A DNA stretch of 64,000 nucleotides from Pseudomonadota bacterium (GTDB lineage: Bacteria > Desulfobacterota > Desulfovibrionia > Desulfovibrionales > Desulfomicrobiaceae). Shown one piece after another: positions 1 through 64,000 of this stretch. A model generated the notes under the pieces. It was not told the DNA's origin. It searched no databases and worked only from the letters and a program-made list of their open reading frames with translations. The position numbers and the translations under genes are program-made. The stretch covers positions 62,001 through 126,000 of the forward strand of contig JAHIQM010000020.1 in assembly GCA_018902545.1 (NCBI GenBank), written 5' to 3'. Numbering within the stretch: the stretch's first letter is position 1; each line of letters starts with the position of its first letter.

Positions 1-689
1 TCTCCGGTGGTCCCGAAGCGGCGCTGGCGGGACGCATAGTCTTCAAGGGCCGCGTGCAGCTCGGGAACATGAAAGTCCGGCCAGGCCACATCGGTGAAAT
101 AGAACTCGCTGTAGGCGCTCTGGAAGAGCAGGTAATTGCTCAGCCTGAGCTCGCCGCTGGTACGCAGAATCAGGTCCGGATCGGGCATGCCCGCAGTGTA
201 GAGCTGGTCCGCGAACATCTCTTCGGTCAGGCTTTCCGGTTTGACCTGCTTGCGCAGCAGGGCCTGGCAGGCGCGCAGGATCTCATGCCTGCCCGAGTAG
301 TTGAGGGCCAGGTTCAGGTTCATGGCCGAGCAGCCGGAGGTCTTGTCCATGGCGTGACGCAGCACCTGCCGGGTGGCCAGGGGCAGCTCGCCGATATCCC
401 CGAGCACGTTCAGACGGATGGACTGCTCCAGCAGCGAGGGTAGCTCCTGTCCCAGGAAATCCTTGAGCAGGGTGAACAGAAAGCCGACCTCCTGCTTGGG
501 ACGTGACCAGTTTTCCTTGGAGAAGGTGTAGAAAGTCAGATAGGGAATGCCGATCTTTCGGCACTCCCTGACAATTTCGCGGGCGGTTTCGGTGCCGGCC
601 CTGTGTCCGGCGCTGCGGTCAAGGCCCCGGGCGCGGGCCCAGCGACCATTGCCGTCCATGATGATGGCGAGGTGTTTGAGTGGTGGCAT
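1..689 (-). CDS. uppS: Isoprenyl transferase (undecaprenyl diphosphate synthase), 3' end cut by window
   Basis: Cis-prenyltransferase that condenses isopentenyl diphosphate onto farnesyl diphosphate to make the C55 lipid carrier for peptidoglycan and O-antigen. The N-terminus shows the family motif MDGNGRWA (residues 11-18), whose Asp binds the diphosphate. Downstream motifs include FSKENW, LNLALNYSGR and a C-terminal RTSGELRLSN segment followed by YFTDVAWPDF. The ATG at 689 lies 10 bases after the frr stop, so it is the last visible gene of pyrH-frr-uppS. The gene runs off the left edge, so only about 229 residues are seen, close to full family length. The family assignment is firm. Confidence 0.96.
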   Translation of the reverse strand, partial: MPPLKHLAIIMDGNGRWARARGLDRSAGHRAGTETAREIVRECRKIGIPYLTFYTFSKENWSRPKQEVGFLFTLLKDFLGQELPSLLEQSIRLNVLGDIGELPLATRQVLRHAMDKTSGCSAMNLNLALNYSGRHEILRACQALLRKQVKPESLTEEMFADQLYTAGMPDPDLILRTSGELRLSNYLLFQSAYSEFYFTDVAWPDFHVPELHAALEDYASRQRRFGTTG

Positions 690-698
690 GGATTGAAT

Positions 699-1253
699 CT
701 AGATCTCCATGATTTCCTTTTCTTTCTCGACCAGGGCGGCGTCGGCCTTTTTCACGAACAGGTCGGTGGTCTTCTGCACCTCGTCCTGGGATTTGTGCAG
801 ATCGTCCTCGCTGATCTCCTTGGCGGTGTGCATCTTCTTCAGGACGTCGTTGACGTCCCGGCGCACGTTGCGGATGGCGACCTTGGCCTCTTCAGTGTAT
901 TTTTTGGCCATTTTGACCAAGTCTTTGCGGCGCTCTTCGGTCAGGACCGGAATGTTGATGCGGATGGCGCGACCGTCGTTGATGGGGGTCAGGCCCAGGT
1001 CCGACTTCATGATGGCTTTTTCAATGCTGTTGAAAGCGTTGCGATCCCACGGAGCGATGGAGATGGTGCGGCTGTCGGGGATGGAAACGGACGCGACCTG
1101 ATTGAGCGGGGTCGGGGTGCCGTAGTACTCGACCCGGATGCTGTCCACCAGGGCTGTGGAGGCCCGTCCGGTGCGCAGCTTAGAGAAATCCTTTTCCAGA
1201 CTGTCGATGCTTTTCTGCATCCTGTTCGTGCAATCCTGAGTTTGCTTTTCCAT
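699..1253 (-). CDS. frr: Ribosome recycling factor
   Basis: Releases ribosomes from mRNA after termination, together with EF-G. The 184-residue protein matches the family length of about 185. Recognisable segments are LRTGRAST near residue 30, [10 protein letters not shown], and the C-terminal [17 protein letters not shown] helix. I chose the ATG at 1253 rather than an upstream one because an AAGGAG ribosome-binding site precedes it and the longer reading would overlap pyrH. The pyrH stop and this start are separated by one base (TGACATG), which suggests translational coupling. Confidence 0.97.
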
Positions 1254-1254
1254 G

Positions 1255-1974
1255 TCATTCTCCTTGAACGATTGTTCCGATTTCCTCGCCCCTGACCATC
1301 CGCTGGATGTTGCCGGGCACAAAGAGATTGAAGACCCCGATGGGGAGTTTGTTGTCCATGCACAGGGATATGGCCGCCGAGTCCATGACCCGCAGGCGCC
1401 GCTGCAGCACGTCCAGATAGGTCAACTTGGTGAACATGACCGCGTCGGGGTGCTTTTCGGGATCCTTGTCGTAGACGCCGTTGACCCTGGTAGCCTTGAG
1501 GATGGCCTCGCACTTGAGTTCCATGGCCCGCAGCGCCGCCGCCGTGTCCGTGGTGAAATAGGGGATGCCCGTGCCGGCGGCGCAGATGACTACGCGGCCC
1601 TTTTCCAGGTGCCGGATGGCGCGGCGGCGGATGTAGGGTTCGGCGACTTCCTTCATGTCGATGGCGGTCATGACGCGGGTCGTGATGCCAAGTTTCTCCA
1701 GGGCGTCCTGCACGGCCAGGGCGTTCATGACCGTGGCAAGCATGCCCATGTAGTCGGCCGAGGCGCGGTCCATGCCTTTGGAAGAGACGGAAATGCCGCG
1801 AAAAATGTTGCCGCCGCCGATGACCATGCTGAGCTGCACGCCCATGGAAGCCGCTTCGGCCAGTTCGCGACAGATGGACTGGATGGTCTGGGGCTCGATG
1901 CCGAAGCCCTGCTCTCCGGCCAGGGCCTCTCCGCTCAGCTTGAGCATCACTCTGCCGTATCGGAGTTTTTCCAT
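1255..1974 (-). CDS. pyrH: UMP kinase
   Basis: Phosphorylates UMP to UDP; bacterial hexameric UMP kinase of the amino-acid-kinase fold. The 239-residue protein starts [18 protein letters not shown], with the ATP-binding KLSGEAL motif. It also shows [10 protein letters not shown], the [19 protein letters not shown] helix and [13 protein letters not shown]. The ATG at 1974 is chosen because the protein then begins at the conserved KLSGEAL region and an AGAGG site lies upstream; an upstream ATG would add 32 non-conserved residues. It is the first gene of pyrH-frr-uppS and is separated from tsf by a terminator. Confidence 0.97.
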
Positions 1975-2118
1975 TGGGTACCTCTGGGTAAGCGGTGAAC
2001 GAAAAGGAGGCCGGGATGCCCTGACCTCCTTCTCGGATGATCCTATATCCATTTCGCGCATCCGCTGCAACAGGGTGCGTTTCGCGGTGCCGATGCGAAC
2101 TCCGGCGATCTTTGGGCC

Positions 2119-2143
2119 AAAAAAAAGGGCCTTGCGGCCCTTT
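2119..2143 (-). terminator. Rho-independent terminator after tsf
   Basis: Read on the minus strand, an 8-bp perfect stem (AAAGGGCC / GGCCCTTT) with a 4-base loop runs into eight T residues. It starts three bases after the tsf stop, so it ends the rpsB-tsf transcript. pyrH therefore probably has its own promoter within 1975-2118. Confidence 0.9.
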
Positions 2144-2145
2144 GC

Positions 2146-2949
2146 TTATGCGCCGATGGAGAACCGGAAGAACCGGGCTATGTCAGCGTTTTTCCCAAGA
2201 AGATCCTTGATGGTCTTCTTGTCGTCCTTGATGAAGACCTGCTCGCGCAGGCAGACTTCCTGATAGAACTTGCGGATGCGGCCTTCGACGACCTTTTCGG
2301 CGATCTGGGCCGGCTTGCCCTCTTCCTTGGCCTGGTTCAGGTAGATTTCCTTTTCCTGGGCCAGCGTTTCGGCCGGAATCTGGTCCGGGCCCACGCACAG
2401 GGGGTTGGCGGCTGCGATCTGCATGGCGATGTCTTTGGCAAGTTCGGGGGTCGCGGCGCCGGTCAGTTCAACCAGGACGCCCAGCTTCTTGGTGGAGTGG
2501 ACATAGGTGCCGATGGCGCCTTCCCCGGACAGGGACACATAGGCTAGGCGGCCGACCTGCATGTTCTCGCCGATCTTGCCGATAAGCCCGGTCAGGTCGG
2601 AGGCTTCCGCAGGAAGCGCTTCCACGTTGTCGGTCTTCTTTTCCAGGGCGACTGCGGCCAGACCTTCGGCCAGGGCGATGAATTCTTCGTTCTTGGACAC
2701 AAAGTCGGTCTCGCACCGGACTTCGCTCATGGCTGCGGACTTGCCGTCAGCGGCGACAAAGACGGTGACCAGACCTTCGGAAGTGGCCCGGCCTGCCTTT
2801 TTGGCGGCCTTGGACAGCCCCTTTTCGCGCAGCCAGGCAATGGCCTTTTCTTCATCGCCGTCACATTCGGTCAGCGCCTTCTTGCAATCCATCATGCCAA
2901 CGCCAGTGCGTTCGCGCAGGTCTTTAACCATTGCTGCAGAGATGCTCAT
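2146..2949 (-). CDS. tsf: Translation elongation factor Ts
   Basis: Guanine-nucleotide exchange factor for EF-Tu. The N-terminal UBA-like module contains VKDLRERTGVGMMDCKKAL, the family signature, followed by ALTECDGDEEKAIAWLREKG. The core has SEVRCETDFVSKNEEF, the segment that contacts EF-Tu. At 267 residues it lies in the normal range (about 200-300). It is the second gene of the rpsB-tsf operon; its start lies four bases after the rpsB stop. A strong terminator follows. Confidence 0.97.
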   Translation of the reverse strand: MSISAAMVKDLRERTGVGMMDCKKALTECDGDEEKAIAWLREKGLSKAAKKAGRATSEGLVTVFVAADGKSAAMSEVRCETDFVSKNEEFIALAEGLAAVALEKKTDNVEALPAEASDLTGLIGKIGENMQVGRLAYVSLSGEGAIGTYVHSTKKLGVLVELTGAATPELAKDIAMQIAAANPLCVGPDQIPAETLAQEKEIYLNQAKEEGKPAQIAEKVVEGRIRKFYQEVCLREQVFIKDDKKTIKDLLGKNADIARFFRFSIGA

Positions 2950-2953
2950 CGTA

Positions 2954-3739
2954 TTATACCTCTTCGTCTGTATCTACGGATTCAGGCTCGGCGGAACCGG
3001 CCGGAAGCTCCACTTCGGGAACCTTGTTGGTCTGGGGTTCGGGGGCGACGTCCTTGGAGCTGGCGGCACCTTCGGCGCATGCGTCAGCCATGGCACCGGC
3101 AAAGAGCTTGATGGCGCGGATAGCGTCATCATTGCCCGGGATGATATAGTCGATCAGGTCGGGGTCGCAGTTGGTGTCGACCACGGCCACGATCGGGATG
3201 CCGAGTTTGCGGCATTCCTTGACCGCGATTTCTTCGCGGTGGGGATCGATGATAAAGGCCGCCGCAGGCGGTTCTTCCATGTCCTTGATGCCGCCGAGGG
3301 TCAGGTTCAGCTTGGTGACTTCGCGTTCCATGCGCACGATTTCCTTTTTCAGGAAGCGGTTCACGGAGCCGTCCTCGAACATGGTTTCGAGTTTCTTCAG
3401 GCGGGTGATGCTGGTGCGGATGGTCTGGTAGTTGGTCAGGGTGCCGCCGAGCCAGCGGTTGGTCACGTGGTACATGCCGCAGCGTTCGGCTTCGGTCTTG
3501 ATCACGTCCTGGGCCTGGCGCTTGGTGCCGACGAAAATGATCTTTCCGCCACGGGCAACTGTGTCGGCGATGAAGTCATGGGCCTTGCGATACAGCTTCA
3601 CGGTCTGCTGCAGGTCGATGATGTGAATTCCCTTGCGAGCGCCGAAAATGAAAGGGCGCATCTTGGGATTCCAGCGGCGGGTCTGGTGGCCGAAATGGAC
3701 TCCGGTCTCCAGCATCTGCTTCATGGTTACATAAGGCAT
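2954..3739 (-). CDS. rpsB: 30S ribosomal protein S2
   Basis: Small-subunit ribosomal protein needed for late 30S assembly and for S1 binding. The protein begins [19 protein letters not shown], the usual S2 start, and includes [28 protein letters not shown] and the [20 protein letters not shown] signature near the end. The last 30 or so residues form an acidic tail typical of delta-proteobacterial S2. The start at 3739 is supported by an AAGGAG site and homology; the extra upstream reading of 40 codons is leader. It heads the rpsB-tsf operon. Confidence 0.98.
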
Positions 3740-3867
3740 GTCAAATCTCCTTGGTTTTTTTCCTCCGACCGCGGGAGCCCGTATGGGCCAAACCAACAGC
3801 GCGGGCGTGTGGAGTGATTGGGAACTGCAGTGCGTACGCGAGAGATTTTTGCTTGGCAAGAAAAAAA

Positions 3868-5520
3868 TCAGACTCTGGCGACAAGCGGAATGACAATGGG
3901 GTCGCGCTCCAGGACCTTGCGGAAGAAGCGGCGCAGGGAGGAGCGGATTTTTTCCTCCAGCTTGTAGGCTTCACTGCCGGGGTTGCCTTCGATGATATCA
4001 AGGATGATGCATTTGGCGTCTTCCAAAATGTGGGCGAAATGCTGCTCGAAGATGAAACCCTTAGACTGGATGCTCGGACCAAAGACGATGGTGCCAAGTT
4101 CGTCCTGCACCAGCAGCACGATGACAAGGCCTTCCCCGCCAAGGATCTGACGTTCCTTGAGCACGCTTTGCCCCACGTCGCCCACGCCCTTGCCGTCGAC
4201 CAGGATCGACTCGGCGAAAACGTGCTCCTCCAGGCGGATGCCGGTGGGAAAGAGGGTCACCGGGTGGCCGTTCTCCAGGATCAGCGCCCGCTCCGGGGCG
4301 ATGCCCCGGGACACGGCCAGCTCGGCGTGTTTGAAGAGATGGCGGTATTCGCCGTGCACGGGCACGAAGAATTTGGGGCGCACCGTGTCGAGCATGATCG
4401 CCAGTTCTTCCTGATGGGCGTGGCCGGAGGCGTGGATGGCCTGCACCTTTTCGTACAGGACCGTGGCCCCATGGCGGTAGAGGTCGTTGATGACCCTGGT
4501 GATGGCCTTGGTATTGCCCGGGATGAAGCGCGAGGACATGATCACCGTGTCGCCCTTGTGGATGTTGATCTGGCGGTGTTCGCTCCTGGCCACGCGGCTT
4601 AAGGCTGAGAGGGGTTCGCCCTGGGATCCGGTCAGCAGGATGACGATTTTGTCGTCGTCCAGATAGGCCAGTTCTTCCATGTTGCACGAGTTTTCACGGT
4701 TGAAGCGCAGATGTCCGAGGTCCTTGGCGACCTCGATGTTGGTGACCAGGCTGCGGCCCGTGAAAGCCACCCGCCGGCCGTGCTTGGCGGCGAGGTCGAA
4801 AATTTCCTGCATGCGCTGAATGTGCGTGGCAAAGAGGGTGACCAGGATGCGTCCCTTGGCCCCGGTGAAGACTTCGTCCAGGGAGTCCTGGATTTCCTGT
4901 TCCGTCAGCGAAAAGCCTTCGCGTTCGACGTTGGTTGAATCGGAGAGCATGAGCAACACGCCTTCGCGTGAAAAATTGGCAAAGGCGTCAAGATCGGTGG
5001 CGTGCCCTCCCTGCGGATTGCGGTCGATCTTGAAATCGCCCGTATGCACGATGCGCCCGGCTGGCGTCTCGATGCCCAGGCCATAGCCTTCGATGATGCT
5101 GTGGCAGACAGGCATGAACGTTACGGCGAATTCGCCCAGGTCCACGCGCTCGCGCGCCCGTACGGGGCGCAGGTCCACATGCGACTCCAGGTTGCGTTCC
5201 TGCAGGCGTTTCATGGCCAGGCGCAGGGTGAATTCCGAACCGTAGAGGGGTACCTGCTGCAGATAGGGGACCAGCCAGGCCAGGGCCCCGATATGGTCTT
5301 CGTGGCCGTGGGTCAGGATGATGCCTTTTAGTTTGTGCTTGCGGCTGACGATGAAGTCCATGCGGGGGATGACCACGTCCACGCCGTAAAGAATGACGTC
5401 CGGAAACATGAGCCCGCAGTCCACCAGGATCATGCTCTGCTCGGTCTCCAGGGCCATGCAGTTCATGCCTATTTCTCCGAGCCCGCCAAGCGGGGTCAGG
5501 GTCACGTGCGAATCGGACAT
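3868..5520 (-). CDS. rnj: Ribonuclease J
   Basis: Metallo-beta-lactamase/beta-CASP ribonuclease with 5'-3' exonuclease and endonuclease activity, acting in rRNA maturation and mRNA decay. The zinc motif HGHEDH (residues 71-76) is intact. The protein also has [13 protein letters not shown], the beta-CASP region with TGSQGEP, and the [11 protein letters not shown] and [10 protein letters not shown] motifs, then a C-terminal domain ending near residue 550. That is the standard length. The ATG at 5520 is chosen from homology (PLGGLGEIG nearby) and a GGAG site; an in-frame extension upstream crosses the fusA-like terminator and is not coding. It stands alone between two terminators or leaders. Confidence 0.96.
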
Positions 5521-5605
5521 CTCATGGGCTCCGGTGTGTTGAAGTGCGGGGCGACGTATGTTCACCCCTTCGGAATTTAAGGGAAGAGCGGCCCAAGGAC
5601 AAGGC

Positions 5606-5634
5606 AAAAAAAAGGCCGCGCAGGGGCGGCCTTT
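5606..5634 (-). terminator. Terminator after the EF-G-like gene
   Basis: On the minus strand a nine-base stem (AAAGGCCGC paired with GCGGCCTTT) is followed by eight T residues. It lies about 24 bases after the stop of the EF-G-like gene and upstream of rnj. Confidence 0.88.
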
Positions 5635-5657
5635 GGTGAAACGGGGATGGGGCGGGA

Positions 5658-7718
5658 TTATTCCGCGTCCTTCTTGCTGTCGGCGATGACCTGCTCGGCC
5701 ACGTTGGGCGGGCATTCCTCGTAGTGGGCGAACTCCATGGTGAACGTGCCCTGGCCGCCGGTCATGGAGCGCAGGTCCGGGGCGTACTTCATCATCTCGG
5801 CCATGGGCACGTGGGCCTTGACCTCGGTCACTCCGCCAATGGAATCGGAACCCAGGACCCGGCCGCGTCTGCTGGACAGGTCGCCGATGACGTCGCCCAT
5901 GAACTCGTCGGGGATGAAGACCGAGGCGAGCATGATGGGTTCGAGCAGGATCGGGCTGCACATCTCGATGGCCTTTTTGAACGCCAGGGAACCGGCGATT
6001 TTGAAGGCCATTTCCGAGGAGTCGACGTTGTGATAGGAGCCGTCGTACACGGCCACCTTGTAGTCGACCATGGGGTAGCCAGCCAGGAATCCGCGCACCG
6101 CCGCTTCCTGAACGCCCTTGTCCACCGCCGGTATGTAGTTACGCGGGATGGAGCCGCCGACGATCTCATCCAGGAACTCGTACCCCGCGCTGCGCTTGTT
6201 GGGTTCCATGCGGATCCAGCAGTCACCGAACTGGCCGCGGCCGCCGGACTGCTTCTTGTGCCTCCCCTGGACCTGGGCCTTGCCCTTGATGGTTTCGCGG
6301 TAGGGAATTTTGGGCGTCTTGAGGACGATATTGGTCTTATAGCGGCGTCTGACCTTTTCAACGGCCAATTCGATGTGCAACTGGCCCATGCCGGTAAGCA
6401 GCATGTCCCCGGTTTCGTCATTGCGCACCAGGTGCAGGTTGATGTCTTCTTCCAGGAGCTTCTGAACCGCCGCAAAGACCTTGTCTTCCTCGCCCTTTTC
6501 CTCGGCGGCCAGGGCATAGGAAATGATGGAGGGACTTAAGGCCGGTTTGGGCAGGATAAAGGGGGACTTTTCGGCGCACAGGGTGTCGCCGGTGGCCGTG
6601 TTCTTGAGTTTGGCCACGGCCACCACGGCGCCGGGACCGACTTCCTGCTTGCAGGGCGTCTGTTTTTTGCCTTCCAGATACAGGATCTGGCCGATCTTTT
6701 CTTTTTCGTCCTTGGTTGCGTTGAGGACGGCCGCGTCGGGGGACAGCACTCCGGACAGCACTCTGAGGACGGAGAGCTGACCGGCAAAGGGGTCGGCGAT
6801 GGTCTTGAAGACAAAGGCGGCCAGGGGCGCATCGGGGCTCGACGGGCGCTCGCCCCCGTCGGCGTCGAGCCAGGATTTGTGCTCAAGAGGCGAGGTCATG
6901 ACGCTTTGGATGGTGTCAAGGAGCGAGGCCGCGCCCTTGTTCTGCATGGCCGAACCCGCGCAGACCGGGACCAATGTGCGGCTGGCCACGCCCTCGCGCA
7001 GGCCGGAGATCATCTCCTCCGGGGTCAGCGAGCCTTCTTCCAGATATTTTTCCATCAGCTCTTCGCTGCTCTCGGCGATGTTCTCGATGGCGATCTCACG
7101 CGTCATGGTCACTTCGTCGGCGAGGTCTTCGGGCATGTCGATGGGGGTCAGGCCGCCAGTTTCGTCAAAGGCATAGGCTTTTTCGGCCAGAATATCGACG
7201 AGTCCGCGGAAATCGGCTTCGCTGCCGATGGGCAGGAAGAGCATGACCGGTTTGATGCCCAGGGTTTCGGACAGACCCTGGTAGGCCATCTGAAAATTGG
7301 CGCGTTCGCGGTCCATCTTGTTGATGAAGACCAGGGCCGGGAGATTCGCCTTGACGGCTTCGGACCATATTTTCTTGGTCAGGGGCTTGACCCCGTCAAT
7401 GGCGTCGAGGACCAGGACGACATTGTCCGCGCCCTGCAGGAGGTAGGGCAGATCGCCGATGAAATTGTTGTCACCGGGCGTATCGATGAGGAAATTTGGA
7501 TTTTTCTTCCAGGCGAACTGGGCGAAACTGGGCTGGATGCTGCCCCTGCGTTTGATTTCTTCGGGTTCGTAGTCCAGAACCGTGGAGCCTTCGTCTATTT
7601 TGCCAAGCCTGGTGATGGAACCGGCGGTGTAGAGCAGCATTTCGGCTACTGACGTCTTACCGGTTCCTCCATGCCCTATCAGGGCGAAAGTCCTCTGTTT
7701 TTGAAGTTGATCCTGCAT
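5658..7718 (-). CDS. EF-G-like translational GTPase (EF-G paralogue)
   Basis: A 686-residue GTPase of the elongation factor G family, but of the divergent EF-G2-like branch rather than the main str-operon copy. The G1 loop GHGGTGKT (15-22), G3 DTPG (79-82) and G4 NKMD (133-136) are present. EF-G domains II, III, IV and V follow, including TGMGQLHIELAVE and the C-terminal RGRVLGSD region. A strong AAGGGGG ribosome-binding site supports the ATG at 7718. It is transcribed alone, divergent from the ParB-like gene. Members of this branch are thought to act in ribosome recycling or in conditions where EF-G is limiting. The exact role here is inference. Confidence 0.88.
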   Translation of the reverse strand: MQDQLQKQRTFALIGHGGTGKTSVAEMLLYTAGSITRLGKIDEGSTVLDYEPEEIKRRGSIQPSFAQFAWKKNPNFLIDTPGDNNFIGDLPYLLQGADNVVLVLDAIDGVKPLTKKIWSEAVKANLPALVFINKMDRERANFQMAYQGLSETLGIKPVMLFLPIGSEADFRGLVDILAEKAYAFDETGGLTPIDMPEDLADEVTMTREIAIENIAESSEELMEKYLEEGSLTPEEMISGLREGVASRTLVPVCAGSAMQNKGAASLLDTIQSVMTSPLEHKSWLDADGGERPSSPDAPLAAFVFKTIADPFAGQLSVLRVLSGVLSPDAAVLNATKDEKEKIGQILYLEGKKQTPCKQEVGPGAVVAVAKLKNTATGDTLCAEKSPFILPKPALSPSIISYALAAEEKGEEDKVFAAVQKLLEEDINLHLVRNDETGDMLLTGMGQLHIELAVEKVRRRYKTNIVLKTPKIPYRETIKGKAQVQGRHKKQSGGRGQFGDCWIRMEPNKRSAGYEFLDEIVGGSIPRNYIPAVDKGVQEAAVRGFLAGYPMVDYKVAVYDGSYHNVDSSEMAFKIAGSLAFKKAIEMCSPILLEPIMLASVFIPDEFMGDVIGDLSSRRGRVLGSDSIGGVTEVKAHVPMAEMMKYAPDLRSMTGGQGTFTMEFAHYEECPPNVAEQVIADSKKDAE

Positions 7719-7999
7719 ACAGCCCCCTTATGCAAAGTATTACGCAACCATTTACGGCTACAGGGTATAAGATCGTTCCCGCCCTTCAAAATGAAGGGCC
7801 GGAATTTGCTTGCAAAAGAGAAGAAATTGGATGAAAGTCCCCCGCTCTATAGCCTCTGGGCGGTCTTCGGGCGATTGTAACCCGTCTGCTATCCTGAACT
7901 TTTTCAAGAAATACCCCTATAGGGAGGGGGCTTGGAAGTTGTCAAGAGTAATAGGATTTTAAGCGCCGCATACTTCTTCAAAATCGTTGAGAGAAAATC
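7719..7999. other. Divergent intergenic region
   Basis: About 280 bases between two divergent genes. It must hold promoters for both the EF-G-like gene and the ParB-like gene, but I see no convincing -35/-10 pair. A short palindrome (CCCTATAGGG) lies near 7915-7924. No coding potential is evident. Confidence 0.5.
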
Positions 8000-8971
8000 A
8001 TGAACAAGGTTGACGCTCCGCGCTGGGGCCATGCATGCGCCACAATTCTGCGCTGCGCCGCATCGGATATCGACGTCAAGGGACCCTGGCTTTTCTGGTC
8101 CGCTCCGCCATCCCCGGCCCTGCGCGGCAGTCTGGAGCGTCACGGACAGCTTGTGCCCATACTGGTCGATGCGGGCGGGGCGCGGCCGGTGCTCGTCGCC
8201 GGGGCAGCCCGGGCGGCCATCCTGGCGGAACTGGGGCGCGAGGTGCTGTGCCTGGATATTGGCGCGCTGAGCGATGAGGCCAGGGGACTGGCCTACGTGC
8301 AGTCCAATGCGGACCGCGAGCTGACCGATGGGCATCTGGTCCTGGCCATGCGCTATTTTCTGTCCCTGCCGGGATGCGACATGGAATCCGTGCTCGAAGC
8401 ATTGGGTCTTGATGCGCGGTCCAAGCGGCTGCGGCTGATTCGCTCCTGGCTGCGTCTGCCCCGGCGTTGGGATGGGCTCCTTTGCTCGGGGGCCGTCCCC
8501 CTGGCCTGTGCGGACCTGCTCGAAACGTTTGCGCCTGAAGATCTCAGTGTCCTGGAATCCCTTTTCGCCACCTTGTCCTGGTCGCGCGGAAATGCGGTCA
8601 ACGTGCTGACCTGGATCCGCGAGGTCTGCGCCAGAGACGGCGTCAAAGCCGCAGCGGTGCTGGAGGGCCTGGGGGAAACCCTGGCGGCCGGACTCTCGCC
8701 CAAGGACACCATGAGCAGGATCACCCAGGAGGTGCGGCGGCTGCGCTACCCCATGCTTGCGGGCATGGAGCGGGATTTTGCCGAAACCGCTCGCAAGGTG
8801 TCCGCCGGAACACGCTGGCGAGTGACGCAGCCGGACCTTTTCGAGAGCGACGCGGTGGAAGTGAGCGTCCGCGTGACCAGCGCCGGTGAATTGCGTGCGG
8901 CCGGAGCAGAACTTGTCCGCATGGCGGCGCGCGAGGATCTGGACGATCTCTTTCCGGTGGTGCGTAAATGA
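8000..8971 (+). CDS. ParB-like protein coupled to the downstream radical SAM gene
   Basis: A 323-residue protein with a ParB/sulfiredoxin-like N-terminal region. Residues 42-80 show the pattern 'L..HGQLVPILV...G..PVLVAGAARAAILAELG', which resembles ParB box I/II. However, the CTP-binding GERR motif of true ParB is replaced by GAAR. Residues 115-200 look like the following helical DNA-binding part of ParB/KorB (LGLDARSKRLRLIRSWLRLP). No ParA gene is adjacent, so a chromosome-partition role is unlikely. The stop overlaps the start of the next gene by four bases (ATGA). The pair probably functions together; regulation or substrate recognition is possible, but the function is not known to me. Confidence 0.75.
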   Translation: MNKVDAPRWGHACATILRCAASDIDVKGPWLFWSAPPSPALRGSLERHGQLVPILVDAGGARPVLVAGAARAAILAELGREVLCLDIGALSDEARGLAYVQSNADRELTDGHLVLAMRYFLSLPGCDMESVLEALGLDARSKRLRLIRSWLRLPRRWDGLLCSGAVPLACADLLETFAPEDLSVLESLFATLSWSRGNAVNVLTWIREVCARDGVKAAAVLEGLGETLAAGLSPKDTMSRITQEVRRLRYPMLAGMERDFAETARKVSAGTRWRVTQPDLFESDAVEVSVRVTSAGELRAAGAELVRMAAREDLDDLFPVVRK

Positions 8972-10068
8972 CCGTCCTGCCCACGCATCTGCAAGGCATC
9001 AGCCGGGTGGTGGTCGATGCGGCCGTGGCCGGTTCGACCATCGCGGCGCGTGTGCGGGAGCGCCTGCCGCACCTGAAGCAGGAAACACTTCAGGAGGGAG
9101 AAACCCTGGCTGCGGGGTTGGCGCGGGAGGACATCCTGTATCTGAAGCGGTACCGGGGGCGTTTTCTGCGTCACTGCCCGGGCACCAGTCACTACCGCTG
9201 CTGCGGGTATCAGATCGTTCATATCGGAGAGAATTGTCCCCTGCGTTGTTCCTACTGCATCCTGCAGGCCTATTTTCAGGACCGCGTGCTCAAGGTCTGG
9301 GCCAATCAGGACGATTTGAGGCTGGAGCTGGACCAGGCTTTTCACGCCAGTCCCGGTCGTCGTTACCGAGTCGGGACCGGGGAGTTCACCGATTCCCTGG
9401 TGCTTGAGGCGTTGACCGGCTACAGTAGAGATCTTATTGAATTTCTTGGAAATTATCCGCAGGTCTGCCTGGAACTCAAGTCCAAAGTCGTGGACCTGTC
9501 GTGGATGGATGCGGTGCGTGATCCGTCCAGGGTCCTGCCCGCCTGGTCCATGAACGCGCCGGACATTGTCGATGGCGAGGAGCAGGGGGACTGCGCAAGT
9601 TTGGAGGAACGCCTGTCCGCGGCCCGGACCTGCGCCCAGGCGGGCTTTCGGGTCTGCCTGCATTTTGACCCCATGATTCATTTCCCTGGCTGGAGGGAAG
9701 GCTATGCCCGGACGGTGGAGATGATTTTCGATCACCTTCAGCCGGAGCAGATCGCCTACGTCAGCATGGGGTCGTTTCGGCACATGCCGGATTTGAAACG
9801 CTGCATCAGCGAGAATTTTCCGGGATCAAAATATATCTATGGGGAGTTCGTGACGGGACTCGACGGCAAGCAGCGCCTGTTGCGGCCGCTTCGGGTCGAG
9901 CAGTTCCGATTCTTGGCCGATGCGCTGCGCCGGGGCGGGGTGGATCGGCAGCTCTATCTGTGCATGGAGTCGGACGAAGTCTGGCAGGCAGTGCTTGGAC
10001 GCACTCCTGCAGACCTGGGCGGGCTCTACAGGCACCTCATGGCGCAGGCTTTTGGGGAAGAGGGCTAG
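8968..10068 (+). CDS. Radical SAM protein of the spore photoproduct lyase family
   Basis: A 366-residue radical S-adenosylmethionine enzyme. The [4Fe-4S] motif C90-x3-C94-x2-C97 (CPLRCSYC) is followed by the SPL-type segment ILQAYFQ. Further SPL-like landmarks are GTGEFTDSL, LELKSKVVD, SMNAPDIV, HFDPMIHFPGW and, near the C-terminus, LYLCMES..VW, which contains the conserved late cysteine of the family. Spore photoproduct lyase repairs the thymine dimer of spores, but this organism type does not sporulate, so the substrate may be different DNA damage. The start overlaps the preceding stop (ATGA). Confidence 0.88.
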   Translation: MTVLPTHLQGISRVVVDAAVAGSTIAARVRERLPHLKQETLQEGETLAAGLAREDILYLKRYRGRFLRHCPGTSHYRCCGYQIVHIGENCPLRCSYCILQAYFQDRVLKVWANQDDLRLELDQAFHASPGRRYRVGTGEFTDSLVLEALTGYSRDLIEFLGNYPQVCLELKSKVVDLSWMDAVRDPSRVLPAWSMNAPDIVDGEEQGDCASLEERLSAARTCAQAGFRVCLHFDPMIHFPGWREGYARTVEMIFDHLQPEQIAYVSMGSFRHMPDLKRCISENFPGSKYIYGEFVTGLDGKQRLLRPLRVEQFRFLADALRRGGVDRQLYLCMESDEVWQAVLGRTPADLGGLYRHLMAQAFGEEG

Positions 10069-10095
10069 AGGGCCAGAGGGCGATTGGCGGGGGGC

Positions 10096-10431
10096 GGCCC
10101 GCTGTCGGCATGGCCTTGAGGCCCGCCGGAACTCCTTCACCGGCCTCGTAGAGTTGAATCGTTGCGTGACGGGCGGAAAAGCTGGGCTGGACGACCGGCA
10201 ACGATTCAACAAACGATGCCTGGCTCAGTCAGACAGCCGACGAGCCTCAAGGCCATGCCGACAGCGGGCCTTGAGCCATGCCGGAACTCCTTTACGGGTC
10301 TCGTGGAATTGAATCGGTGTGTGCGGGGCGAAAAATTTGGGTAGGACGTGCGGCAACGAGTAGGCAAACGATGCCTGGTTCAGTCAGACAGCCGACGAGC
10401 CTCAAGGCCATGCCGACAGCGGGCCTTGAGG
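10096..10431. repeat. Two tandem ~155-bp hairpin-bearing repeats plus an inverted partial copy
   Basis: A 27-base core occurs at 10244-10270 and again at 10399-10425, giving a period of 155 bases. A copy in the opposite orientation lies at 10096-10122. The units begin with a GGAACTCCTT-containing segment, contain a TTGAATCG block, and are nearly identical over their last 60 bases (from AAACGATGCCTGG on) but diverge in the middle. Each core forms a hairpin: CCTCAAGGCC (10400-10409) pairs with GGCCTTGAGG (10422-10431) around a 12-base loop, and the first unit forms the same hairpin at 10245-10276. Short reading frames across it look non-coding. No gene is seen between 10069 and 10479. Confidence 0.8.
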
Positions 10432-10479
10432 TGCTGATGGGGCGCTGTGTTTACGGAAAGAGGGGGCCGCGCTGAAGGG

Positions 10480-11025
10480 TCACTCCGCCTTGGGATGTGA
10501 TTTCATGATCCCGCCGAGGTCCAGGTTCATGTTTTTGATGCAGCTGTCCTTGAGGTGGCAACGGTCGCATCCGTAACGGTGCGGGTAGGGCGTGAGGGTT
10601 GCGTACTTGCGATTCATCGCCCCCGAATCCTGCAGATCCAGCCCGATTTTCTCCAGCGTCCGGCAGAGCGGTTTGGTCGGTTCGGGGACCGGCGCGCACT
10701 GTGTTTCCCCGAGTTCGGGCATGAGCGTCTTCAGGGTGCCCATGATCATGGTCTGGGCGATGGCCTCATGTTTGAACCCTTCGGACGGGGACTGCCCCCA
10801 TATCTCGTCAATCTGGTCCTCCACGGACTGTTCAAGAAAAACAACCACATGTTCCTTGCGGTCGCCGAGCTTGTAGACCTTGAGGTGCGGCAGCCATCTG
10901 TCCCAGACGTCGAGTACGTCGATCATGTCGCGTGGCCCGAGTTCATCGATCTGGGACAGGAAAAGGAACGTTGCAAAATCGAACTCCGGCTGAATCGGGA
11001 GTTGCGTGATGGACAGTGTCTTCAT
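10480..11025 (-). CDS. Hypothetical protein with C-terminal cysteine cluster
   Basis: I do not recognise this 181-residue protein. The N-terminal two thirds are acidic and alpha-helical in appearance (FLFLSQIDELGPRDMIDVLDVWDRWLPHLKVY). The last third carries five cysteines, including CDRCHLKDSC (C-x2-C-x5-C) and two earlier ones near residues 110 and 125, suggesting a metal or Fe-S site. There is no signal peptide or membrane segment. The ATG at 11025 has only a weak AGG upstream. It follows the LuxR-type regulator on the same strand with about 90 bases between, so co-transcription is possible. Confidence 0.7.
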   Translation of the reverse strand: MKTLSITQLPIQPEFDFATFLFLSQIDELGPRDMIDVLDVWDRWLPHLKVYKLGDRKEHVVVFLEQSVEDQIDEIWGQSPSEGFKHEAIAQTMIMGTLKTLMPELGETQCAPVPEPTKPLCRTLEKIGLDLQDSGAMNRKYATLTPYPHRYGCDRCHLKDSCIKNMNLDLGGIMKSHPKAE

Positions 11026-11112
11026 GAATGCGCAAACCTGTGGTCGAATGTGTCTGGGATGCCGATAGCGGTGCTGGCGTGGGTTGGTCCTTGATATACT
11101 TAGGAGGGAAAC

Positions 11113-12120
11113 TCAAGAATTTTCTCTGTCCCCCAGGTTCCTGGCCGCCCACAGGGAGGCTTGCAGCCGATTGGGTACGTCGATTTTTTTGTAGATATTG
11201 TAGATGTGCGATTTGATCGTGTTCAGGCTCAAAAAAAGTTTCTGGGCGATATCCTTGTTTGTGGCGCCTGCCGCAAGCATGAGCAGGATCTCCTTTTCGC
11301 GGTGACTGAGTTCGTTTTGTCCGTCCTCGGTCAGGGCCAGTTCGGCAGGCCGGTTCTGTTTGCCGAGCAGAAAAGCGGACATGGCCTCGCGTGAGAACCA
11401 GAGTTCGTTGCTCAGCATGGCGCTCACACCCTTGACCATGAGCTTGAACGGGGAGTTGCGGTAGAAGATGCCGCGAATGCCGGAGGTGATGGCTTCAAGC
11501 TCCAGCGTCCGGTCATCCGGGACGTTGAAGAGGGCCACGGAAGTGGACATGAACGGTGAATCCTCGCCGCCCGCTTCCTGCAGCAACTCTTCCAGGGACA
11601 GACCGGTGCAGTCCAGCAGAGTCAGGTCGGGCGCCGCGGTTTCAAGAATCCTGGGCAGCGAAGGGGAATGGCTGCAACTTACCCCGGTCTCCTGGCTGAG
11701 TCTGGCGGCCAACAGGTCGTTTAAAAGAGGGTCGTCCCCCACGATTCCGAGCATGGCCGGACCGGTCTGGCCCGGTTTTCTGCCCGTGGCGACCCGGATG
11801 GCGGTGACCTTGCCGGGGTCGAAGGAGATGGCCATGCCGTTTGTCTCAGTTCGCACCACGGTCCCCTCGACCCGAAATCGTGACTGCGACTGGCCAGCCT
11901 TCATGCCGCTAAAATCCAGGGAAATGTTCAGCGTCACCTCGGTGCCGACGGGATATGTCTGCCCCGTTTCGAAAAAGACCCCACCGGCGGAGATGTTTGT
12001 CGTGGTCAGTTCCTGGTCCGAGTAGTCGTGCATGATCGAGCTCACTTTCGAAGGAATGCTCATGGAAAAACGTTCGATTCTGCGTCGATTGTCCTTTTTG
12101 GACGCCGCACTGCTGTTCAT
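11113..12120 (-). CDS. PilZ - receiver-like - LuxR-type DNA-binding regulator
   Basis: A 335-residue fusion. Residues 11-110 form a PilZ domain with both c-di-GMP motifs: RxxxR (R13, R17) and NxSxxG (N42, S44, G47). Residues 123-245 look like the atypical receiver of CsgD/VpsT-type regulators, with the acidic pair DD129-130 and the equivalent of the phospho-Asp (D170) but no canonical switch lysine. Residues 271-330 are a LuxR helix-turn-helix (SHREKEILLMLAAGATNKDIA...TIKSHI). The start at 12120 is chosen for its GGAGGT site four bases upstream; an ATG at 12144 has none. It follows the TPR gene by about 28 bases. Likely a c-di-GMP-responsive transcription factor. Confidence 0.85.
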   Translation of the reverse strand: MNSSAASKKDNRRRIERFSMSIPSKVSSIMHDYSDQELTTTNISAGGVFFETGQTYPVGTEVTLNISLDFSGMKAGQSQSRFRVEGTVVRTETNGMAISFDPGKVTAIRVATGRKPGQTGPAMLGIVGDDPLLNDLLAARLSQETGVSCSHSPSLPRILETAAPDLTLLDCTGLSLEELLQEAGGEDSPFMSTSVALFNVPDDRTLELEAITSGIRGIFYRNSPFKLMVKGVSAMLSNELWFSREAMSAFLLGKQNRPAELALTEDGQNELSHREKEILLMLAAGATNKDIAQKLFLSLNTIKSHIYNIYKKIDVPNRLQASLWAARNLGDRENS

Positions 12121-12148
12121 GCTACCTCCGTGGCGGATGTGCATTGTG

Positions 12149-12934
12149 TTAGTCCGATACCTTCGGGTCCGCGGTGGAGAGGTTGTGCGGCAGCAGGTTG
12201 TTTTTCTTCAGGTAGTCTAAAAATTTCTGGGCGATTTCCAGGTCCTTGTTCAGGCTCAGGGCCAGGCGCAGATGCTCTACTGTTTTCTCGATGTCGGATT
12301 TGGCGAAACAGGCCCGGGCCATGTTGTAGTGCAGATTCTCGTCGGCCGGAGAGAGTTCCAGGGCCTTGGCGTAATAATCCGCGGCCTGGTCGTACATTTC
12401 GTTCTTGCGCAGGTTGATCCCGAAGTCGTTGAACAGGTGCTTGTGTTCGGCGTCAAAGGTCGCCTCCATCTTGATCAGACGCTGGAAGATGTTGTCCGCC
12501 TTGCCTGATTCGCCCCGCTCAAGATACGTCAGCCCCAGCCCGAAGTTGGCCCGGATGTTTTCCTCATCCACGCTCAGGGCATTGCCGAATTCGTATTCCG
12601 CGCTGTACGTGTCGCCGTTGCTCCGGTGCCGCTCTGCCTTGGCAATGGTCTGGTTCAGCTTGCGGATGCTCGGATAGACCTTGCTGGAATAAAACTCGGG
12701 TTCGGGCGCGTAATTCTCCAGAAATTCTTCCTTGGGAATTTCCTGCTTGGGTCCAGAAGGCACGTAGTTCGGATTGAGGGGCTGGATGGTGATGGCTCCC
12801 TGCTCATCCTCCTCGGCAAACCAGTACATGGTCTGCGTGGTCTTGCGGACTGTCGCTCCCGCTCCGACTTTTGCGATCTTTTCGGAGGAAAAAACCCCCT
12901 TGATGCGTGCACGTTGATTCTCGGTTTCCGACAT
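12149..12934 (-). CDS. TPR-repeat protein
   Basis: A 261-residue cytoplasmic protein with no signal peptide. Residues 1-90 are unlike any family I know and contain the segment MYWFAEEDEQGAITIQPLNPNYV. Residues 95-250 hold about four tetratricopeptide repeats, clearest at YDQAADYYAKALELSPADENLHYNMARACF and IEKTVEHLRLALSLNKDLEIA. TPRs mediate protein-protein contacts. It sits between pyrF (20 bases upstream) and the PilZ-LuxR regulator (28 bases downstream), all on the minus strand, so it may belong to one transcription unit with them. The precise function is unknown. Confidence 0.82.
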   Translation of the reverse strand: MSETENQRARIKGVFSSEKIAKVGAGATVRKTTQTMYWFAEEDEQGAITIQPLNPNYVPSGPKQEIPKEEFLENYAPEPEFYSSKVYPSIRKLNQTIAKAERHRSNGDTYSAEYEFGNALSVDEENIRANFGLGLTYLERGESGKADNIFQRLIKMEATFDAEHKHLFNDFGINLRKNEMYDQAADYYAKALELSPADENLHYNMARACFAKSDIEKTVEHLRLALSLNKDLEIAQKFLDYLKKNNLLPHNLSTADPKVSD

Positions 12935-12953
12935 GAGCGTCCCCTGCAGAAAA

Positions 12954-13667
12954 TTATGTGATTGCCTCCAGGTACTTCCGAGCTGCCTGCGCGGGATCGG
13001 CAGACCTGGTTATGGGCCGGCCGACGACCAGATAATCGCTTCCGTCTCGAGCTGCCTGGGCCGGGGTGCAGACCCTCGACTGGTCTTCGGAATCGGCGTC
13101 GGGCAGTCGTATGCCGGGAGTGAGGAGCCGGAAAGATGCTCCACATGCCTGACGTATATCACGAACTTCCCTGCCTGAACAGACCACGCCATCCAGTTTC
13201 CAGTTTTGGGCGCTCCGGGCCAGATGAACGGTCAGGTCGCGGATATCGTCGCCGCAGGCCTGCGCGTTCCAGGCCAGATCGCCGGGTCCGAGGCTGGTCA
13301 GCAGCGTGACCCCGAGGATGCATGGCGGCGTTTGCCCAGACGCAAGAGCCTGATCACGGCCCGCCGCTGCCGCTTCGCACATGGTGCGCCCGCCGAGGGC
13401 GTGGACGGTCAGCATGTCCGCGCCCATGCGTGTGGACTGCGCCACCGCCGCCTGCACGGTGTTCGGGATGTCCATGAACTTCAGGTCGAGAAAAACCTTG
13501 AACCCCATATCCTTGAGACAGGACAGGATTTCCTGCCCGGCGCTCAGGTACAGCTCCAGGCCAACCTTGACCCATGGCGCCACGCCCTGCAGGCGGGTCG
13601 CCAGGGCCAAAGCCGGTCCCTTTTCGGGCAAGTCCAGGGCCACGACCAGGGCGGGGGAAGTGCTCAT
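12954..13667 (-). CDS. pyrF: Orotidine 5'-phosphate decarboxylase
   Basis: Last step of UMP synthesis: decarboxylates OMP. The catalytic array D-x-K-x-x-D is visible as LDLKFMDIPNT, and VALDLP lies at the N-terminus and TPGIR near the C-terminus. The length of 237 residues fits the family. I start at the ATG at 13667, which overlaps the gmk stop (ATGA) and has GGGAG six bases upstream; an ATG four codons earlier (13679) would put that site inside the gene. Translationally coupled to gmk. Confidence 0.96.
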   Translation of the reverse strand: MSTSPALVVALDLPEKGPALALATRLQGVAPWVKVGLELYLSAGQEILSCLKDMGFKVFLDLKFMDIPNTVQAAVAQSTRMGADMLTVHALGGRTMCEAAAAGRDQALASGQTPPCILGVTLLTSLGPGDLAWNAQACGDDIRDLTVHLARSAQNWKLDGVVCSGREVRDIRQACGASFRLLTPGIRLPDADSEDQSRVCTPAQAARDGSDYLVVGRPITRSADPAQAARKYLEAIT

Positions 13668-14305
13668 GACTGCTCCCATTGCCGGGTCAGGCCGGCGAGC
13701 CAGGACGCCTGGTGCGCGGGCCTGGTTTTTTCGGCCAGATAGATGACACGCAGTTGTTCGTAAGCGAGGTTCAGGTCCTTGTTTACGATCCAGTGATCAA
13801 ACCACCGGCTGTCCGCGATTTCGCATCTGGCCGCGGCCAGGCGGCGGCTGATGGTTTCTGCGCTGTCCGTGCCCCGGCCGGTCAGACGCTTCTCCAGGTC
13901 TTCGGGGGAGGGCGGGAAGATGAAGACGTAGCAGCCCTGTTTCATGCTCTCTTTAAGCTGGCGTGCGCCCTGCACGTCGATGTCGAAGATGACGTCCCGC
14001 CCTTCGGCCAAAAGGTCTATGGTGGCCTGTCTCGGGGTGCCGTAAAAATTGCCGTAGACCTCGGCCCATTCGGCGAAGAAGCCTTCGCTGCGGCGACGCT
14101 CGAAGTCCTCGCGGGTCAGGAAATGGTATTCCCGCCCGTCCTCCTCACCTGGTCTGGGTGCACGGGTGGTGCAGGACACGGAAAAGGCGAAGGCACTGAA
14201 CTCGCCGGTCAGTCGCCGGATGAGGGTGCTTTTGCCCGTGCCCGAAGGGGCACTGATGACAAGCATGAGGCCCGCATCGGCTCCGAGGGAATGCTGGCTA
14301 TTCAT
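13664..14305 (-). CDS. gmk: Guanylate kinase
   Basis: Converts GMP to GDP. The P-loop is [10 protein letters not shown] near residues 18-27, followed by the GMP-binding [18 protein letters not shown] segment and [11 protein letters not shown]-like text near residue 105. The 213-residue length is typical. A GGAGGC site precedes the ATG. The start overlaps the end of the DUF370 gene by 8 bases and the stop overlaps pyrF by 4, so yicC-DUF370-gmk-pyrF form a compact operon, a conserved order in Desulfovibrionales and Firmicutes. Confidence 0.97.
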
Positions 14306-14555
14306 CGCTGCCTCCGGCGGTAAAGCGTTGGCTGATGGTTTCGGGCTGGATGGCGGACAGGATGCAGTGGTTGGAATCGGTGATGATGAGCGAGCGGGTC
14401 TTGCGGCCCTGGGTCGCGTCGATGAGGCGTCCGGCCTGCTTGGCTTCCTCCCGCAGGCGGCGCATGGGTGAGGAGGTCGGGCCCACGATTGCCACCACCC
14501 TGCCTATGACCACAGAGTTGCCGAAACCGATGTTGAGGAGTTTCTTCTTTTCCAC
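14298..14555 (-). CDS. DUF370 / RemA-like regulator
   Basis: An 85-residue protein of the DUF370 family, which in Bacillus includes the matrix regulator RemA. The family pattern is clear: [49 protein letters not shown] and [17 protein letters not shown]. These proteins form oligomeric rings that bind DNA or act with the neighbouring YicC/Gmk genes. It sits three bases after yicC and overlaps gmk, its usual position in many genomes. The function in this organism is inferred only from family and context. Confidence 0.9.
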
Positions 14556-14558
14556 TGC

Positions 14559-15440
14559 CTACTCCAGGTTCTGGATCTGTTCCCGGCATTTCTCAAGGTC
14601 TGACTTGAAGGCCACCACCAGCTGGCTGATGTTCGTGTTCTGGCTCTTGTTGCCGCAGGTGTTGATCTCGCGGAAGCATTCCTGGACCATGAAATCGAGC
14701 TTGCGTCCCACGGGTTCGGTCTGATTGAAGTACCCGTCGATCCCCTTGAGGTGTATCTCAAGGCGCGTCAGTTCCTCGGACACGTCGATGCGATCGGAGA
14801 TGACGGCCAACTCCTGCAGCATGCGGTCAGGGTCCACCTGTACGCCGCTGTCGGCCAGCAGCTTGCCGACCCGCTCCTGCAAGAGGGCGAACCGTTCCGG
14901 CGCGGTCTGGGCGGCCAGAACGCGGATCTCCTCCACCAGTTCGGTCAGGCGTGCAAAGCGCACGCGCAGATCCTCTTCAAGGGCCAGTCCTTCCCTGGTC
15001 CGCGATTCGTCCCAGTCCTTCAAGGCGCGTTGCAGGGCCTCGGTCAGGCTTGCGACCAGCTGCGGGTTGTCGATGCTGCCCGAGTCCTTCCACAGGGAGG
15101 GGATGTTCAGCAGCCGGCTCAGGTCCGGGGAATAGGCAATTCCCGTCGATGAGGCCAGCAGTTCGAGCTCCTGTAGCATGGAGGCGGCCATGGTCCTGTC
15201 CAGGGTCAGGGACTGCAGCTCGGGGTTGTGAATCTTGAGCCCCAGGAAAAGTTCCACCCCTCCCCGGTTTGCCACCCCGCGGACCTCGTTCTCCCATTCC
15301 TTCTGGTGGGCATAGAGGGTGGGCGGGATTTTCCATTTCAGATCGAGGTGGCGGTTGTTGAGGCTGCGGATTTCCCAGGACAGGGTCCAACCTTCCTCCT
15401 GGGCGCTGGTGCGGCCGTAGCCGGTCATACTTTTGGGCAT
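14559..15440 (-). CDS. YicC family endoribonuclease
   Basis: A 293-residue member of the YicC/YloC family. The N-terminus MPKSMTGYGR is the family signature, SLNNRHLDLKWKIP follows, and the C-terminus has the DUF1732 pattern GRKLDFMVQECFREINTCGNKSQN. E. coli YicC is reported as an endoribonuclease that acts on small RNAs. The start overlaps the DUF4416 gene by 16 bases. It leads into DUF370-gmk-pyrF, the conserved order for this family. Confidence 0.93.
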   Translation of the reverse strand: MPKSMTGYGRTSAQEEGWTLSWEIRSLNNRHLDLKWKIPPTLYAHQKEWENEVRGVANRGGVELFLGLKIHNPELQSLTLDRTMAASMLQELELLASSTGIAYSPDLSRLLNIPSLWKDSGSIDNPQLVASLTEALQRALKDWDESRTREGLALEEDLRVRFARLTELVEEIRVLAAQTAPERFALLQERVGKLLADSGVQVDPDRMLQELAVISDRIDVSEELTRLEIHLKGIDGYFNQTEPVGRKLDFMVQECFREINTCGNKSQNTNISQLVVAFKSDLEKCREQIQNLE

Positions 15441-15988
15441 GGCGTATCCTCTGATGATGTTAAATGCTTGAGGGATTCCCTGTACATGTCCCGGAGGCGG
15501 GTCAGGTGCTTCTTGACCTCGGGCGCGGCGTAGTCCGGGAAGGTCCAGGGGAGGTCACACCAGTCTCCCCCTTGAAAAATGAGGGTCAGGTCGGCCCAGA
15601 TGCCCCGCGACAGGTACACCCGGTGCGTGAAATTCTTGCCTGTGGCCAGGACCAGGCGCTCCTGGGTCACGTAGCCGGGGTCGAGGTTGAAAAGCCTCCT
15701 GCCGTCCCGCGCCCACAGTTCCTCCAATACGTTGGTGGCCAGCTTGACTTCGGCCAGACCATCCAGGGGCAGGGGGCGCTCAAAGGACAGGACGCGCCGC
15801 AGGATGGGCGTGCCCAGTTCCGCATCGTAATAGCCGGTCCGGTAAAAGGCGATAGGCTCGGACTCGTAGTCGACAGGGCCCAGGATTTCTTCAAGTCCCG
15901 GTCGCAGCGCAGGCCAGAAATCCCCCCAGCGCGCGCCCAGCACAGACAGGAATGCCCGGCCGGGCAGGGGCAGCTTGGGGATACTCAT
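15425..15988 (-). CDS. DUF4416 family protein
   Basis: A 187-residue protein of the DUF4416 family, common in sulfate reducers and thermophiles. Landmarks are a LGPVDYESEPIAFYRTGYYDAELG segment near residue 35, an N-to-middle ATNVLEELWARDGRRLFNLDPGYV, and DLPWTFPDYAAPEV near the end. No catalytic residues are obvious. The ATG at 15988 has an excellent GGAGGAG site and overlaps the mtaB stop by four bases (ATGA). Its end overlaps yicC by 16 bases, so it links mtaB to the yicC operon. Molecular function is unknown. Confidence 0.85.
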   Translation of the reverse strand: MSIPKLPLPGRAFLSVLGARWGDFWPALRPGLEEILGPVDYESEPIAFYRTGYYDAELGTPILRRVLSFERPLPLDGLAEVKLATNVLEELWARDGRRLFNLDPGYVTQERLVLATGKNFTHRVYLSRGIWADLTLIFQGGDWCDLPWTFPDYAAPEVKKHLTRLRDMYRESLKHLTSSEDTPCPKV

Positions 15989-17268
15989 GTCTCCTCCGTC
16001 AGACGCCTTTCCTCGGCAATTCTGACCCTGAGACCCGCGGAGGTCAACCCTGACGGCGCGACGCGCAGCAGTTCGCGGGCCTTGGGCGGGGCGTCGCTGA
16101 CCGTGCACTCGACATAAAATTCGTTCATGCCCGTGCCCCCATCCTCCAGCGCCACGCTCATGGCCGGAAATTCGAGCAGCCTGTCCAGGAAATCCGAACG
16201 CTTGCGGGCCACCTCCCCGCGCAGGGCCTTGGCCCGCTCGCGGCGGACATGTCCCGGCACGACGTCCTTGAAGCGTGCCGCCGGGGTGCCTGGGCGTTCG
16301 GAATAGGGAAAGACGTGGGCGTAGGAGAGGGGCAGGCGTTTTACGACCGCCAGGGTTTCGTCCGCATGGCGCTGCGTTTCTCCCGGAAAACCCGCGATAA
16401 GATCCGCGCCCAGACCGAAAACCGGCCAGATGCTTTCCAGACCGTCCAGAAAGGTGAATATCTCTTCCGGTCCGTAGTGGCCCCGGCCCATGCGCCGCAG
16501 CACTTCCGGGCTGCCGCTCTGCAATGAGATGTGCAGATGCGGGGTCATGAGCCGGCTTTCGGCCAGGGTGGAGAGCGCCTTGGCGGAAAGGTCGCCCGGT
16601 TCCAGAGAACCCAGCCGCAGGCGCGCCCGGCCCTCCCAGCGGGGAGCCAGGGCCCGGTCCACCTGGGCGAGAAGATCCCAGAAATCCTTTGCCGGGGACA
16701 GATCGCGGCCGTAGTGGCGCAGGTTGATCCCGCAGAGCGAGATTTCGCGAATGCCGGACTCAAGCAGGCGCGAGGCCTCGGCGATGACGTCCTCCGGGGG
16801 GCGGCTGACGGATTTTCCGCGGGTGGAGGGGATGATGCAGTAGGTGCAGCCGTGGGAGCAGCCGTCCTGAACCTTGATCACGCCCCGGGCGCGGTTGTAG
16901 CCGGAGATGGACACGGCGGGGCCGGCTCTCTTCCGGCCGAGTCCGGCCTTCTCCTTTTGCGTGATGACTTCGTCCACAAGGCCCATGCCCAGTATGCGCT
17001 CCCGGTCCGCTTCCACGGCGCAACCGGCCACGACGATCCACGGTTTTGGAGCCATCGTTGCGAAGCTTCGGACCAGTTTGGCCAGATCGAGCACCGCCCG
17101 TTCGGTCACTGCGCAACTGTTGATGAGCACGATGTCGGCCAGGGCTTGGTCAGCGGTTTCCATCAGCCCGTCGGCGACAAGTGATTCACGGATGGCCTGG
17201 GATTCGTACTGGTTGACCTTGCACCCCTGGGTGGCGATGAAAAAAAGCTGTCCGGGGTCACGCCGCAT
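15985..17268 (-). CDS. mtaB: tRNA (t6A37) methylthiotransferase, MiaB/MtaB type
   Basis: Radical SAM methylthiotransferase that converts t6A37 to ms2t6A37 in ANN-decoding tRNAs. The UPF0004 domain starts with TQGCKVNQYESQ, and two more cysteines occur (INSCAVTERA, AGCAVEAD). The radical SAM motif is CSHGCTYC, preceded by VIKVQDG and followed by IIPSTRGKS. Length 427 residues. The GCK-N-Q spelling places it with MtaB rather than MiaB. The ATG at 17268 has an AGGAGG site; an in-frame reading upstream lies within mnmA. It overlaps mnmA by 11 bases. Confidence 0.9.
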   Translation of the reverse strand: MRRDPGQLFFIATQGCKVNQYESQAIRESLVADGLMETADQALADIVLINSCAVTERAVLDLAKLVRSFATMAPKPWIVVAGCAVEADRERILGMGLVDEVITQKEKAGLGRKRAGPAVSISGYNRARGVIKVQDGCSHGCTYCIIPSTRGKSVSRPPEDVIAEASRLLESGIREISLCGINLRHYGRDLSPAKDFWDLLAQVDRALAPRWEGRARLRLGSLEPGDLSAKALSTLAESRLMTPHLHISLQSGSPEVLRRMGRGHYGPEEIFTFLDGLESIWPVFGLGADLIAGFPGETQRHADETLAVVKRLPLSYAHVFPYSERPGTPAARFKDVVPGHVRRERAKALRGEVARKRSDFLDRLLEFPAMSVALEDGGTGMNEFYVECTVSDAPPKARELLRVAPSGLTSAGLRVRIAEERRLTEET

Positions 17269-18301
17269 GGATGGCCTCCTCGATGACCGCTCCGGCCAGG
17301 ACCTGCCCCTGGGCGGAATACACGGCGGCCACTTGGCCGGGCGTGGGGATGGTCCGGGGCCGGACAAAGACGACGGTCATGCCGGAGTCGTCCACGCTGA
17401 CATGCGCAGGTTCAGGAGGTTGGCGGTAGATCGTCTGCGCGAGCACCTCGTCGGGCCAGAATTCTGGCGGACAGAGCAGGTTGGGCTTGCCCGTGCGGCA
17501 TCCGGCTGCCAGGGTTTCGGATTTGAGACCGACAAGGAGCCGGTTATCTCGGAAGTCCTTGCCCGTTACGTAGAGCGGCTCGCTGTATGCGATGCCCAGG
17601 CCCTTGCGTTGCCCCAGGGTGTGGTTCCACAGTCCCTGATGGCGTCCAAGGACTGCGCCGTCGGCCAGGGTGATGGGGCCGGGACCGCCGAGCCGGACTT
17701 TTCTTTCCCGCAGGAATTCTCTGTAATCGCCGGGGATAAAACAGACCTCCTGGCTTTCGCGGCCAGCCGGCGGGGTCAGTCCGCGTTCGACCAACCCCTG
17801 GCGCACGGCCGCCTTGGTCCATTCGGCCAGGGGAAAAAGAACATGCTGAAATCGTTCCCTTGGCACTCTGGACAGGAAATAGCTCTGGTCCTTGGTCGCA
17901 TCGGCTCCCCGGAACAGGGCCGGGCCGTAATGGTTTTTCTGCAGGCGGGCGTAATGTCCCGTGGCCAGGCGGTCTGCCCCCAGCGCCCTGGCACGGTCCA
18001 GCAGCAGCCCGAATTTTATGGCCGGGTTGCAGGCCGCGCAGGGGTTGGGGGTCAGCCCGGCCTGATAGGCGCGCACAAAGGGCGCGATGACCAGTTCCTC
18101 GAATTCGGCGCGCAGGTCGACCAGGTGCAAGGGAACGCCCAGATCCCCGCACAGGCTGCGCAGGCGTTCACGCTGTTCCGCATCGTCCGTGTCCATGAAG
18201 CGGGCGTGCACGCCCAGGACCCTGGCTCCGGTTTCCCGGAGTAGGAGCAGGCTCATGAGGGAATCGGCCCCTCCGCTCAGTGCGATGGCGGTGTTATGCA
18301 T
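17258..18301 (-). CDS. mnmA: tRNA-specific 2-thiouridylase
   Basis: Adds sulfur to U34 of Lys, Glu and Gln tRNAs. The PP-loop SGGADS is at residues 9-14, and the two catalytic cysteines are in NPCAACN (C91) and QEVCFIPGDY (C187). HTLGQRKGLGI is also conserved. Length 347 residues. The ATG at 18301 is fixed by homology: the typical protein begins a few residues before the PP-loop. It has no Shine-Dalgarno sequence, because a terminator hairpin for gatA ends two bases before it. How it is translated is not evident from the sequence. Confidence 0.93.
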   Translation of the reverse strand: MHNTAIALSGGADSLMSLLLLRETGARVLGVHARFMDTDDAEQRERLRSLCGDLGVPLHLVDLRAEFEELVIAPFVRAYQAGLTPNPCAACNPAIKFGLLLDRARALGADRLATGHYARLQKNHYGPALFRGADATKDQSYFLSRVPRERFQHVLFPLAEWTKAAVRQGLVERGLTPPAGRESQEVCFIPGDYREFLRERKVRLGGPGPITLADGAVLGRHQGLWNHTLGQRKGLGIAYSEPLYVTGKDFRDNRLLVGLKSETLAAGCRTGKPNLLCPPEFWPDEVLAQTIYRQPPEPAHVSVDDSGMTVVFVRPRTIPTPGQVAAVYSAQGQVLAGAVIEEAIHAA

Positions 18302-18303
18302 GT

Positions 18304-18326
18304 AAAAAAGGCCGGAATATCCGGCC
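18304..18326 (-). terminator. Terminator after gatA abutting the mnmA start codon
   Basis: On the minus strand a 7-bp stem (GGCCGGA / TCCGGCC) with a 3-base loop is followed by six T residues, and the mnmA ATG begins two bases later. It lies directly after the gatA stop. It must limit read-through from gatA into mnmA. Confidence 0.85.
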
Positions 18327-18330
18327 CGGG

Positions 18331-19797
18331 TTAAACAAGCGGCGTTTCGGGCAATTTCGGAAGGTGCGTTTCCAGGGTCTGGGCCGCGCACAGGAGTGTT
18401 TCCTCTTCCATGTTGCCCGCGAAGAGCTGCAGGCCCACCGGCATGCCGGTGTCACCGCCCAGGCCAACGGGCAGGGAGAGTCCCGGCAAGCCGCTTAAGT
18501 TCAGGGAAATGGTAAAGATGTCGGTCAGGTACATCTGCAGCGGATCGGCCGTGTTTTCGCCGATGGCAAAGGCTGTGGTCGGGCAGGCCGGGCCGCAGAT
18601 CAGGTCGCATTTGTCCAGGACATTTAAAAAATCCTGGCGGATCAGGCGGCGGACCTGGGCAGCCTTCCTGTAATAGGCGTCGTAGTATCCGGCCGAGAGC
18701 ACGTAGGTGCCAAGCATGATGCGGCGCATGACCTCTTCCCCGAAGCCTTCCGAGCGGGAGCGGGTATACATGGTGGCCAGATCCTGGGTCTGGCTGCTGC
18801 GCAGCCCGTACCGGACGCCGTCGAAGCGGGCCAGGTTGGAGCTGGCTTCGGCCATGGCCAGGATGTAGTAGGTGGCGATGGCGTATTCGGTGTGCGGCAG
18901 GGACACGGGCACGATTTCGGCGCCCAGTGATTCGGCCAGCGTGATGGCGCTGCGGCAGGCCAGGTCGACTTCGGCCGAAAGCCCCTCGCCCCAGTACTGC
19001 TCAGGCAGTCCAAGGCGCAGGCCTTTCAGGGATTTGGCGTTTTTCAGCGCCTGCAGGTAGTCCGGCACCGGGGTGTTCACGCTGGTGGAATCCTTGGGAT
19101 CGTGACCGGCGATGACCTGCAGGATCTGGGCTGCGTCGGCCACGGTGCGGGTCATGGGTCCGGCCTGGTCCAGGGACGAGCCGTAGGCAATGAGCCCGCG
19201 GCGCGAAACCCTGCCGTAGCTGGGCTTGACGCCAACGATCCCGCAGAAGCTCGCGGGCTGGCGGATGGAGCCGCCCGTGTCCGTGCCGATGGAGGCGAAG
19301 CACTGGCCCGCCGCCACGCTGGCCGCTGAGCCGCCGCTGGAGCCGCCGGGGACGCGCGCGGTGTTCCAGGGATTTTTGGTGACCTTGAAGGCTGAGTTTT
19401 CCGTGGACGAGCCCATGGCGAATTCGTCCATATTGGACTTGGCCAGGATGATGGCCCCGGCGTCCTTGAGCCTAGTTACGCAGTGGGCATCATAGACCGG
19501 AACGAAGTTCTCGAGAATTTTGGAGCCGCAGGTGGTGGGCATGCCGACCGTGGCCAGGACGTCCTTGATGATGACGGGCACGCCCCACAGGGGTTTTGTG
19601 GCATCGGGACCGTGCGCGTCCATATCCTTGGCCTGGGCCAGGGCTTCATCTCCTGCGACATGCAGCAGGGCGTCAAGCCGCGGTTCGGTGGCGGCGATGC
19701 GTTCCAGGCAGGAACTCGTAGCGTCCTGGGCGCTGATCTCGCCGCTGCGCAGGAGATCTCGAATCCGGGTCAGGGAATGGGAAAAAAGCTGTGACAT
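18331..19797 (-). CDS. gatA: Aspartyl/glutamyl-tRNA amidotransferase subunit A
   Basis: Amidase subunit of GatCAB, which makes Gln-tRNA(Gln) or Asn-tRNA(Asn) by transamidation. The Lys-Ser-Ser triad is visible: IIKDVLAT near residue 75 for Lys, and [14 protein letters not shown] plus [12 protein letters not shown] for the serines. The length of 488 residues is typical. The ATG at 19797 has an AAGAGGAAA site; an earlier in-frame start adds 24 residues without homology. gatC lies 40 bases upstream in the same direction. gatB is not in the window. Confidence 0.96.
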
Positions 19798-19837
19798 GAA
19801 AATTTCCTCTTGGAGCGGTTCTGCTGGACGAAGCGGA

Positions 19838-20122
19838 TCAGACGATGCGCGGCACGATGAAGTATTCACCGTCGCTTTCCGGCGCGTTGCGCAGGATGTC
19901 CGGGCGATCGAATTCCTTGGCGACTTCGTCGGCGCGCAGGAAACCGGGCTGCTCTACGGGGGTGTACATGGGCTCGACGTTTGCGGTGTCGAGTTCGTTG
20001 AGCTTGTCCATGTAGCCGAGGATGTCATCCATCTGGGCACCGATGCCGACGGCCTGCTGCGGGCTGATCTCAAGTCTGGCCAGGGTGGCGATGGCCAGTG
20101 CTTTTTCGGGGCTTATCTTCAT
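19838..20122 (-). CDS. gatC: Aspartyl/glutamyl-tRNA amidotransferase subunit C
   Basis: Small 94-residue subunit that stabilises GatA-GatB. It shows the family pattern: [10 protein letters not shown] near the N-terminus, a short helix with [27 protein letters not shown], and [30 protein letters not shown] at the C-terminus. The start at 20122 is chosen because the AAGG site is five bases upstream; the ATG six bases earlier would overlap that site. Its mRNA begins just after the LpoA-like gene, with the upstream stop about 8 bases before. Confidence 0.95.
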
Positions 20123-20130
20123 GGTCATCC

Positions 20131-22059
20131 TTACTGCTTCTTGTTTTGGAGTTGGATCCGGCGTTCGTCGCGGCGGATTTGCCGCTGTTCCCGGGCCTGG
20201 CGGATTTTTCCCAGATCCGCCTGGACCATGCCCGACTGGGTCGGCTGGAACAGGAACATGTCCTGGGAAGCCTTGCCCGCGTCCCAGTGCATGGGCGCCA
20301 GAGCCCAGGGCATACGCCTGGCTGCTTCGGCCAGAGCCTGGTTGAAAGCCGTGGGCGAGCTTTGGCCTCCGCCGACCAGGGCGGTGAAACGGACGAAGTC
20401 GTAGCCCAGGGCTGCCCACATGTCCGCTTCCTCTTCGCCGCTTTCCAGCATGCCGCGCTTGAGGTTCTGGGCGCTTTGCGAGGAGAGGTCGTTGCTCCAC
20501 ACACCGGGGAAGACGGCAAGGTCGAAGTATTGCATCTCCAGATTGGGCTCGGGCAGGCTCTGTCCCCAGAGTTGCGGCCCGAAAAGAAGGAGCCGGGTTT
20601 CTTCGTAATAATGGAAAAGAGGGGCCAGCTGCTGCACCCGGAAAAGCGAGTCGGGCAGGAAAACCGCCTGGAAGGGCGGTTCCGGGTTCATGACGTCCTT
20701 GGCGCCGCTGGCACCCAGGAGGGATGCCAAGGCCTTGCCCCAGGTCGGCGGATTCTGGGCGTCATAGCCCCTGGTCGTGGAGATGCGTGCGCCCATGATC
20801 CGCGCCTGCTCCTGGAAGACATCGGACATGGCCGTGCCGAAGCGGTCCTGAGGATAGAGCACGGCCAAAGAGTTGACCCCGAGCTGCTCGCAGCCCCGGA
20901 TTATGGCTTGGGCCTGATCCGCCGGAGCACTGAAGAAACGCCATGCCTCCATGCCCTCGTCTTCGACGCTGGGCATGAAGGTCAGGAATCGTGAGGTGCG
21001 GTGCAGTCCCGCCAGCCTGATCTGTCCCCAGATCTCCTTGCGCAGGGGGCCGCCGATGATGGGCACGCCGCTCACCGCGCGCAGTTCATCCAGAAAGGTC
21101 GGGGATTCGGTATTGATGAGTTTTATAGCCGGGGCCTCGGTCTGAGCCCGACCCTCCCGCCAGGCCACGTCCGCGCCTTTGGCGATCTTCCAGCCGACCT
21201 CCGCGTAGGGTCCGGACAGGGGCAGCAGCAGGACCAGGTTCTGCTTGACCACGCCCATGTCTTGCTCCAGGGCGCGCAGGTTGCCGGCGAAGAAATCCTT
21301 GTTGGCCAGATTGCCGGTGCGCACGATGGCGGACAGGCTGGGCCAGACGGCGGTCCAATTGGCCTTGTCCTTGGCCAAAAGCTTCATGTTCCGCGCCCAG
21401 ACCACCATGGACCAGGGATAGGCGTTTGGGTCGGCTCCGAGGGCGCTGTCCAGAATCCTGTCCAATTCTTCGGCAGGCAGGGATTCCGCCCGGTTCAGGG
21501 CATTGACTTCCATCGCTCCCCGCGTGCCGTCATCCGGCACGGTCTTGTAGACAAGGCCCATGGCTTCGAAGGCCAGGCCGTATTCCGGGATGGCCCAGAA
21601 ATGGTCGGTAAGCTCCATCCCGGCCGCCATGCGCGTGGTCCAGTCCAGGTCAGCGCGTCCGGCGAGATCAATGAGAAAGCTCGCGTAGGCGTCTTTGCCC
21701 TTGCGGGCCAGGAGGAGTTGCGCGTTGGCCTGGTTCCAGTCCCAGGATGATACGGCTGTCTTGTTCTCGGCCTGCCACGATTGCAGGTTTTTTTCCGCCA
21801 GCTCGTACTCTCCGAGCTGAACTGCGCTGCCGACGGTGTTGCGCCAGGCCTCGCTGCGGCCGGGGTCTCCGGCGCGGGTCGTCTCCAGGTATTTGGTGTA
21901 TTTCTGCAGGGCCTTTTGCGGATCTTCGGCCTTGTGGCCGGGGAGGGCCGTTTTGGGCGTCGTCGTGGGTGTTGAGTACACGACCTTTTTGGCGCAGGAG
22001 GATGCGCCAAGGGCCAGGGCCAGTATGATGATGCAGAGGTACAGCGGTCTGATTTTCAT
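20131..22059 (-). CDS. LppC/LpoA-like periplasmic-binding lipoprotein (penicillin-binding protein activator family)
   Basis: A 642-residue protein with an N-terminal signal (YLCIIILALALGASSC) whose cysteine at about residue 22 is a probable lipidation site, though the -3 residue is Ala rather than Leu. Residues 45-290 are helical, TPR-like. Residues 300-600 are a type I periplasmic-binding-protein fold (VLLLPLSGPYAEVGWKIAKGADVAW, VPIIGGPL), as in LpoA, which activates PBP1a in E. coli. That function is a family inference. The ATG at 22059 follows the dnaK terminator. gatC lies 8 bases downstream. Confidence 0.82.
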   Translation of the reverse strand: MKIRPLYLCIIILALALGASSCAKKVVYSTPTTTPKTALPGHKAEDPQKALQKYTKYLETTRAGDPGRSEAWRNTVGSAVQLGEYELAEKNLQSWQAENKTAVSSWDWNQANAQLLLARKGKDAYASFLIDLAGRADLDWTTRMAAGMELTDHFWAIPEYGLAFEAMGLVYKTVPDDGTRGAMEVNALNRAESLPAEELDRILDSALGADPNAYPWSMVVWARNMKLLAKDKANWTAVWPSLSAIVRTGNLANKDFFAGNLRALEQDMGVVKQNLVLLLPLSGPYAEVGWKIAKGADVAWREGRAQTEAPAIKLINTESPTFLDELRAVSGVPIIGGPLRKEIWGQIRLAGLHRTSRFLTFMPSVEDEGMEAWRFFSAPADQAQAIIRGCEQLGVNSLAVLYPQDRFGTAMSDVFQEQARIMGARISTTRGYDAQNPPTWGKALASLLGASGAKDVMNPEPPFQAVFLPDSLFRVQQLAPLFHYYEETRLLLFGPQLWGQSLPEPNLEMQYFDLAVFPGVWSNDLSSQSAQNLKRGMLESGEEEADMWAALGYDFVRFTALVGGGQSSPTAFNQALAEAARRMPWALAPMHWDAGKASQDMFLFQPTQSGMVQADLGKIRQAREQRQIRRDERRIQLQNKKQ

Positions 22060-22106
22060 ATGATGCGAAGCCTGACGAAGGTCTGACGTGGGAGGGTCCC
22101 GGTTGA

Positions 22107-22141
22107 ATAAAAAAAAAGCCTGGCCCTCCAAAGGGCCAGGC
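22107..22141 (-). terminator. Rho-independent terminator after dnaK
   Basis: On the minus strand a 10-bp stem (GCCTGGCCCT / AGGGCCAGGC with a 4-base loop) is followed by nine T residues. It lies about 55 bases after the dnaK stop. Confidence 0.93.
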
Positions 22142-22196
22142 GCGAAGTATAGGGACCGGCAAATTGTCGTGTCAAGCCAATGCTTGTTGTCGGCTC

Positions 22197-24101
<1,905 letters not shown>

Positions 24102-24147
24102 TGTGGTCTCCTCGATATGAGAAATATTTTATGTAAAAATCGGGCAC

Positions 24148-24175
24148 AAATTAACGCCTAAAAAATGCTTGTAAA
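24148..24175 (-). promoter_or_regulatory. Candidate sigma70-type promoter for dnaK
   Basis: On the minus strand TTTACA (-35, 24170-24175) and TAATTT (-10, 24148-24153) are spaced by 16 bases, about 50 bases before the dnaK start. No CIRCE inverted repeat (the HrcA target) is visible nearby, and no clear sigma32 -35 (CTTGAA) is seen. Weak evidence. Confidence 0.35.
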
Positions 24176-24275
24176 GGGCGGGAGGTTCATTTTTTTGCGT
24201 AAAATGTCGTACGGGCGGGACGCGGCGAGTCCGCGAGACGGTCTCCGGGACGGTCCAGGCCCGATTAGTCCGGCA

Positions 24276-24309
24276 CAAAAAAGCCCCTGCCGCGCATGTC
24301 GGCAGGGGC
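24276..24309 (-). terminator. Rho-independent terminator after gap
   Basis: On the minus strand a nine-base stem (GCCCCTGCC paired with GGCAGGGGC) with a nine-base loop runs into six T residues. It lies about 25 bases after the gap stop. Confidence 0.9.
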
Positions 24310-24333
24310 CTAGGGCTTCGATTCCGGGAGGGA

Positions 24334-25353
24334 TCAGAGACCTTTTTGGGCCATGAGGTGGGCCAGGTCGGCCACACGGCAGGAGTAGCCCCATTCGTTG
24401 TCGTACCAGATCAGCACTTTGGCCAGATTTCCGGCCTGGACCGTGGTGAAATCCGCATCCACCACACCCGAGTGCGGATCGGCGATGAAGTCCGAGGACA
24501 CCAGCGCCTCTTCGGCGTAGCCCAGAATCCCTTTCAGTTCGCCGGCCGCGGCTTCCTTGAATGCGGCTTTGAGCTCTTCAGCCGTGGTGTCGCGTTCGAG
24601 CACGGCCACGAAATCCACCAGGGACACCGCAGGCACGGGCACGCGCACCGAATATCCGTCAAAGCGTCCGGCCATCTCGGGGATGACCTTGGCCACGGCC
24701 TTGGCCGCGCCCGTGGACGTCGGGATCATGTTGCAGGCCGCGGCCCGGGCCCGGCGCAGATCCTTGTGCGGCAGGTCGAGGATGCGCTGGTCGTTGGTGT
24801 ATGCGTGGATAGTGGTCAGCACGCCCTTGGCCACGCCGAATTTGGCGTGCATGATCTTGACCGCCGGGGCCAGGCAGTTGGTGGTGCAGGAGGCGTTGGA
24901 GACGATGTGGTGGATGGCCGGGTCGTACTTGTCTTCATTCACGCCGATGACCACGGTCAGGTCTTCGTCTTTGGATGGCGCGGTGATGATGACCTTCTTG
25001 GCCCCGCTCTCCAGGTGCTGCCCGGCTGTCGGTCCGGTGCGGAAGATGCCTGTGGATTCGATGACGATGTCCACCCCGCAAGCCTTCCAGGGGATGAGCC
25101 TCGGGTCGCGTTGGGCGAAACTCTTAACTTCCCACTCGCCGCCGATCCGGATGGTTTCGGCGTCGTCCTCAACCAATGGGGCGAAATGCCCGTAGGACGT
25201 GTCGTGGCGCAGCAGGTGGGCGTTGGTCCGCGTGTCGAAGAGGTCGTTGATGGCCACAACTTCCAGGGTGTCGCGGTGACGCTGCCAGATCGTCTTCAGG
25301 ACCTGGCGGCCGATGCGGCCAAAGCCGTTGATGCCGATGCGTGTCTTTCCCAT
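24334..25353 (-). CDS. gap: Glyceraldehyde-3-phosphate dehydrogenase
   Basis: Phosphorylating GAPDH of glycolysis and gluconeogenesis. The Rossmann start [20 protein letters not shown] is at the N-terminus, the catalytic [11 protein letters not shown] contains the nucleophilic Cys, and the C-terminal [11 protein letters not shown] motif is present. The 339 residues match the family. The start is immediately preceded by AGGGGGG and lies 8 bases after the GAF gene stop, so the two are probably co-transcribed. Confidence 0.97.
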
Positions 25354-25361
25354 ATTCCCCC

Positions 25362-25922
25362 CTAGTCCTCGAAGACCTGGTAGTCGTAGGCGTTGATCAG
25401 TTCCATCTGGCGCTTCAGGGTCTGGTGCATGCGCGCGTTTTCGATGGCAATGGCCGAAATGTTGGCGATGGCCTGCAGAAAGCCGATCTCCTCGTCGTCA
25501 AATTCCCGGCGTTCGCCGGTGTAGACCCGCAGCACCCCGATGGGGCGGCTGCCTTCCACGAAAAGGGGTGCGACAAGCACGGAAATCAGCCCTTCCCTGG
25601 CCGCTTCGCCGCCGTACTGAAAGCGGGGGTCCGAACCCGCGTCGGCGATCTGGACGACTTTGCCGGTGAAGGCTTCGCGGTCCAGGCCGCTCTTGGCCAC
25701 TTCGACCACGCCCTTTTGGGCGTAGCGCTCGCTGAGGCCAAAATAGGCCGCCGGTTTCAAGACTTTGCCGGTGCGGTCCAGGAGCCGGATGAAGCATCCC
25801 TTGACGCCCATGGCTCTGGTAACCTGTTCAGCGATGCGGCTTAAAACCTCGCTCGGGTCGAGACTCGAATTCACGGTTCGGCTGACTTCGTAAATAATTT
25901 CATAGAGGCGCTTCTTGCTCAT
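25362..25922 (-). CDS. GAF-domain protein
   Basis: A 186-residue cytoplasmic protein that is essentially one GAF sensor domain (residues 20-165), with no enzyme or DNA-binding module attached. Visible landmarks are [31 protein letters not shown] and the C-terminal helix [23 protein letters not shown] domains bind small ligands such as nucleotides. It is located 8 bases upstream of gap and could adjust its expression or act as a free-standing sensor. That is inference only. Confidence 0.85.
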
Positions 25923-26112
25923 GATTTCCTCCGTTCATGTCAAAAGACTTGCAGGCAACCATATACGACAACAAGGCCGGAGACCAATACATTTTCGCTT
26001 CTGAACAAAAATTGTAAATTGAATGATCAAACAATATGTCTTTTTCCCTGAGCTTCTTGAGTTTTCCCCATGCAGAGGATACGAGGCCCCAAAATCTTTT
26101 ACAGGAGTATTT

Positions 26113-26529
26113 ATGGAACGCACTTTTTCCATCATCAAACCCGACGCCGTCGCCCGCAACCTGCAGGGCGAGATCATGGCCATGGTTCAGAACGCGGGTC
26201 TGCGCATCAAAGGCATGAAAATGATCCAGCTGACCAGGGGCCAGGCTGAAGGCTTCTACGCCGTTCACAAGGAACGTCCCTTTTTTGGCAGCCTCGTGGA
26301 CTACATGTGTTCCGGTCCCTGCGTGGTCATGTGTCTGGAAGGCGACAACGCGGTGCAGAAATACCGCGATCTGATGGGCGCGACCAACAAGGACAACGCT
26401 GCCGAAGGCACCATCCGCAGGAAATACGCGCTGGACATCGAAAAGAACTCCTGCCACGGTTCCGACGGTCAGGATACCGCGGCCGTGGAGATCGCGTACT
26501 TCTTCAACGCACTGGAGTTGGTGGGATAA
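26113..26529 (+). CDS. ndk: Nucleoside diphosphate kinase
   Basis: Makes NTPs from NDPs with a phospho-histidine intermediate. The 138-residue protein begins [13 protein letters not shown], and the active-site text NSCHGSDG holds the catalytic His (near residue 116). The ATG at 26113 has an AGGAG site five bases upstream; an in-frame ATG 90 bases earlier is without homology. The stop overlaps the proC start (TAATG). Confidence 0.97.
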
Positions 26530-27320
26530 TGAAACGATTCGGGTTCATCGGGCTTGGAAACATGGGCGGGGCCATAGCCAGGGGGCTGGCCTCGGGCGGA
26601 GGATTCGACCTGCACGGGTTTGACCCCAATGAGGGCATGTGCCGTAAAAGTGCGGACATCATGACCATCCATCAGAGCGCCCGTGAACTGGCCGGGAATT
26701 CGGACTATGTCCTGCTGGCCGTCAAGCCGCAGGTCATGCATCCGGTGCTGGCCGACCTTGTCCCGGCCCTTGGACCCGATACCTGTCTTCTCTCCATCGC
26801 CGCAGGCGTGACCCTGGCCCAACTCGTGAACTGGTCCGGCGGGGGCTGCCCCGTGGTTCGCGTCATGCCCAACACTCCGGCCATGGTCGGCAAAGGCGTC
26901 TACGCCCTGTGCTTCGATCATCAGCTTGTGGACGCGACCTGTCGCCGGACCATCGAGGAGACTTTTGCCTCCATCGGCCAGGCCCATGTGCTGCCGGAAA
27001 AACTCTTCGACGCCTACACCGGCCTCATCGGTTCCGGACCGGCCTATGTCTATGCATTCATGGAAGGGCTCATCGACGCAGGCGTGACCCTCGGGCTGAC
27101 CCGGGCCCAGGCCACCAGCATGGTCGCGGGGCTGGTCTCCGGTTCAGCGCTGATGGCCGAGGCCGAAGGCGTTCACCCGACGCTGCTCAAGGAAATGGTC
27201 ACCTCGCCCGGAGGAACGACCATCGCCGGACTCAATGCCTTGGATGAACACCGTTTCAAATTCGCGCTCTCCCAGGCAGTCATGGCGGCCGCCAGACGCA
27301 GCCGGGAACTTGCAGACTAG
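26529..27320 (+). CDS. proC: Pyrroline-5-carboxylate reductase
   Basis: Last step of proline synthesis, NAD(P)H dependent. Starts [19 protein letters not shown] with the Rossmann GLGNMG. The signature near residue 235 is SPGGTTIAGLNALDE, and VRVMPNTPAMVGKG lies mid-protein. Length 263 residues. The start is coupled to the ndk stop (TAATG), with only a weak GGTGGGA upstream. Followed by a terminator-like hairpin. Confidence 0.97.
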   Translation: MKRFGFIGLGNMGGAIARGLASGGGFDLHGFDPNEGMCRKSADIMTIHQSARELAGNSDYVLLAVKPQVMHPVLADLVPALGPDTCLLSIAAGVTLAQLVNWSGGGCPVVRVMPNTPAMVGKGVYALCFDHQLVDATCRRTIEETFASIGQAHVLPEKLFDAYTGLIGSGPAYVYAFMEGLIDAGVTLGLTRAQATSMVAGLVSGSALMAEAEGVHPTLLKEMVTSPGGTTIAGLNALDEHRFKFALSQAVMAAARRSRELAD

Positions 27321-27342
27321 GGCGGCCGGGGGCCGCCTTTTT
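27321..27342 (+). terminator. Terminator after proC abutting the next start codon
   Basis: A 7-bp stem (GGCGGCC / GGCCGCC) with a GGG loop is followed by five T residues. The GNAT gene's ATG begins one base later, at 27344. Confidence 0.75.
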
Positions 27343-27343
27343 C

Positions 27344-27874
27344 ATGTCCTATTCATTTCGCAGCGCACGCATCCTCGCCCAGCCCGTGGCCGAAGCCGAC
27401 ACTTTGGACATAGAGGCTGTCTACACCGGCAACAGGGCGCTTCTGCTCCTGCTGGACCGCGAAAACGATCCTCTGGTTCTTGCGCGCCGCTTTGTCGAGG
27501 GCCGCAATATGCCTCCGCGGGGCTGTCCGTCCTGCCTGCACAACCTTGTGCTGCGCGAAGCCGGGTCGGGGGACGTCATGGGGCTCTTCGGTCTCTACAG
27601 GGGTTACCCCAAGGCCGACATCCTCTATGTCGGTGAACTCTTCCTGTGCCGGGAGTTCCAGGGCGTGGGACTTGGCCGTGAGGCGTACCTGAGCCTTGAG
27701 GCCATGCTGCGCCCTGGTCCCATGTCCCGTGTGAGGGTGGGGGTGGGGCTCAGGAACTGGAACGCCATGCGTTTCTGGATCAGGCTCGGGTTCTCGCAGG
27801 TCACGGGCATGAGCGGGGACCGGTCTTTTGGCCCCGGCAGGCACGCATTTCTGGAGCTGCAGAAAAATCTGTGA
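27344..27874 (+). CDS. GNAT family N-acetyltransferase
   Basis: A 176-residue protein with the GNAT fold. The acetyl-CoA motif A appears as LFLCREFQGVGLGREAYLSLE (Q/R-x-x-G-x-G near residues 106-110). It is followed by VRVGVGLRNWNAMRFWIRLGF, the usual motif B with an Asn-x-x-Ala helix. The substrate cannot be told. The start follows a terminator hairpin without a Shine-Dalgarno sequence, as for mnmA in this window. Another start could be used, but the homologous region begins close to residue 1. Confidence 0.82.
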   Translation: MSYSFRSARILAQPVAEADTLDIEAVYTGNRALLLLLDRENDPLVLARRFVEGRNMPPRGCPSCLHNLVLREAGSGDVMGLFGLYRGYPKADILYVGELFLCREFQGVGLGREAYLSLEAMLRPGPMSRVRVGVGLRNWNAMRFWIRLGFSQVTGMSGDRSFGPGRHAFLELQKNL

Positions 27875-27903
27875 TCGGGTTCTGGTCAGGGACGGGTAAT
27901 TTC

Positions 27904-27932
27904 TTGACATGACACGGCGGGCGGAGCTAAAC
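27904..27932 (+). promoter_or_regulatory. Candidate promoter of tRNA-Val
   Basis: TTGACA (27904-27909) followed after 17 bases by CTAAAC (27927-27932), placing +1 a few bases before the tRNA. The -35 is a perfect consensus; the -10 is poor. Confidence 0.45.
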
Positions 27933-27942
27933 GCAACTCCTC

Positions 27943-28018
27943 GGGCGATTAACTCAGCGGTGAGAGTGCCACCTTCACACGGTGGAAGTCACAGGTTCAA
28001 ATCCTGTATCGCCCACCA
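27943..28018 (+). tRNA. tRNA-Val (anticodon CAC), CCA encoded
   Basis: A full cloverleaf: acceptor stem GGGCGAT/ATCGCCC, D arm, anticodon stem CCACC/GGTGG with loop TTCACAC (CAC at 27976-27978, reading GTG codons), TpsiC arm ACAGGTTCAAATCCTGT and an encoded CCA end. Confidence 0.97.
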
Positions 28019-28029
28019 CCGACCGCACA

Positions 28030-28063
28030 AACCCTTTCAGGCAGCCGCCCGGAAGGGTTTTTT
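28030..28063 (+). terminator. Terminator after tRNA-Val
   Basis: AACCCTTTC (28030-28038) pairs with GAAGGGTT from 28052 and runs into six T residues. It sits 12 bases after the tRNA and just upstream of the methyltransferase start. Confidence 0.8.
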
Positions 28064-28080
28064 CGCTTATGGAGCATCCC

Positions 28081-28932
28081 ATGCAGATACAGGACGATTA
28101 CGAACTTCTCGACAGTGGCAACGGACAAAAACTGGAACGCTTCGGTTCGGTCATCCTGGCCCGCCCCTGCGCTCAGGCCGTGTGGGAGCCCTCGCGCCCC
28201 GAGCTCTGGGAGTCGGCCAGCGCCACCTTCGACCGCAAGGACGGCCTCAATTGGCGCGGCCGGGAACGTCTGCCCGAGGAATGGGTCGTGACCGTGCGCG
28301 GGGTGCGCATGCGGCTTTCAACCACGGATTTCGGCCATCTCGGTATTTTTCCTGAGACCCTCGACCTGTGGGAGTGGATTGCCGGAACCGTGCGCCGGGA
28401 GAGCGAGGAGCGCGGCGAGGCCCCGCACTTTCTGAACCTCTTCGCCTATTCCGGCGGCGCGACCCTGGCTGCTGCCCTGGCCGGGGCGCAGTGCTGCCAC
28501 CTCGACGCGTCCAAAGGCATGGTCGAATGGGCCCGGGCCAACGCGGCGCTGAATGATCTGCAGGATGCGGGAACCCGCTTCATTGTCGACGATGTGAGTG
28601 CGTTTCTGAGGCGCGAGGTGCGGCGAGGGCGCAAGTACGACTGCGTGCTGCTCGATCCTCCGTCCTTTGGCCGGGGCAAGCGCGGAGAACTCTACAAGGT
28701 CGAGAAGAACGTGCAGGAAACCCTGGATCTGGTTCGTCAGGTTTTGAGCGACACGCCGCTTTTCGTCATCCTGACCTCGCACACCCCGGGCTTTTCGCCC
28801 ATCGTGCTCAGGAATCTGCTGGAGCAGACTTTCGGGACAGGAACTCTGGCCTGCGGGGAGATGCTCCTGCACGGGGCAGAGGGCGTTCTGGATCTGCCCA
28901 GCGGCACATGGGGCAGATGGGAGGCGCGGTGA
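28081..28932 (+). CDS. Class I SAM-dependent methyltransferase, RlmI/RlmK-like
   Basis: A 283-residue methyltransferase of the RlmI type (23S rRNA m5C1962). The SAM motif is [19 protein letters not shown], the acidic D-A-S-K-G pair follows, and motif IV reads [20 protein letters not shown], which is characteristic of the family (DPPSF). Unlike E. coli RlmI it lacks the N-terminal PUA domain, so it is the shorter form, and rRNA target and position are unproven. The ATG at 28081 is preferred because GGAG lies seven bases upstream. Confidence 0.85.
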
Positions 28933-28939
28933 TCCGGGG

Positions 28940-28960
28940 TTTCAAATTTGAGATTTGAAA
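28940..28960. terminator. AT-rich hairpin between convergent genes
   Basis: TTTCAAAT and ATTTGAAA pair around a 5-base loop. It lies between the stops of the methyltransferase and cbiB. It could act as a weak bidirectional terminator. Confidence 0.3.
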
Positions 28961-28993
28961 TTCAAGAGCCAAGGATCAGGCGTTTGATGCGTT

Positions 28994-29965
28994 TCAGCCG
29001 AGGCTCCACCAGTTCAGATAGCTGCCGGTCACGGTCAGGCTTATTGCGCAGAGCAGGGCGGCTAAGAGGAGCGCCCGCACCATGCCGCGAATCCGTTCCG
29101 TGGACCAGGGTACGCCCTGGGGGCCGATAAAGGGTTTGTCCTTGATCTGGCCGAAATAGCGGGTCGGGCCGCCCATGCTGACCCCGGCCACATGGGCGGC
29201 GGCGCTCATGGGCCAGCCCGCGTTGGGACTGTCCATGGTCCGGGCATCGCGCGCGATGCGTTCCCAGGCGGCAGGGCGAAGCAGTAGCCAGCCACTGGCC
29301 CAGATGGAGATGGCGGCCAGTCGGGCGGGCATCCAGGCCAGGATATCGTCGGCGCGCGCCCCGGCCTTGCCCAGTTCCTCGAAGCGCTCTGTGCGGTAGC
29401 CCCACATGGAATCCACGGTGCTCACGGCCTTGTAGGCCCACAGCGCGGCGGGTCCCAGCAGGCAGAGCCAGAAGAGGGGGGCCACGAAGCCGTCGTTGAA
29501 GTTTTCGGACAGGGTTTCGCCCAGGGCGCGGCAGACCTCGTCCTCGGTCATGTCTTCCGTGTCGCGGCTGACCAGCCCGGAGAGGTGCGCGCGGGCCGCC
29601 GCGAGCCGTCCGGATTCAAGGAGGTTCAGCACGGCGTTTGTCTCGCGCAGGAGGCAGCCCAGGGCCAGACCCGCGTAGCCGAGGTACAGGGCCAGGATCT
29701 CGCCCACCAGCGGCAGGCCGGTCAGCAGATGAACCACGAGTGCGCAGCCCCCGGCCACGGCGACGACGCTCAGGGCCCCGCCCATGCGCGGACCCAGGAA
29801 AAAGCCTTTTGCCCAGCCTTCGAGACGTTCCAGGGCCTTGCCGATGAGGCGTACCGGGTGCGGCCAGTCCCGGGGATCGCCAAAGAGCAGGTCCAGGGCC
29901 GTGCAGCCCAGCAGAAAGACGAAGAGTGACAGGTTCAGCGGCAGGCTGTAGAGCGTGTCGGGCAT
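28994..29965 (-). CDS. cbiB: Adenosylcobinamide-phosphate synthase (CbiB/CobD)
   Basis: Integral membrane protein that attaches aminopropanol phosphate to adenosylcobyric acid in cobalamin synthesis. 323 residues with four to five hydrophobic segments (near 8-28, 60-90, 160-185, 215-235, 295-315). Family landmarks are LDLLFGDPRDWPHPVRLIG, SRDTEDMTEDEVCRALGETLSENFNDG, APLFW, and STVDSMWGYR. No other cobalamin gene is adjacent, so the pathway is scattered. trmL is upstream by 16 bases on the same strand. Confidence 0.94.
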   Translation of the reverse strand: MPDTLYSLPLNLSLFVFLLGCTALDLLFGDPRDWPHPVRLIGKALERLEGWAKGFFLGPRMGGALSVVAVAGGCALVVHLLTGLPLVGEILALYLGYAGLALGCLLRETNAVLNLLESGRLAAARAHLSGLVSRDTEDMTEDEVCRALGETLSENFNDGFVAPLFWLCLLGPAALWAYKAVSTVDSMWGYRTERFEELGKAGARADDILAWMPARLAAISIWASGWLLLRPAAWERIARDARTMDSPNAGWPMSAAAHVAGVSMGGPTRYFGQIKDKPFIGPQGVPWSTERIRGMVRALLLAALLCAISLTVTGSYLNWWSLG

Positions 29966-29980
29966 GCGCGTCTCCGTTGG

Positions 29981-30457
29981 TTAGGGTGCGTCCGGGTGGT
30001 CCTCGCGCAGGTCCAGTTCACCGGTCTGGCGATAGGCCTCGTAGAGCAGCACGGCTGCGGCATTGGCCAGGTTGACGCTTCTGACCTGGCCCCAGATGGG
30101 GATGCGCACCAGATCCCGCGCGTCCTGCAGGACTTCAGGCGGCAGCCCCCGGGTTTCGGGACCGAGCACAAGGATGTCGTCAGGCCTGAAGGCGAAGCGG
30201 TGGTGGGCTACGCCCTGGCGCGCACTGGTGAAAACCAGGCGGCCGGGGTCGCGGCCTTCCAGAAACGCGGCCCAGGACGGCCAGATGCGTTTGTCCACAT
30301 GGGGCCAGTAGTCGAGTCCGGCCCGTTTCAGGTATTTGTCTTCCAGGCTGAAGCCCAGGGGTTCGATCAGGTTCAGGCGGGTCGTGGCGGCGGCGCAGAG
30401 CCGGGCGATGGTCCCGGTGTTGGGCGGAATTTCCGGCTCGTAAAGGGCGATTTGCAT
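29981..30457 (-). CDS. trmL: tRNA (cytidine(34)-2'-O)-methyltransferase
   Basis: SPOUT methylase that acts on the wobble base of Leu tRNAs. The 158-residue protein has the TrmL form: MQIALYEPEIPPNTGTIARLCAA at the N-terminus, LVLGPETRGLP, and the C-terminal knot IPIWGQVRSVNLANAAAVLLYEA. The start at 30457 fits this length; an upstream in-frame reading of 31 codons overlaps the divergent promoter region. It reads leftwards into cbiB. Family standard length is about 155. Confidence 0.94.
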   Translation of the reverse strand: MQIALYEPEIPPNTGTIARLCAAATTRLNLIEPLGFSLEDKYLKRAGLDYWPHVDKRIWPSWAAFLEGRDPGRLVFTSARQGVAHHRFAFRPDDILVLGPETRGLPPEVLQDARDLVRIPIWGQVRSVNLANAAAVLLYEAYRQTGELDLREDHPDAP

Positions 30458-30573
30458 CTTGGGTTCTCTTTGCGTATTTTTTATGGCGCGGTCCAGGGTC
30501 AGGCCCTGGCGGCCCGCTCCACATTTGGCTTTCAAACTCGCTTCCGTCAAGAACCGCGAAGCCAGGAGAAATC

Positions 30574-31599
30574 ATGCATCTGCTCGTCACCGGAGGCTGC
30601 GGCTTTATCGGCTCCAATTTTATCCAGCACATGCTGGCCGCCCATCAGGACGCGGTCATCGTCAACCTGGACAAGCTGACCTATGCCGGCAACCGCCGCA
30701 ACCTGGCCGAGGTGGAGAGCCTGTTCCTTGGCCGCCGCTACCATTTCGTGCACGGCGACATCTGTGACCAGACGCTGGTGCCCGAACTGCTCGGCCGTTT
30801 TCCCTTTGACGCGGTGCTCAATTTCGCGGCCGAATCCCATGTGGACCGCTCCATAAGCGACCCATTTCCCTTTGTCACGACCAACGTGCTGGGCACGCAG
30901 AATCTTCTCGAAGCCGCCAGGCAGGCAGAAATCCCGCGTTTCGTGCACATCTCCACCGACGAAGTCTACGGCTCCCTGGGCCCGACGGGGCAGTTCACCG
31001 AGGACACACCCCTGGCACCCAATTCGCCGTACTCGGCCTCCAAGGCGTCCTCGGATCTTCTGGCCCGGGCCTATTTCCACACCTACGCGATGCCGGTCAT
31101 TGTCACCCGCTGCTCCAACAACTACGGGCCCTACCAGTTTCCGGAAAAGCTCGTTCCGCTGGTTTACCTCAAAGCCTCCCGGAACGAAGCCATCCCGGTC
31201 TACGGCGACGGGCAGAACGTCCGGGACTGGATCCATGTCATGGACCATTGCCGGGGAGTGGAGGCCGCGCTCCTTAAGGGCACGCCCGGTGCCGTCTACA
31301 ATTTTGGGGGGGACGCCGAGCGGACCAACCTGGAAGTGGTGCGGACCATCCTCAAACTGTCGGGAAAAAGCGAGGACCTCATCTCCTTCGTTGCCGACAG
31401 GCCGGGGCACGACCGCCGCTATGCCATGGCTTATGCACGCTCGACGGCGGACCTTGGCTGGACCCCACGCCAGTCCTTCGAGGACGGCATGGCCAGCACC
31501 CTGGCCTGGTACACGTCTAACGGAGCCTGGCTTGACGAAGTACAGAGCGGTGCCTATCGCCAGTTCATGGATAAATGGTATCGGACGAGGCAGGCATGA
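30574..31599 (+). CDS. rfbB: dTDP-glucose 4,6-dehydratase
   Basis: Second step of dTDP-rhamnose synthesis. NAD-binding GGCGFIGSNF near residue 7, the family catalytic text HISTDEVYGSLG and YSASKASSDLL (Tyr and Lys of the SDR pair) are present, as is NNYGPYQFPEKL. 341 residues is typical. AGGAG precedes the start. It leads an operon with rfbD, hrcA and grpE. rfbA and rfbC are not seen in the window. Confidence 0.96.
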   Translation: MHLLVTGGCGFIGSNFIQHMLAAHQDAVIVNLDKLTYAGNRRNLAEVESLFLGRRYHFVHGDICDQTLVPELLGRFPFDAVLNFAAESHVDRSISDPFPFVTTNVLGTQNLLEAARQAEIPRFVHISTDEVYGSLGPTGQFTEDTPLAPNSPYSASKASSDLLARAYFHTYAMPVIVTRCSNNYGPYQFPEKLVPLVYLKASRNEAIPVYGDGQNVRDWIHVMDHCRGVEAALLKGTPGAVYNFGGDAERTNLEVVRTILKLSGKSEDLISFVADRPGHDRRYAMAYARSTADLGWTPRQSFEDGMASTLAWYTSNGAWLDEVQSGAYRQFMDKWYRTRQA

Positions 31600-32459
31600 A
31601 AAATGCCGTAGTGCTTGGCGGAAAGACCGGCTTGCTGGGGCAGTCGCTGTGCATGGCCATGACCCGCAAGGGATGGGTCGTGCATGCTCCGGGGCGCGAG
31701 GAGCTGGACCTCTTCGACCGTCCGGCGGTGGAGGCGTACCTTGCCAGGACCGGGGCGGAGGTTCTGTTCAACACCGTGGCCTACACCAAGGTCGATCAGG
31801 CCGAGGATGAACCGGCCGAAGCGTCGCGCCTGAACCGCCAGCTGCCGCTCGTCCTGGGCAAGGCCGCAGGGACCGTCGGGGTGCCACTGGTGCACTACAG
31901 CACGGACTTTGTTTTCAGCGGTAAAAAGACGACGCCCTATGCGCCATGCGATCAGCCTGCGCCCGGTTCGGTCTACGGTCAAACCAAGCTGCAGGGCGAA
32001 CGGGAGCTTATGGCTCTTGGCCTGCCTGGGCTGCTCATCATCCGCACTTCCTGGCTTTTCGGTCCGTGCAAGACCAATTTCGTAGCCCGCATTCTCGAGT
32101 TGGCCGCGACCCGGCCGGAGCTGTCCGTGGTCCATGACCAGATCGGCAGCCCCTCCTACACCCCGGACCTGGCCACAAATTCCCTGGCGCTGCTGGAAAG
32201 GGGGGGTACGGGCATCTTCCATCTGGCCAACGCGGGCCAGGCCAGCTGGTGCGAACTGGCCACCGAGGCCGTGCGCGGCGCGGATCTGCCCTGTCGCATC
32301 AAGCCCATCCCTTCCGTCGAGTATCCCCAGAAGGCCTGCCGTCCGGCATATTCGGTCCTCGATCTGTCCGCGTTCACGGCCGCCACGGGAGTTGTCCCGC
32401 GTCCGTGGCTGCAGGCCCTGCGCGAGTTTCTTTTTTCCCGGGAAGATTGCCTGTCATGA
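31596..32459 (+). CDS. rfbD: dTDP-4-dehydrorhamnose reductase
   Basis: Last step of dTDP-L-rhamnose synthesis. The 287-residue protein has the GGKTGLLGQ nucleotide loop, VVNTVAYTKVDQAEDE-like text, HYSTDFVFSG, and YGQTKLQGE (catalytic Tyr-x3-Lys). Its ATG overlaps the rfbB stop (ATGA), and its stop overlaps the hrcA start (ATGA), so the three are one coupled unit. Confidence 0.94.
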   Translation: MKNAVVLGGKTGLLGQSLCMAMTRKGWVVHAPGREELDLFDRPAVEAYLARTGAEVLFNTVAYTKVDQAEDEPAEASRLNRQLPLVLGKAAGTVGVPLVHYSTDFVFSGKKTTPYAPCDQPAPGSVYGQTKLQGERELMALGLPGLLIIRTSWLFGPCKTNFVARILELAATRPELSVVHDQIGSPSYTPDLATNSLALLERGGTGIFHLANAGQASWCELATEAVRGADLPCRIKPIPSVEYPQKACRPAYSVLDLSAFTAATGVVPRPWLQALREFLFSREDCLS

Positions 32460-33472
32460 TCCTGAGCAAGCGGGAAACCGCCGTCCTCACCGCCGTGGTC
32501 GAGACCTATGTGGAAACCGCGCAGCCCGTATCCTCCGGGTCACTGGCCGTTGCTCTGGGACTGAGCCCCGCGTCCTTGCGGGCGACCATGGCCGCCCTGA
32601 CGGAAAAGGAATATCTGCTGCAGCCGCACACGTCGGCCGGGCGCATCCCCACGGTCGCGGCTTTCCGCTATTATCTCGATCAGGTCCTCACCCTCGGCCC
32701 CCTGTCGCGTCGGGAGCAATCCCGGCTGCACGAGCATATTTTGCCCGGCGAAGGCGATCTGACCCAGGTTCTGCGCCGCGCTGTCCGTTCCATTTCGTCC
32801 CTGACCCGTCAGGTCTGCGTGGTCATGGCCCCGCGCCAGGAGCTGGCGCGCTGGCGGCAGATCGATTTCGTGCTGCTGCGACCGGGCATGATCATGGCCG
32901 TGCTGGTCATGCAGGGCGGGCTGATCAGCAACCGTCTGTTGCAGATGGACGAGCGCTTGAGCGCCGACGACCTGGTGCGATACGGCAACTATCTGAACAG
33001 CCTGTTCGAGGGACGCACCACCCAGGAGGTGCGCGGCGAGATCGAGCGTCAGCTCGCAAGTGTGCGCAAGACCCTGGACGCCTACCGCAAGGCATGGGAA
33101 CTGGCCGCTCAGGCTTTGGCGGAGGAGGAGCAGCCCGAAGTTTTCGTCGGTGGCGCGAGCCACCTGACCGATCAGCCCGAATTCATGGAACTGGAGACCA
33201 TCCAGGAGTTTCTGCGACTCATCGAGGAGCGGTCCCGGCTGCTTGAGCTGCTGGACAAGACCTCCGCCGGCCAATCCGTGTCCGTCAGCCTGACCCAGGA
33301 TGTCCCGGGTCTGGCGGGGTGCTCTCTGGTGGCCTCCCCGTACAGCGCTTTTGCCAGCAATCACGGGACCCTGGCCGTGCTGGGGCCGGTGCGAATGAAC
33401 TATGCGCGTATCGTTCCCTTGGTTGACTTCGCCGCTCAAATACTTAGTCAGTGCCTCAAATCCCGCTTCTAG
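32456..33472 (+). CDS. hrcA: Heat-inducible transcription repressor HrcA
   Basis: Repressor that binds the CIRCE element and controls chaperone genes. The 338-residue protein starts with ILSKRETAVLTAVVETYVETAQPVSSGSLA, a winged helix that includes SAGRIPT near residue 60, then the GAF-like middle and a conserved C-terminal region (NYARIVPLVDFAAQ). It overlaps rfbD by four bases and is followed by grpE after 50 bases. No CIRCE sequence is visible within the window. Confidence 0.95.
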   Translation: MILSKRETAVLTAVVETYVETAQPVSSGSLAVALGLSPASLRATMAALTEKEYLLQPHTSAGRIPTVAAFRYYLDQVLTLGPLSRREQSRLHEHILPGEGDLTQVLRRAVRSISSLTRQVCVVMAPRQELARWRQIDFVLLRPGMIMAVLVMQGGLISNRLLQMDERLSADDLVRYGNYLNSLFEGRTTQEVRGEIERQLASVRKTLDAYRKAWELAAQALAEEEQPEVFVGGASHLTDQPEFMELETIQEFLRLIEERSRLLELLDKTSAGQSVSVSLTQDVPGLAGCSLVASPYSAFASNHGTLAVLGPVRMNYARIVPLVDFAAQILSQCLKSRF

Positions 33473-33522
33473 GGATCATCGTGAGGAGATTTTTCAAATA
33501 TTTCAAGGATGAGGAGTTTTTC

Positions 33523-34068
33523 ATGTCCAATAAGGAAAAAGAGGTCCAGGCCCCGGACGACGTGCAGACCGATATGCCGGTGGAAGAAGCCGCGGAGCTG
33601 ACTCTGGAGGAAAAATATAGCCAGGCCCTGGCAGCGGTGGAAGAGTTGAGAAAGGACAATCTGCGTGTCCTGGCCGACGGCGAGAATTTCAAGAAACGCC
33701 TGCTGCGCGAAAAGGAAGAGTTTTTCAAGTTCGCCACCTCCGCCATCCTGGAGGAGACCATTCCGGTCATCGACAATCTTGACCTGGCCCTCGCGCACGG
33801 TCGCCAGACCGAGGCCTGCAAGGATCTGGTCACCGGAGTGGAGATGACCATGAACATTTTCCTTGATACCATGAAGAAGCACGGACTGGAGCAGATAGCT
33901 GCGGTGGACGTGCCCTTCGACCCGGCTCTCCACGAGGCCCTGAGCCAGATCGAGCGCGACGACCTTGAAGAGAACACGGTCTGTCAGATGCTGCAGAAGG
34001 GGTACATGCTCAAAGACCGCCTGTTGCGTCCGGCCAAGGTCATGGTCAGCCGCAAGGCGGGGGCGTAG
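33523..34068 (+). CDS. grpE: Nucleotide exchange factor GrpE
   Basis: Cofactor that releases ADP from DnaK. The 181-residue protein has an acidic N-terminus, a coiled-coil (residues 35-85, EEKYSQALAAVEELRKDN), and the C-terminal beta domain with DNLDLALAHG and a typical KGYMLKDRLLRPAKVMVS ending. A strong GAGGAG precedes the ATG at 33523. It is likely co-transcribed with hrcA. dnaK lies about 9.4 kb to the left on the other strand. Confidence 0.96.
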   Translation: MSNKEKEVQAPDDVQTDMPVEEAAELTLEEKYSQALAAVEELRKDNLRVLADGENFKKRLLREKEEFFKFATSAILEETIPVIDNLDLALAHGRQTEACKDLVTGVEMTMNIFLDTMKKHGLEQIAAVDVPFDPALHEALSQIERDDLEENTVCQMLQKGYMLKDRLLRPAKVMVSRKAGA

Positions 34069-34070
34069 CC

Positions 34071-34436
34071 ATGTCCCAGACTGTCGCCGTGCTTGGCGCG
34101 AGTCATAAGCCCGAGCGCTATTCCAACCAGGCCGTGCGCATGCTCAAGGAATACGGACACCAGGTCATCCCGGTAACGCCGGGTCGGGCCGTGATCGAAG
34201 ACTTGCCCGTGACTCCAAGCCTGGGCGGTATCGAACAGCAGGTGGACACTCTGACCCTCTATGTCGGGCCCGAACGCAGCGCCCAGATGCACGACGCCAT
34301 TCTGGCGCTGCGGCCCGGACGGGTCATCCTGAACCCCGGTACCGAATCTGCCGCCCTGGAACAGGCCCTGACAAAAGCCGGCATCCCCTGGCAGCACGCC
34401 TGCACCCTGGTCATGCTGCGCACCGGACAATTCTAG
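34071..34436 (+). CDS. CoA-binding domain protein
   Basis: A 121-residue single-domain Rossmann protein of the CoA-binding family (YccU-like). Visible are the VLGASHKPERYSNQAVRMLKEYGHQVIPV start and TLTLYVGPERS. The NPGTE motif near the C-terminus is the family signature. Its start is two bases after the grpE stop. The role is unknown; these proteins bind CoA or related nucleotides. Confidence 0.85.
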   Translation: MSQTVAVLGASHKPERYSNQAVRMLKEYGHQVIPVTPGRAVIEDLPVTPSLGGIEQQVDTLTLYVGPERSAQMHDAILALRPGRVILNPGTESAALEQALTKAGIPWQHACTLVMLRTGQF

Positions 34437-34445
34437 CCCCCTGTT

Positions 34446-34467
34446 CGGGGAGCCGCCTCGCTCCCCG
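34446..34467. terminator. Hairpin between convergent genes
   Basis: CGGGGAGC pairs perfectly with GCTCCCCG around a six-base loop. No T-run follows on either strand, so it may act as a weak bidirectional stop for the CoA-binding gene and the rhomboid gene. Confidence 0.35.
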
Positions 34468-34472
34468 ATCCT

Positions 34473-35360
34473 TCAGCCCCCCGGCCGGGCGTGTCCCAGA
34501 GCCAGGGCCCAGGCGAAGATTGCCAGGCCCAGCCCCGCAGCCCCGCTCATGCCTCCAATCCATCGCCTCCATCCCGTGATCCCGTGCCAGCCTCCGATCA
34601 GGAAGCCGAAGGGCAGGCCGCAGCATAAGCCGAAAAGATGTGCGCCAAGGTCCACCCGGTCCTCGCCCGCGCCGAGCATGGCCAGCAGGCTGAAGCCGAA
34701 GCCAAGCGCCAGCAGAAGCATCTTTCCCCGTGAGCCGGGCTCGGCCCGTCCCGCTCCGGCGGCCAGGACGCCGATGAGCCCGAAAACGCCCGTGGACGCG
34801 CCAACGCTCAAGTGATGAGGAGCCTGGGCCCAGGCGTTCAAGGCGTTGCCGAGGCTCCCGGAAACCACGAAGAGCCCCCAGGTCAGTCCCGAGCCGATGC
34901 GCCGTGCGAGGAGCGAGGCCAGTACGGCCAGGGCCCCGGCATTGGCCAGCAGGTGTCCGGCATCGGCGTGCAGGAAAAGTGCGGTCACGCAGCGCCACCA
35001 CTCTCCGTTGAGGATCCGTCCGGCATCAACGCGTCCGGCGAGATGCCAGGAGACGCGCTGGGCCGGGTCCTGGCCGTCGAACCAGACGGTCAAAGCCAAA
35101 AAAGAGGCGATAACCAGCAGGCTGACCCAGGAATTGTCCGGCAGGGGAACCGGGCGCGGCCGGGGGCGGTTTTCCAGTTCATAGGACACGATCTCCTGCA
35201 CGGCGAGCTTGGCCAGGGCCGGAGCGACCAGCAGCCTGCCGTTTTCAAAGCGGTTCAGGAACCTGCGGCTGGACAGGACCAGAGACCAGGTGCGGATGGT
35301 GGCCTTGTCGGGGTCGTGTTTGGATGTGGCCAGGGCCAGGGTGGGCAGGATGTCGATCAC
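34473..35360 (-). CDS. Rhomboid family intramembrane protease
   Basis: A 295-residue integral membrane serine protease. Residues 77-285 hold six or seven hydrophobic segments. The rhomboid motifs are EWWRCVTALFLHADAGHLLANA (L1 loop), GASTG with the catalytic Ser at about 189, and a His at about 241 in DLGAHLFG. The canonical GxSG is spelled GASTG. Residues 1-65 form a soluble N-terminal region. I take the GTG at 35360, which overlaps the YdcF stop (GTGA), as the start; a TTG further upstream is also open. The start is uncertain by about 12 codons. Confidence 0.87.
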   Translation of the reverse strand: MIDILPTLALATSKHDPDKATIRTWSLVLSSRRFLNRFENGRLLVAPALAKLAVQEIVSYELENRPRPRPVPLPDNSWVSLLVIASFLALTVWFDGQDPAQRVSWHLAGRVDAGRILNGEWWRCVTALFLHADAGHLLANAGALAVLASLLARRIGSGLTWGLFVVSGSLGNALNAWAQAPHHLSVGASTGVFGLIGVLAAGAGRAEPGSRGKMLLLALGFGFSLLAMLGAGEDRVDLGAHLFGLCCGLPFGFLIGGWHGITGWRRWIGGMSGAAGLGLAIFAWALALGHARPGG

Positions 35361-36142
35361 TGGGCGATGGATATCTGTCCGCGCACAAAGGACCAAGCGA
35401 GGCCCAGATACTCGTGCACGGCCATGTGGCAGGTTTTGATGTTGGTTGCGCCGGGGATGAAGTACTCGGGCTCCCCCTTGCTGCGATAGTAGGCCGGAGC
35501 GGGGATGGGCCTTAGTCCCTGGTTTTCAAACAGCTTGACGGCGCGCAGCATGTGCGATGCGGAGGTCACCAGGACGAACGCGTCGGATCCGGCCAGAGTC
35601 TTGACGTGCACCGCCTCGTCATGGGTGTCGAGGGCTTTGTCCGAGAGCATGATGCGGCCCGGATCGAAGCCGAGGCCCACTGCGGCGGCGGCCATGACCT
35701 GGGCGCTGGACTGTTCGTCCCTGAATTTGCCGCCGGAAAGAACCAGGATGGCACCGGGAAAACGATTTGCGATCCGGATGCCTTCTGTCAGGCGGTACAG
35801 GGCCGCCTCTTCAAGCATGGCTCCGGGCGGCAGGCTCTTGTCCGTCCAGTGTCCGGAGCCGAGCACGACAACCCATTTGACGCGTGTCTTGGTCATTTCC
35901 GCGCTGGTAAGGTTGAGCGGGGGATAAGCCCGTTCAAGGGGCCGGATCAGATACCCGGAAACGGTGTTCAGGGAAAAGGCGTACAGCAGGAGACCGGCCA
36001 GAACAAATGGCGCGATGGCGTCCTTGGAGCGGCGCAGCAGCACGTAGATCATGCCGAGGGCGAAAAGAAGCAGGCAGATCGACAGGGGCATGACGAGCGT
36101 GCCCAGGGCTTTCTTGATAATGAAGCCCGCGCCTGCGCTCAT
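35357..36142 (-). CDS. YdcF/ElyC-like protein (DUF218)
   Basis: A 261-residue protein with two N-terminal membrane segments (about 15-35 and 42-62) and a DUF218 domain after residue 85. The domain has VVVLGSGHW, AILVLSGG near residue 135, LSDKALDTHDEAV, LVTSASHMLRAVKLFE and GLRPIPAPA, all typical of the ElyC/YdcF family tied to envelope biogenesis in E. coli. It overlaps aroC by four bases (ATGA) at its start and rhomboid by four bases at its end. Confidence 0.9.
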   Translation of the reverse strand: MSAGAGFIIKKALGTLVMPLSICLLLFALGMIYVLLRRSKDAIAPFVLAGLLLYAFSLNTVSGYLIRPLERAYPPLNLTSAEMTKTRVKWVVVLGSGHWTDKSLPPGAMLEEAALYRLTEGIRIANRFPGAILVLSGGKFRDEQSSAQVMAAAAVGLGFDPGRIMLSDKALDTHDEAVHVKTLAGSDAFVLVTSASHMLRAVKLFENQGLRPIPAPAYYRSKGEPEYFIPGATNIKTCHMAVHEYLGLAWSFVRGQISIAQ

Positions 36143-37203
36143 GCGCCGCTCTCCATGCGCCGTTGCAAGAGGACCATGTCGGCCAGCACCAGACAGACCA
36201 TGGCGGCGAGCACCGGAACCACCCGGGGGATGGCGCAGATGTCGTGCCGACCGCCCACGCGGATGGTGCGCTCGTGTCCGAAACGGTCCAGGGTGTGCTG
36301 CTCAAGGGCGATGGAGGGGATGGGCTTCACGGCGGCGCGCAGCACGATTTCCTGACCGCTGGAGATCCCGGCCAGAATTCCGCCCGCGTTGTTGGACACA
36401 AATCCACCTGCGCCCATGGCGTCGTTGTTTTCGCTGCCGAGCATGCGGCTGGAGGCGAATCCGGCCCCGATCTCGACGCCCTTGACCGCGCCTACGCTCA
36501 TCAGCGCCGCCGACAGGCGGGCGTCGAGCTTGTCGAAGACTGGTTCGCCAAGGCCCGCCAAAACTCCGCTGGCGCGAATCTCGACGATGCCGCCCAGGGT
36601 GTCGCCCCGGGCCGCGACCTCACGGACCCGTTCCTCCCAGCGCAGGGCCGCGTCGTCATCGACAGCGAAGAAGGGGCGCTTGCCTGCGCCTTGCAGGTCG
36701 ATGCGGTCTGCGGCAATGCCGCCAAGCTCCACCGTTCCGGCCTGCACGACGATGCCCATTGTCCGCAGGAAGGCCGCTGCCACAGCCCCGCCCGCCACGC
36801 GGGACACAGTCTCCCGGCCCGATGAGCGGCCGCCGCCGCGGTAGTCCCGCAGGCCGTATTTGGCCTGATAGGTCAGGTCGCCGTGCCCGGGCCTGAACAC
36901 GTCCTTGATCTCGCCATAATCGTGGGAGCGCTGGTCCGTGTTCTCGATCGTGAAGCCGATGGATGTGCCTGTGGTCCGCCCCTCGAAGACTCCGGAGAGC
37001 AGACGGATGCGGTCAGGCTCCTTGCGGGCCGTTGCGGCCGGTCCGCCCTGGCCCGGCCTGCGCTTGTCCAGTTCAGCCTGGATGCTTGCCTCGTCGAGAA
37101 CAACCCCGGCGGGACACCCGTCTACCACTCCGCCCAGGGCCGGGCCGTGGGATTCGCCAAAGGTCGTCAGTTTGAAGATGCTGCCAAAAGTGTTTCCGGA
37201 CAT
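36139..37203 (-). CDS. aroC: Chorismate synthase
   Basis: Final shikimate-pathway enzyme, FMN dependent. The 354-residue protein begins MSGNTFGSIFKLTTFGESHGPALGGVVDG, a diagnostic start. GGRSSGRETVSRVAGGA and the middle-domain text follow. The C-terminus ends in the usual region after DICAIPRVVPVLAAMV. A GGAG site lies six bases before the ATG. It is the first gene of a coupled aroC-ydcF-rhomboid string. Confidence 0.97.
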   Translation of the reverse strand: MSGNTFGSIFKLTTFGESHGPALGGVVDGCPAGVVLDEASIQAELDKRRPGQGGPAATARKEPDRIRLLSGVFEGRTTGTSIGFTIENTDQRSHDYGEIKDVFRPGHGDLTYQAKYGLRDYRGGGRSSGRETVSRVAGGAVAAAFLRTMGIVVQAGTVELGGIAADRIDLQGAGKRPFFAVDDDAALRWEERVREVAARGDTLGGIVEIRASGVLAGLGEPVFDKLDARLSAALMSVGAVKGVEIGAGFASSRMLGSENNDAMGAGGFVSNNAGGILAGISSGQEIVLRAAVKPIPSIALEQHTLDRFGHERTIRVGGRHDICAIPRVVPVLAAMVCLVLADMVLLQRRMESGA

Positions 37204-37230
37204 CGGTTCTCCAGGGGCCTGGCCCCGGCT

Positions 37231-37358
37231 AGCAGGCCGTTGAAAAATGGCGATCTGCTACGTCAGCAAAAAAATCCAGAACGCTTATGTATGCTGAATA
37301 CACTGCGCGTCCTGGATTTTTTCGCTTCCTTGCATCTCACCATTTTTGAACGACCTGC
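37231..37358. repeat. Palindromic repeat element (MITE/REP-like)
   Basis: The outer arms, 37232-37250 and 37340-37358, are imperfect inverted copies of about 19 bases (GCAGGCCGTTGAAAAATGG and the complement of GCAGGTCGTTCAAAAATGG). Nested inner arms, near 37267-37283 and 37306-37323, include a CCAGAACGC / GCGTCCTGG pair flanked by runs of A and T. The whole forms a long hairpin. It lies in a 180-base gap between aroC and the TrmH-type gene on the same strand. The inner arm with its T-run could also terminate transcription in either direction. No transposase is present. Confidence 0.75.
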
Positions 37359-37383
37359 GATTTTGAATTTTTTGAGCAGTCGG

Positions 37384-37989
37384 CTAGTAGTCTTTGCCGC
37401 GCTTGCACCAGTCGGCGTATACTTCCTCGAATCTGTCCGCGTCCAGCGGGCTCTTTCCGTACATCCCGGCGGCCAGGCGCTGACGCATGGCCTCGTAGAG
37501 GATGGTCGCCGCGGCCACGGACACGTTCAGGCTCTGAACCATGCCGAACATGGGGATGTAGATTTCGTCGGGTACGTGGACTTTTACGTCGGGGTCCATG
37601 CCACGATGTTCGTTGCCGAGAATGATGGCTGTGGGCCTGGTGAAATCTATGTCCATGATCGGTTTCGCGGTGGGGCTGAATCCCGTGCCCACGATCTGCA
37701 TGCCCTGCTCGCGCAGACCGGCGATCATGGTCCCGGCGTCGCGGTGCCGGGTCAGGTCGATCCACTTCTTGGCCGAGCCCGAAGAGCTGTTGGCCAGGGA
37801 CGGAAATTTTTCCTTGGTGTAGTAAAGGTGCACGCCGAACACCCCGAAGGCGTCGCAGCTGCGCAGGATGGCGGACACGTTGTGCGGGTCGTGGATATTG
37901 TTCAGGACCAGGGTCAGATCTGGCTGACGGTTGGCCAGCACGGATCTGAGCTTTATTTTGCGGGCTTCGGTGAGAAATTTGTCGGGCAT
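37384..37989 (-). CDS. TrmH family RNA methyltransferase
   Basis: A 201-residue SpoU/TrmH-type 2'-O-methylase. Motifs: VLNNIHDPHNVSAILRSCDAFGV (motif 1), AIILGNEHRGM (motif 2), and IPMFGMVQSLNVSVAAATILYEA (motif 3). The last carries a GMVQSLN that is typical of TrmH, so a tRNA G18 target is likely but not proven. The ATG at 37989 is unsupported by a strong ribosome-binding site. It is 75 bases downstream of tlyA on the same strand. Confidence 0.92.
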   Translation of the reverse strand: MPDKFLTEARKIKLRSVLANRQPDLTLVLNNIHDPHNVSAILRSCDAFGVFGVHLYYTKEKFPSLANSSSGSAKKWIDLTRHRDAGTMIAGLREQGMQIVGTGFSPTAKPIMDIDFTRPTAIILGNEHRGMDPDVKVHVPDEIYIPMFGMVQSLNVSVAAATILYEAMRQRLAAGMYGKSPLDADRFEEVYADWCKRGKDY

Positions 37990-38064
37990 GGGTCCAAATC
38001 TGGTTGAGGTTGGGTCGATGAAGGCGGTCTGTATCCTGACGCGCTTTTCTTGGCAAAGTGACTC

Positions 38065-38811
38065 TCAGCGCCGCAAATGGAGCAGGTATTCCTGGTTTCC
38101 CTTGGGGCCTTTGATCCCCGCCGCCACAAACCCCAGGGCGTTAAGGCCCATCTCCTCCTCGGCAAAGGTCTGCACCTGCGCCACGGCCTTAAGCTGCAAC
38201 TCCTCGGAGCGGACCACGCCCTTGACCGCATGTTCGGGGCTCAGTTCGAACTGAGGCTTGACCAGGGCCAGGATCTGCCCCCCTTCCTTCAGGAACTGCA
38301 GGCAGGGGGGCAGGATCAGCCTCAGGGAGATAAAGGAGCAGTCGGCCACGATCAGGTCCACTTTTTCGGGCAGCAGATCCGGCGTGGCGTGACGCAGATT
38401 GACCCGCTCCAGATTGACCACGCGCGGGTCCCGGACAAGCTTCCAGTGCAACTGCCCGTGTCCCACGTCCACGGCGTAGACCCGCGCGGCCCCGAACTGC
38501 AGCAGGCAGTCCGTGAAGCCGCCGGTGGATGCCCCGGCATCCAGGGCGATGAGTCCGTTCACGTCCAGGCCAAACTGTTCGAGGGCCGTGAGCAGCTTGT
38601 AGCCGCCGCGGGAGACAAACCGCTCCGGCTCCTTGATCCGCAGGAGGGCGTCGCGTGGGATCTGCTGTCCCGGCTTGGCCACCGGGGTTTTGCTGTCGCC
38701 CTGGAGCAGGAAGACCTCTCCGGCCATGATCAGCCGTTTGGCCTTCTCGCGACTCTCGACCAGCCCCTGTTCGGCCAGGACCACGTCCGCGCGTTCCATT
38801 TTCTTGGCCAT
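38065..38811 (-). CDS. TlyA family rRNA (cytidine-2'-O) methyltransferase/S4-domain protein
   Basis: A 248-residue protein. Residues 1-65 form an S4 RNA-binding domain (RADVVLAEQGLVESREKAKRLIMAG). After that comes an FtsJ-like methylase with VSRGGYKLLTALEQF, DAGASTGGFTDCLLQFGA and VGHGQLHWKLRDPRVV-like text. TlyA modifies rRNA and is linked to capreomycin sensitivity in mycobacteria. An AGGAGG site directly precedes the start, six bases after the glgP stop. Whether hemolytic activity applies here is unknown. Confidence 0.92.
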   Translation of the reverse strand: MAKKMERADVVLAEQGLVESREKAKRLIMAGEVFLLQGDSKTPVAKPGQQIPRDALLRIKEPERFVSRGGYKLLTALEQFGLDVNGLIALDAGASTGGFTDCLLQFGAARVYAVDVGHGQLHWKLVRDPRVVNLERVNLRHATPDLLPEKVDLIVADCSFISLRLILPPCLQFLKEGGQILALVKPQFELSPEHAVKGVVRSEELQLKAVAQVQTFAEEEMGLNALGFVAAGIKGPKGNQEYLLHLRR

Positions 38812-38816
38812 GCCTC

Positions 38817-41405
38817 CTACCCCAGCGCATCCTGTGCGGGACTGTCGGCCCAGAAGATGAGCCCCAGGCTGTGCGAGTCGCGCAGCAGGGGATGGTGGGG
38901 CAGGATGCGCACGGTGAAGCCGAACTTGCCCGTGGCCATGGGCATGGCCTTTCCGCGATACACGTACCAGCCGTCAGCGGTGCGCTCGTCGGGGTTCATG
39001 AGGAACGTGGCGCGGCTGGCGAACCCGCCGGTATGGTCCAGGGGGCCGGTGTAGATCTCCACGCGGATATCCTGGATGCCAAGCCCTTCGATGCGGACTT
39101 CGGCGGTGACCTCCAAATTCTCTCCCACGAACATTTCATGCGCCGTGACGCACTGCACGTTGCGGATATCAAGGCCGCCCCAGTGAGTGAGCAGACCTAT
39201 GCGCCACTCTGCCAGCTCCATGACGGGGCGGTAGTCGCCCGCGGTGAGCTTGCCGTAGCTGATGTTGGCGGGGAGATAGGCTTTCTTGGAATATTCCTCG
39301 ACCATGCGGTGCCCATTGAAAACCGGCCCCAGGGATTTGAGCGCCTGCTTCATTTTCTGCACCCAGCGCCGGGGAAAGGAGCCCTGGGCCCGGTCGTAGA
39401 ACAGCGGGATGACGTCTTTCTCAAGGATGTTGTAGAGGGTCTGGCTCTCCACGAAATCCTGGTATTCCACGTCATCGTATTCCTCGGCGTTGCCAATGGC
39501 CCAACCCACGGAGTTGTCCGGACTCCAGGCCTCATCCCACCACCCGTCCAGAGTGCTGAGGTTGAGCACGCCGTTGGCCATGGCCTTCATGCCGCTGGTG
39601 CCGCAGGCCTCCAGAGGGCGGCGGGGGTTGTTCAACCAGATGTCGCAGCCCTGGACCAGATAGCGGCCGACCTGCATGTCGTAATCTTCCAGAAAGACCA
39701 TGGAGGCACGGCTTTCCGAGGACTGGCAGAGGCTTATAAGCTCCTGGATGATCTTTTTGCCTTCGTTGTCTCTGGGGTGCGCCTTGCCGGCGAAGACGAA
39801 CTGCACCGGCCTGGCCGGGTCCGTGACCAGGCGTTTGAGGCGGTCGTCGTCTTTGAGCAGCAGGTAGGCGCGCTTGTATGAGGCGAAGCGGCGGGCGAAG
39901 CCGATGGTCAGGGCCTCGGGGTTTAAAACATTGTCCGCCACTTCGAGTTCCCAGCTGCGCCCGCCTCTGGACATGATCTGCTGCTGCAGCCTGCGCCGCA
40001 CGAAATCGACCAGCCGTTCGCGCAGGCGCTCGTGGGTGCGCCACAGTTCGATGTCGGGGATGGAGCCGAATTTTTCCCCGACCCGCTCGCAGTCCGGGTC
40101 TTCCCGCCAGGACTGGCCCAGGAAGCGGTCAAAAAGGACCGACATTTCAGGCGCGACCCAGGTCGGGAAATGAATACCGTTGGTGATCCAGGTGATGGGC
40201 ACGTCCTCTTCGGGGTACTGGGGCCAGACATTGGACCACATCTTGCGCGAGACCTTGCCGTGCAGCCGGCTGACGCCGTTGTTGAAGCGGGACAGGCGCA
40301 GGGCCAGGACGGTCATGCAGAAATGTTCGGCCTCATTGCGGGTGTTCTCGCGGCCCAGGGCCAGAAACACCTTCCAGGACAGGCCAAGGTCTGCGGAGTA
40401 TTCCTGGAAGTATCTGGCCATCAGGTCCGGGGAGAAGCGGTCGTTGCCCGCCGGAACAGGGGTGTGCGTGGTGAAGACCGAGCTCTGGGCGACCAGTTCC
40501 AGGGCCGCCTCAAAGGACAGTTGCCGGTCCTGCATGAGCACGCGGATGCGTTCCAGCCCGGCAAAGGCGGAGTGCCCTTCGTTCATGTGGATGACCCGGG
40601 GGGAGAGGCCCATGGCCTCCAGGGCCTTGATGCCGCCGATGCCGAGCAGGTATTCCTGCATGAGCCGCATTTCCAGGTCCCCGCCGTAGAGTTGGGAGGT
40701 CAGTTCCCGGCGTTCCGGCGTATTCTCGGCGATATTGGTGTCCATGAGAAACAGCGGCACCCGGCCCACGTCGGCCCGCCAGATGCGGAAATACAGAGGC
40801 TTGTTCTGCATCTGAAAACGCACCTTGAGGGGATGCCCGTCCTCGTCCAGTACCGGGAACAGAGGCATTTGCTCGAAGTCGTTGGGCTGGTAGCGCTCCT
40901 GTTGCCAGCCGTCATGGGTCAGGTACTGGCGGAAAAAACCGCGCTGGTAGCACAGCCCGATGCCGACCAGGGGGATGTTCAGGTCGCTGGCGGATTTCAG
41001 ATGGTCCCCGGCCAGGACGCCAAGGCCTCCTGAATACACGGGCAGGCACTGGGCGATGCCGTATTCGGCGCTGAAATAAGCGACCACGGGGCCGCTTTCC
41101 ATGGCGTCGAGTCCGGTCATGGGGCCACGTTTGGAGATGTATTTCTCGAAACCCGCCGCAATGGTTGACAGACGGTCCAGAAAGAATTCATCCTCCGCCA
41201 GTTCTTCCAGCGTGTTCTGCGGGAGATGATTCAGGAACCAGATCGGATTGTGTTCGCTTTTTTCCCACAGTTCACGGTCTATCTGGGCAAAAAACTCTTC
41301 GATTTCGTGCTGCCATGAAAAATAGAGATTGCTCGCCAGAGTCTTGAGCGGCAGGAGTTTTTCCGGAAGTTTGGGCACAACTGTATAGACATGCAATGGC
41401 TGCAT
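38817..41405 (-). CDS. glgP: Alpha-glucan phosphorylase (DUF3417-type, GT35)
   Basis: An 862-residue glycogen/maltodextrin phosphorylase of the bacterial type with an N-terminal DUF3417 region (residues 15-125, LPLKTLASNLYFSWQHEIEEF). The PLP-lysine segment is CGTSGMKAMANGVLNLSTLDGWWDEA, and HMNEGHSAFAGLERIR and TTHTPVPAGNDRF are also conserved. The ATG at 41405 has a GGGAG site and gives the normal start; an upstream reading adds 22 unconserved residues into the dut leader. It is divergent from dut and co-directional with tlyA. Confidence 0.95.
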   Translation of the reverse strand: MQPLHVYTVVPKLPEKLLPLKTLASNLYFSWQHEIEEFFAQIDRELWEKSEHNPIWFLNHLPQNTLEELAEDEFFLDRLSTIAAGFEKYISKRGPMTGLDAMESGPVVAYFSAEYGIAQCLPVYSGGLGVLAGDHLKSASDLNIPLVGIGLCYQRGFFRQYLTHDGWQQERYQPNDFEQMPLFPVLDEDGHPLKVRFQMQNKPLYFRIWRADVGRVPLFLMDTNIAENTPERRELTSQLYGGDLEMRLMQEYLLGIGGIKALEAMGLSPRVIHMNEGHSAFAGLERIRVLMQDRQLSFEAALELVAQSSVFTTHTPVPAGNDRFSPDLMARYFQEYSADLGLSWKVFLALGRENTRNEAEHFCMTVLALRLSRFNNGVSRLHGKVSRKMWSNVWPQYPEEDVPITWITNGIHFPTWVAPEMSVLFDRFLGQSWREDPDCERVGEKFGSIPDIELWRTHERLRERLVDFVRRRLQQQIMSRGGRSWELEVADNVLNPEALTIGFARRFASYKRAYLLLKDDDRLKRLVTDPARPVQFVFAGKAHPRDNEGKKIIQELISLCQSSESRASMVFLEDYDMQVGRYLVQGCDIWLNNPRRPLEACGTSGMKAMANGVLNLSTLDGWWDEAWSPDNSVGWAIGNAEEYDDVEYQDFVESQTLYNILEKDVIPLFYDRAQGSFPRRWVQKMKQALKSLGPVFNGHRMVEEYSKKAYLPANISYGKLTAGDYRPVMELAEWRIGLLTHWGGLDIRNVQCVTAHEMFVGENLEVTAEVRIEGLGIQDIRVEIYTGPLDHTGGFASRATFLMNPDERTADGWYVYRGKAMPMATGKFGFTVRILPHHPLLRDSHSLGLIFWADSPAQDALG

Positions 41406-41485
41406 ATAAATCTCCCTGTCATATAATGTGTAACGCATCCCTGCATGCGCTTTTGAGTACCGAACTAGCATGCCCAGGAGAAGAA

Positions 41486-41962
41486 ATGAATCCCTGTCCC
41501 GGAATTGTCACCGTCCCGGTCAAAGTCCGTTTTTTATCGGAAACGTGCCCGCCGGAGAAATTCAACTACGCCACTGCGGGGTCGGCGGGCATTGATCTAC
41601 GGGCCTGCACGGCGGAAGAGGAAGTCGTCATCCCGCCTGGAGGACGGCACCGATTCCCCACTGGCATTGCCGTGGAATGCACGATGCCGGGAGTGGCCGG
41701 TTTTGTCTATTCCCGAAGCGGCCTCGGAACCAAGGACGGACTGGTGGTCAGTCAGGGCGTGGGCGTCATCGACCCGGACTATCGCGGCGAGATCCTGGTC
41801 AGCCTGCTGAACACTTCGGACCAGCCCCGCACCGTGACGCGGGGGCAACGCATCGCCCAGCTTGTTTTTCAGCCCGTCGTGCGCGCGACGATCGTACCGC
41901 AGGACGCACTCTCGGACACCGCCCGCGGAGCCGGGGGATTCGGGCACACCGGTGCGATCTGA
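41486..41962 (+). CDS. dut: dUTP diphosphatase (dUTPase)
   Basis: Hydrolyses dUTP to keep uracil out of DNA and to feed dTTP synthesis. The 158-residue trimeric type shows motif 1 AGSAGIDLRA, motif 2 YSRSGLGTKDG, motif 3 QGVGVIDPDYRGEI, motif 4 GQRIAQLVFQ and the C-terminal P-loop-like RGAGGFGHTG. AGGAG precedes the start. An in-frame ATG 90 bases earlier is ignored because it lies within the divergent glgP leader. Confidence 0.97.
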   Translation: MNPCPGIVTVPVKVRFLSETCPPEKFNYATAGSAGIDLRACTAEEEVVIPPGGRHRFPTGIAVECTMPGVAGFVYSRSGLGTKDGLVVSQGVGVIDPDYRGEILVSLLNTSDQPRTVTRGQRIAQLVFQPVVRATIVPQDALSDTARGAGGFGHTGAI

Positions 41963-41987
41963 TCCAATTACCCTGGAGGAGAATTTC

Positions 41988-43181
41988 ATGAACAGCGAAG
42001 ATATAAAGCAGGGCGAAGCTTCGGCCCTGTGCCGTACATATGCCCGCTATCCCCTGGCCGTCAGCCGGGGCGAGGGGACCAGGCTTTTTACTCCCGAAGG
42101 CCGCGCCTACACCGACCTGTTGGCTGGCATCGCGGTCTGCAACCTGGGCCATTCCCACCCCGAACTGGTGGAGGTCATTTGCGCTCAGGCGAAAAAACTT
42201 ATCCATGTCTCCAACCTTTTTTATCAGGAAGAGCAGGTCTCCCTGGCCAGGCGATTGCTCGGCACCTCACATCTGGAGCGGGTCTTTTTCTGCAACTCCG
42301 GGGCCGAGGCCAACGAGGGTGCCATCAAGCTGGCCCGGCGCTACATGCGCGAAGGGCGCGGGGAAGAGCGCTATGAGATCATCACCCTCAGCGGTTCCTT
42401 CCATGGCCGGACCCTGGCCACCCTGACGGCCACGGGTCAGGACAAGATCAAGACCGGATTCGGCCCCCTGCCCGAGGGATTCATCACCGTGCCTTTTGGT
42501 GATCTGGACGCCATGAAGAACGCCATGTCCGACCGTACGGCCGCAGTACTGGTTGAGATGATCCAGGGCGAGGGCGGGGTCAAACCGCTGCCCGACGACT
42601 ACGCCCGGGGCCTGGCCGCGCTCTGTGCCGAGAAGGGGGTGCTTTTGATGATCGACGAGATCCAGACCGGCGTGGGCCGGACCGGCAAGTTCTGGGCATA
42701 CCAGCACCTTGGCCTGACCCCCGACATCGTCACCGTGGCCAAGGGTCTGGCCGGAGGTCTGCCCATGGGCGCGGTCATGTGTACTGAAGAGGTTTCCAAA
42801 GGGTTTCCTCCGGGAAGTCACGGCACGACCTTCGGGGGCAACGCGCTCATCAGCGCCGTGGCGGACAAGGTCATCGAGATCATTGAGCGCGATGACCTCT
42901 GCGGCCATGCGGCGCGCCTGGGCGACTTGCTGTGCGAGCGGCTGAACGCGATGAAGTCCAGATTTCCGGAAAAAATCGCCGAGGTGCGGGTGCACGGCCT
43001 GATGGTCGGCATCGAGCTGACCCACCCCGGGGCGGATGTGTGGAAGGCGCTGCTGGAAAAAGGATTTATCCTCAATCTGACCCAGGACACGGTGCTGCGT
43101 CTTCTGCCCCCCCTGGTCATCAGCGAAGAGGAATTGGCGGCATTTTGTCTGGCCCTGGAGTCCATCCTGGCTGAAAGCTAG
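41988..43181 (+). CDS. argD: Acetylornithine aminotransferase
   Basis: PLP-dependent class III aminotransferase for arginine synthesis (and possibly succinyl-DAP in lysine synthesis). 397 residues. Conserved regions are YTDLLAGIAVCNLGHSHPELVE, FFCNSGAEANEGAIKLAR, VEMIQGEGGVKPL, LMIDEIQTGVGRTGKFWAYQ, and the PLP lysine in VTVAKGLAGGLPMGA. An excellent GGAGGAG precedes the start. It lies 25 bases after dut, so an operon is likely. Confidence 0.94.
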   Translation: MNSEDIKQGEASALCRTYARYPLAVSRGEGTRLFTPEGRAYTDLLAGIAVCNLGHSHPELVEVICAQAKKLIHVSNLFYQEEQVSLARRLLGTSHLERVFFCNSGAEANEGAIKLARRYMREGRGEERYEIITLSGSFHGRTLATLTATGQDKIKTGFGPLPEGFITVPFGDLDAMKNAMSDRTAAVLVEMIQGEGGVKPLPDDYARGLAALCAEKGVLLMIDEIQTGVGRTGKFWAYQHLGLTPDIVTVAKGLAGGLPMGAVMCTEEVSKGFPPGSHGTTFGGNALISAVADKVIEIIERDDLCGHAARLGDLLCERLNAMKSRFPEKIAEVRVHGLMVGIELTHPGADVWKALLEKGFILNLTQDTVLRLLPPLVISEEELAAFCLALESILAES

Positions 43182-43281
43182 CATCCGTTTGCGTCATGCG
43201 GGCCCGCGTTCCAGCCGGATCGCGGGTCTTGCCCCCCAAGCATCACATTCATACGGCGCATGCCGCCATCAGGTACTTATA

Positions 43282-44136
43282 ATGTCAAACAAATTAGCCC
43301 GTCTGTCCCTTTCCTTTGCCCCGGAAAACGATGATCTCGTCACCGGCCTTTTGTATCTGCATACCCCGTGGGGCTGGGAGGACGAGGGCTTAAAGGACGG
43401 CTTGCGCCGCCTGACCGTACATTTCGACCGTCCGGAGCAGTCGGCCGAGACCGAGGCCGCGCTCCTGTCCGCCTGTCCGGAGCTGCGGCTTGAGCGCGCC
43501 AGCGTGGACAACGCGGACTGGACCAGCGCCTGGAAGAAATATTTCACGCCCATTCCCATCGGGTCGCGCTTCGTGGTTCTGCCGGCATGGCTCAAGGACG
43601 AGCCCTGCGCGGCACAGCCCATTCTCATCGAACCCAAGATGGCTTTTGGCACCGGGCACCACCAGACCACGGCCCTGTGCCTGGAGGCCCTGGACCGTCT
43701 GGCGGCGGAAGGTGTTCTGAAGCCGGGGCAGTCCTTTCTCGACCTGGGCACGGGTTCGGGGATTCTGGGCATCGCCGCCGCGAAGCTGGGGATGTGCGGC
43801 CAGGGGCTCGATATCGATCCCGTGGCCATCGACAACGCGCATGAAAACGTGGCCTTGAACGCCGTGGCGAACTGCTTTGAACCGGCCACGGGGAGCATCG
43901 CGGACATTCCCGGGGACCGGCGTTTCGACTGCATCCTGGCCAACATCCTGGCCAACCCGCTTGTGGATATGGCCGAGGACATCTGCGCCCGGCTGGCCCG
44001 TCCGGGCGTGCTGATCCTGTCCGGCATCCTGCGCGAGCAGGCCCAGCGGGTGGTGAATGCCTACGTTTCGCAAGGATTGTCCGCCCCGCAGATCTCGCAT
44101 TCCGGGGAGTGGGCTCTGCTCGTCTTTCGCGCATGA
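43282..44136 (+). CDS. prmA: Ribosomal protein L11 methyltransferase
   Basis: Trimethylates L11. The SAM motif is FLDLGTGSGILGIAAAKLG, followed by GLDIDPVAIDNAHENVALN and the NxPx-like motif FDCILANILANPLVDMA. The 284-residue length is close to the usual 290. KMAFGTGHHQTTALCLEAL precedes the fold, as in PrmA. I start at the ATG at 43282, after AGGT. The stop overlaps the next gene by four bases. Confidence 0.93.
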   Translation: MSNKLARLSLSFAPENDDLVTGLLYLHTPWGWEDEGLKDGLRRLTVHFDRPEQSAETEAALLSACPELRLERASVDNADWTSAWKKYFTPIPIGSRFVVLPAWLKDEPCAAQPILIEPKMAFGTGHHQTTALCLEALDRLAAEGVLKPGQSFLDLGTGSGILGIAAAKLGMCGQGLDIDPVAIDNAHENVALNAVANCFEPATGSIADIPGDRRFDCILANILANPLVDMAEDICARLARPGVLILSGILREQAQRVVNAYVSQGLSAPQISHSGEWALLVFRA

Positions 44137-44831
44137 AGCGGCAGGCGCTGCTCCTTGAATACTACCATGCCATGCGCGCCGGACTGGGGCCGAGCGGCTG
44201 GTGGCCGGGGCAAACGCCGTTCGAAATAGCGCTCGGCGCCATTTTGACCCAGAACACGGCCTGGGCCAACGTTGAGAAGGCCCTGAACAATCTGCGCACA
44301 GCAGGGCTGCTCGAGCCGCAAGCCCTTTTCCGGGTGCGGGAGGAGGAACTGGCGGCGCTGATCCTTCCGTCCGGATTCTTTCGGATCAAGGCGGTGCGGG
44401 TGCGCAATTTTCTTCAATTCCTGGACAGGGCCTGCGGTCTGGATTTGGAAACCCTCCAGGACCGGACCGTGGAACAATTGCGCCCGGCGTTGCTCGAAGT
44501 CTCAGGCATCGGACCGGAAACGGCGGATTCCATCCTGCTGTATGCCTTGGGGCTGCCGTCCTTCGTGGTCGATGCTTACACGCGGCGGATTTTCAGCCGG
44601 CACGGTCTGGTTCCCGCAGACATCGGCTACGGGCAGCTGCGGGAGTTTTTTATGGACGCGCTGCCGCAGGATGCATCCCTTTACAACGAGTACCACGCCC
44701 TCATCGTGCGCACGGGCAAGGGCTGGTGCGCCAAACGGGAGGGAAAATGTCCTCTCTGTCCCCTGGCGTCTTTTCTGAAAGAGCCATGCCCCTTGACCTG
44801 CGTGGGAAAAAGCATCATCCCAGACCCATGA
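44133..44831 (+). CDS. Endonuclease III-related DNA glycosylase
   Basis: A 232-residue HhH-GPD DNA glycosylase. The helix-hairpin-helix appears as LLEVSGIGPETADSILLYALG and the catalytic Asp lies in FVVDAYTRRIF. The lysine used by EndoIII for beta-elimination (GxGRKTA) is replaced by Glu (GIGPETA), so it is probably monofunctional, like MagIII/3-methyladenine glycosylases. Four cysteines near the C-terminus (C-x6-C-x2-C-x8-C) bind a [4Fe-4S] cluster. The start overlaps prmA and the stop overlaps the LytM gene (ATGA both). Confidence 0.88.
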   Translation: MKRQALLLEYYHAMRAGLGPSGWWPGQTPFEIALGAILTQNTAWANVEKALNNLRTAGLLEPQALFRVREEELAALILPSGFFRIKAVRVRNFLQFLDRACGLDLETLQDRTVEQLRPALLEVSGIGPETADSILLYALGLPSFVVDAYTRRIFSRHGLVPADIGYGQLREFFMDALPQDASLYNEYHALIVRTGKGWCAKREGKCPLCPLASFLKEPCPLTCVGKSIIPDP

Positions 44832-45949
44832 ATCGACCGTCGCCCCGCCTCGCGTCGCGCCTTTGTGCGACTGCCTTGATGCTCTTAAGCTGCCTCGTCC
44901 TGACGGCTTCATTCTGTTTTGCCTCCCTGGAAAAGGAGATGGCCGCCAAGAATAAACAGCTGGCCGCGCAAAAGAAAGCCATCGAGAGCCTGACCGCGAA
45001 GGAGCGCACCCTGCACAAGGATCTGGCCAAACTCGAAGGCTCGGTCAAGCAGGCCGTCACGTCACTGGACAAATTGGAAGATGAGCTGGCCGCGCACAAG
45101 AAAGAACAGGCTGAAGTCGCGGGGCGTCTCGACACCTTGCTGGCGGAGCGGGAAAAGACCACGGCTCGCCTGCAGGAGATGATGCAGACCTTGTGGCCCA
45201 TTTACCTGACCGCCAAGGAAGAGGGTTTTGCATCGGCCGAGCAGTGGGCCGAGGCCAATCGCCGGGAAGAGTGGCTGACCTCCCTGTATCGCGAGGCCCA
45301 GGCCCTGAGGGTGGAAATCGAGCGGCAGAGCCAGATCGTGGCCGACCAGCAGTCGGTTCTGGACCAGAAGACGGCCCAGGCCGAGAACAAGCTGAACAAG
45401 ATAAAGGATTCCCGGACCGATCTTGAAAAGAAGAAGACCCAGTACGAGCGTCAGCTGGCCGATGTGCGGGTCAAGAAGAAGGAAAGCGAAAAGCAGGTCC
45501 AGAACCTGATGGGCTCCATCGCCAGCCTTCGTCACAAGATCAGCTTGCAGTCCTCCAAGCAGATTTCAAAACTGCAAGGGCAATTGACCTGGCCGGCCAA
45601 AGGCAAGCGGGTCGTGTCCTTCTCCCCGAATGGGAATCCTTCCAGCAACGGGGTCGGCCTTTCTCTGTCGGCGGGCACCCCCGTGCGCAGCATGTCCTGG
45701 GGCAAGGTCGTGCATAACGATCAGCTGCGCGGCTTCGGGCAGGTTGTCATTGTTTTTCACGGCGAAGACTATTATTCTCTGTACGCCTTTTTGTCCGAGG
45801 CGCCCCTCCCGGTGGGCCGGGAAGTGGAGCGCGGAGAGCAGATCGGCGTGTGCGGATTCTACCCTGCGGCCAAGGGCGAGGGCTTGTATTTTGAATTGCG
45901 TCACAAGCAAAAAGTCGTTAATCCTTTAAAGTGGTTACAGTCAGGATGA
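44828..45949 (+). CDS. EnvC-like protein with degenerate LytM (M23) domain
   Basis: A 373-residue exported protein. A signal peptide (residues 8-30, LMLLSCLVLTASFCFA) is followed by a long coiled coil (about 35-255) and a C-terminal M23 domain (260-370). The M23 zinc ligands are missing: the usual HxxxD and HxH sites read NGVGLSL and GLYFELR. It is therefore probably an activator of amidases, like E. coli EnvC, rather than a peptidase. It overlaps the glycosylase gene by four bases. The downstream S41 protease and deacetylase genes fit an envelope or cell-separation function. Confidence 0.88.
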   Translation: MNRPSPRLASRLCATALMLLSCLVLTASFCFASLEKEMAAKNKQLAAQKKAIESLTAKERTLHKDLAKLEGSVKQAVTSLDKLEDELAAHKKEQAEVAGRLDTLLAEREKTTARLQEMMQTLWPIYLTAKEEGFASAEQWAEANRREEWLTSLYREAQALRVEIERQSQIVADQQSVLDQKTAQAENKLNKIKDSRTDLEKKKTQYERQLADVRVKKKESEKQVQNLMGSIASLRHKISLQSSKQISKLQGQLTWPAKGKRVVSFSPNGNPSSNGVGLSLSAGTPVRSMSWGKVVHNDQLRGFGQVVIVFHGEDYYSLYAFLSEAPLPVGREVERGEQIGVCGFYPAAKGEGLYFELRHKQKVVNPLKWLQSG

Positions 45950-46043
45950 AGAGCGGGTTAGCGTTTTTTCGACTGTGCCGCGCCACGGTATCCGCTTTTA
46001 AGTGATTCCAACAATTTCTCGCCATTCCCTCAGGGAGGACATC

Positions 46044-47315
46044 ATGCGTCTCAGCCATCTCCTTGGCACGATGATTCTTCTGGCCGGCCTGTGCGGTACC
46101 GCCTCGTCCAGCCAGGCTCGGGATACGGACCATTATCAGGCATTGAAGCAGTTCAGCCAGGTTCTGGATCTGATCGAAAAAAATTACGTTCAAGAGGTCG
46201 ACCGCACGGATCTGATCCACGGGGCCATCGAGGGAATGCTCAATTCCATCGACCCGCATTCCACATATATCGATCTTGATAAGTTCAAGATGATGCAGGA
46301 GGAATTCCAGGGAGAATTCGGAGGCATCGGTATCCAGATCGGAGTGCGTGACAAGCGCCTGACCGTCATCGCCCCCATCGAGGACACGCCCGCCGACAAG
46401 GCGGGGCTGCGGGCCGGAGACATCATTCTTGAAATTGACGGCGTTTCGGCCCTCGACATTTCCCTGGAGGAAGCGGTCTCCAAGATTCGCGGGCCGAAGG
46501 GCAAGGCTGTGGAGCTGATCATCCTGCACAAGGAATCTCAGGCGCCGGAGAAGGTCAGCATCGTGCGCGGGACCATCCCGCTGGTCAGCGTCAAGGTCAA
46601 GGAACTCGAACCCGGCTACGTGCATCTGCGTCTGACCGACTTCAAGGCCAACACCACCGACGACATGCACCAGAAATTGCGGGAATACTCGGCCAAGCAG
46701 GAGCTTAAAGGCATTGTCCTTGATTTGCGCAACAATCCCGGGGGCCTCCTCAATCAGGCCATTTCCGTGACTGACACGTTTTTGCGCGACGGGCTCATCG
46801 TCTATACCCAAGGCCGGGATCCCAAAAGCAGGAAGGACGAGATGGCCAGCCGGCAGGCCACGGACGTGACCTGTCCGGTGGTGGTGCTCATCAACTCCGG
46901 ATCCGCCTCGGCCTCGGAGATCGTGGCTGGCGCGCTGCAGGATCGCAAGCGGGCCATCCTGATCGGGGAGCGGACTTTCGGCAAAGGCTCGGTGCAGAGC
47001 ATCATGCCCCTGTCCGACGGTTCAGCGGTCAAGCTGACCATCGCCCTTTATTACACGCCAAACGGCAGGTCGATTCAGGTTGAAGGCATCGATCCCGACG
47101 TGGAACTCCCCTTTGTGACTGTGGACGAGACTGAGGAGCCGGACAGAGATTTCCGGGAGGCCAATCTGTCCAAGCACCTGGATAATCCCAACGGCGATGC
47201 GGAGCTGAGCACGGAAGAACTTGAGGCCCGTGAGGCTCTGGCCAAGGACAACCAATTGCGCATCGGTCTGAGCATGGTCAAATCCCTGCCGCGCTTCATG
47301 CAGCTCACCAACTAA
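46044..47315 (+). CDS. C-terminal processing peptidase (S41 family, CtpA-like)
   Basis: A 423-residue exported protease. Signal peptide at residues 1-26, N-terminal helical region, PDZ domain at about 85-170 (FGGIGIQIG...AGLRAGDIILEIDG), and S41 catalytic domain with NSGSASASEIVAGALQD (Ser) and ERTFGKGSVQ (Lys at about 314). GGGAGG precedes the start. It is 94 bases downstream of the EnvC-like gene. In E. coli, Prc processes PBP3; here a peptidoglycan hydrolase target is plausible but not shown. Confidence 0.94.
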   Translation: MRLSHLLGTMILLAGLCGTASSSQARDTDHYQALKQFSQVLDLIEKNYVQEVDRTDLIHGAIEGMLNSIDPHSTYIDLDKFKMMQEEFQGEFGGIGIQIGVRDKRLTVIAPIEDTPADKAGLRAGDIILEIDGVSALDISLEEAVSKIRGPKGKAVELIILHKESQAPEKVSIVRGTIPLVSVKVKELEPGYVHLRLTDFKANTTDDMHQKLREYSAKQELKGIVLDLRNNPGGLLNQAISVTDTFLRDGLIVYTQGRDPKSRKDEMASRQATDVTCPVVVLINSGSASASEIVAGALQDRKRAILIGERTFGKGSVQSIMPLSDGSAVKLTIALYYTPNGRSIQVEGIDPDVELPFVTVDETEEPDRDFREANLSKHLDNPNGDAELSTEELEAREALAKDNQLRIGLSMVKSLPRFMQLTN

Positions 47316-47325
47316 TTCCCATATT

Positions 47326-47349
47326 GCGGGGCGGAACCTTCCGCCCCGC
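47326..47349 (+). terminator. Perfect hairpin after ctpA, upstream of the deacetylase gene
   Basis: GCGGGGCGGA (47326-47335) pairs perfectly with TCCGCCCCGC (47340-47349) around the loop ACCT. It begins 10 bases after the ctpA stop and 14 bases before the next ATG. There is no T-run, so it may be a read-through or RNA-stability element rather than a full terminator. Confidence 0.5.
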
Positions 47350-47362
47350 CCGTCATACCTTC

Positions 47363-48658
47363 ATGCCTCCCAAAAAAAGCAAAAAGAAGAAGTCTGCGGC
47401 AAAATTGCCGCGTTTTCCGCTGTTCAAATCCCTGCTCTGGGTTTGTGTGGTTTTGTTCACCGGCCTGACCCTTTTCGTGGCCATGCATCTGCCGCTCAAG
47501 GACGATCTGCGCAAAACAGGTACCGTCCATCCGCCGGCCGCGCAGAAGGCTCCTGAAAAAAAGGCAGTCCGTGTCCAACGGGAACCGGTTGCGCCCCAAG
47601 CTTCAGAGGGCGAGGTGCTGGTTCAGAAGAAACAGGAGCCGGTTTATGAGGCCCCGATCGACGATTTTGACACCAAGGTCCGCAGTGTGGATCTGGCCAT
47701 ACTCATGGGGCTGGCCGCTCAGGGAGAGACTCAAAATGTCATGCGTCACCGGGCAGTGGAATTTCGCCGTCACCGGGGGCAGGAATTTTATTATCAAAAC
47801 ATGACCATCAACCTGGGACATGATGTATTCCCTTTTCTCGCGGAATTGAAAAAGAATCTGGACCAGCTGGGACCGGATTTTAGTCTGAAGACCGTGAACA
47901 GCAACCCGCGCGACCTGGAAATATCCATTCTCGGCGAGCCCACCCACCACCTCTTCCTGCCGCTGTCCATCGTACCCGAGCCGGAAGCCCCGACCGTGGC
48001 TGCACCCCGGCTTGTGATCATCATTGACGACATGGGCGAGAGCATGGCCGTGGCCAATCGTCTGGCAGCCCTTCCCTTTCCGGTCAGTTTTTCGGTCCTG
48101 CCGTACAACACCAAAGCGCGGCAGGTGGCCGAACTTGCGCGGCAAAAGAATCTCGAACTGCTGCTGCATCTTCCCAGCGAACCGGAAGGCTATCCCGCAT
48201 CGGCCAATTCCGGACCGGGCACCCTGCGTGTGAACATGAGTCCGGCCGTTCTGGAGCAGACCCTGGCGGAGAATCTGGCGCGACTGCCGGATGTGGACGG
48301 GGTCAACAATCACATGGGTTCGCGTCTGACCCAGGATAAAACGGCCATGACCGTCATTCTGGGGCACCTGCACGGGCGGGGGAAGTTCTTTCTGGACAGC
48401 CTGACCACGCCCAAAAGTTGCGTGCGCGAAGTGAGCAGATCCGTGGGCATGCGTTATTACAGGCGGCATATCTTTCTCGACAACACCGCCAAGGAGCACG
48501 CGATTCTGTTGCAGCTCAAGAAGGCCGAGTCCCTGGCCAGGCGCACCGGGCTGGCTGTCGCTATCGGGCATCCTTATCCGGCGACGCTCTCGGCGCTGGA
48601 GTCATGGGCAAAAAACCGCGACATGAGCGTTGTCATCTGCAAGATACAAGATATTTGA
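47363..48658 (+). CDS. Divergent polysaccharide deacetylase family protein
   Basis: A 431-residue membrane-anchored protein. A Lys-rich N-terminus is followed by one membrane segment (about 24-42, SLLWVCVVLFTGLTLFVAM) and a linker to about residue 205. The divergent deacetylase domain then reads LVIIIDDMGES, PFPVSFSVLPY, ELLLHLPSEPEGYP, NNHMGSRLTQD and GHPYPATLSALE. The ATG at 47363 is chosen because it begins the basic segment; its ribosome-binding site is weak. It follows ctpA with only the hairpin between. These genes often sit beside EnvC and CtpA homologues. Confidence 0.88.
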   Translation: MPPKKSKKKKSAAKLPRFPLFKSLLWVCVVLFTGLTLFVAMHLPLKDDLRKTGTVHPPAAQKAPEKKAVRVQREPVAPQASEGEVLVQKKQEPVYEAPIDDFDTKVRSVDLAILMGLAAQGETQNVMRHRAVEFRRHRGQEFYYQNMTINLGHDVFPFLAELKKNLDQLGPDFSLKTVNSNPRDLEISILGEPTHHLFLPLSIVPEPEAPTVAAPRLVIIIDDMGESMAVANRLAALPFPVSFSVLPYNTKARQVAELARQKNLELLLHLPSEPEGYPASANSGPGTLRVNMSPAVLEQTLAENLARLPDVDGVNNHMGSRLTQDKTAMTVILGHLHGRGKFFLDSLTTPKSCVREVSRSVGMRYYRRHIFLDNTAKEHAILLQLKKAESLARRTGLAVAIGHPYPATLSALESWAKNRDMSVVICKIQDI

Positions 48659-48733
48659 CAAAATGCCTCTTTTTCTCCAAGTAATGAAACCTGAACATAG
48701 ATACGTATTTCTACGCAGCAGCAGGAGCCGGAC

Positions 48734-50080
48734 ATGGAGCCACTTACCCCTTCCTCATGCATAAACGTTCTCTTGGGTATTTCCCGGGGACTTTCGCATC
48801 GAACCAGTATCCAGAAAACACTGGAGGAAATCTGTGTCCATGTGGAGAGTTTTTTTTCTCCCAAACATCTGGCTTTTTTGCTTGTGGAGCCGGACACAGG
48901 CGACCTGACATTCAATCATGTTGTGGGGGAGAAGACCGAACTTGTCAGTGGTAAGAAGCTCCGCAAAGGCACGGGGCTGGCTGGATGGGTCGCTGAAACA
49001 GGCGAGCCGCTCCTGATCGAGGACACTGCGCAGGATCCGCGCTTCGCCACGCAGTTTCTGACCGCCAAGACCAAGGGGTGCTCCACGGTCATGGTTGTTC
49101 CCATCAAAAGCGGCGATCTTGTCTATGGAGTGATGGAGGTCATAGATACGCGGCACGGCGAGCGTTACACCACGAGCGACCTTGCGGATTTCGCGGCCAT
49201 CGCCGAGGTGACTTCCGTGGCGCTGGAGCGGGCGTACTATTTTCAGGCCATGAAGCGCATGGCCGAAACCGATCAACTCACCGGCGTGCCGAACAAGCGC
49301 TCATTCGACCGATACATGGAGCGTGAGATCGAGGTATGCAAGCGTTACGGCACGCCTTCAAGCGTGGTGACCGCCAAGATCGACAATCTGCGGCGGCTCA
49401 ACGAGGAATATGGGCCGTCCAGCGTGGACAAGATCATCCAGATGCTGGCGTCGGTCCTGGGCGAGGAAGTGCGCAAGGTCGACATGCCGTGCCGGATCGC
49501 ATCGGACAAGTTCGCGGTGATCATGCCCAACACGGCCAAACCCGCCGCCCTCGATGTCAGCCAGCGCATCAATGCCAAGATCGCCCAGCAAAGCGCGACC
49601 AGGCACATGCCCTATTTTTCAGTGACCATGGACGTGGTATCCGGTGTTCAGGATGATATAACGCCGCTGCTCGGGATTTGCGACACAAGCAGAACCGCAA
49701 TCCAGGGCTTCCGCAAGTTTAGGAATGTAGCCGCCAATCTGGTGCTCTTGCTCAACGAGGAGCGGCAGGCCATGGAGAGGCGTCAATATTACCGCAAGAA
49801 TGTGCAGCTAGCCGGAAATTTCGAAAATCCGGATACGGGCGAGGCCGGGGATTTTTTGCTCGAAAATCTTTCCCTCAACGGAATCGGCTTCACGACCCTG
49901 CTTGGCCATCGCCTGAGCCGGGGGATGTTGGTCAAGGTCCGCTTCCGACTCGATGACGCTCGGCGCACGGAAGTGACCCGCCTGACCCGCGTCAAATACC
50001 TGAGCGATCGCTATGTCGGGTGCCAGTTCGCAGATCAGAAAAGCTACGACAGTGACCTTGGCTTCTATCTGATGCGCTGA
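48734..50080 (+). CDS. GAF - degenerate GGDEF - PilZ signalling protein
   Basis: A 448-residue cytoplasmic protein with three domains. GAF at about 22-165 (GLAGWVAETGEPLLIEDTAQDPRF). GGDEF-like at about 175-340: it has DQLTGVPNKRSFDRYM, but the signature GGDEF is ASDKF (256-260), so cyclase activity is unlikely. PilZ at about 345-445, with RxxxR (R350, R354) and NxSxxG (N378, S380, G383), suggests c-di-GMP binding. GGAG precedes the start. It stands alone and is followed by a terminator. Confidence 0.88.
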   Translation: MEPLTPSSCINVLLGISRGLSHRTSIQKTLEEICVHVESFFSPKHLAFLLVEPDTGDLTFNHVVGEKTELVSGKKLRKGTGLAGWVAETGEPLLIEDTAQDPRFATQFLTAKTKGCSTVMVVPIKSGDLVYGVMEVIDTRHGERYTTSDLADFAAIAEVTSVALERAYYFQAMKRMAETDQLTGVPNKRSFDRYMEREIEVCKRYGTPSSVVTAKIDNLRRLNEEYGPSSVDKIIQMLASVLGEEVRKVDMPCRIASDKFAVIMPNTAKPAALDVSQRINAKIAQQSATRHMPYFSVTMDVVSGVQDDITPLLGICDTSRTAIQGFRKFRNVAANLVLLLNEERQAMERRQYYRKNVQLAGNFENPDTGEAGDFLLENLSLNGIGFTTLLGHRLSRGMLVKVRFRLDDARRTEVTRLTRVKYLSDRYVGCQFADQKSYDSDLGFYLMR

Positions 50081-50100
50081 AGAGTAGACATGTTTGTTCC

Positions 50101-50128
50101 AAGCGGGCCTTGCGCCCGCTTTTTTTTG
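50101..50128 (+). terminator. Rho-independent terminator after the PilZ protein
   Basis: AAGCGGGC and GCCCGCTT pair around a short loop and are followed by a run of T. It is 20 bases after the stop. Confidence 0.9.
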
Positions 50129-50193
50129 GCCAGGCGCGATGTTTCCGGTGTATCGACATGGGATGGGAAGGATTTCTTATGGCCGCGCGCATG

Positions 50194-50221
50194 TTGACAT
50201 CAAAATATTAAGGATTAAAAA
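50194..50221 (+). promoter_or_regulatory. Candidate promoter for the HesB/IscA-like gene
   Basis: TTGACA at 50194-50199, then TAAAAA at 50216-50221 after 16 bases. The region is AT-rich, and the start codon is 28 bases further on. Confidence 0.4.
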
Positions 50222-50249
50222 AACCCTATTCAAACTATAGGAGGAATCT

Positions 50250-50570
50250 ATGTTTACTCTCCAGTCGGCTGCCAAGGCGCAGCTGGATGAGCATTTTGGC
50301 GGTAAGGACAAGGAACCGATTCGCATATATCTGGCTTCTGGCTGCGGCGGGGCCCGTCTTGGTTTGGCCCTGGACGAGAAGAAGGATAACGATCAGATCT
50401 TCGACGTGGACGGATATTCCTTTCTGGTGGAAGGGGAGCTGTTCGAGCAGGCCAAGCCCGTGACCGTGGTTTTCGACCAGAATACGGGCTTCACCGTGGA
50501 GTCGAGCATGGTCTTCCCCGAAAGCGAAGGGGGCTGCACTTCATGCGGCTGCGGCGGAAGCTGCGGCTGA
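50250..50570 (+). CDS. HesB/IscA-like iron-sulfur cluster accessory protein
   Basis: A 106-residue A-type carrier-like protein. It begins MFTLQSAAKAQLDEHFGG and carries SGCGGARLGLALDE near residue 31, the usual first cysteine of the family. The C-terminus is glycine/cysteine rich (TSCGCGGSCG), with four or five cysteines where IscA has two. A canonical IscA has CGCG at this place. TAGGAGG precedes the start. It is monocistronic, between terminators. A role in Fe-S delivery is a family inference. Confidence 0.82.
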   Translation: MFTLQSAAKAQLDEHFGGKDKEPIRIYLASGCGGARLGLALDEKKDNDQIFDVDGYSFLVEGELFEQAKPVTVVFDQNTGFTVESSMVFPESEGGCTSCGCGGSCG

Positions 50571-50586
50571 GGAGCCGGTAAGGCGC

Positions 50587-50621
50587 GTGAAAAGGGTGGC
50601 TCAAGCCGCCCTTTTCACTTT
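50587..50621 (+). terminator. Terminator after the HesB-like gene
   Basis: A long stem: GTGAAAAGGG with GGC pairs with GCC and CCCTTTTCAC around a TCAA loop, with T residues following. It lies 17 bases after the stop. Confidence 0.8.
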
Positions 50622-50653
50622 CATGACGGAAGGGTTTTCGCTATTGCTTCCCC

Positions 50654-51067
50654 ATGTTCATCACACCCCGAGTACATATAGACGATGAGGACATCCGCCT
50701 CGAGTTCATCCGCGCTTCGGGCCCAGGCGGCCAGAATGTGAACAAGGTGGCGACGGCCGTACGCCTGCGCGTGCGCCTGGACGCCATTCGCGGCCTGGAC
50801 GAGGACGGCATGGCCCGCCTTGAAGCCCTCGCGGGCAAGCGCCTCACCGTGGACGGCGAACTGATCATCCGCGCCGAGGCGCACCGCACCCAGGAAGCCA
50901 ATCGCAGAGCCGCCCTGGAGCGATTTGCGCACATGGTCGCGCAGGCCGCCGTGCGTCCCAAAGCCCGCCGAGCGACAAAGCCCACCCGCGCTTCCAAGGA
51001 ACGGCGGCTGGCCTCCAAGGCGAGGCAGTCGCGCCTTAAGAGTCTGCGCCAGGGGACTGGGGACTAA
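50654..51067 (+). CDS. arfB: Alternative ribosome-rescue factor ArfB
   Basis: Releases peptide from ribosomes stalled without a stop codon. The 137-residue protein has RASGPGGQNVNKV with the catalytic GGQ, and an Arg/Lys-rich C-terminal tail after residue 105 that enters the mRNA channel. These are the hallmarks of ArfB (YaeJ) rather than RF1/RF2. The stop lies inside the end of the convergent acyl-CoA synthetase gene, overlapping it by 32 bases. The ribosome-binding site is weak. Confidence 0.95.
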   Translation: MFITPRVHIDDEDIRLEFIRASGPGGQNVNKVATAVRLRVRLDAIRGLDEDGMARLEALAGKRLTVDGELIIRAEAHRTQEANRRAALERFAHMVAQAAVRPKARRATKPTRASKERRLASKARQSRLKSLRQGTGD

Positions 51068-53471
51068 CCGCTTTCTCTTCGATTTTCCCGCCTCTTCTGC
51101 ACCGCAGATTTTCCGCATTCAGCCGGCCCCGGACATAAAGCCCGAGGGCTCGAACGGCCCTGTCCGCATCCCTGAACACAGGCATGCCCTTGGCGCGCAG
51201 CATGGCCGCGAAGGGGTTGTACATCTCGCCGCCATCGACCACGGCAACGATGGGTTTGGGGCTCTGCCTTGCAATGGCGCCGATCCGTTCGGCGAGGTTC
51301 TGGCTGGTGTTCATGTCCAGGGAAGACAGGGACGGAGTCAGTGGAATCATGCCGATAACGGCCAGATCCACATCAGGATCCTCGGCCAGGGCCTCCACGA
51401 CCTCCGTGAAAAGTCCATCCGTGGCCGCAGGGTTCATGTCCAGGGGGTTCTTGACTTCCACCAGTTTGGCCAGCCCACAGGCGCTCAGGGCCTGAAAAAT
51501 GCGCTGCCGGGTCGTGGGCCGAAAGCTGGCCATGCGCAGCTCGAAGTCGTCGCCCGCAATGTTGTCGGCCATGCCAACCGCTTCATAACCGGCCGTGGAA
51601 ACGGCGGCCAGACGGTTTCCGGCAATGGTTTTGCCGTGCAGCCCCTTGGCCAGCATGTAGAGTTCCGTGAACTGGTTAAACGATCTGACAACTATGGCCC
51701 CAGCCTGGGTCAGGCAGGACTCGCACACGGTGTAATCCCCGGCGAGGGAGGCCGTGTGGCTCGACGTGGCGGTCTTGCCCTCGGGAGTGCGCCCGGCCTT
51801 GTAGAAGATGATTTCCTTTCCGGCCAGGACCGCCTGCCGTGCGGCGCGGGTGAAGTGCACCCCGTCGAGGTCGTTGAAACCCTCGCAGTAGACGCCGACC
51901 ACGTCCGTGTCCGCATGGCTCTTGAAATAAGCCATGAAGTCGCCGAGGGTCAGATCGTTCTGGTTGCCGATGGAGATGAGATAGGCCGGGTCCAGTTCCG
52001 GAGCGCGGCTCATGCGCGTGGCCATGAAGGCTCCGGACTGGCTGATGAAGGCGGAGTTGCGATGCTGTTGCCCGCGGCCTTTGGGCAGTTTGTTTTCGGG
52101 GATGAACCAGGTGTCGTAGTTGCCCGGATGGGAAATGACGCCCATGGAATTACCGCCCAGGAAGATGGGACCGTCCCCGTGCAAATGCCCCGCGTCGATC
52201 CAGCCCATGATCGTGTCGGCCATGGCCTTGCTGTCCGGGGTTTCGCCCAGTCCGCCGGGGATGAGAAGCACAGAGGTCGCCATTTTGCATTCCATGATTT
52301 CTTCGATGAGCTGCGGCAGATTTTCGGCCGCAACCGCGACCACAAAGAGATCCACCGGCTCGTCCAGGAGGGACAGGCTCCGCACGCAGGCCACGCCGTC
52401 GACCTCCGCCGCAGCAGGATGGATGACGGTTACCCGGTCGGCCGGGAAACCATGGGCCAGGATGTTTTGCAGAATGACGCGCCCGAAATTCTGACGCGAT
52501 GTGGAGACCCCGATCAGGCCGATACGCGCCGGGTGCAACAGGGTGTGGATTTTTTCCACGGGGCGCGGGGCCGTATGTTTTTTCTTGGGAGAGGAGAACC
52601 GGCACATCCCGTCAAGGGGCACCATCATGAAATCCGAAAAGGCGAAGGGGTTGATTTCGAGTTCCTCGATGATGAACGGGGCCTTGGCGGATGTGGGCGA
52701 GAAGTGATTGCCGACCTTGATGAAGGCGGAGAAACATTCAATGAGCTGCTCGTCGGCGACAACGCGTTTCTGGCCGCGCGTTTTTCCGGCCAGAACCTTG
52801 TAGGCCACGGTGCGCCTGAAAAGCTCGAAAAAGGACTCGCCATCGTTTAGCTCAGTGGACGCCGAGACGATGCTGCGGTTCTTGCGGAAGTTGTCGGCCA
52901 AAAGCTCCGTGTCCGTCCCTCCCACTCCGGCGGTGAGAATCATGCCAAACTCGCGGGTCGCGCGTAAACCGACAATGAGTTCGTTGCCGAAGGTGGTGGC
53001 GTCCGGCGGGATGAACTGGACCAGAAGCACGCCCTGGATGTCCTGCGATATGGCCGAGACCAGGGCGTCGCCGGTCAGGCCCTGGTAGCGGACCGGAGCG
53101 TGGCCAGGGCGACGCTCGATGCGGTCGGCGTAATTTTCGGCGACCTCGTACATCATGCGCCGCCAGGTGGAGCGGATTTTGTCCGGGTGCTTGGGGATGA
53201 TGCGTACACCGCCCACATCGCTTTTATGCACGATGCATGGCGAGACGATCTTGAGCACGACCCTGTCCCCGGGAAGGGCCATGAGTTCCTCGTCCGTCGG
53301 CCTTGTGCCGGCCAGGAGCAGCAGGGTGCGGGGCGGCGTCTCGGAACCGAGATTTCGCAACAGATTGTAGACCTCATGCTCGTAGAGGATGTCGCGCTCT
53401 TTGCGGGCGGCCTGTTCAAAGATCCTGGTCATGGCCTTGAAATCGATATGCGTGGCGACGGTGGCGCTCAT
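51036..53471 (-). CDS. Acyl-CoA synthetase (ADP-forming) family protein, permuted domain order
   Basis: An 811-residue protein. Residues 15-275 look like the ATP-grasp (beta) domain (VVLKIVSPCIVHKSDVGGVRI, LLVQFIPP, ELEINPFAF). Residues 310-430 are CoA-binding (IGLIGVSTSRQNFGRVILQNIL), and residues 450-790 are ligase-CoA with the catalytic His in ATSSHTASLAGD. In the usual ADP-forming acetyl-CoA synthetase the CoA-binding domain comes first; here the order is ATP-grasp first. No acetyltransferase domain is attached. GGAG precedes the start. The 3' end overlaps arfB in antisense. Substrate not predictable. Confidence 0.87.
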   Translation of the reverse strand: MSATVATHIDFKAMTRIFEQAARKERDILYEHEVYNLLRNLGSETPPRTLLLLAGTRPTDEELMALPGDRVVLKIVSPCIVHKSDVGGVRIIPKHPDKIRSTWRRMMYEVAENYADRIERRPGHAPVRYQGLTGDALVSAISQDIQGVLLVQFIPPDATTFGNELIVGLRATREFGMILTAGVGGTDTELLADNFRKNRSIVSASTELNDGESFFELFRRTVAYKVLAGKTRGQKRVVADEQLIECFSAFIKVGNHFSPTSAKAPFIIEELEINPFAFSDFMMVPLDGMCRFSSPKKKHTAPRPVEKIHTLLHPARIGLIGVSTSRQNFGRVILQNILAHGFPADRVTVIHPAAAEVDGVACVRSLSLLDEPVDLFVVAVAAENLPQLIEEIMECKMATSVLLIPGGLGETPDSKAMADTIMGWIDAGHLHGDGPIFLGGNSMGVISHPGNYDTWFIPENKLPKGRGQQHRNSAFISQSGAFMATRMSRAPELDPAYLISIGNQNDLTLGDFMAYFKSHADTDVVGVYCEGFNDLDGVHFTRAARQAVLAGKEIIFYKAGRTPEGKTATSSHTASLAGDYTVCESCLTQAGAIVVRSFNQFTELYMLAKGLHGKTIAGNRLAAVSTAGYEAVGMADNIAGDDFELRMASFRPTTRQRIFQALSACGLAKLVEVKNPLDMNPAATDGLFTEVVEALAEDPDVDLAVIGMIPLTPSLSSLDMNTSQNLAERIGAIARQSPKPIVAVVDGGEMYNPFAAMLRAKGMPVFRDADRAVRALGLYVRGRLNAENLRCRRGGKIEEKAVSPQSPGADS

Positions 53472-53641
53472 GGGATGCTCCGGGGGTTGATTTGACGAAA
53501 GCGTAGCGCAGGGAAGGGTGGCAGGACAAGAAGAGGATGCTCCGTTCGGATGGGCCAGCGTGTCTTGAAGCAGTCATGCACCTGCAAGGGACGTGAAGGC
53601 GCAGTGGGTGTAAAAGGCTGGACATTTTCCTTAAACGCGGC

Positions 53642-54517
53642 ATGTTGCCAGCCATGAACTCCAAGTTTCGTCTTTACGCCTTCTCCGTCCCGTGGAACAT
53701 TTTCCTTTTGACCGTCGGCAGTTTTTTCGTGGCCATGGCCATAAAGTCCGTGGCTGTGCCGCATGGCCTCGTGTCCGGCGGCGTCTCGGGAATAGCTCTG
53801 CTGATCTACTACTTCACCAGCGCCCTGACCCCGGGGTTGTGGCTTTTTCTGCTCAACATTCCCATCGCCGTGCTCGGCTGGGTCATGGTCAGCCGTCGGT
53901 TCGTGCTCTATACGGCCTACGGCATGGCCTCCATCACCCTCTGGATGGAGCTTATCGCCTTCACTCTGCCCATCGACGACATCCTGCTGGCCTCCATCTT
54001 CGGCGGGGCGCTGCTCGGCGCCGGTGCCGGGATCAGCATGCGTTCCCTGGGTTCTTCCGGAGGCCTGGACATCATCGGCATCATTCTGCACCAGCGCTTC
54101 GGGTTCCGCATCGGACAGATCAGTTTTCTGTTCAACGCGGCCCTCTTCGCGGTCAGCTTCGCCCTGCTGGAAACGGACCTGGTGCTCTATTCCCTGATCA
54201 TGGTTTTCGTGACGGCCCAGATCATGGATTATGTTCTCAGCATGTTCAATCAGCGCAAGCTGGTGTTCGTCATTTCCGATCATGCCCAGACCATCGCGGA
54301 CGCGATCATGAAAGAGGCCAACCGGGGTGTCACACTCCTGGAGGGACGCGGGGGCTATACGGGTCAGCCCAAGCAGGTGGTCATGACCGTGGTCAACAAC
54401 GTGCAGCAGAAAAAGCTCGAAGAGATGATCTTCACCCTCGATCCCGAGGCGTTCGTCATTTTCGAGAACACGTTCAATGTCATCGGCAAGGGTTTTTCCC
54501 GGCGCAAGGTGTATTGA
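53642..54517 (+). CDS. YitT family membrane protein (DUF2179 at C-terminus)
   Basis: A 291-residue protein with about six membrane segments in residues 15-205. Family landmarks are GLVSGGVSGIALLIYY near residue 42 and SLGSSGGLDIIGIIL near residue 138, then a soluble DUF2179 domain (215-285) with ANRGVTLLEGRGGYTGQPKQVV and TLDPEAFVIFENTFNVIGKGF. Neither the ATG at 53642 nor the one at 53654 has a good ribosome-binding site, so the start may be off by four codons. Transport role unknown. Confidence 0.88.
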   Translation: MLPAMNSKFRLYAFSVPWNIFLLTVGSFFVAMAIKSVAVPHGLVSGGVSGIALLIYYFTSALTPGLWLFLLNIPIAVLGWVMVSRRFVLYTAYGMASITLWMELIAFTLPIDDILLASIFGGALLGAGAGISMRSLGSSGGLDIIGIILHQRFGFRIGQISFLFNAALFAVSFALLETDLVLYSLIMVFVTAQIMDYVLSMFNQRKLVFVISDHAQTIADAIMKEANRGVTLLEGRGGYTGQPKQVVMTVVNNVQQKKLEEMIFTLDPEAFVIFENTFNVIGKGFSRRKVY

Positions 54518-54559
54518 AGGTTGCTGAGCATTACAGACATCTCAACCCATGGGTGGGGC

Positions 54560-55981
54560 ATGAAAAGAATTTTGCGCGGAATTGGTTTCTGGCTGTGTGT
54601 GCTGATGGTGAGTCTGATTGTTTGCGCCTGTGCGGGAAAGCCCGGGCCGGACCCCTCCGGTCAGCCCGAATCGCCGCCGACCCAGACTACGGAAGAGCCT
54701 CGCGGGCCTGGTCTCTTTTCAGAGATTTTTCTTGATGTGCCGCAGCGGGTCGGACAGGCCGTGCCTGTTTCGGATCATCTGCTCATCCCCGTGGCAGAGC
54801 AGGCGGCCCTGCATGAACGCCTCGTGGAACGCTTTTTCGCGCCGTGGAATCAGGCGGGGGCGTCTCTGTCCGCGCACGACATCACCTGGGGGGTGAGAAG
54901 CCTCGGCTCCAAGCAGGGGTATGCCGAGAATCTGCAGCCCTACCCGCAGGACCGCTGGGTGCATGTCGTGGCCCTGCAGGACCTGACGAACTATCCGTCT
55001 ATGAGCGCTCCGGCCATCACCGTGCGTAACACCGCCCTGCGGGTGCTGCCGTCGAGCCGCCCGTTTTTTCTGGATCCGGCCAGACCCGGCGAGGGCTTTC
55101 CCTTTGACTATTTCCAGAACACCGCCCTGTGGCTGGGCTCGCCCGTCCTCATTACCCACACCTCCCTGGACCGGGCATGGTATTTCGCCGAAACGGCCCT
55201 GGCCAGCGGGTGGGTGCGCAGTGAGGACGTGGCCCTGGCGGACGCGGGCTTTTTGGCTCAGTACCAGTCGAGAACCTTGGTGGCCCTGCGCAAGGATGAG
55301 ACCTCCCTGGTCAAAGCCGGGCGGTTTCTGGGCCAGACCCATGTCGGAGCAATTTTTCCCCTGCATTCCCAAAGCAGCCAGGGCTTCACCGTCAAGGTGC
55401 CGGCTCGGGGAGCCACGGGGCAGGCGATCATGGCCCTGGCCGATCTTGGCTATCACCTGGCCTCGCTCATGCCCATGCCCCTGACGTCCCGCGCTGTGGC
55501 GGAGCTGGCCGACGCCATGGCCGGGCAGGTGTACGGGTGGGGGGGCATGTTCGAGAATCGCGACTGTTCTTCCACCATGCGCGACCTGTTTCTGCCTTTT
55601 GGCATCTGGTTGCCGCGCAACTCCGCACAGCAGGCCCGCAGCGGTGGGGAATTTGTGTCCCTGGACGGGCTCGACGTGTCCGCCAAGCTGCATCTCATCC
55701 GCACCCAGGGGGTGCCTTTTGCTTCGCTCATCTGGCTGCCTGGACATATCGGGCTCTACCTTGGCGTGGACGGCCGAGGGGAACCGCTCCTCCTGCACAA
55801 CATCTGGGGGGTGCGCACCATGTTGCCGGGCGGTGGCGAGGGAAGAGCCGTGGCCGGGCGTCTGGTCATCTCCACCTTGCGGCCGGGCGAGGATCGCAAA
55901 GATGTGCGCCGGGACGGGTTCCTGGACAGGTTGACCGGCCTGACGCTTGTGGGCCGCAGTCCGGCTGCGCCAGCGAAATAA
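54560..55981 (+). CDS. SH3 and NlpC/P60 domain lipoprotein, putative peptidoglycan hydrolase
   Basis: A 473-residue exported protein. The N-terminal signal ends in LIVCACAGK, so a lipoprotein is likely (either Cys could be lipidated). Residues 35-125 are an N-terminal helical domain, and 150-300 include SH3b-like segments (ITVRNTALRVLPSS, WVRSEDVALAD). The NlpC/P60 catalytic domain at 320-460 has NRDCSSTMRDLF (Cys), LPGHIGLYLG (His) and a third polar residue in LLLHNIWG. It is a gamma-D-glutamyl-diamino-acid endopeptidase type. The ATG at 54560 is chosen because it begins the signal peptide. Confidence 0.88.
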   Translation: MKRILRGIGFWLCVLMVSLIVCACAGKPGPDPSGQPESPPTQTTEEPRGPGLFSEIFLDVPQRVGQAVPVSDHLLIPVAEQAALHERLVERFFAPWNQAGASLSAHDITWGVRSLGSKQGYAENLQPYPQDRWVHVVALQDLTNYPSMSAPAITVRNTALRVLPSSRPFFLDPARPGEGFPFDYFQNTALWLGSPVLITHTSLDRAWYFAETALASGWVRSEDVALADAGFLAQYQSRTLVALRKDETSLVKAGRFLGQTHVGAIFPLHSQSSQGFTVKVPARGATGQAIMALADLGYHLASLMPMPLTSRAVAELADAMAGQVYGWGGMFENRDCSSTMRDLFLPFGIWLPRNSAQQARSGGEFVSLDGLDVSAKLHLIRTQGVPFASLIWLPGHIGLYLGVDGRGEPLLLHNIWGVRTMLPGGGEGRAVAGRLVISTLRPGEDRKDVRRDGFLDRLTGLTLVGRSPAAPAK

Positions 55982-56246
55982 GGCGGAGCATTCTGAAGGG
56001 AGGGCTTCTGTGACGCATGAGGGATGGCGTGCATGGATCAAGAGCGCTGGTTACGCTAAATTGATACAAGCTCGAAAAAAATATGCGTGAAAAATGTGTG
56101 GAGCCAGTCTCTGATTGTGAAAAAAAGATCATCCCAGAGGTGTGTTTTCCATGGCGTTCATCAGTAGGTACTGACAAACAATCAATGTACTCACCATCAG
56201 CGGAGACCGAGCCTCGGGCTTCGCGCTTTATCAGCGGGAGATGGCC
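55982..56246. other. Intergenic leader of the molybdenum enzyme pair
   Basis: A 265-base region, AT-rich in the middle (56060-56120), probably holding the promoter for the Mo oxidoreductase; TTGATA at 56061 is a weak -35. Shortly before the ribosome-binding site is a G/C-rich hairpin region (56201-56230) with CCGAGCC and GGCTTCGCG elements. No coding sequence is seen. Confidence 0.4.
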
Positions 56247-58334
56247 ATGACGGCAAAAAAATCAGTGTTCAGTGTCTGCGGCATGTGCACAGTGCGCTGC
56301 CCAATTCAGGTGGATGTGCAGGACGGCAAGGCTGTTCGCATTCAAGGCAACGAATTTTCTCCGCTCAAAAAGGGCCTGTGCGCCCGCGGAGCGGCGGGCA
56401 TTGCCCTGGAGCAGGATCCGGAAAAACCCCAGACTCCGCTCATTCGTGTGGGCGAGCGAGGAGAGGGCAAGTGGCGGGCCGTATCCTGGGACGAGGCACT
56501 GGATTACGTGGCGGAAAAGCTCAAAAGCGTCATGGCCGAGCACGGCCCCAGGTCGGTGCTCTGGAGTGACCGTGGCGGTCCGTTCCCGGATCTTTACCAG
56601 GCCTTCATGCGCGGCATCGGTTCTCCCAACTACTGTAATCATGATGCTTCCTGCGCCCGCAACGTGCAGCACGGGGCGCAGTCCGTCATCGGCATGGGCC
56701 GCAAGATGGTGGCCTACGACCTGCGCAACGCCAAGCATATCATTCTGCAGACCCGCAACATCATGGAAGCCATCAACGTGGCCGAGGTCAACGCGGCCCT
56801 GGACGGCATTGAGGGTGGGGCCAAGCTGACCGTCATCGACATCCGCGCTACCGTCAGTGCGAGCAAGGCTGACAATTTCTTCCTCATCCGCCCCGGCACC
56901 GACTATGCCTTCAACCTCGGCGTCATCCATGCGCTCATTTACGACGATCTCTACAACAAGGAGTACGTTGAGCAGTTCGTGGACGGCTTTGAGCAGCTCA
57001 AGGAATTCGTCAAGCCTTACACCCCCGAGTGGGCCGCCGCTGAAACCGGTGCCACGGCCGAAGGCATTCAGGATCTGGCCCGCCAGCTGTCCGCTGCCGC
57101 GCCGAGTGTGGTCTGGCACCCCGGCTGGATGGTCGCCCGCTACAACGATTCCTTCCAGGTCTGTCGCACGGCCTACATCATAAACGCCCTGCTCGGCTCC
57201 ATCGGGGCCAAGGGCGGCCTGCCCTTCGTCAACACGGCCAAGGAAGTGGGACGCAAGGGTCTGAAGAAACTCGTCGACCTCTTCCCCAAGCCGGAAGAGA
57301 AGCGGGCCGACGGTGTGGGCTGGAAATACCCGCAGTTCGACGGCGGACCGGGCCTGGTCAATCTGGCCTATGACGCCATTGTCACGGACGATCCCTATCC
57401 CGTCCGGGCCTATCTCTGCTTTCGCCACGATCCGCTCATGGCCATGCCCGATCCCGAAGCCCTGAAGAAGAAGTGGGAAAAGCTGGACCTTTTGGTCAGC
57501 GTCACCTTCTCCTGGTCCGACACGGCCTGGCATTCGGACGTGGTCTTGCCCCTGTCGACCTATCTGGCCCGTGAAAGCATCATCGCCGGTAAAGCGGGCC
57601 TCAAACCCCAGTTCTTTGTCCGTCACCGCGTGCAGCAGCCGACATTTGATTCCAAGGCCGACTGGGAGATCCTCTGCGGCCTGGCCAAGCGCCTGGGCGT
57701 TGACCCGCTGGCTTTCGACACCATCGAAGACCTCTGGAACTACCAGCTGCAGGATACCGGCGTGAGCATTGATGACTTTCACGCCAAGGGCTTTGTGGAA
57801 CTGGCCGAAAAACCTCTGTACCGCCCCATGTCCGAGATCAAGCTGCCGACTCCTTCGGGCAAGATCGAGATGGTCAGCGGTAAGTGGGCCAAGGTCGGGC
57901 ATGACACCCTGCCTGCGTACATCTCTCCGGCCCGTCCGCCGCAGGGGATGTTTCGCATCGCTTTTGGCCGGGTCGGCGTGCACACCCAGGGGCACACGGT
58001 CAACAATCCCCTGCTCGCCGAGCAGATGTCAGAGAACGTGGCCTGGATCCATACCAGCAGGGCCGCGGAACTTGGCATTGCCGACGGCGACATGCTTGAG
58101 GTCTTTTCCTCCAAGGGGGCCAGCGGCAAGATCCGGGCTTTCGTGACCGACTGCGTGCATCCCGAAGCCCTGTTCATGGTGCACGGCTTTGGGCACAAGC
58201 TGCCCGTGGAATCGCGCGCCATAGGCAAGGGCGCTGCCGATCAGGAACTCATGTCCGGCGGCCTTGAGTGCTGGGACAAGGGGGGCGGAGGCATATCCAT
58301 GCAGGAACATTTTGTCGGCGTGCGCAAAATCTAG
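56247..58334 (+). CDS. Molybdopterin oxidoreductase, catalytic subunit (thiosulfate/polysulfide-reductase-like branch)
   Basis: A 695-residue bis-MGD enzyme. An N-terminal [4Fe-4S] site is C11-x2-C14-x3-C18-x26-C45. The likely Mo ligand is Cys136 in NHDASCARN. The MGD-binding domains follow, ending with a C-terminal domain (about 575-695). No Tat signal precedes residue 11, so it is cytoplasmic, unlike most thiosulfate or polysulfide reductases. The ATG at 56247 is preferred to 56241 because GGGAG is six bases before it. It is followed after 9 bases by a ferredoxin-like subunit. The reaction cannot be named from sequence alone. Confidence 0.9.
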   Translation: MTAKKSVFSVCGMCTVRCPIQVDVQDGKAVRIQGNEFSPLKKGLCARGAAGIALEQDPEKPQTPLIRVGERGEGKWRAVSWDEALDYVAEKLKSVMAEHGPRSVLWSDRGGPFPDLYQAFMRGIGSPNYCNHDASCARNVQHGAQSVIGMGRKMVAYDLRNAKHIILQTRNIMEAINVAEVNAALDGIEGGAKLTVIDIRATVSASKADNFFLIRPGTDYAFNLGVIHALIYDDLYNKEYVEQFVDGFEQLKEFVKPYTPEWAAAETGATAEGIQDLARQLSAAAPSVVWHPGWMVARYNDSFQVCRTAYIINALLGSIGAKGGLPFVNTAKEVGRKGLKKLVDLFPKPEEKRADGVGWKYPQFDGGPGLVNLAYDAIVTDDPYPVRAYLCFRHDPLMAMPDPEALKKKWEKLDLLVSVTFSWSDTAWHSDVVLPLSTYLARESIIAGKAGLKPQFFVRHRVQQPTFDSKADWEILCGLAKRLGVDPLAFDTIEDLWNYQLQDTGVSIDDFHAKGFVELAEKPLYRPMSEIKLPTPSGKIEMVSGKWAKVGHDTLPAYISPARPPQGMFRIAFGRVGVHTQGHTVNNPLLAEQMSENVAWIHTSRAAELGIADGDMLEVFSSKGASGKIRAFVTDCVHPEALFMVHGFGHKLPVESRAIGKGAADQELMSGGLECWDKGGGGISMQEHFVGVRKI

Positions 58335-58343
58335 GGGGCAGTG

Positions 58344-58793
58344 ATGAGCAATTACAAAATGAAGCTGGACAAGAAGCGGTGCATTCACTGCAAGGCCTGT
58401 GAAGTGCACTGCAAGGTCAAGAACAATAATCCTGTTGGCATCAAGTACGCCGTGCACACTTCCGGCAAGCCGGAGCTTAAAGATGGCAAGGTCGTGATGA
58501 AGGCGTCTTTTCGCAGTTGCTACCACTGCGACGAACCGGCCTGCGTGGAGGCTTGTCCTACCGAGGCCATGGTGCGGCGCGAATCCGATGGGCTTGTCTA
58601 CGTTATCAAGGAGCTGTGCATCGGCTGCGAGTCTTGTGTCGCTGCATGCCCGTGGAACATTCCCGTGCTGCACGAAGAGGACAATATAATCGGCAAGTGT
58701 GACTATTGCATGGATCGGCTTGATGCAGGTCTGGAGCCGGCGTGCGTGACAGCATGCACGACACATGCCCTGTGCCTGGAGCGTAAGAAATAG
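58344..58793 (+). CDS. Four-cluster ferredoxin-like electron-transfer subunit
   Basis: A 149-residue protein with 16 cysteines in four [4Fe-4S] sets: C13-x2-C16-x2-C19-x3-C23 first, then CYHCDEPACVEAC, CIGCESCVAAC and CDYCMDRL...CVTAC. This is the DmsB/PsrB pattern, slightly shorter than usual. It has no membrane anchor or signal. The ATG at 58344 follows a GGGGG and lies 9 bases after the oxidoreductase stop. The two are clearly an alpha-beta enzyme. No NrfD-type membrane subunit is next to them. Confidence 0.93.
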   Translation: MSNYKMKLDKKRCIHCKACEVHCKVKNNNPVGIKYAVHTSGKPELKDGKVVMKASFRSCYHCDEPACVEACPTEAMVRRESDGLVYVIKELCIGCESCVAACPWNIPVLHEEDNIIGKCDYCMDRLDAGLEPACVTACTTHALCLERKK

Positions 58794-58818
58794 CATTTGT
58801 TGCTTTGACATGACAATG

Positions 58819-58854
58819 ATCCCCTGGATTAATTACGATCCAGGGGATTTTTTT
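58819..58854 (+). terminator. Rho-independent terminator after the ferredoxin subunit
   Basis: ATCCCCTGGAT pairs with ATCCAGGGGAT around an 8-base loop, followed by seven T residues. Confidence 0.95.
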
Positions 58855-59007
58855 GTGTATGGCAGTGAAGCGATTATCATTTTTTGGGATAAGTTCAGAC
58901 GGGATGTTTATGAACACCGTGGTGGCTTTCCTTTTTACGGCCACGCCAAGACCAGCGGGAGTTTGACTTTAGAAACGCGTCTCTGGCCTCTGCCTTCTGA
59001 ACCCATT

Positions 59008-59733
59008 CTACTTGGAGCCCGTTTCCTGCGGGGCATACGTCCATCCATGGTCGTTGTGATAGACCATCAGTTTGGTCATGCCGCCGTCCACGGTGAAATT
59101 CTGTCCTGTGATGAAGCTGCTTTTGGGATCGCACAGGAACATCAACATGTTGACGATGTCTGCGGGAGTGCCGACACGGCCTGCAGGGTGCTGGTCGGCA
59201 TCGGGACCGCCAAACTGGGCGCCGGTGGTGTCGATCCAGCCCGGGGAGATGCAGTTGACCCGCACCTTTCCGGCCAGCGTGACGGCCATGGCGTGGGTCA
59301 GAGCCGTGATGGCGCCCTTGGCCGCGGTGTAGCTCTCCGTGTCGGCCTGGCTCATCAGGTGGCGGGTGGAAGAAATGTTCACGATGCTGGCCTGCTCGGT
59401 GAAATGATCGAGAAACAGCTGGGTCAGCAGAAAGGGCGCTGTCACGCCGACGCGCAGCACGTAATTGAAATCGTCCCAGGTGCAGGTCCTGAGGCCACCC
59501 CGTGACAGGCAGGCGTTGTTGATCAGATAGTCGACAGCGCCGTGATCCGCGATGACCTGATTCGCAAAAGCACGCAGCGCGCGGTCGTCGGCAATGTCCC
59601 CCACAAAATCGTTGTTCGGCCGCACGTCGATGGTGCGCACGCAAACCCCCTGTGCGGCAAAGGCGTCACAGATCGCCTTGCCGATGCCTTGCGCGCCGCC
59701 AGTAACGACAGCAACTTTCGGTTTGTTCGACAT
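59008..59733 (-). CDS. Short-chain dehydrogenase/reductase
   Basis: A 241-residue SDR. NAD(P)-binding TGGAQGIG at residues 11-18, NNAC near 72, NISSTR near 120 (catalytic Ser), and Tyr135-x3-Lys139 in SYTAAKG. The C-terminus ends YHNDHGWTYAPQETGSK, which is not part of the core fold. The ATG at 59733 has an AGGGAG site. It stands alone on the minus strand between two plus-strand genes, with its own leader. The substrate is unknown. Confidence 0.92.
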   Translation of the reverse strand: MSNKPKVAVVTGGAQGIGKAICDAFAAQGVCVRTIDVRPNNDFVGDIADDRALRAFANQVIADHGAVDYLINNACLSRGGLRTCTWDDFNYVLRVGVTAPFLLTQLFLDHFTEQASIVNISSTRHLMSQADTESYTAAKGAITALTHAMAVTLAGKVRVNCISPGWIDTTGAQFGGPDADQHPAGRVGTPADIVNMLMFLCDPKSSFITGQNFTVDGGMTKLMVYHNDHGWTYAPQETGSK

Positions 59734-59947
59734 TGATTCTCCCTGCGATGGATTGTGATTTTTCAAGTCATCCGCCACGTACATGCCCCTCTATGATGAG
59801 TACGCATCACACACAAACTCCCCCTGATCTCTCCCAATATATTCTTTCCGCGGCAAGCGATAAACTGGTCCACGAACTTTTGCCCGTGGTCCAGCCGGGA
59901 CATGCGCGCCCGGCGTCCTAAAATATCCCTCAGCGAAAAGAGGAACC

Positions 59948-60184
59948 ATGTCGTACAATGCCCGCACCGCCTTCAAGTTCAAGACCCCGTCCAACGCAGC
60001 GTTCCGTGTCTACGCCTTCTCCGGCACCGAGAAGATGCACCGGCCCTGCGAGTTCGAGATCGAACTGGTGCATGAAGCATCGAACATCGACTTTTCTAAT
60101 CTGCTTGTCCAGACCGCCTGCCTGAGCGTTTCCGAATGTTATATTTTAATGAATATAGATTTAAAAGAGAAGTTGCGGGGCTGA
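59948..60184 (+). pseudogene. Truncated vgrG (type VI secretion spike), 5' end only
   Basis: A 78-codon reading frame whose first about 60 residues look like the N-terminus of a VgrG spike: FKFKTPSNAAFRVYAFSGTEKMHRPCEFEIELVHEASNIDFSNLLVQTACLSV, in which F-x-G-T-E and F-E-I-E-L-V are typical. Homology stops at about 60130, where the base composition turns sharply AT-rich, and the frame ends after a short unrelated tail. An AGAGGA ribosome-binding site precedes the ATG. A full VgrG has over 600 residues, so the gene is broken by an insertion. Recognition is from motif similarity only. Confidence 0.72.
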
Positions 60185-60658
60185 TCTAGTACAGTTCATT
60201 GATTTATATCGCATGTAATTTGCTTATTTTATTTGCCTTAATAGTTTTATTAATAATTGGATTGAAATTTCCTAATTCGGTTTTCGTAATTGTTTTTCAT
60301 ATACGCTTAATATTTATTATGTTTTTGCAAATTATATGACAATGGAATCCCGCGGCCGTGGAGGACGCGGTGGGATGAGTGCGTCACCGTCCATCGCTAC
60401 TAAGGAAATGGCTCTGTTCCCATTCACCTACTGCGTCCGGATCGGAATCGGACGCTCTCCCGTTGTCGCTGAAACGCAATCCTACGCGATGGTGTCCTCA
60501 GCGTTCATCTGGAACCTTCCCAAAAAATCACGACTAACGTGCTGGCATGTATTGTCTTACATTCTGTCCGGCGTGACATTCTTCCTCAATCAGCATATCG
60601 AAACGTTCAGCTTTTACCCAACGCATCAATAACAAACGAATAAGAGAGTTCTGATCTC
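60185..60658. other. Gap between the vgrG remnant and hsdM, with an AT-rich block
   Basis: Bases 60137-60340 are strongly AT-rich, unlike the rest of the window. A 98-codon open frame at 60336-60632 (plus strand) has no recognisable motif and is probably not coding. A short minus-strand stretch here (RWVKAERFDMLIEEECHAG) could be a fragment of a gene. No integrase or attachment site is recognisable. Confidence 0.45.
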
Positions 60659-62278
60659 ATGCTCTGGATCGCCCCTCCCGAAAAAGACAACGGTAACGCC
60701 ACACTGGAAAAGAACCTCTGGGGGGCAGCCGATCAGTTTCGCGCAAATTCTGGCCTAAAGGCACAGGAATATTCGGGTCCTATTCTTGGCCTCATTTTTC
60801 TGCGCTTTGTCGAGGTGCGCTTTGCCGCGCAACGCAGTAAGCTTGAGGGTGTAAACGCCTCATCTCGACGTGGCAGCCGCGTCGAAGAACCCGCCGCTTA
60901 CCATGCTGAAGGTATCCTCTATTTCGCTCTTGAAGCCCGCTTCGATTATCTGCTGACACTACCTGAAGGCGCCGATATCGGGGCCAAGGTCAATGAGGCC
61001 ATGCGTGAGATCGAAAAGCACAACCCGCAGCTTGCTGGCGTGCTACCCAAAACCTACAATCTCTTCACCAGCACCTTGCTCAAGGAACTGCTGAAGAAGG
61101 TGTCCGAGATTCCAGCCAGCGTTGATTTCGACGCCTTTGGGCGCATCTACGAATATTTTCTTGGCGAGTTCGCTCGCACTGAAGGCCAAAAGGGCGGCGA
61201 GTTCTACACTCCCTCCAGCATCGTCAAACTGCTGGTCGAGATCATCGAGCCTTTTCATGGACGAATTCTTGATCCCGCGTGCGGCTCCGGCGGCATGTTT
61301 GTACAGTCGGCCCGCTTTGTCGCCGAACACAAGAAAAACCCTGCCGCCGAACTGGCCATCTGCGGTGTCGAAAAAACCGATGAAACTGGCCGCCTTTGCC
61401 GTCTCAACCTTGCCGTGCATGGACTTGAAGGTGACATCCGCCACGGCGGCAACGTCAACAGCTATTACGATGATCCGCATACCGCTACCGGGCAGTTCGA
61501 CTTCGTGCTCGCCAATCCGCCGTTCAACGTCAACGCGGTTGATAAGGATAGGCTCAAAGACATGGTCGGCCCCGGCCGCCGCTTTCCAGTTGGCTTGCCG
61601 CGCTCCGATAACGCTAACTACCTTTGGATTCAGCTTTTCTACTCTGCCCTTAACACTACAGGCCGCGCCGGCTTCGTCATGGCCAACTCGGCTTCCGATG
61701 CCCGCTCTTCCGAGCAGGAGCTGCGGCAAAAGCTGATCGAGGCGCGGGCCGTGGATGTCATGGTCGCCGTTGGCCCCAACATGTTCTACACCGTCACGCT
61801 GCCTTGCACTCTGTGGTTTTTCGACAAGGGCAAGGCAGATGCCCCTCGTGCGAATACAGTACTCTTCATCGACGCCCGCCACATCTACCGTCAGATCGAC
61901 CGCGCCCATCGCGAATGGACGTCGGCGCAGATCGGTTTCATAGCAAACCTCGTGCGCCTTTATCGAGGCGAGGCGCTGGATCTGACCGTCGGCGGTGACG
62001 AAACGGCGGCCAAGCTCAAGCAAGTGTTTGGCGACACGTCCGCCTATGCCGACGTGCCCGGCCTGTGCAAGGCGGCGACGATTCAAGAGATCGAGGCCCA
62101 GGGCTGGTCCCTCAACCCCGGTCGGTACGTCGGCGTCGCGCCGGGCGAGGAGGTCAGCGACGAGGATTTCAAGGAACAGCTTGAAGCCTTGAACGAGGAA
62201 TTGGAAAGCCTGAACGTCCAAGCGCGGGAATTGGAAAGCATCATCGCCAAGAATATTGCGGAGATACTGGAAGCATGA
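60659..62278 (+). CDS. hsdM: Type I restriction-modification DNA methyltransferase subunit
   Basis: A 539-residue HsdM. The N-terminal HsdM helical domain (residues 10-160, [24 protein letters not shown]) precedes the N6-adenine methylase core: SAM motif [10 protein letters not shown] at 205-214 and catalytic NPPF at 286-289. C-terminal coiled coil at 495-535 ([22 protein letters not shown]). It looks intact. hsdS and hsdR are collapsed downstream, so the protein has no specificity subunit here and is probably inactive unless another HsdS is supplied. The stop overlaps the dinD gene (ATGA). Confidence 0.94.
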
Positions 62279-63123
62279 AAACCGAACTTGTGCAGAGCCT
62301 TACCGAAAATTTTGAAGCGCACGCCCAGCAAACAGAGAGCGGCGTTGAATACTGGCTGGCCCGCGACCTCCAGCATCTGCTGGGCTATGGAGAGTGGCGA
62401 AACTTCAAGACGACGATCACCAAGGCAAAAACTGCGTGCGAGGTTTCCGGCCACCCAGTGGGTGACCATTTTGTTGACGTCAGCAAAATGGTCGATCTTG
62501 GCTCCGGCAGTCAGCGCGAAATAGAAGACCTCATGCTGACCCGCTATGCCTGTTACCTCGTCGCACAGAATGGTGACACTCGAAAACAGCAAATCGCCTT
62601 CGCCCAAACCTACTTCGCTCTTCAGACCCGCCGCGCCGAATTGATCGAACAGCGTCTGCTGGAATCCGAGCGCGTCAGCGCACGCAAGAAGCTCAGTGCG
62701 ACCGAGAAGGAACTCTCCGACGTCATTTTCGAGCAGACCGGCGGAAATCAAAATTTTGCGCTCATTCGCAGCAAGGGTGACCAAGCCCTGTTCAGCAAGA
62801 ATACGCAGGCCATGAAAGCGCAATGGAAGGTGCCCGACAACCGTCCACTGGCCGATTTTGCGCCGACGATTGTCCTGAAGGCCAAGGACTTTGCCGCAGA
62901 GATCACCATTTTCAATGCCCGCGAACACGGCATGGCCAGCGAATCCGCCATTTCGCGGGAGCACGTCACCAACAACCAGGCTGTGCGCAACACGCTGCTG
63001 GAACGCGGTATCCGGCCAGAGTCCCTGCCGCCTGCTGAAGACGTGAAGAAGGTGGAACGACGGTTGGCGTCCGAGGAAAAGAAGTCGCTCAAAAATTCCG
63101 GCGCGTTGGCGGGGGAGGAGTGA
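62275..63123 (+). CDS. dinD: DinD-like DNA damage-inducible protein
   Basis: A 282-residue protein with a BRO-N domain near residues 25-130 ([29 protein letters not shown]), followed by the DinD C-terminal part ([26 protein letters not shown]). In E. coli DinD is SOS-induced and inhibits RecA filaments. It is inserted between hsdM and hsdS and coupled to hsdM by a 4-base overlap. This placement inside type I R-M loci is seen in other genomes. No SOS box was found upstream. Confidence 0.9.
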
Positions 63124-63125
63124 GG

Positions 63126-63248
63126 ATGGGTGCTTGGCAATCCATGCCGCTTGGAAAGGCCCTGACGTTTCAGCGTGGATTTGACATCACCAAGAGTGAA
63201 CAGCGTGATGGTCCGTATCCAGTTATTCAAAGAAGTCCTTGTGCTTAA
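63126..63248 (+). pseudogene. hsdS remnant (first about 35 codons)
   Basis: Starting 3 bases after dinD, the frame reads MGAWQSMPLGKALTFQRGFD and then ITKSEQRDGPYPVI, a typical HsdS first target-recognition start (LGxxxxFxRGxD.P...R..G.YPVI). After about 35 residues homology stops and the frame ends at 63248. Almost all of the roughly 400-codon gene is missing. A GGAGG site precedes the start. Confidence 0.8.
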
Positions 63249-63429
63249 CTGGCGGCAGAAGTCATCGGCTCGTGCTCAACTAAAGATGACCATCGAAGAC
63301 GCTCTCGATGTAGGCCTGCCACGGGCATACAATGTTGCGCTGTACAAGCATAAGTGTTCAGCAGTGTTTGAGCATGTATATGAGAGTTACCCAGAACTGA
63401 ATTCCGGCGTGTACGCGAGGTCTGCTTAA
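63241..63429 (+). pseudogene. hsdR remnant (last about 62 codons)
   Basis: In another frame, from about 63241, the text WRQKSSARAQLKMTIEDALD and then VGLPRAYNVALYKHKCSAVFEHVYESYPELNSGVYA matches the C-terminal end of type I HsdR helicase-nuclease subunits (Q-x-x-x-R-A...IED.LD.GLP..Y....Y..KC...F.H.YE). The helicase and nuclease domains are absent. It abuts the hsdS remnant, which implies one large deletion between the two genes, with the breakpoint near 63230-63245. Confidence 0.78.
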
Positions 63430-63566
63430 TTCTCTCAATGGTTTTGAGCATCCTGGTTGGTGTCGTCGCTCTAATTGAGAGCATGAGAGAGCAAACGGTT
63501 CAACGCAAGCTTGCGGCACATCAACGCTGGAGAAGATTAAGCGCCAGACATATAGCGGACATCAAA

Positions 63567-63592
63567 CAAAAAAGCCGTCATTTCTGACGGCT
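63567..63592 (-). terminator. Terminator of the tRNA-Ala transcript
   Basis: On the minus strand AGCCGTCA and TGACGGCT pair around a 4-base loop and end in six T residues. It sits about 50 bases after the 3' end of tRNA-Ala. Confidence 0.85.
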
Positions 63593-63641
63593 TCGTTGTT
63601 TCGGCATTCAAGTAAACTTTTAGTTTTTTCAAGCGTTTAAG

Positions 63642-63717
<76 letters not shown>

Positions 63718-63944
63718 ACAACGCGAAGCTGCCTTTTGATATAAACGTCAGTGGCTGTCAACAGGAAAAATTGTCATACGCTGAAGTATGGCGCTAAGGG
63801 TGCGTCCCTGATAGGGGGGCTTGACGAATCCGGTTCTCCCGGTCTTTGCCGAAACGGCATCGAAGGGCGGGACATGCGGCCGGGGCGGGCTTTTATGGTG
63901 CTCTGTGCGCCGAAGCCGTCGCAACCTCAGCGGAGAAATATTTG
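63718..63944. other. Leader region with several short hairpins
   Basis: Between tRNA-Ala and a plus-strand secreted-protein start. Small hairpins occur (CATAC...GTATG near 63776-63791, TTGCCGAAACGGCA near 63847-63860, CCCTGATAGGG near 63809-63819). I cannot match it to a known riboswitch. The tRNA-Ala promoter must also lie here: TTGACA at 63756-63761 on the minus strand, but a -10 at good spacing is not clear. A 64-codon open frame is not convincing. Confidence 0.4.
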
Positions 63945-64000
63945 ATGCGCATGTTTTTGAGAATGCTTGTGTTTACATTTTTTTGCGTCTGTGCACCGGG
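63945..64000 (+). CDS. Start of a secreted or lipoprotein gene (partial)
   Basis: From the ATG at 63945 the text is MRMFLRMLVFTFFCVCAPG, then the window ends. A basic start followed by a hydrophobic stretch and cysteines suggests a signal peptide, perhaps of a lipoprotein. CGGAGA lies 8 bases upstream. The rest of the gene is outside the window, so the function is unknown. Confidence 0.5.
   Translation, partial: MRMFLRMLVFTFFCVCAP

Follow-up and report, generated by a model that had tools for sequence, protein, structure and literature searches.

The two overlapping genes at positions 8000 to 10068 of the window, i.e., of the whole stretch of 64,000 nucleotides that was analysed, encode a ParB-derived protein and a radical SAM protein with the fold of spore photoproduct lyase (SPL, SplB), and one subfamily of GT2 glycosyltransferases is found in largely the same genomes. 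Taken as a whole, the observations are best explained if the pair is part of a chromosomally encoded three-protein pathway, a tentative explanation to which we give somewhat less than an even chance.

The gene pair and its conservation

The window covers positions 62001–126000 of its contig, in a genome of 3.7 Mb whose nearest named relatives are Desulfomicrobium records (L041–L043). Both open reading frames were confirmed in this Desulfomicrobium relative, the ParB-like gene at 8000–8971 (323 aa, P0001) and the SPL-like gene at 8968–10068 (366 aa, P0002), both on the plus strand, as are all features of the two genes given below. The predicted ATGA overlap of the two frames is present at 8968–8971. 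Upstream and on the opposite strand lies a gene at 5658–7718, by eye a second EF-G (EF-G2), and downstream of the pair are palindromic repeats (10096–10425) that recur across the genome. The names GT4, heptosyltransferase, IspH, DusB, MurJ, EF-G2, ssb, and HU are by-eye readings throughout unless a Pfam match is given. The open reading frames of the window, read by eye, include no parA-like gene next to the ParB-like gene. A mobile or phage system was considered and rejected, as there was no plasmid match and the two phage matches had only 28% identity over about half of the protein.

The count of co-occurrence and gene order that had been proposed showed a neighbourhood conserved far beyond close relatives. 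Among 61 near genomes the SPL-like gene was found in 49 and the ParB-like gene in 46, all of which also carry the SPL-like gene, and the two are neighbours in 36 of these 46 (coordinates read by eye). One scan of genome contigs gave 59 loci, with Desulfovibrionales, KSB1, Omnitrophota, Spirochaetales, and Chitinivibrionales among their sources. A pair confined to close relatives is wrong. The exact four-base overlap was seen in eight other loci (L052, L058, L064, L071, L075, L082, L087, and L088), with start codons chosen mechanically for this count.

In 247 genomes of the window's phylum the SPL-like gene is present in 139, counted at E below about 1e-65; ten weaker of 149 matched genomes were dropped as probable paralogues or fragments. 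The partner is present in 132 of these 139 genomes, within 1.5 kb of the SPL-like gene in 90 and elsewhere in 42, where adjacent means on the same strand and at most 1.5 kb away (two gaps are 857 and 1182 bases) and where the counts include G178, added by a later search with the C-terminal domain (131 to 132 genomes, 89 to 90 adjacent). It lies upstream in 87 of the 90 adjacent cases and downstream in three, all from family f7. In ten adjacent partners the match begins no earlier than profile position 149, and in three (G121, G232, and G272) it ends before position 235; one of the ten, G198, is probably a single gene divided over two contigs. Seven genomes with the SPL-like gene are without a complete partner, and two of them, G216 and G222, show partial matches. 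Conversely, five genomes have the ParB-like gene without the SPL-like gene at the cut-off; three of these have a weaker SPL-type match and four carry GT2.

Eighteen of the loci were without an adjacent partner. The genome-wide search for the partner covered 20 genomes behind fetched loci, 16 of these non-adjacent cases and four adjacent ones, L047 and L063 (contig ends, without partner) lying outside it. A ParB-like match beyond the canonical level was found in all 16 non-adjacent cases, in 15 of them reaching far into the C-terminal domain and in L050 ending at position 220. Within the window's phylum there is thus strong support for a coupling of the two genes and for the original prediction that their products work together: the genes co-occur even at a distance, and the four-base overlap recurs.

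A radical SAM protein with the SPL fold and a changed active site

P0002 is a radical SAM protein of the SPL fold, with a full CxxxCxxC motif and without the Cys/Tyr relay of SPL. It matches the SPL family PF20903 with 62.5 bits and TIGR04070 with 63.1 bits, far below the 400-bit cut-off of the latter, and the sole TIGR04070 match in the whole genome of the window (62.8 bits) is likewise under this cut-off. A sequence search of the PDB with P0002 at E 0.1 returned SPL chains only. The predicted model (pLDDT 92.7, pTM 0.92) aligns with SPL at Z 34.5 over 318 residues and 2.3 Å, against Z 14.7 for the next family, and the fold is therefore that of SPL; the chemistry need not be.

In an alignment of 53 family members the radical SAM cysteines (Cys90, Cys94, and Cys97; 9235–9258) are invariant. 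The position of the SPL hydrogen donor, Cys140, is occupied by Glu in 47 and Gln in 6 of the 53 proteins, with Glu139 in P0002 at the end of a GTGE motif (residues 136–139; 9373–9384), and that of the relay residue Tyr98 by Ile in 50 and Val in 2 of 52 (Ile98 in P0002). In Bacillus SPL the corresponding roles of hydrogen donor and radical relay are assigned to Cys141 and Tyr99 (PMC3742179, in excerpt). An SPL-like radical SAM enzyme had been predicted, and this holds for the fold and the CxxxCxxC motif, but the late SPL cysteine by which the prediction had proposed to be judged is absent, as is Tyr98. With the donor cysteine, the relay tyrosine, and the TIGR04070 cut-off all failing, identity as a true SPL was rejected.

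The 42 invariant columns of the alignment were compared with the Geobacillus SPL chain 4rh0, residues 31–295; 16 are identical, 12 differ, and 14 fall in a gap or outside the compared stretch. One of the 16 identical columns, Cys70, matches only through the engineered Cys76 of 4rh0, and of the 28 comparable columns 12 thus differ from 4rh0 and 13 from wild-type SPL. The differing columns include E169/K171 and H232/D234, where SPL has Arg/Val and Val/Ala, respectively. Both are i/i+2 pairs in predicted strands (166–172 and 229–236), and as the residues alternate along these strands they probably line the pocket. The second pair belongs to a family-specific HFDP motif (232–235; 9661–9672) on a predicted barrel strand, where SPL has VVAP. 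K174, S195, and N197 are among the residues conserved both in the family and in SPL, and presumably have a role near SAM.

Four other cysteines are also invariant. Cys70, in a CPGT motif (codon at 9175–9177), aligns with residue 76 of the C140A/S76C SPL structure (PDB 4rh0), where the cysteine is engineered. With residues 76 and 140 masked, MAFFT still pairs Cys70 with position 76, while a local HMM alignment stops short of it. Since Cys70 occupies the position of an engineered cysteine in an SPL that has lost Cys140, it may be a relocated hydrogen donor. Cys78 and Cys79 (9199–9204) lie opposite a gap in the aligned SPL and Cys332, in a CMES motif near the C terminus (9961–9972), lies beyond the compared SPL stretch. 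As all four are invariant in the family, a putative auxiliary iron-sulfur cluster formed by Cys70, Cys78, Cys79, and Cys332 is an equal possibility. We take Cys74 of the Clostridium acetobutylicum SPL to be equivalent to Geobacillus position 76, and assume that the work on Cys74 is linked to structure 4rh0. In that SPL the hydrogen donor is reported to be Cys74, projected on the other side of the pocket (PMC5368176, in excerpt). It is thus a known case of a donor other than the Cys141-type cysteine, for which P0002 only has a candidate; according to the same excerpt this enzyme repairs SP with the help of a conserved tyrosine, whereas the SPL-like family is without Tyr98.

A partner derived from ParB

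The partner descends from ParB, is near-obligate in the window's phylum, and has its C-terminal domain as common core. Searched on its own, P0001 matches no Pfam family at E 0.01, and one match of 12 bits is put down to chance. A profile of P0001 and 37 relatives, on the other hand, matches Noc/ParB/Spo0J chains at E 2e-23, and structure comparison of the predicted model (pLDDT 93.5) gives Z scores from 8 to 11.8 with ParB, Noc, and KorB. The ParB_N-type domain spans about residues 15–107 (8042–8320), as delimited by the structure alignments with 7bm8_A (model residues 14–107) and 6ryk_A (11–109). PF02195 (ParB_N) is matched by 20 of the 38 aligned members, P0001 itself not among them, and the HTH_ParB model by two of the 38; the rows of the structure alignment do cover the HTH region.

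Box II had been described as lacking its GERR, which is literally true of P0001, where it reads GAAR (residues 68–71; 8201–8212). Gly68 is nevertheless kept in all 38 members and Arg71, the last Arg of the box, in 37. In the Desulfovibrionales-like set Gly is found in 19/19, the first Arg in 7/19, and the last Arg in 18/19, and the 19 members outside it have Gly in 19, Phe or Tyr in 19, and the two Arg in 15 and 19, i.e., the box is G[FY]RR, in four of them GF[KHQ]R. The family-wide loss is thus limited to the Glu, and the decay of the box is found mainly in the Desulfovibrionales-like set. That the protein is not a standard CTP-dependent clamp is, judged from these sequences, plausible for Desulfovibrionales, but more distant members keep most of the box II motif. 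Compared with the CTPase clamps ParB, Noc, and KorB, the family shares the ParB_N fold with the helices that follow and the Gly and last Arg of box II, but differs in the missing box II Glu, in the rarely matched HTH model, and in having a C-terminal domain of its own. With a median pI of 6.55 the ParB-like proteins cannot be called basic, and this neutral charge together with the rare HTH matches speaks against DNA binding.

The C-terminal domain comprises residues 179–323 of P0001 (8534–8968). In eight fetched loci (L120–L124 and L126–L128) the partner adjacent to the SPL-like gene consists of this domain only, with a length of 168–199 aa, and in two Spirochaetota loci (L245 and L247) the domain sits on a diverged N-terminus; it is these cases that make the C-terminal domain the common core of the partner. 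A search with its profile against solved structures found no convincing sequence relative, the best match being a designed protein at E 0.01. In G216 (L131) about 62 positions of the C-terminal domain are matched at E about 1e-4 to 1e-5, and partner and SPL-like protein may be fused here, a reading for which the sequence is suggestive only.

A GT2 glycosyltransferase as a proposed third component

In four loci without an adjacent partner (L069, L080, L084, and L089) the gene directly upstream of the SPL-like gene belongs to one and the same GT2 subfamily, which shares the distribution of the pair, and a gene cluster with it in about one third of its genomes. Ten members from several phyla are 39–60% identical to the first, and the L069 protein matches PF00535 (Glycos_transf_2) at E 2.5e-30. 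D87-S-D89 and E175-D176 are invariant in the ten aligned proteins and presumably have the roles of the DxD and ED motifs of GT2 enzymes. The best solved relative by sequence is chondroitin synthase.

The dedicated GT2 was counted at E up to 1e-79 (the next row is at 2e-61, and 156 genomes match at 1e-40) and is then present in 139 of the same 247 genomes. SPL-like and GT2 genes occur together in 130 genomes, each alone in nine, and neither in 99 (Fisher 1e-46, a value that ignores shared ancestry). In 47 of the 139 genomes the GT2 gene is on the same strand as the pair or one of its members and precedes it by at most 700 bases, and the order GT2, ParB-like, SPL-like is found in 37 genomes, with G178 as a 38th in which the C-terminal domain lies between the other two. 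All three genes are absent from G289 (f13), G145 (f19), G074 (f20), and G271 (f82), while other members of these families are positive, and in family f5 seven genomes are without all three whereas G050 has all of them. Exceptions are the three genomes of family f7 (G061, G100, and G135), which have the pair, with the ParB-like gene downstream, but no GT2, and the nine genomes with GT2 and without the SPL-like gene, of which five are also without the ParB-like gene; two well-covered genomes, G106 and G169, carry GT2 but not the pair.

The GT2 gene of the window's genome lies outside the window (contig C1, 33794–34591), in an envelope-like setting next to two GT4-like genes and a heptosyltransferase-like gene, all by eye. 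Elsewhere GT2 is found near ispH/dusB, recG, or clpX. Among regions with an unlinked GT2, L205 has a mannose-1-phosphate guanylyltransferase-like gene and L209 and L210 a GH57-like gene. No fourth shared neighbour was found in 40 regions around GT2 or the three genes together, only local synteny (ispH, dusB, HIT, clpX, and SDR). A nucleosidase as additional component was rejected for too little support, namely an N-terminal extension of the G259 GT2 that looks nucleosidase-like by eye and has no Pfam match, and one PNP_UDP_1 gene near GT2 in L198.

Outside the window's phylum, the KSB1-type phylum has the SPL-like gene in 64 of 79 genomes, 48 of them at E below 1e-98. The other 16 matches are weaker (E 1e-75 to 1e-49) and may represent a sister subfamily. 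The partner is close upstream in 13 of the 15 best SPL-like loci of this phylum and elsewhere in the genome in L166. In Spirochaetota the SPL-like gene is present in 80 of 149 genomes, a strong GT2 in 64, and both in 62, so that 18 of the 80 are without a strong GT2 match; the GT2 cut was set here at 1.2e-65, with no clean gap in the scores. A partner was found in at least 23 of the 80 SPL-like genomes with what is a weak profile. At least 22 Spirochaetota genomes have a match that reaches profile position 270, 20 of them with the SPL-like gene and two (G421 and G437) without it. A partner was present in four of 12 Spirochaetota loci read, and it was seen beside the SPL-like gene in three genomes beyond these 20, namely G300, G431, and G467. 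As the counts are lower bounds and diverged partners score near canonical ParB, the pairing is neither confirmed nor excluded in this phylum.

A proposed pathway and its alternatives

We consider it about an even chance that the SPL-like, ParB-derived, and GT2 proteins act in one modification pathway. In such a pathway the radical SAM protein would generate the 5'-deoxyadenosyl radical and activate a carbon of a polar substrate in the barrel, where Glu139, Glu169/Lys171, and His232/Asp234 are the candidate residues, and quenching or electron transfer would be provided by Cys70 or by a second iron-sulfur cluster of Cys70, Cys78, Cys79, and Cys332. The ParB-derived protein may use its C-terminal domain to dock the enzyme onto a target macromolecule, and GT2 would transfer a sugar either to the product of the radical step or to the macromolecule itself. 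The weakest step is the nature of this target. A nucleic acid is doubtful in itself, yet the ancestry that the two proteins share with ParB and SPL makes it likelier than a protein or an envelope glycan. Scattered neighbours of the ssb-, HU/IHF-, and recG-type, read by eye, count in its favour; the neutral charge of the ParB-like proteins, their rare HTH matches, and the envelope-like cluster around GT2 in the window's genome count against it. It is tempting to speculate, as a rather unlikely but specific form of the pathway, that an SPL-fold enzyme with a rewired cysteine and a ParB-derived specificity subunit make a radical-derived nucleotide modification of chromosomal DNA or RNA that GT2 then glycosylates, and that such a pathway is widespread among Desulfobacterota and bacteria of the KSB1 type and also occurs in many Spirochaetota.

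The original prediction offered a DNA-lesion repair unit or another radical modification system, and it is the latter that fits. A repair unit, in which the SPL-like protein repairs a thymine lesion, UV-induced or anaerobic, through Cys70 as relocated donor, the ParB-derived protein loads it on DNA, and the link to GT2 is indirect, is unlikely; what probability it has comes from the invariant Cys70 at the site of the engineered cysteine of C140A/S76C SPL (4rh0), besides the common fold of P0002 and SPL. Tyr98 is lost together with Cys140, the barrel is lined by other, polar residues, the match of Cys70 to position 76 survives masking of the cysteine in MAFFT alone, and partners that consist of the C-terminal domain only have no ParB fold. 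Nor does repair explain GT2, which co-occurs in the phylum about as tightly as the ParB-like partner does. Two sets of reports do lend the repair function some support, the Cys74 donor of C. acetobutylicum SPL (PMC5368176, in excerpt) and SplB-like proteins in SOS regulons (Bacteroidetes) and beside ImuB-C (PMC8565304 and PMC3765255, in excerpt). The latter share with P0002 that they are SplB-type radical SAM proteins of bacteria that form no spores, but in these excerpts their partners are ImuB-C or SOS genes, and the term ParB is absent from PMC3765255.

Glycosylation of the envelope or of proteins, with GT2 building or decorating a glycan or glycoprotein, either the sugar or its acceptor being modified by the radical SAM protein, and the ParB-derived protein serving as an adaptor off DNA, is a possible reading that we also hold to be improbable. 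It would account for the neutral charge of the ParB-like proteins, for chondroitin synthase as best solved sequence relative of GT2, and for the GT4- and heptosyltransferase-like neighbours in the window's genome, but most of the 19 other regions read around an unlinked GT2 have no glycan cluster, and among the neighbours listed for the loci read the pair is not beside envelope genes except for a murJ-like gene in L073, L079, L081, and L098. A three-part association could finally arise if three unrelated housekeeping genes are merely kept or lost by the same lineages. The presence of the genes does track lineages and the statistics ignore shared ancestry; the recurrent order GT2, ParB-like, SPL-like in 37 or 38 genomes and the joint absences within otherwise positive families nevertheless make mere co-inheritance very unlikely.

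A radical SAM enzyme followed by a GT2 glycosyltransferase is also found in the hopanoid side-chain pathway (HpnH, HpnG, and HpnI). This pathway differs from the one proposed here in using another radical SAM family, in its lipid product, and in that it is not known to include a ParB-like protein. In the open-licence literature, to which the search was confined, none of the papers listed joins SPL or a radical SAM protein with ParB, with or without a glycosyltransferase; by their titles they are genome or phage papers on other subjects.

Implications

The folds are known ones, but the SPL-like proteins form a new sister family of SPL, and the three-part association matches no described system found in the open-licence literature. 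SPL is regarded as a sporulation enzyme, yet this sister family, whose active site is changed, occurs in the majority of the genomes sampled from two phyla (139 of 247 and 80 of 149) and in 64 of 79 genomes of the KSB1-type sample. Its ties in the window's phylum to one partner and one GT2 subfamily give three testable genes for one function. If the proposed pathway is true, the SPL-type names of these genes are probably misleading, and the family may be an example from nature of a radical enzyme with a relocated cysteine.

Gene Neighborhoods of the Dedicated Glycosyltransferase

Pfam places a LytB (IspH) and a UbiA prenyltransferase domain in one open reading frame close upstream of the gene for the dedicated glycosyltransferase subfamily (GT2), the third component, in two of the fetched loci (L192, 5631–7340; L201, 5689–7401). 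IspH-type genes cluster in 8 of the 20 regions taken around GT2 genes located away from the ParB-like and SPL-like genes. A small HAD-type protein lies directly upstream of the partner reduced to its family-specific C-terminal domain in loci L120–L122, and in L210 a protein of the same kind and GT2 are separated by about 1 kb. In genome G259 GT2 (L220, 8797–10437, reverse strand) is extended at its N terminus by about 250 amino acids, a stretch that when read by eye looks like a nucleosidase or phosphorylase; Pfam gave no match in this extension.

Arrangement of the ParB-Like and SPL-Like Genes

Palindromic repeats with arms of 34 nt, 94% complementary, occupy 10096–10425 of the window, immediately 3' of the SPL-like gene. 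A 221-base query gave 54 matches across the genome, and the repeats therefore constitute a dispersed element, MITE- or REP-like. On the other side, a second EF-G-like gene, identified by eye (5658–7718, reverse strand), and the ParB-like gene are transcribed divergently. The ParB-like gene of locus L141, in a genome where the SPL-like gene is located elsewhere, retains a similar neighbor.

In two other loci (L077, 838–1791; L083, 2939–3898) the ParB-like gene shares 11 bases with the end of a purC-like gene, and the SPL-like gene, preceded by a TetR-type gene, follows about 3.2 kb and 1.1 kb further on, respectively. In three genomes of family f7 (G061, G100, and G135) the ParB-like gene is downstream of the SPL-like gene, and a search of these three genomes did not find the dedicated GT2; it is possible that they represent a two-gene variant.
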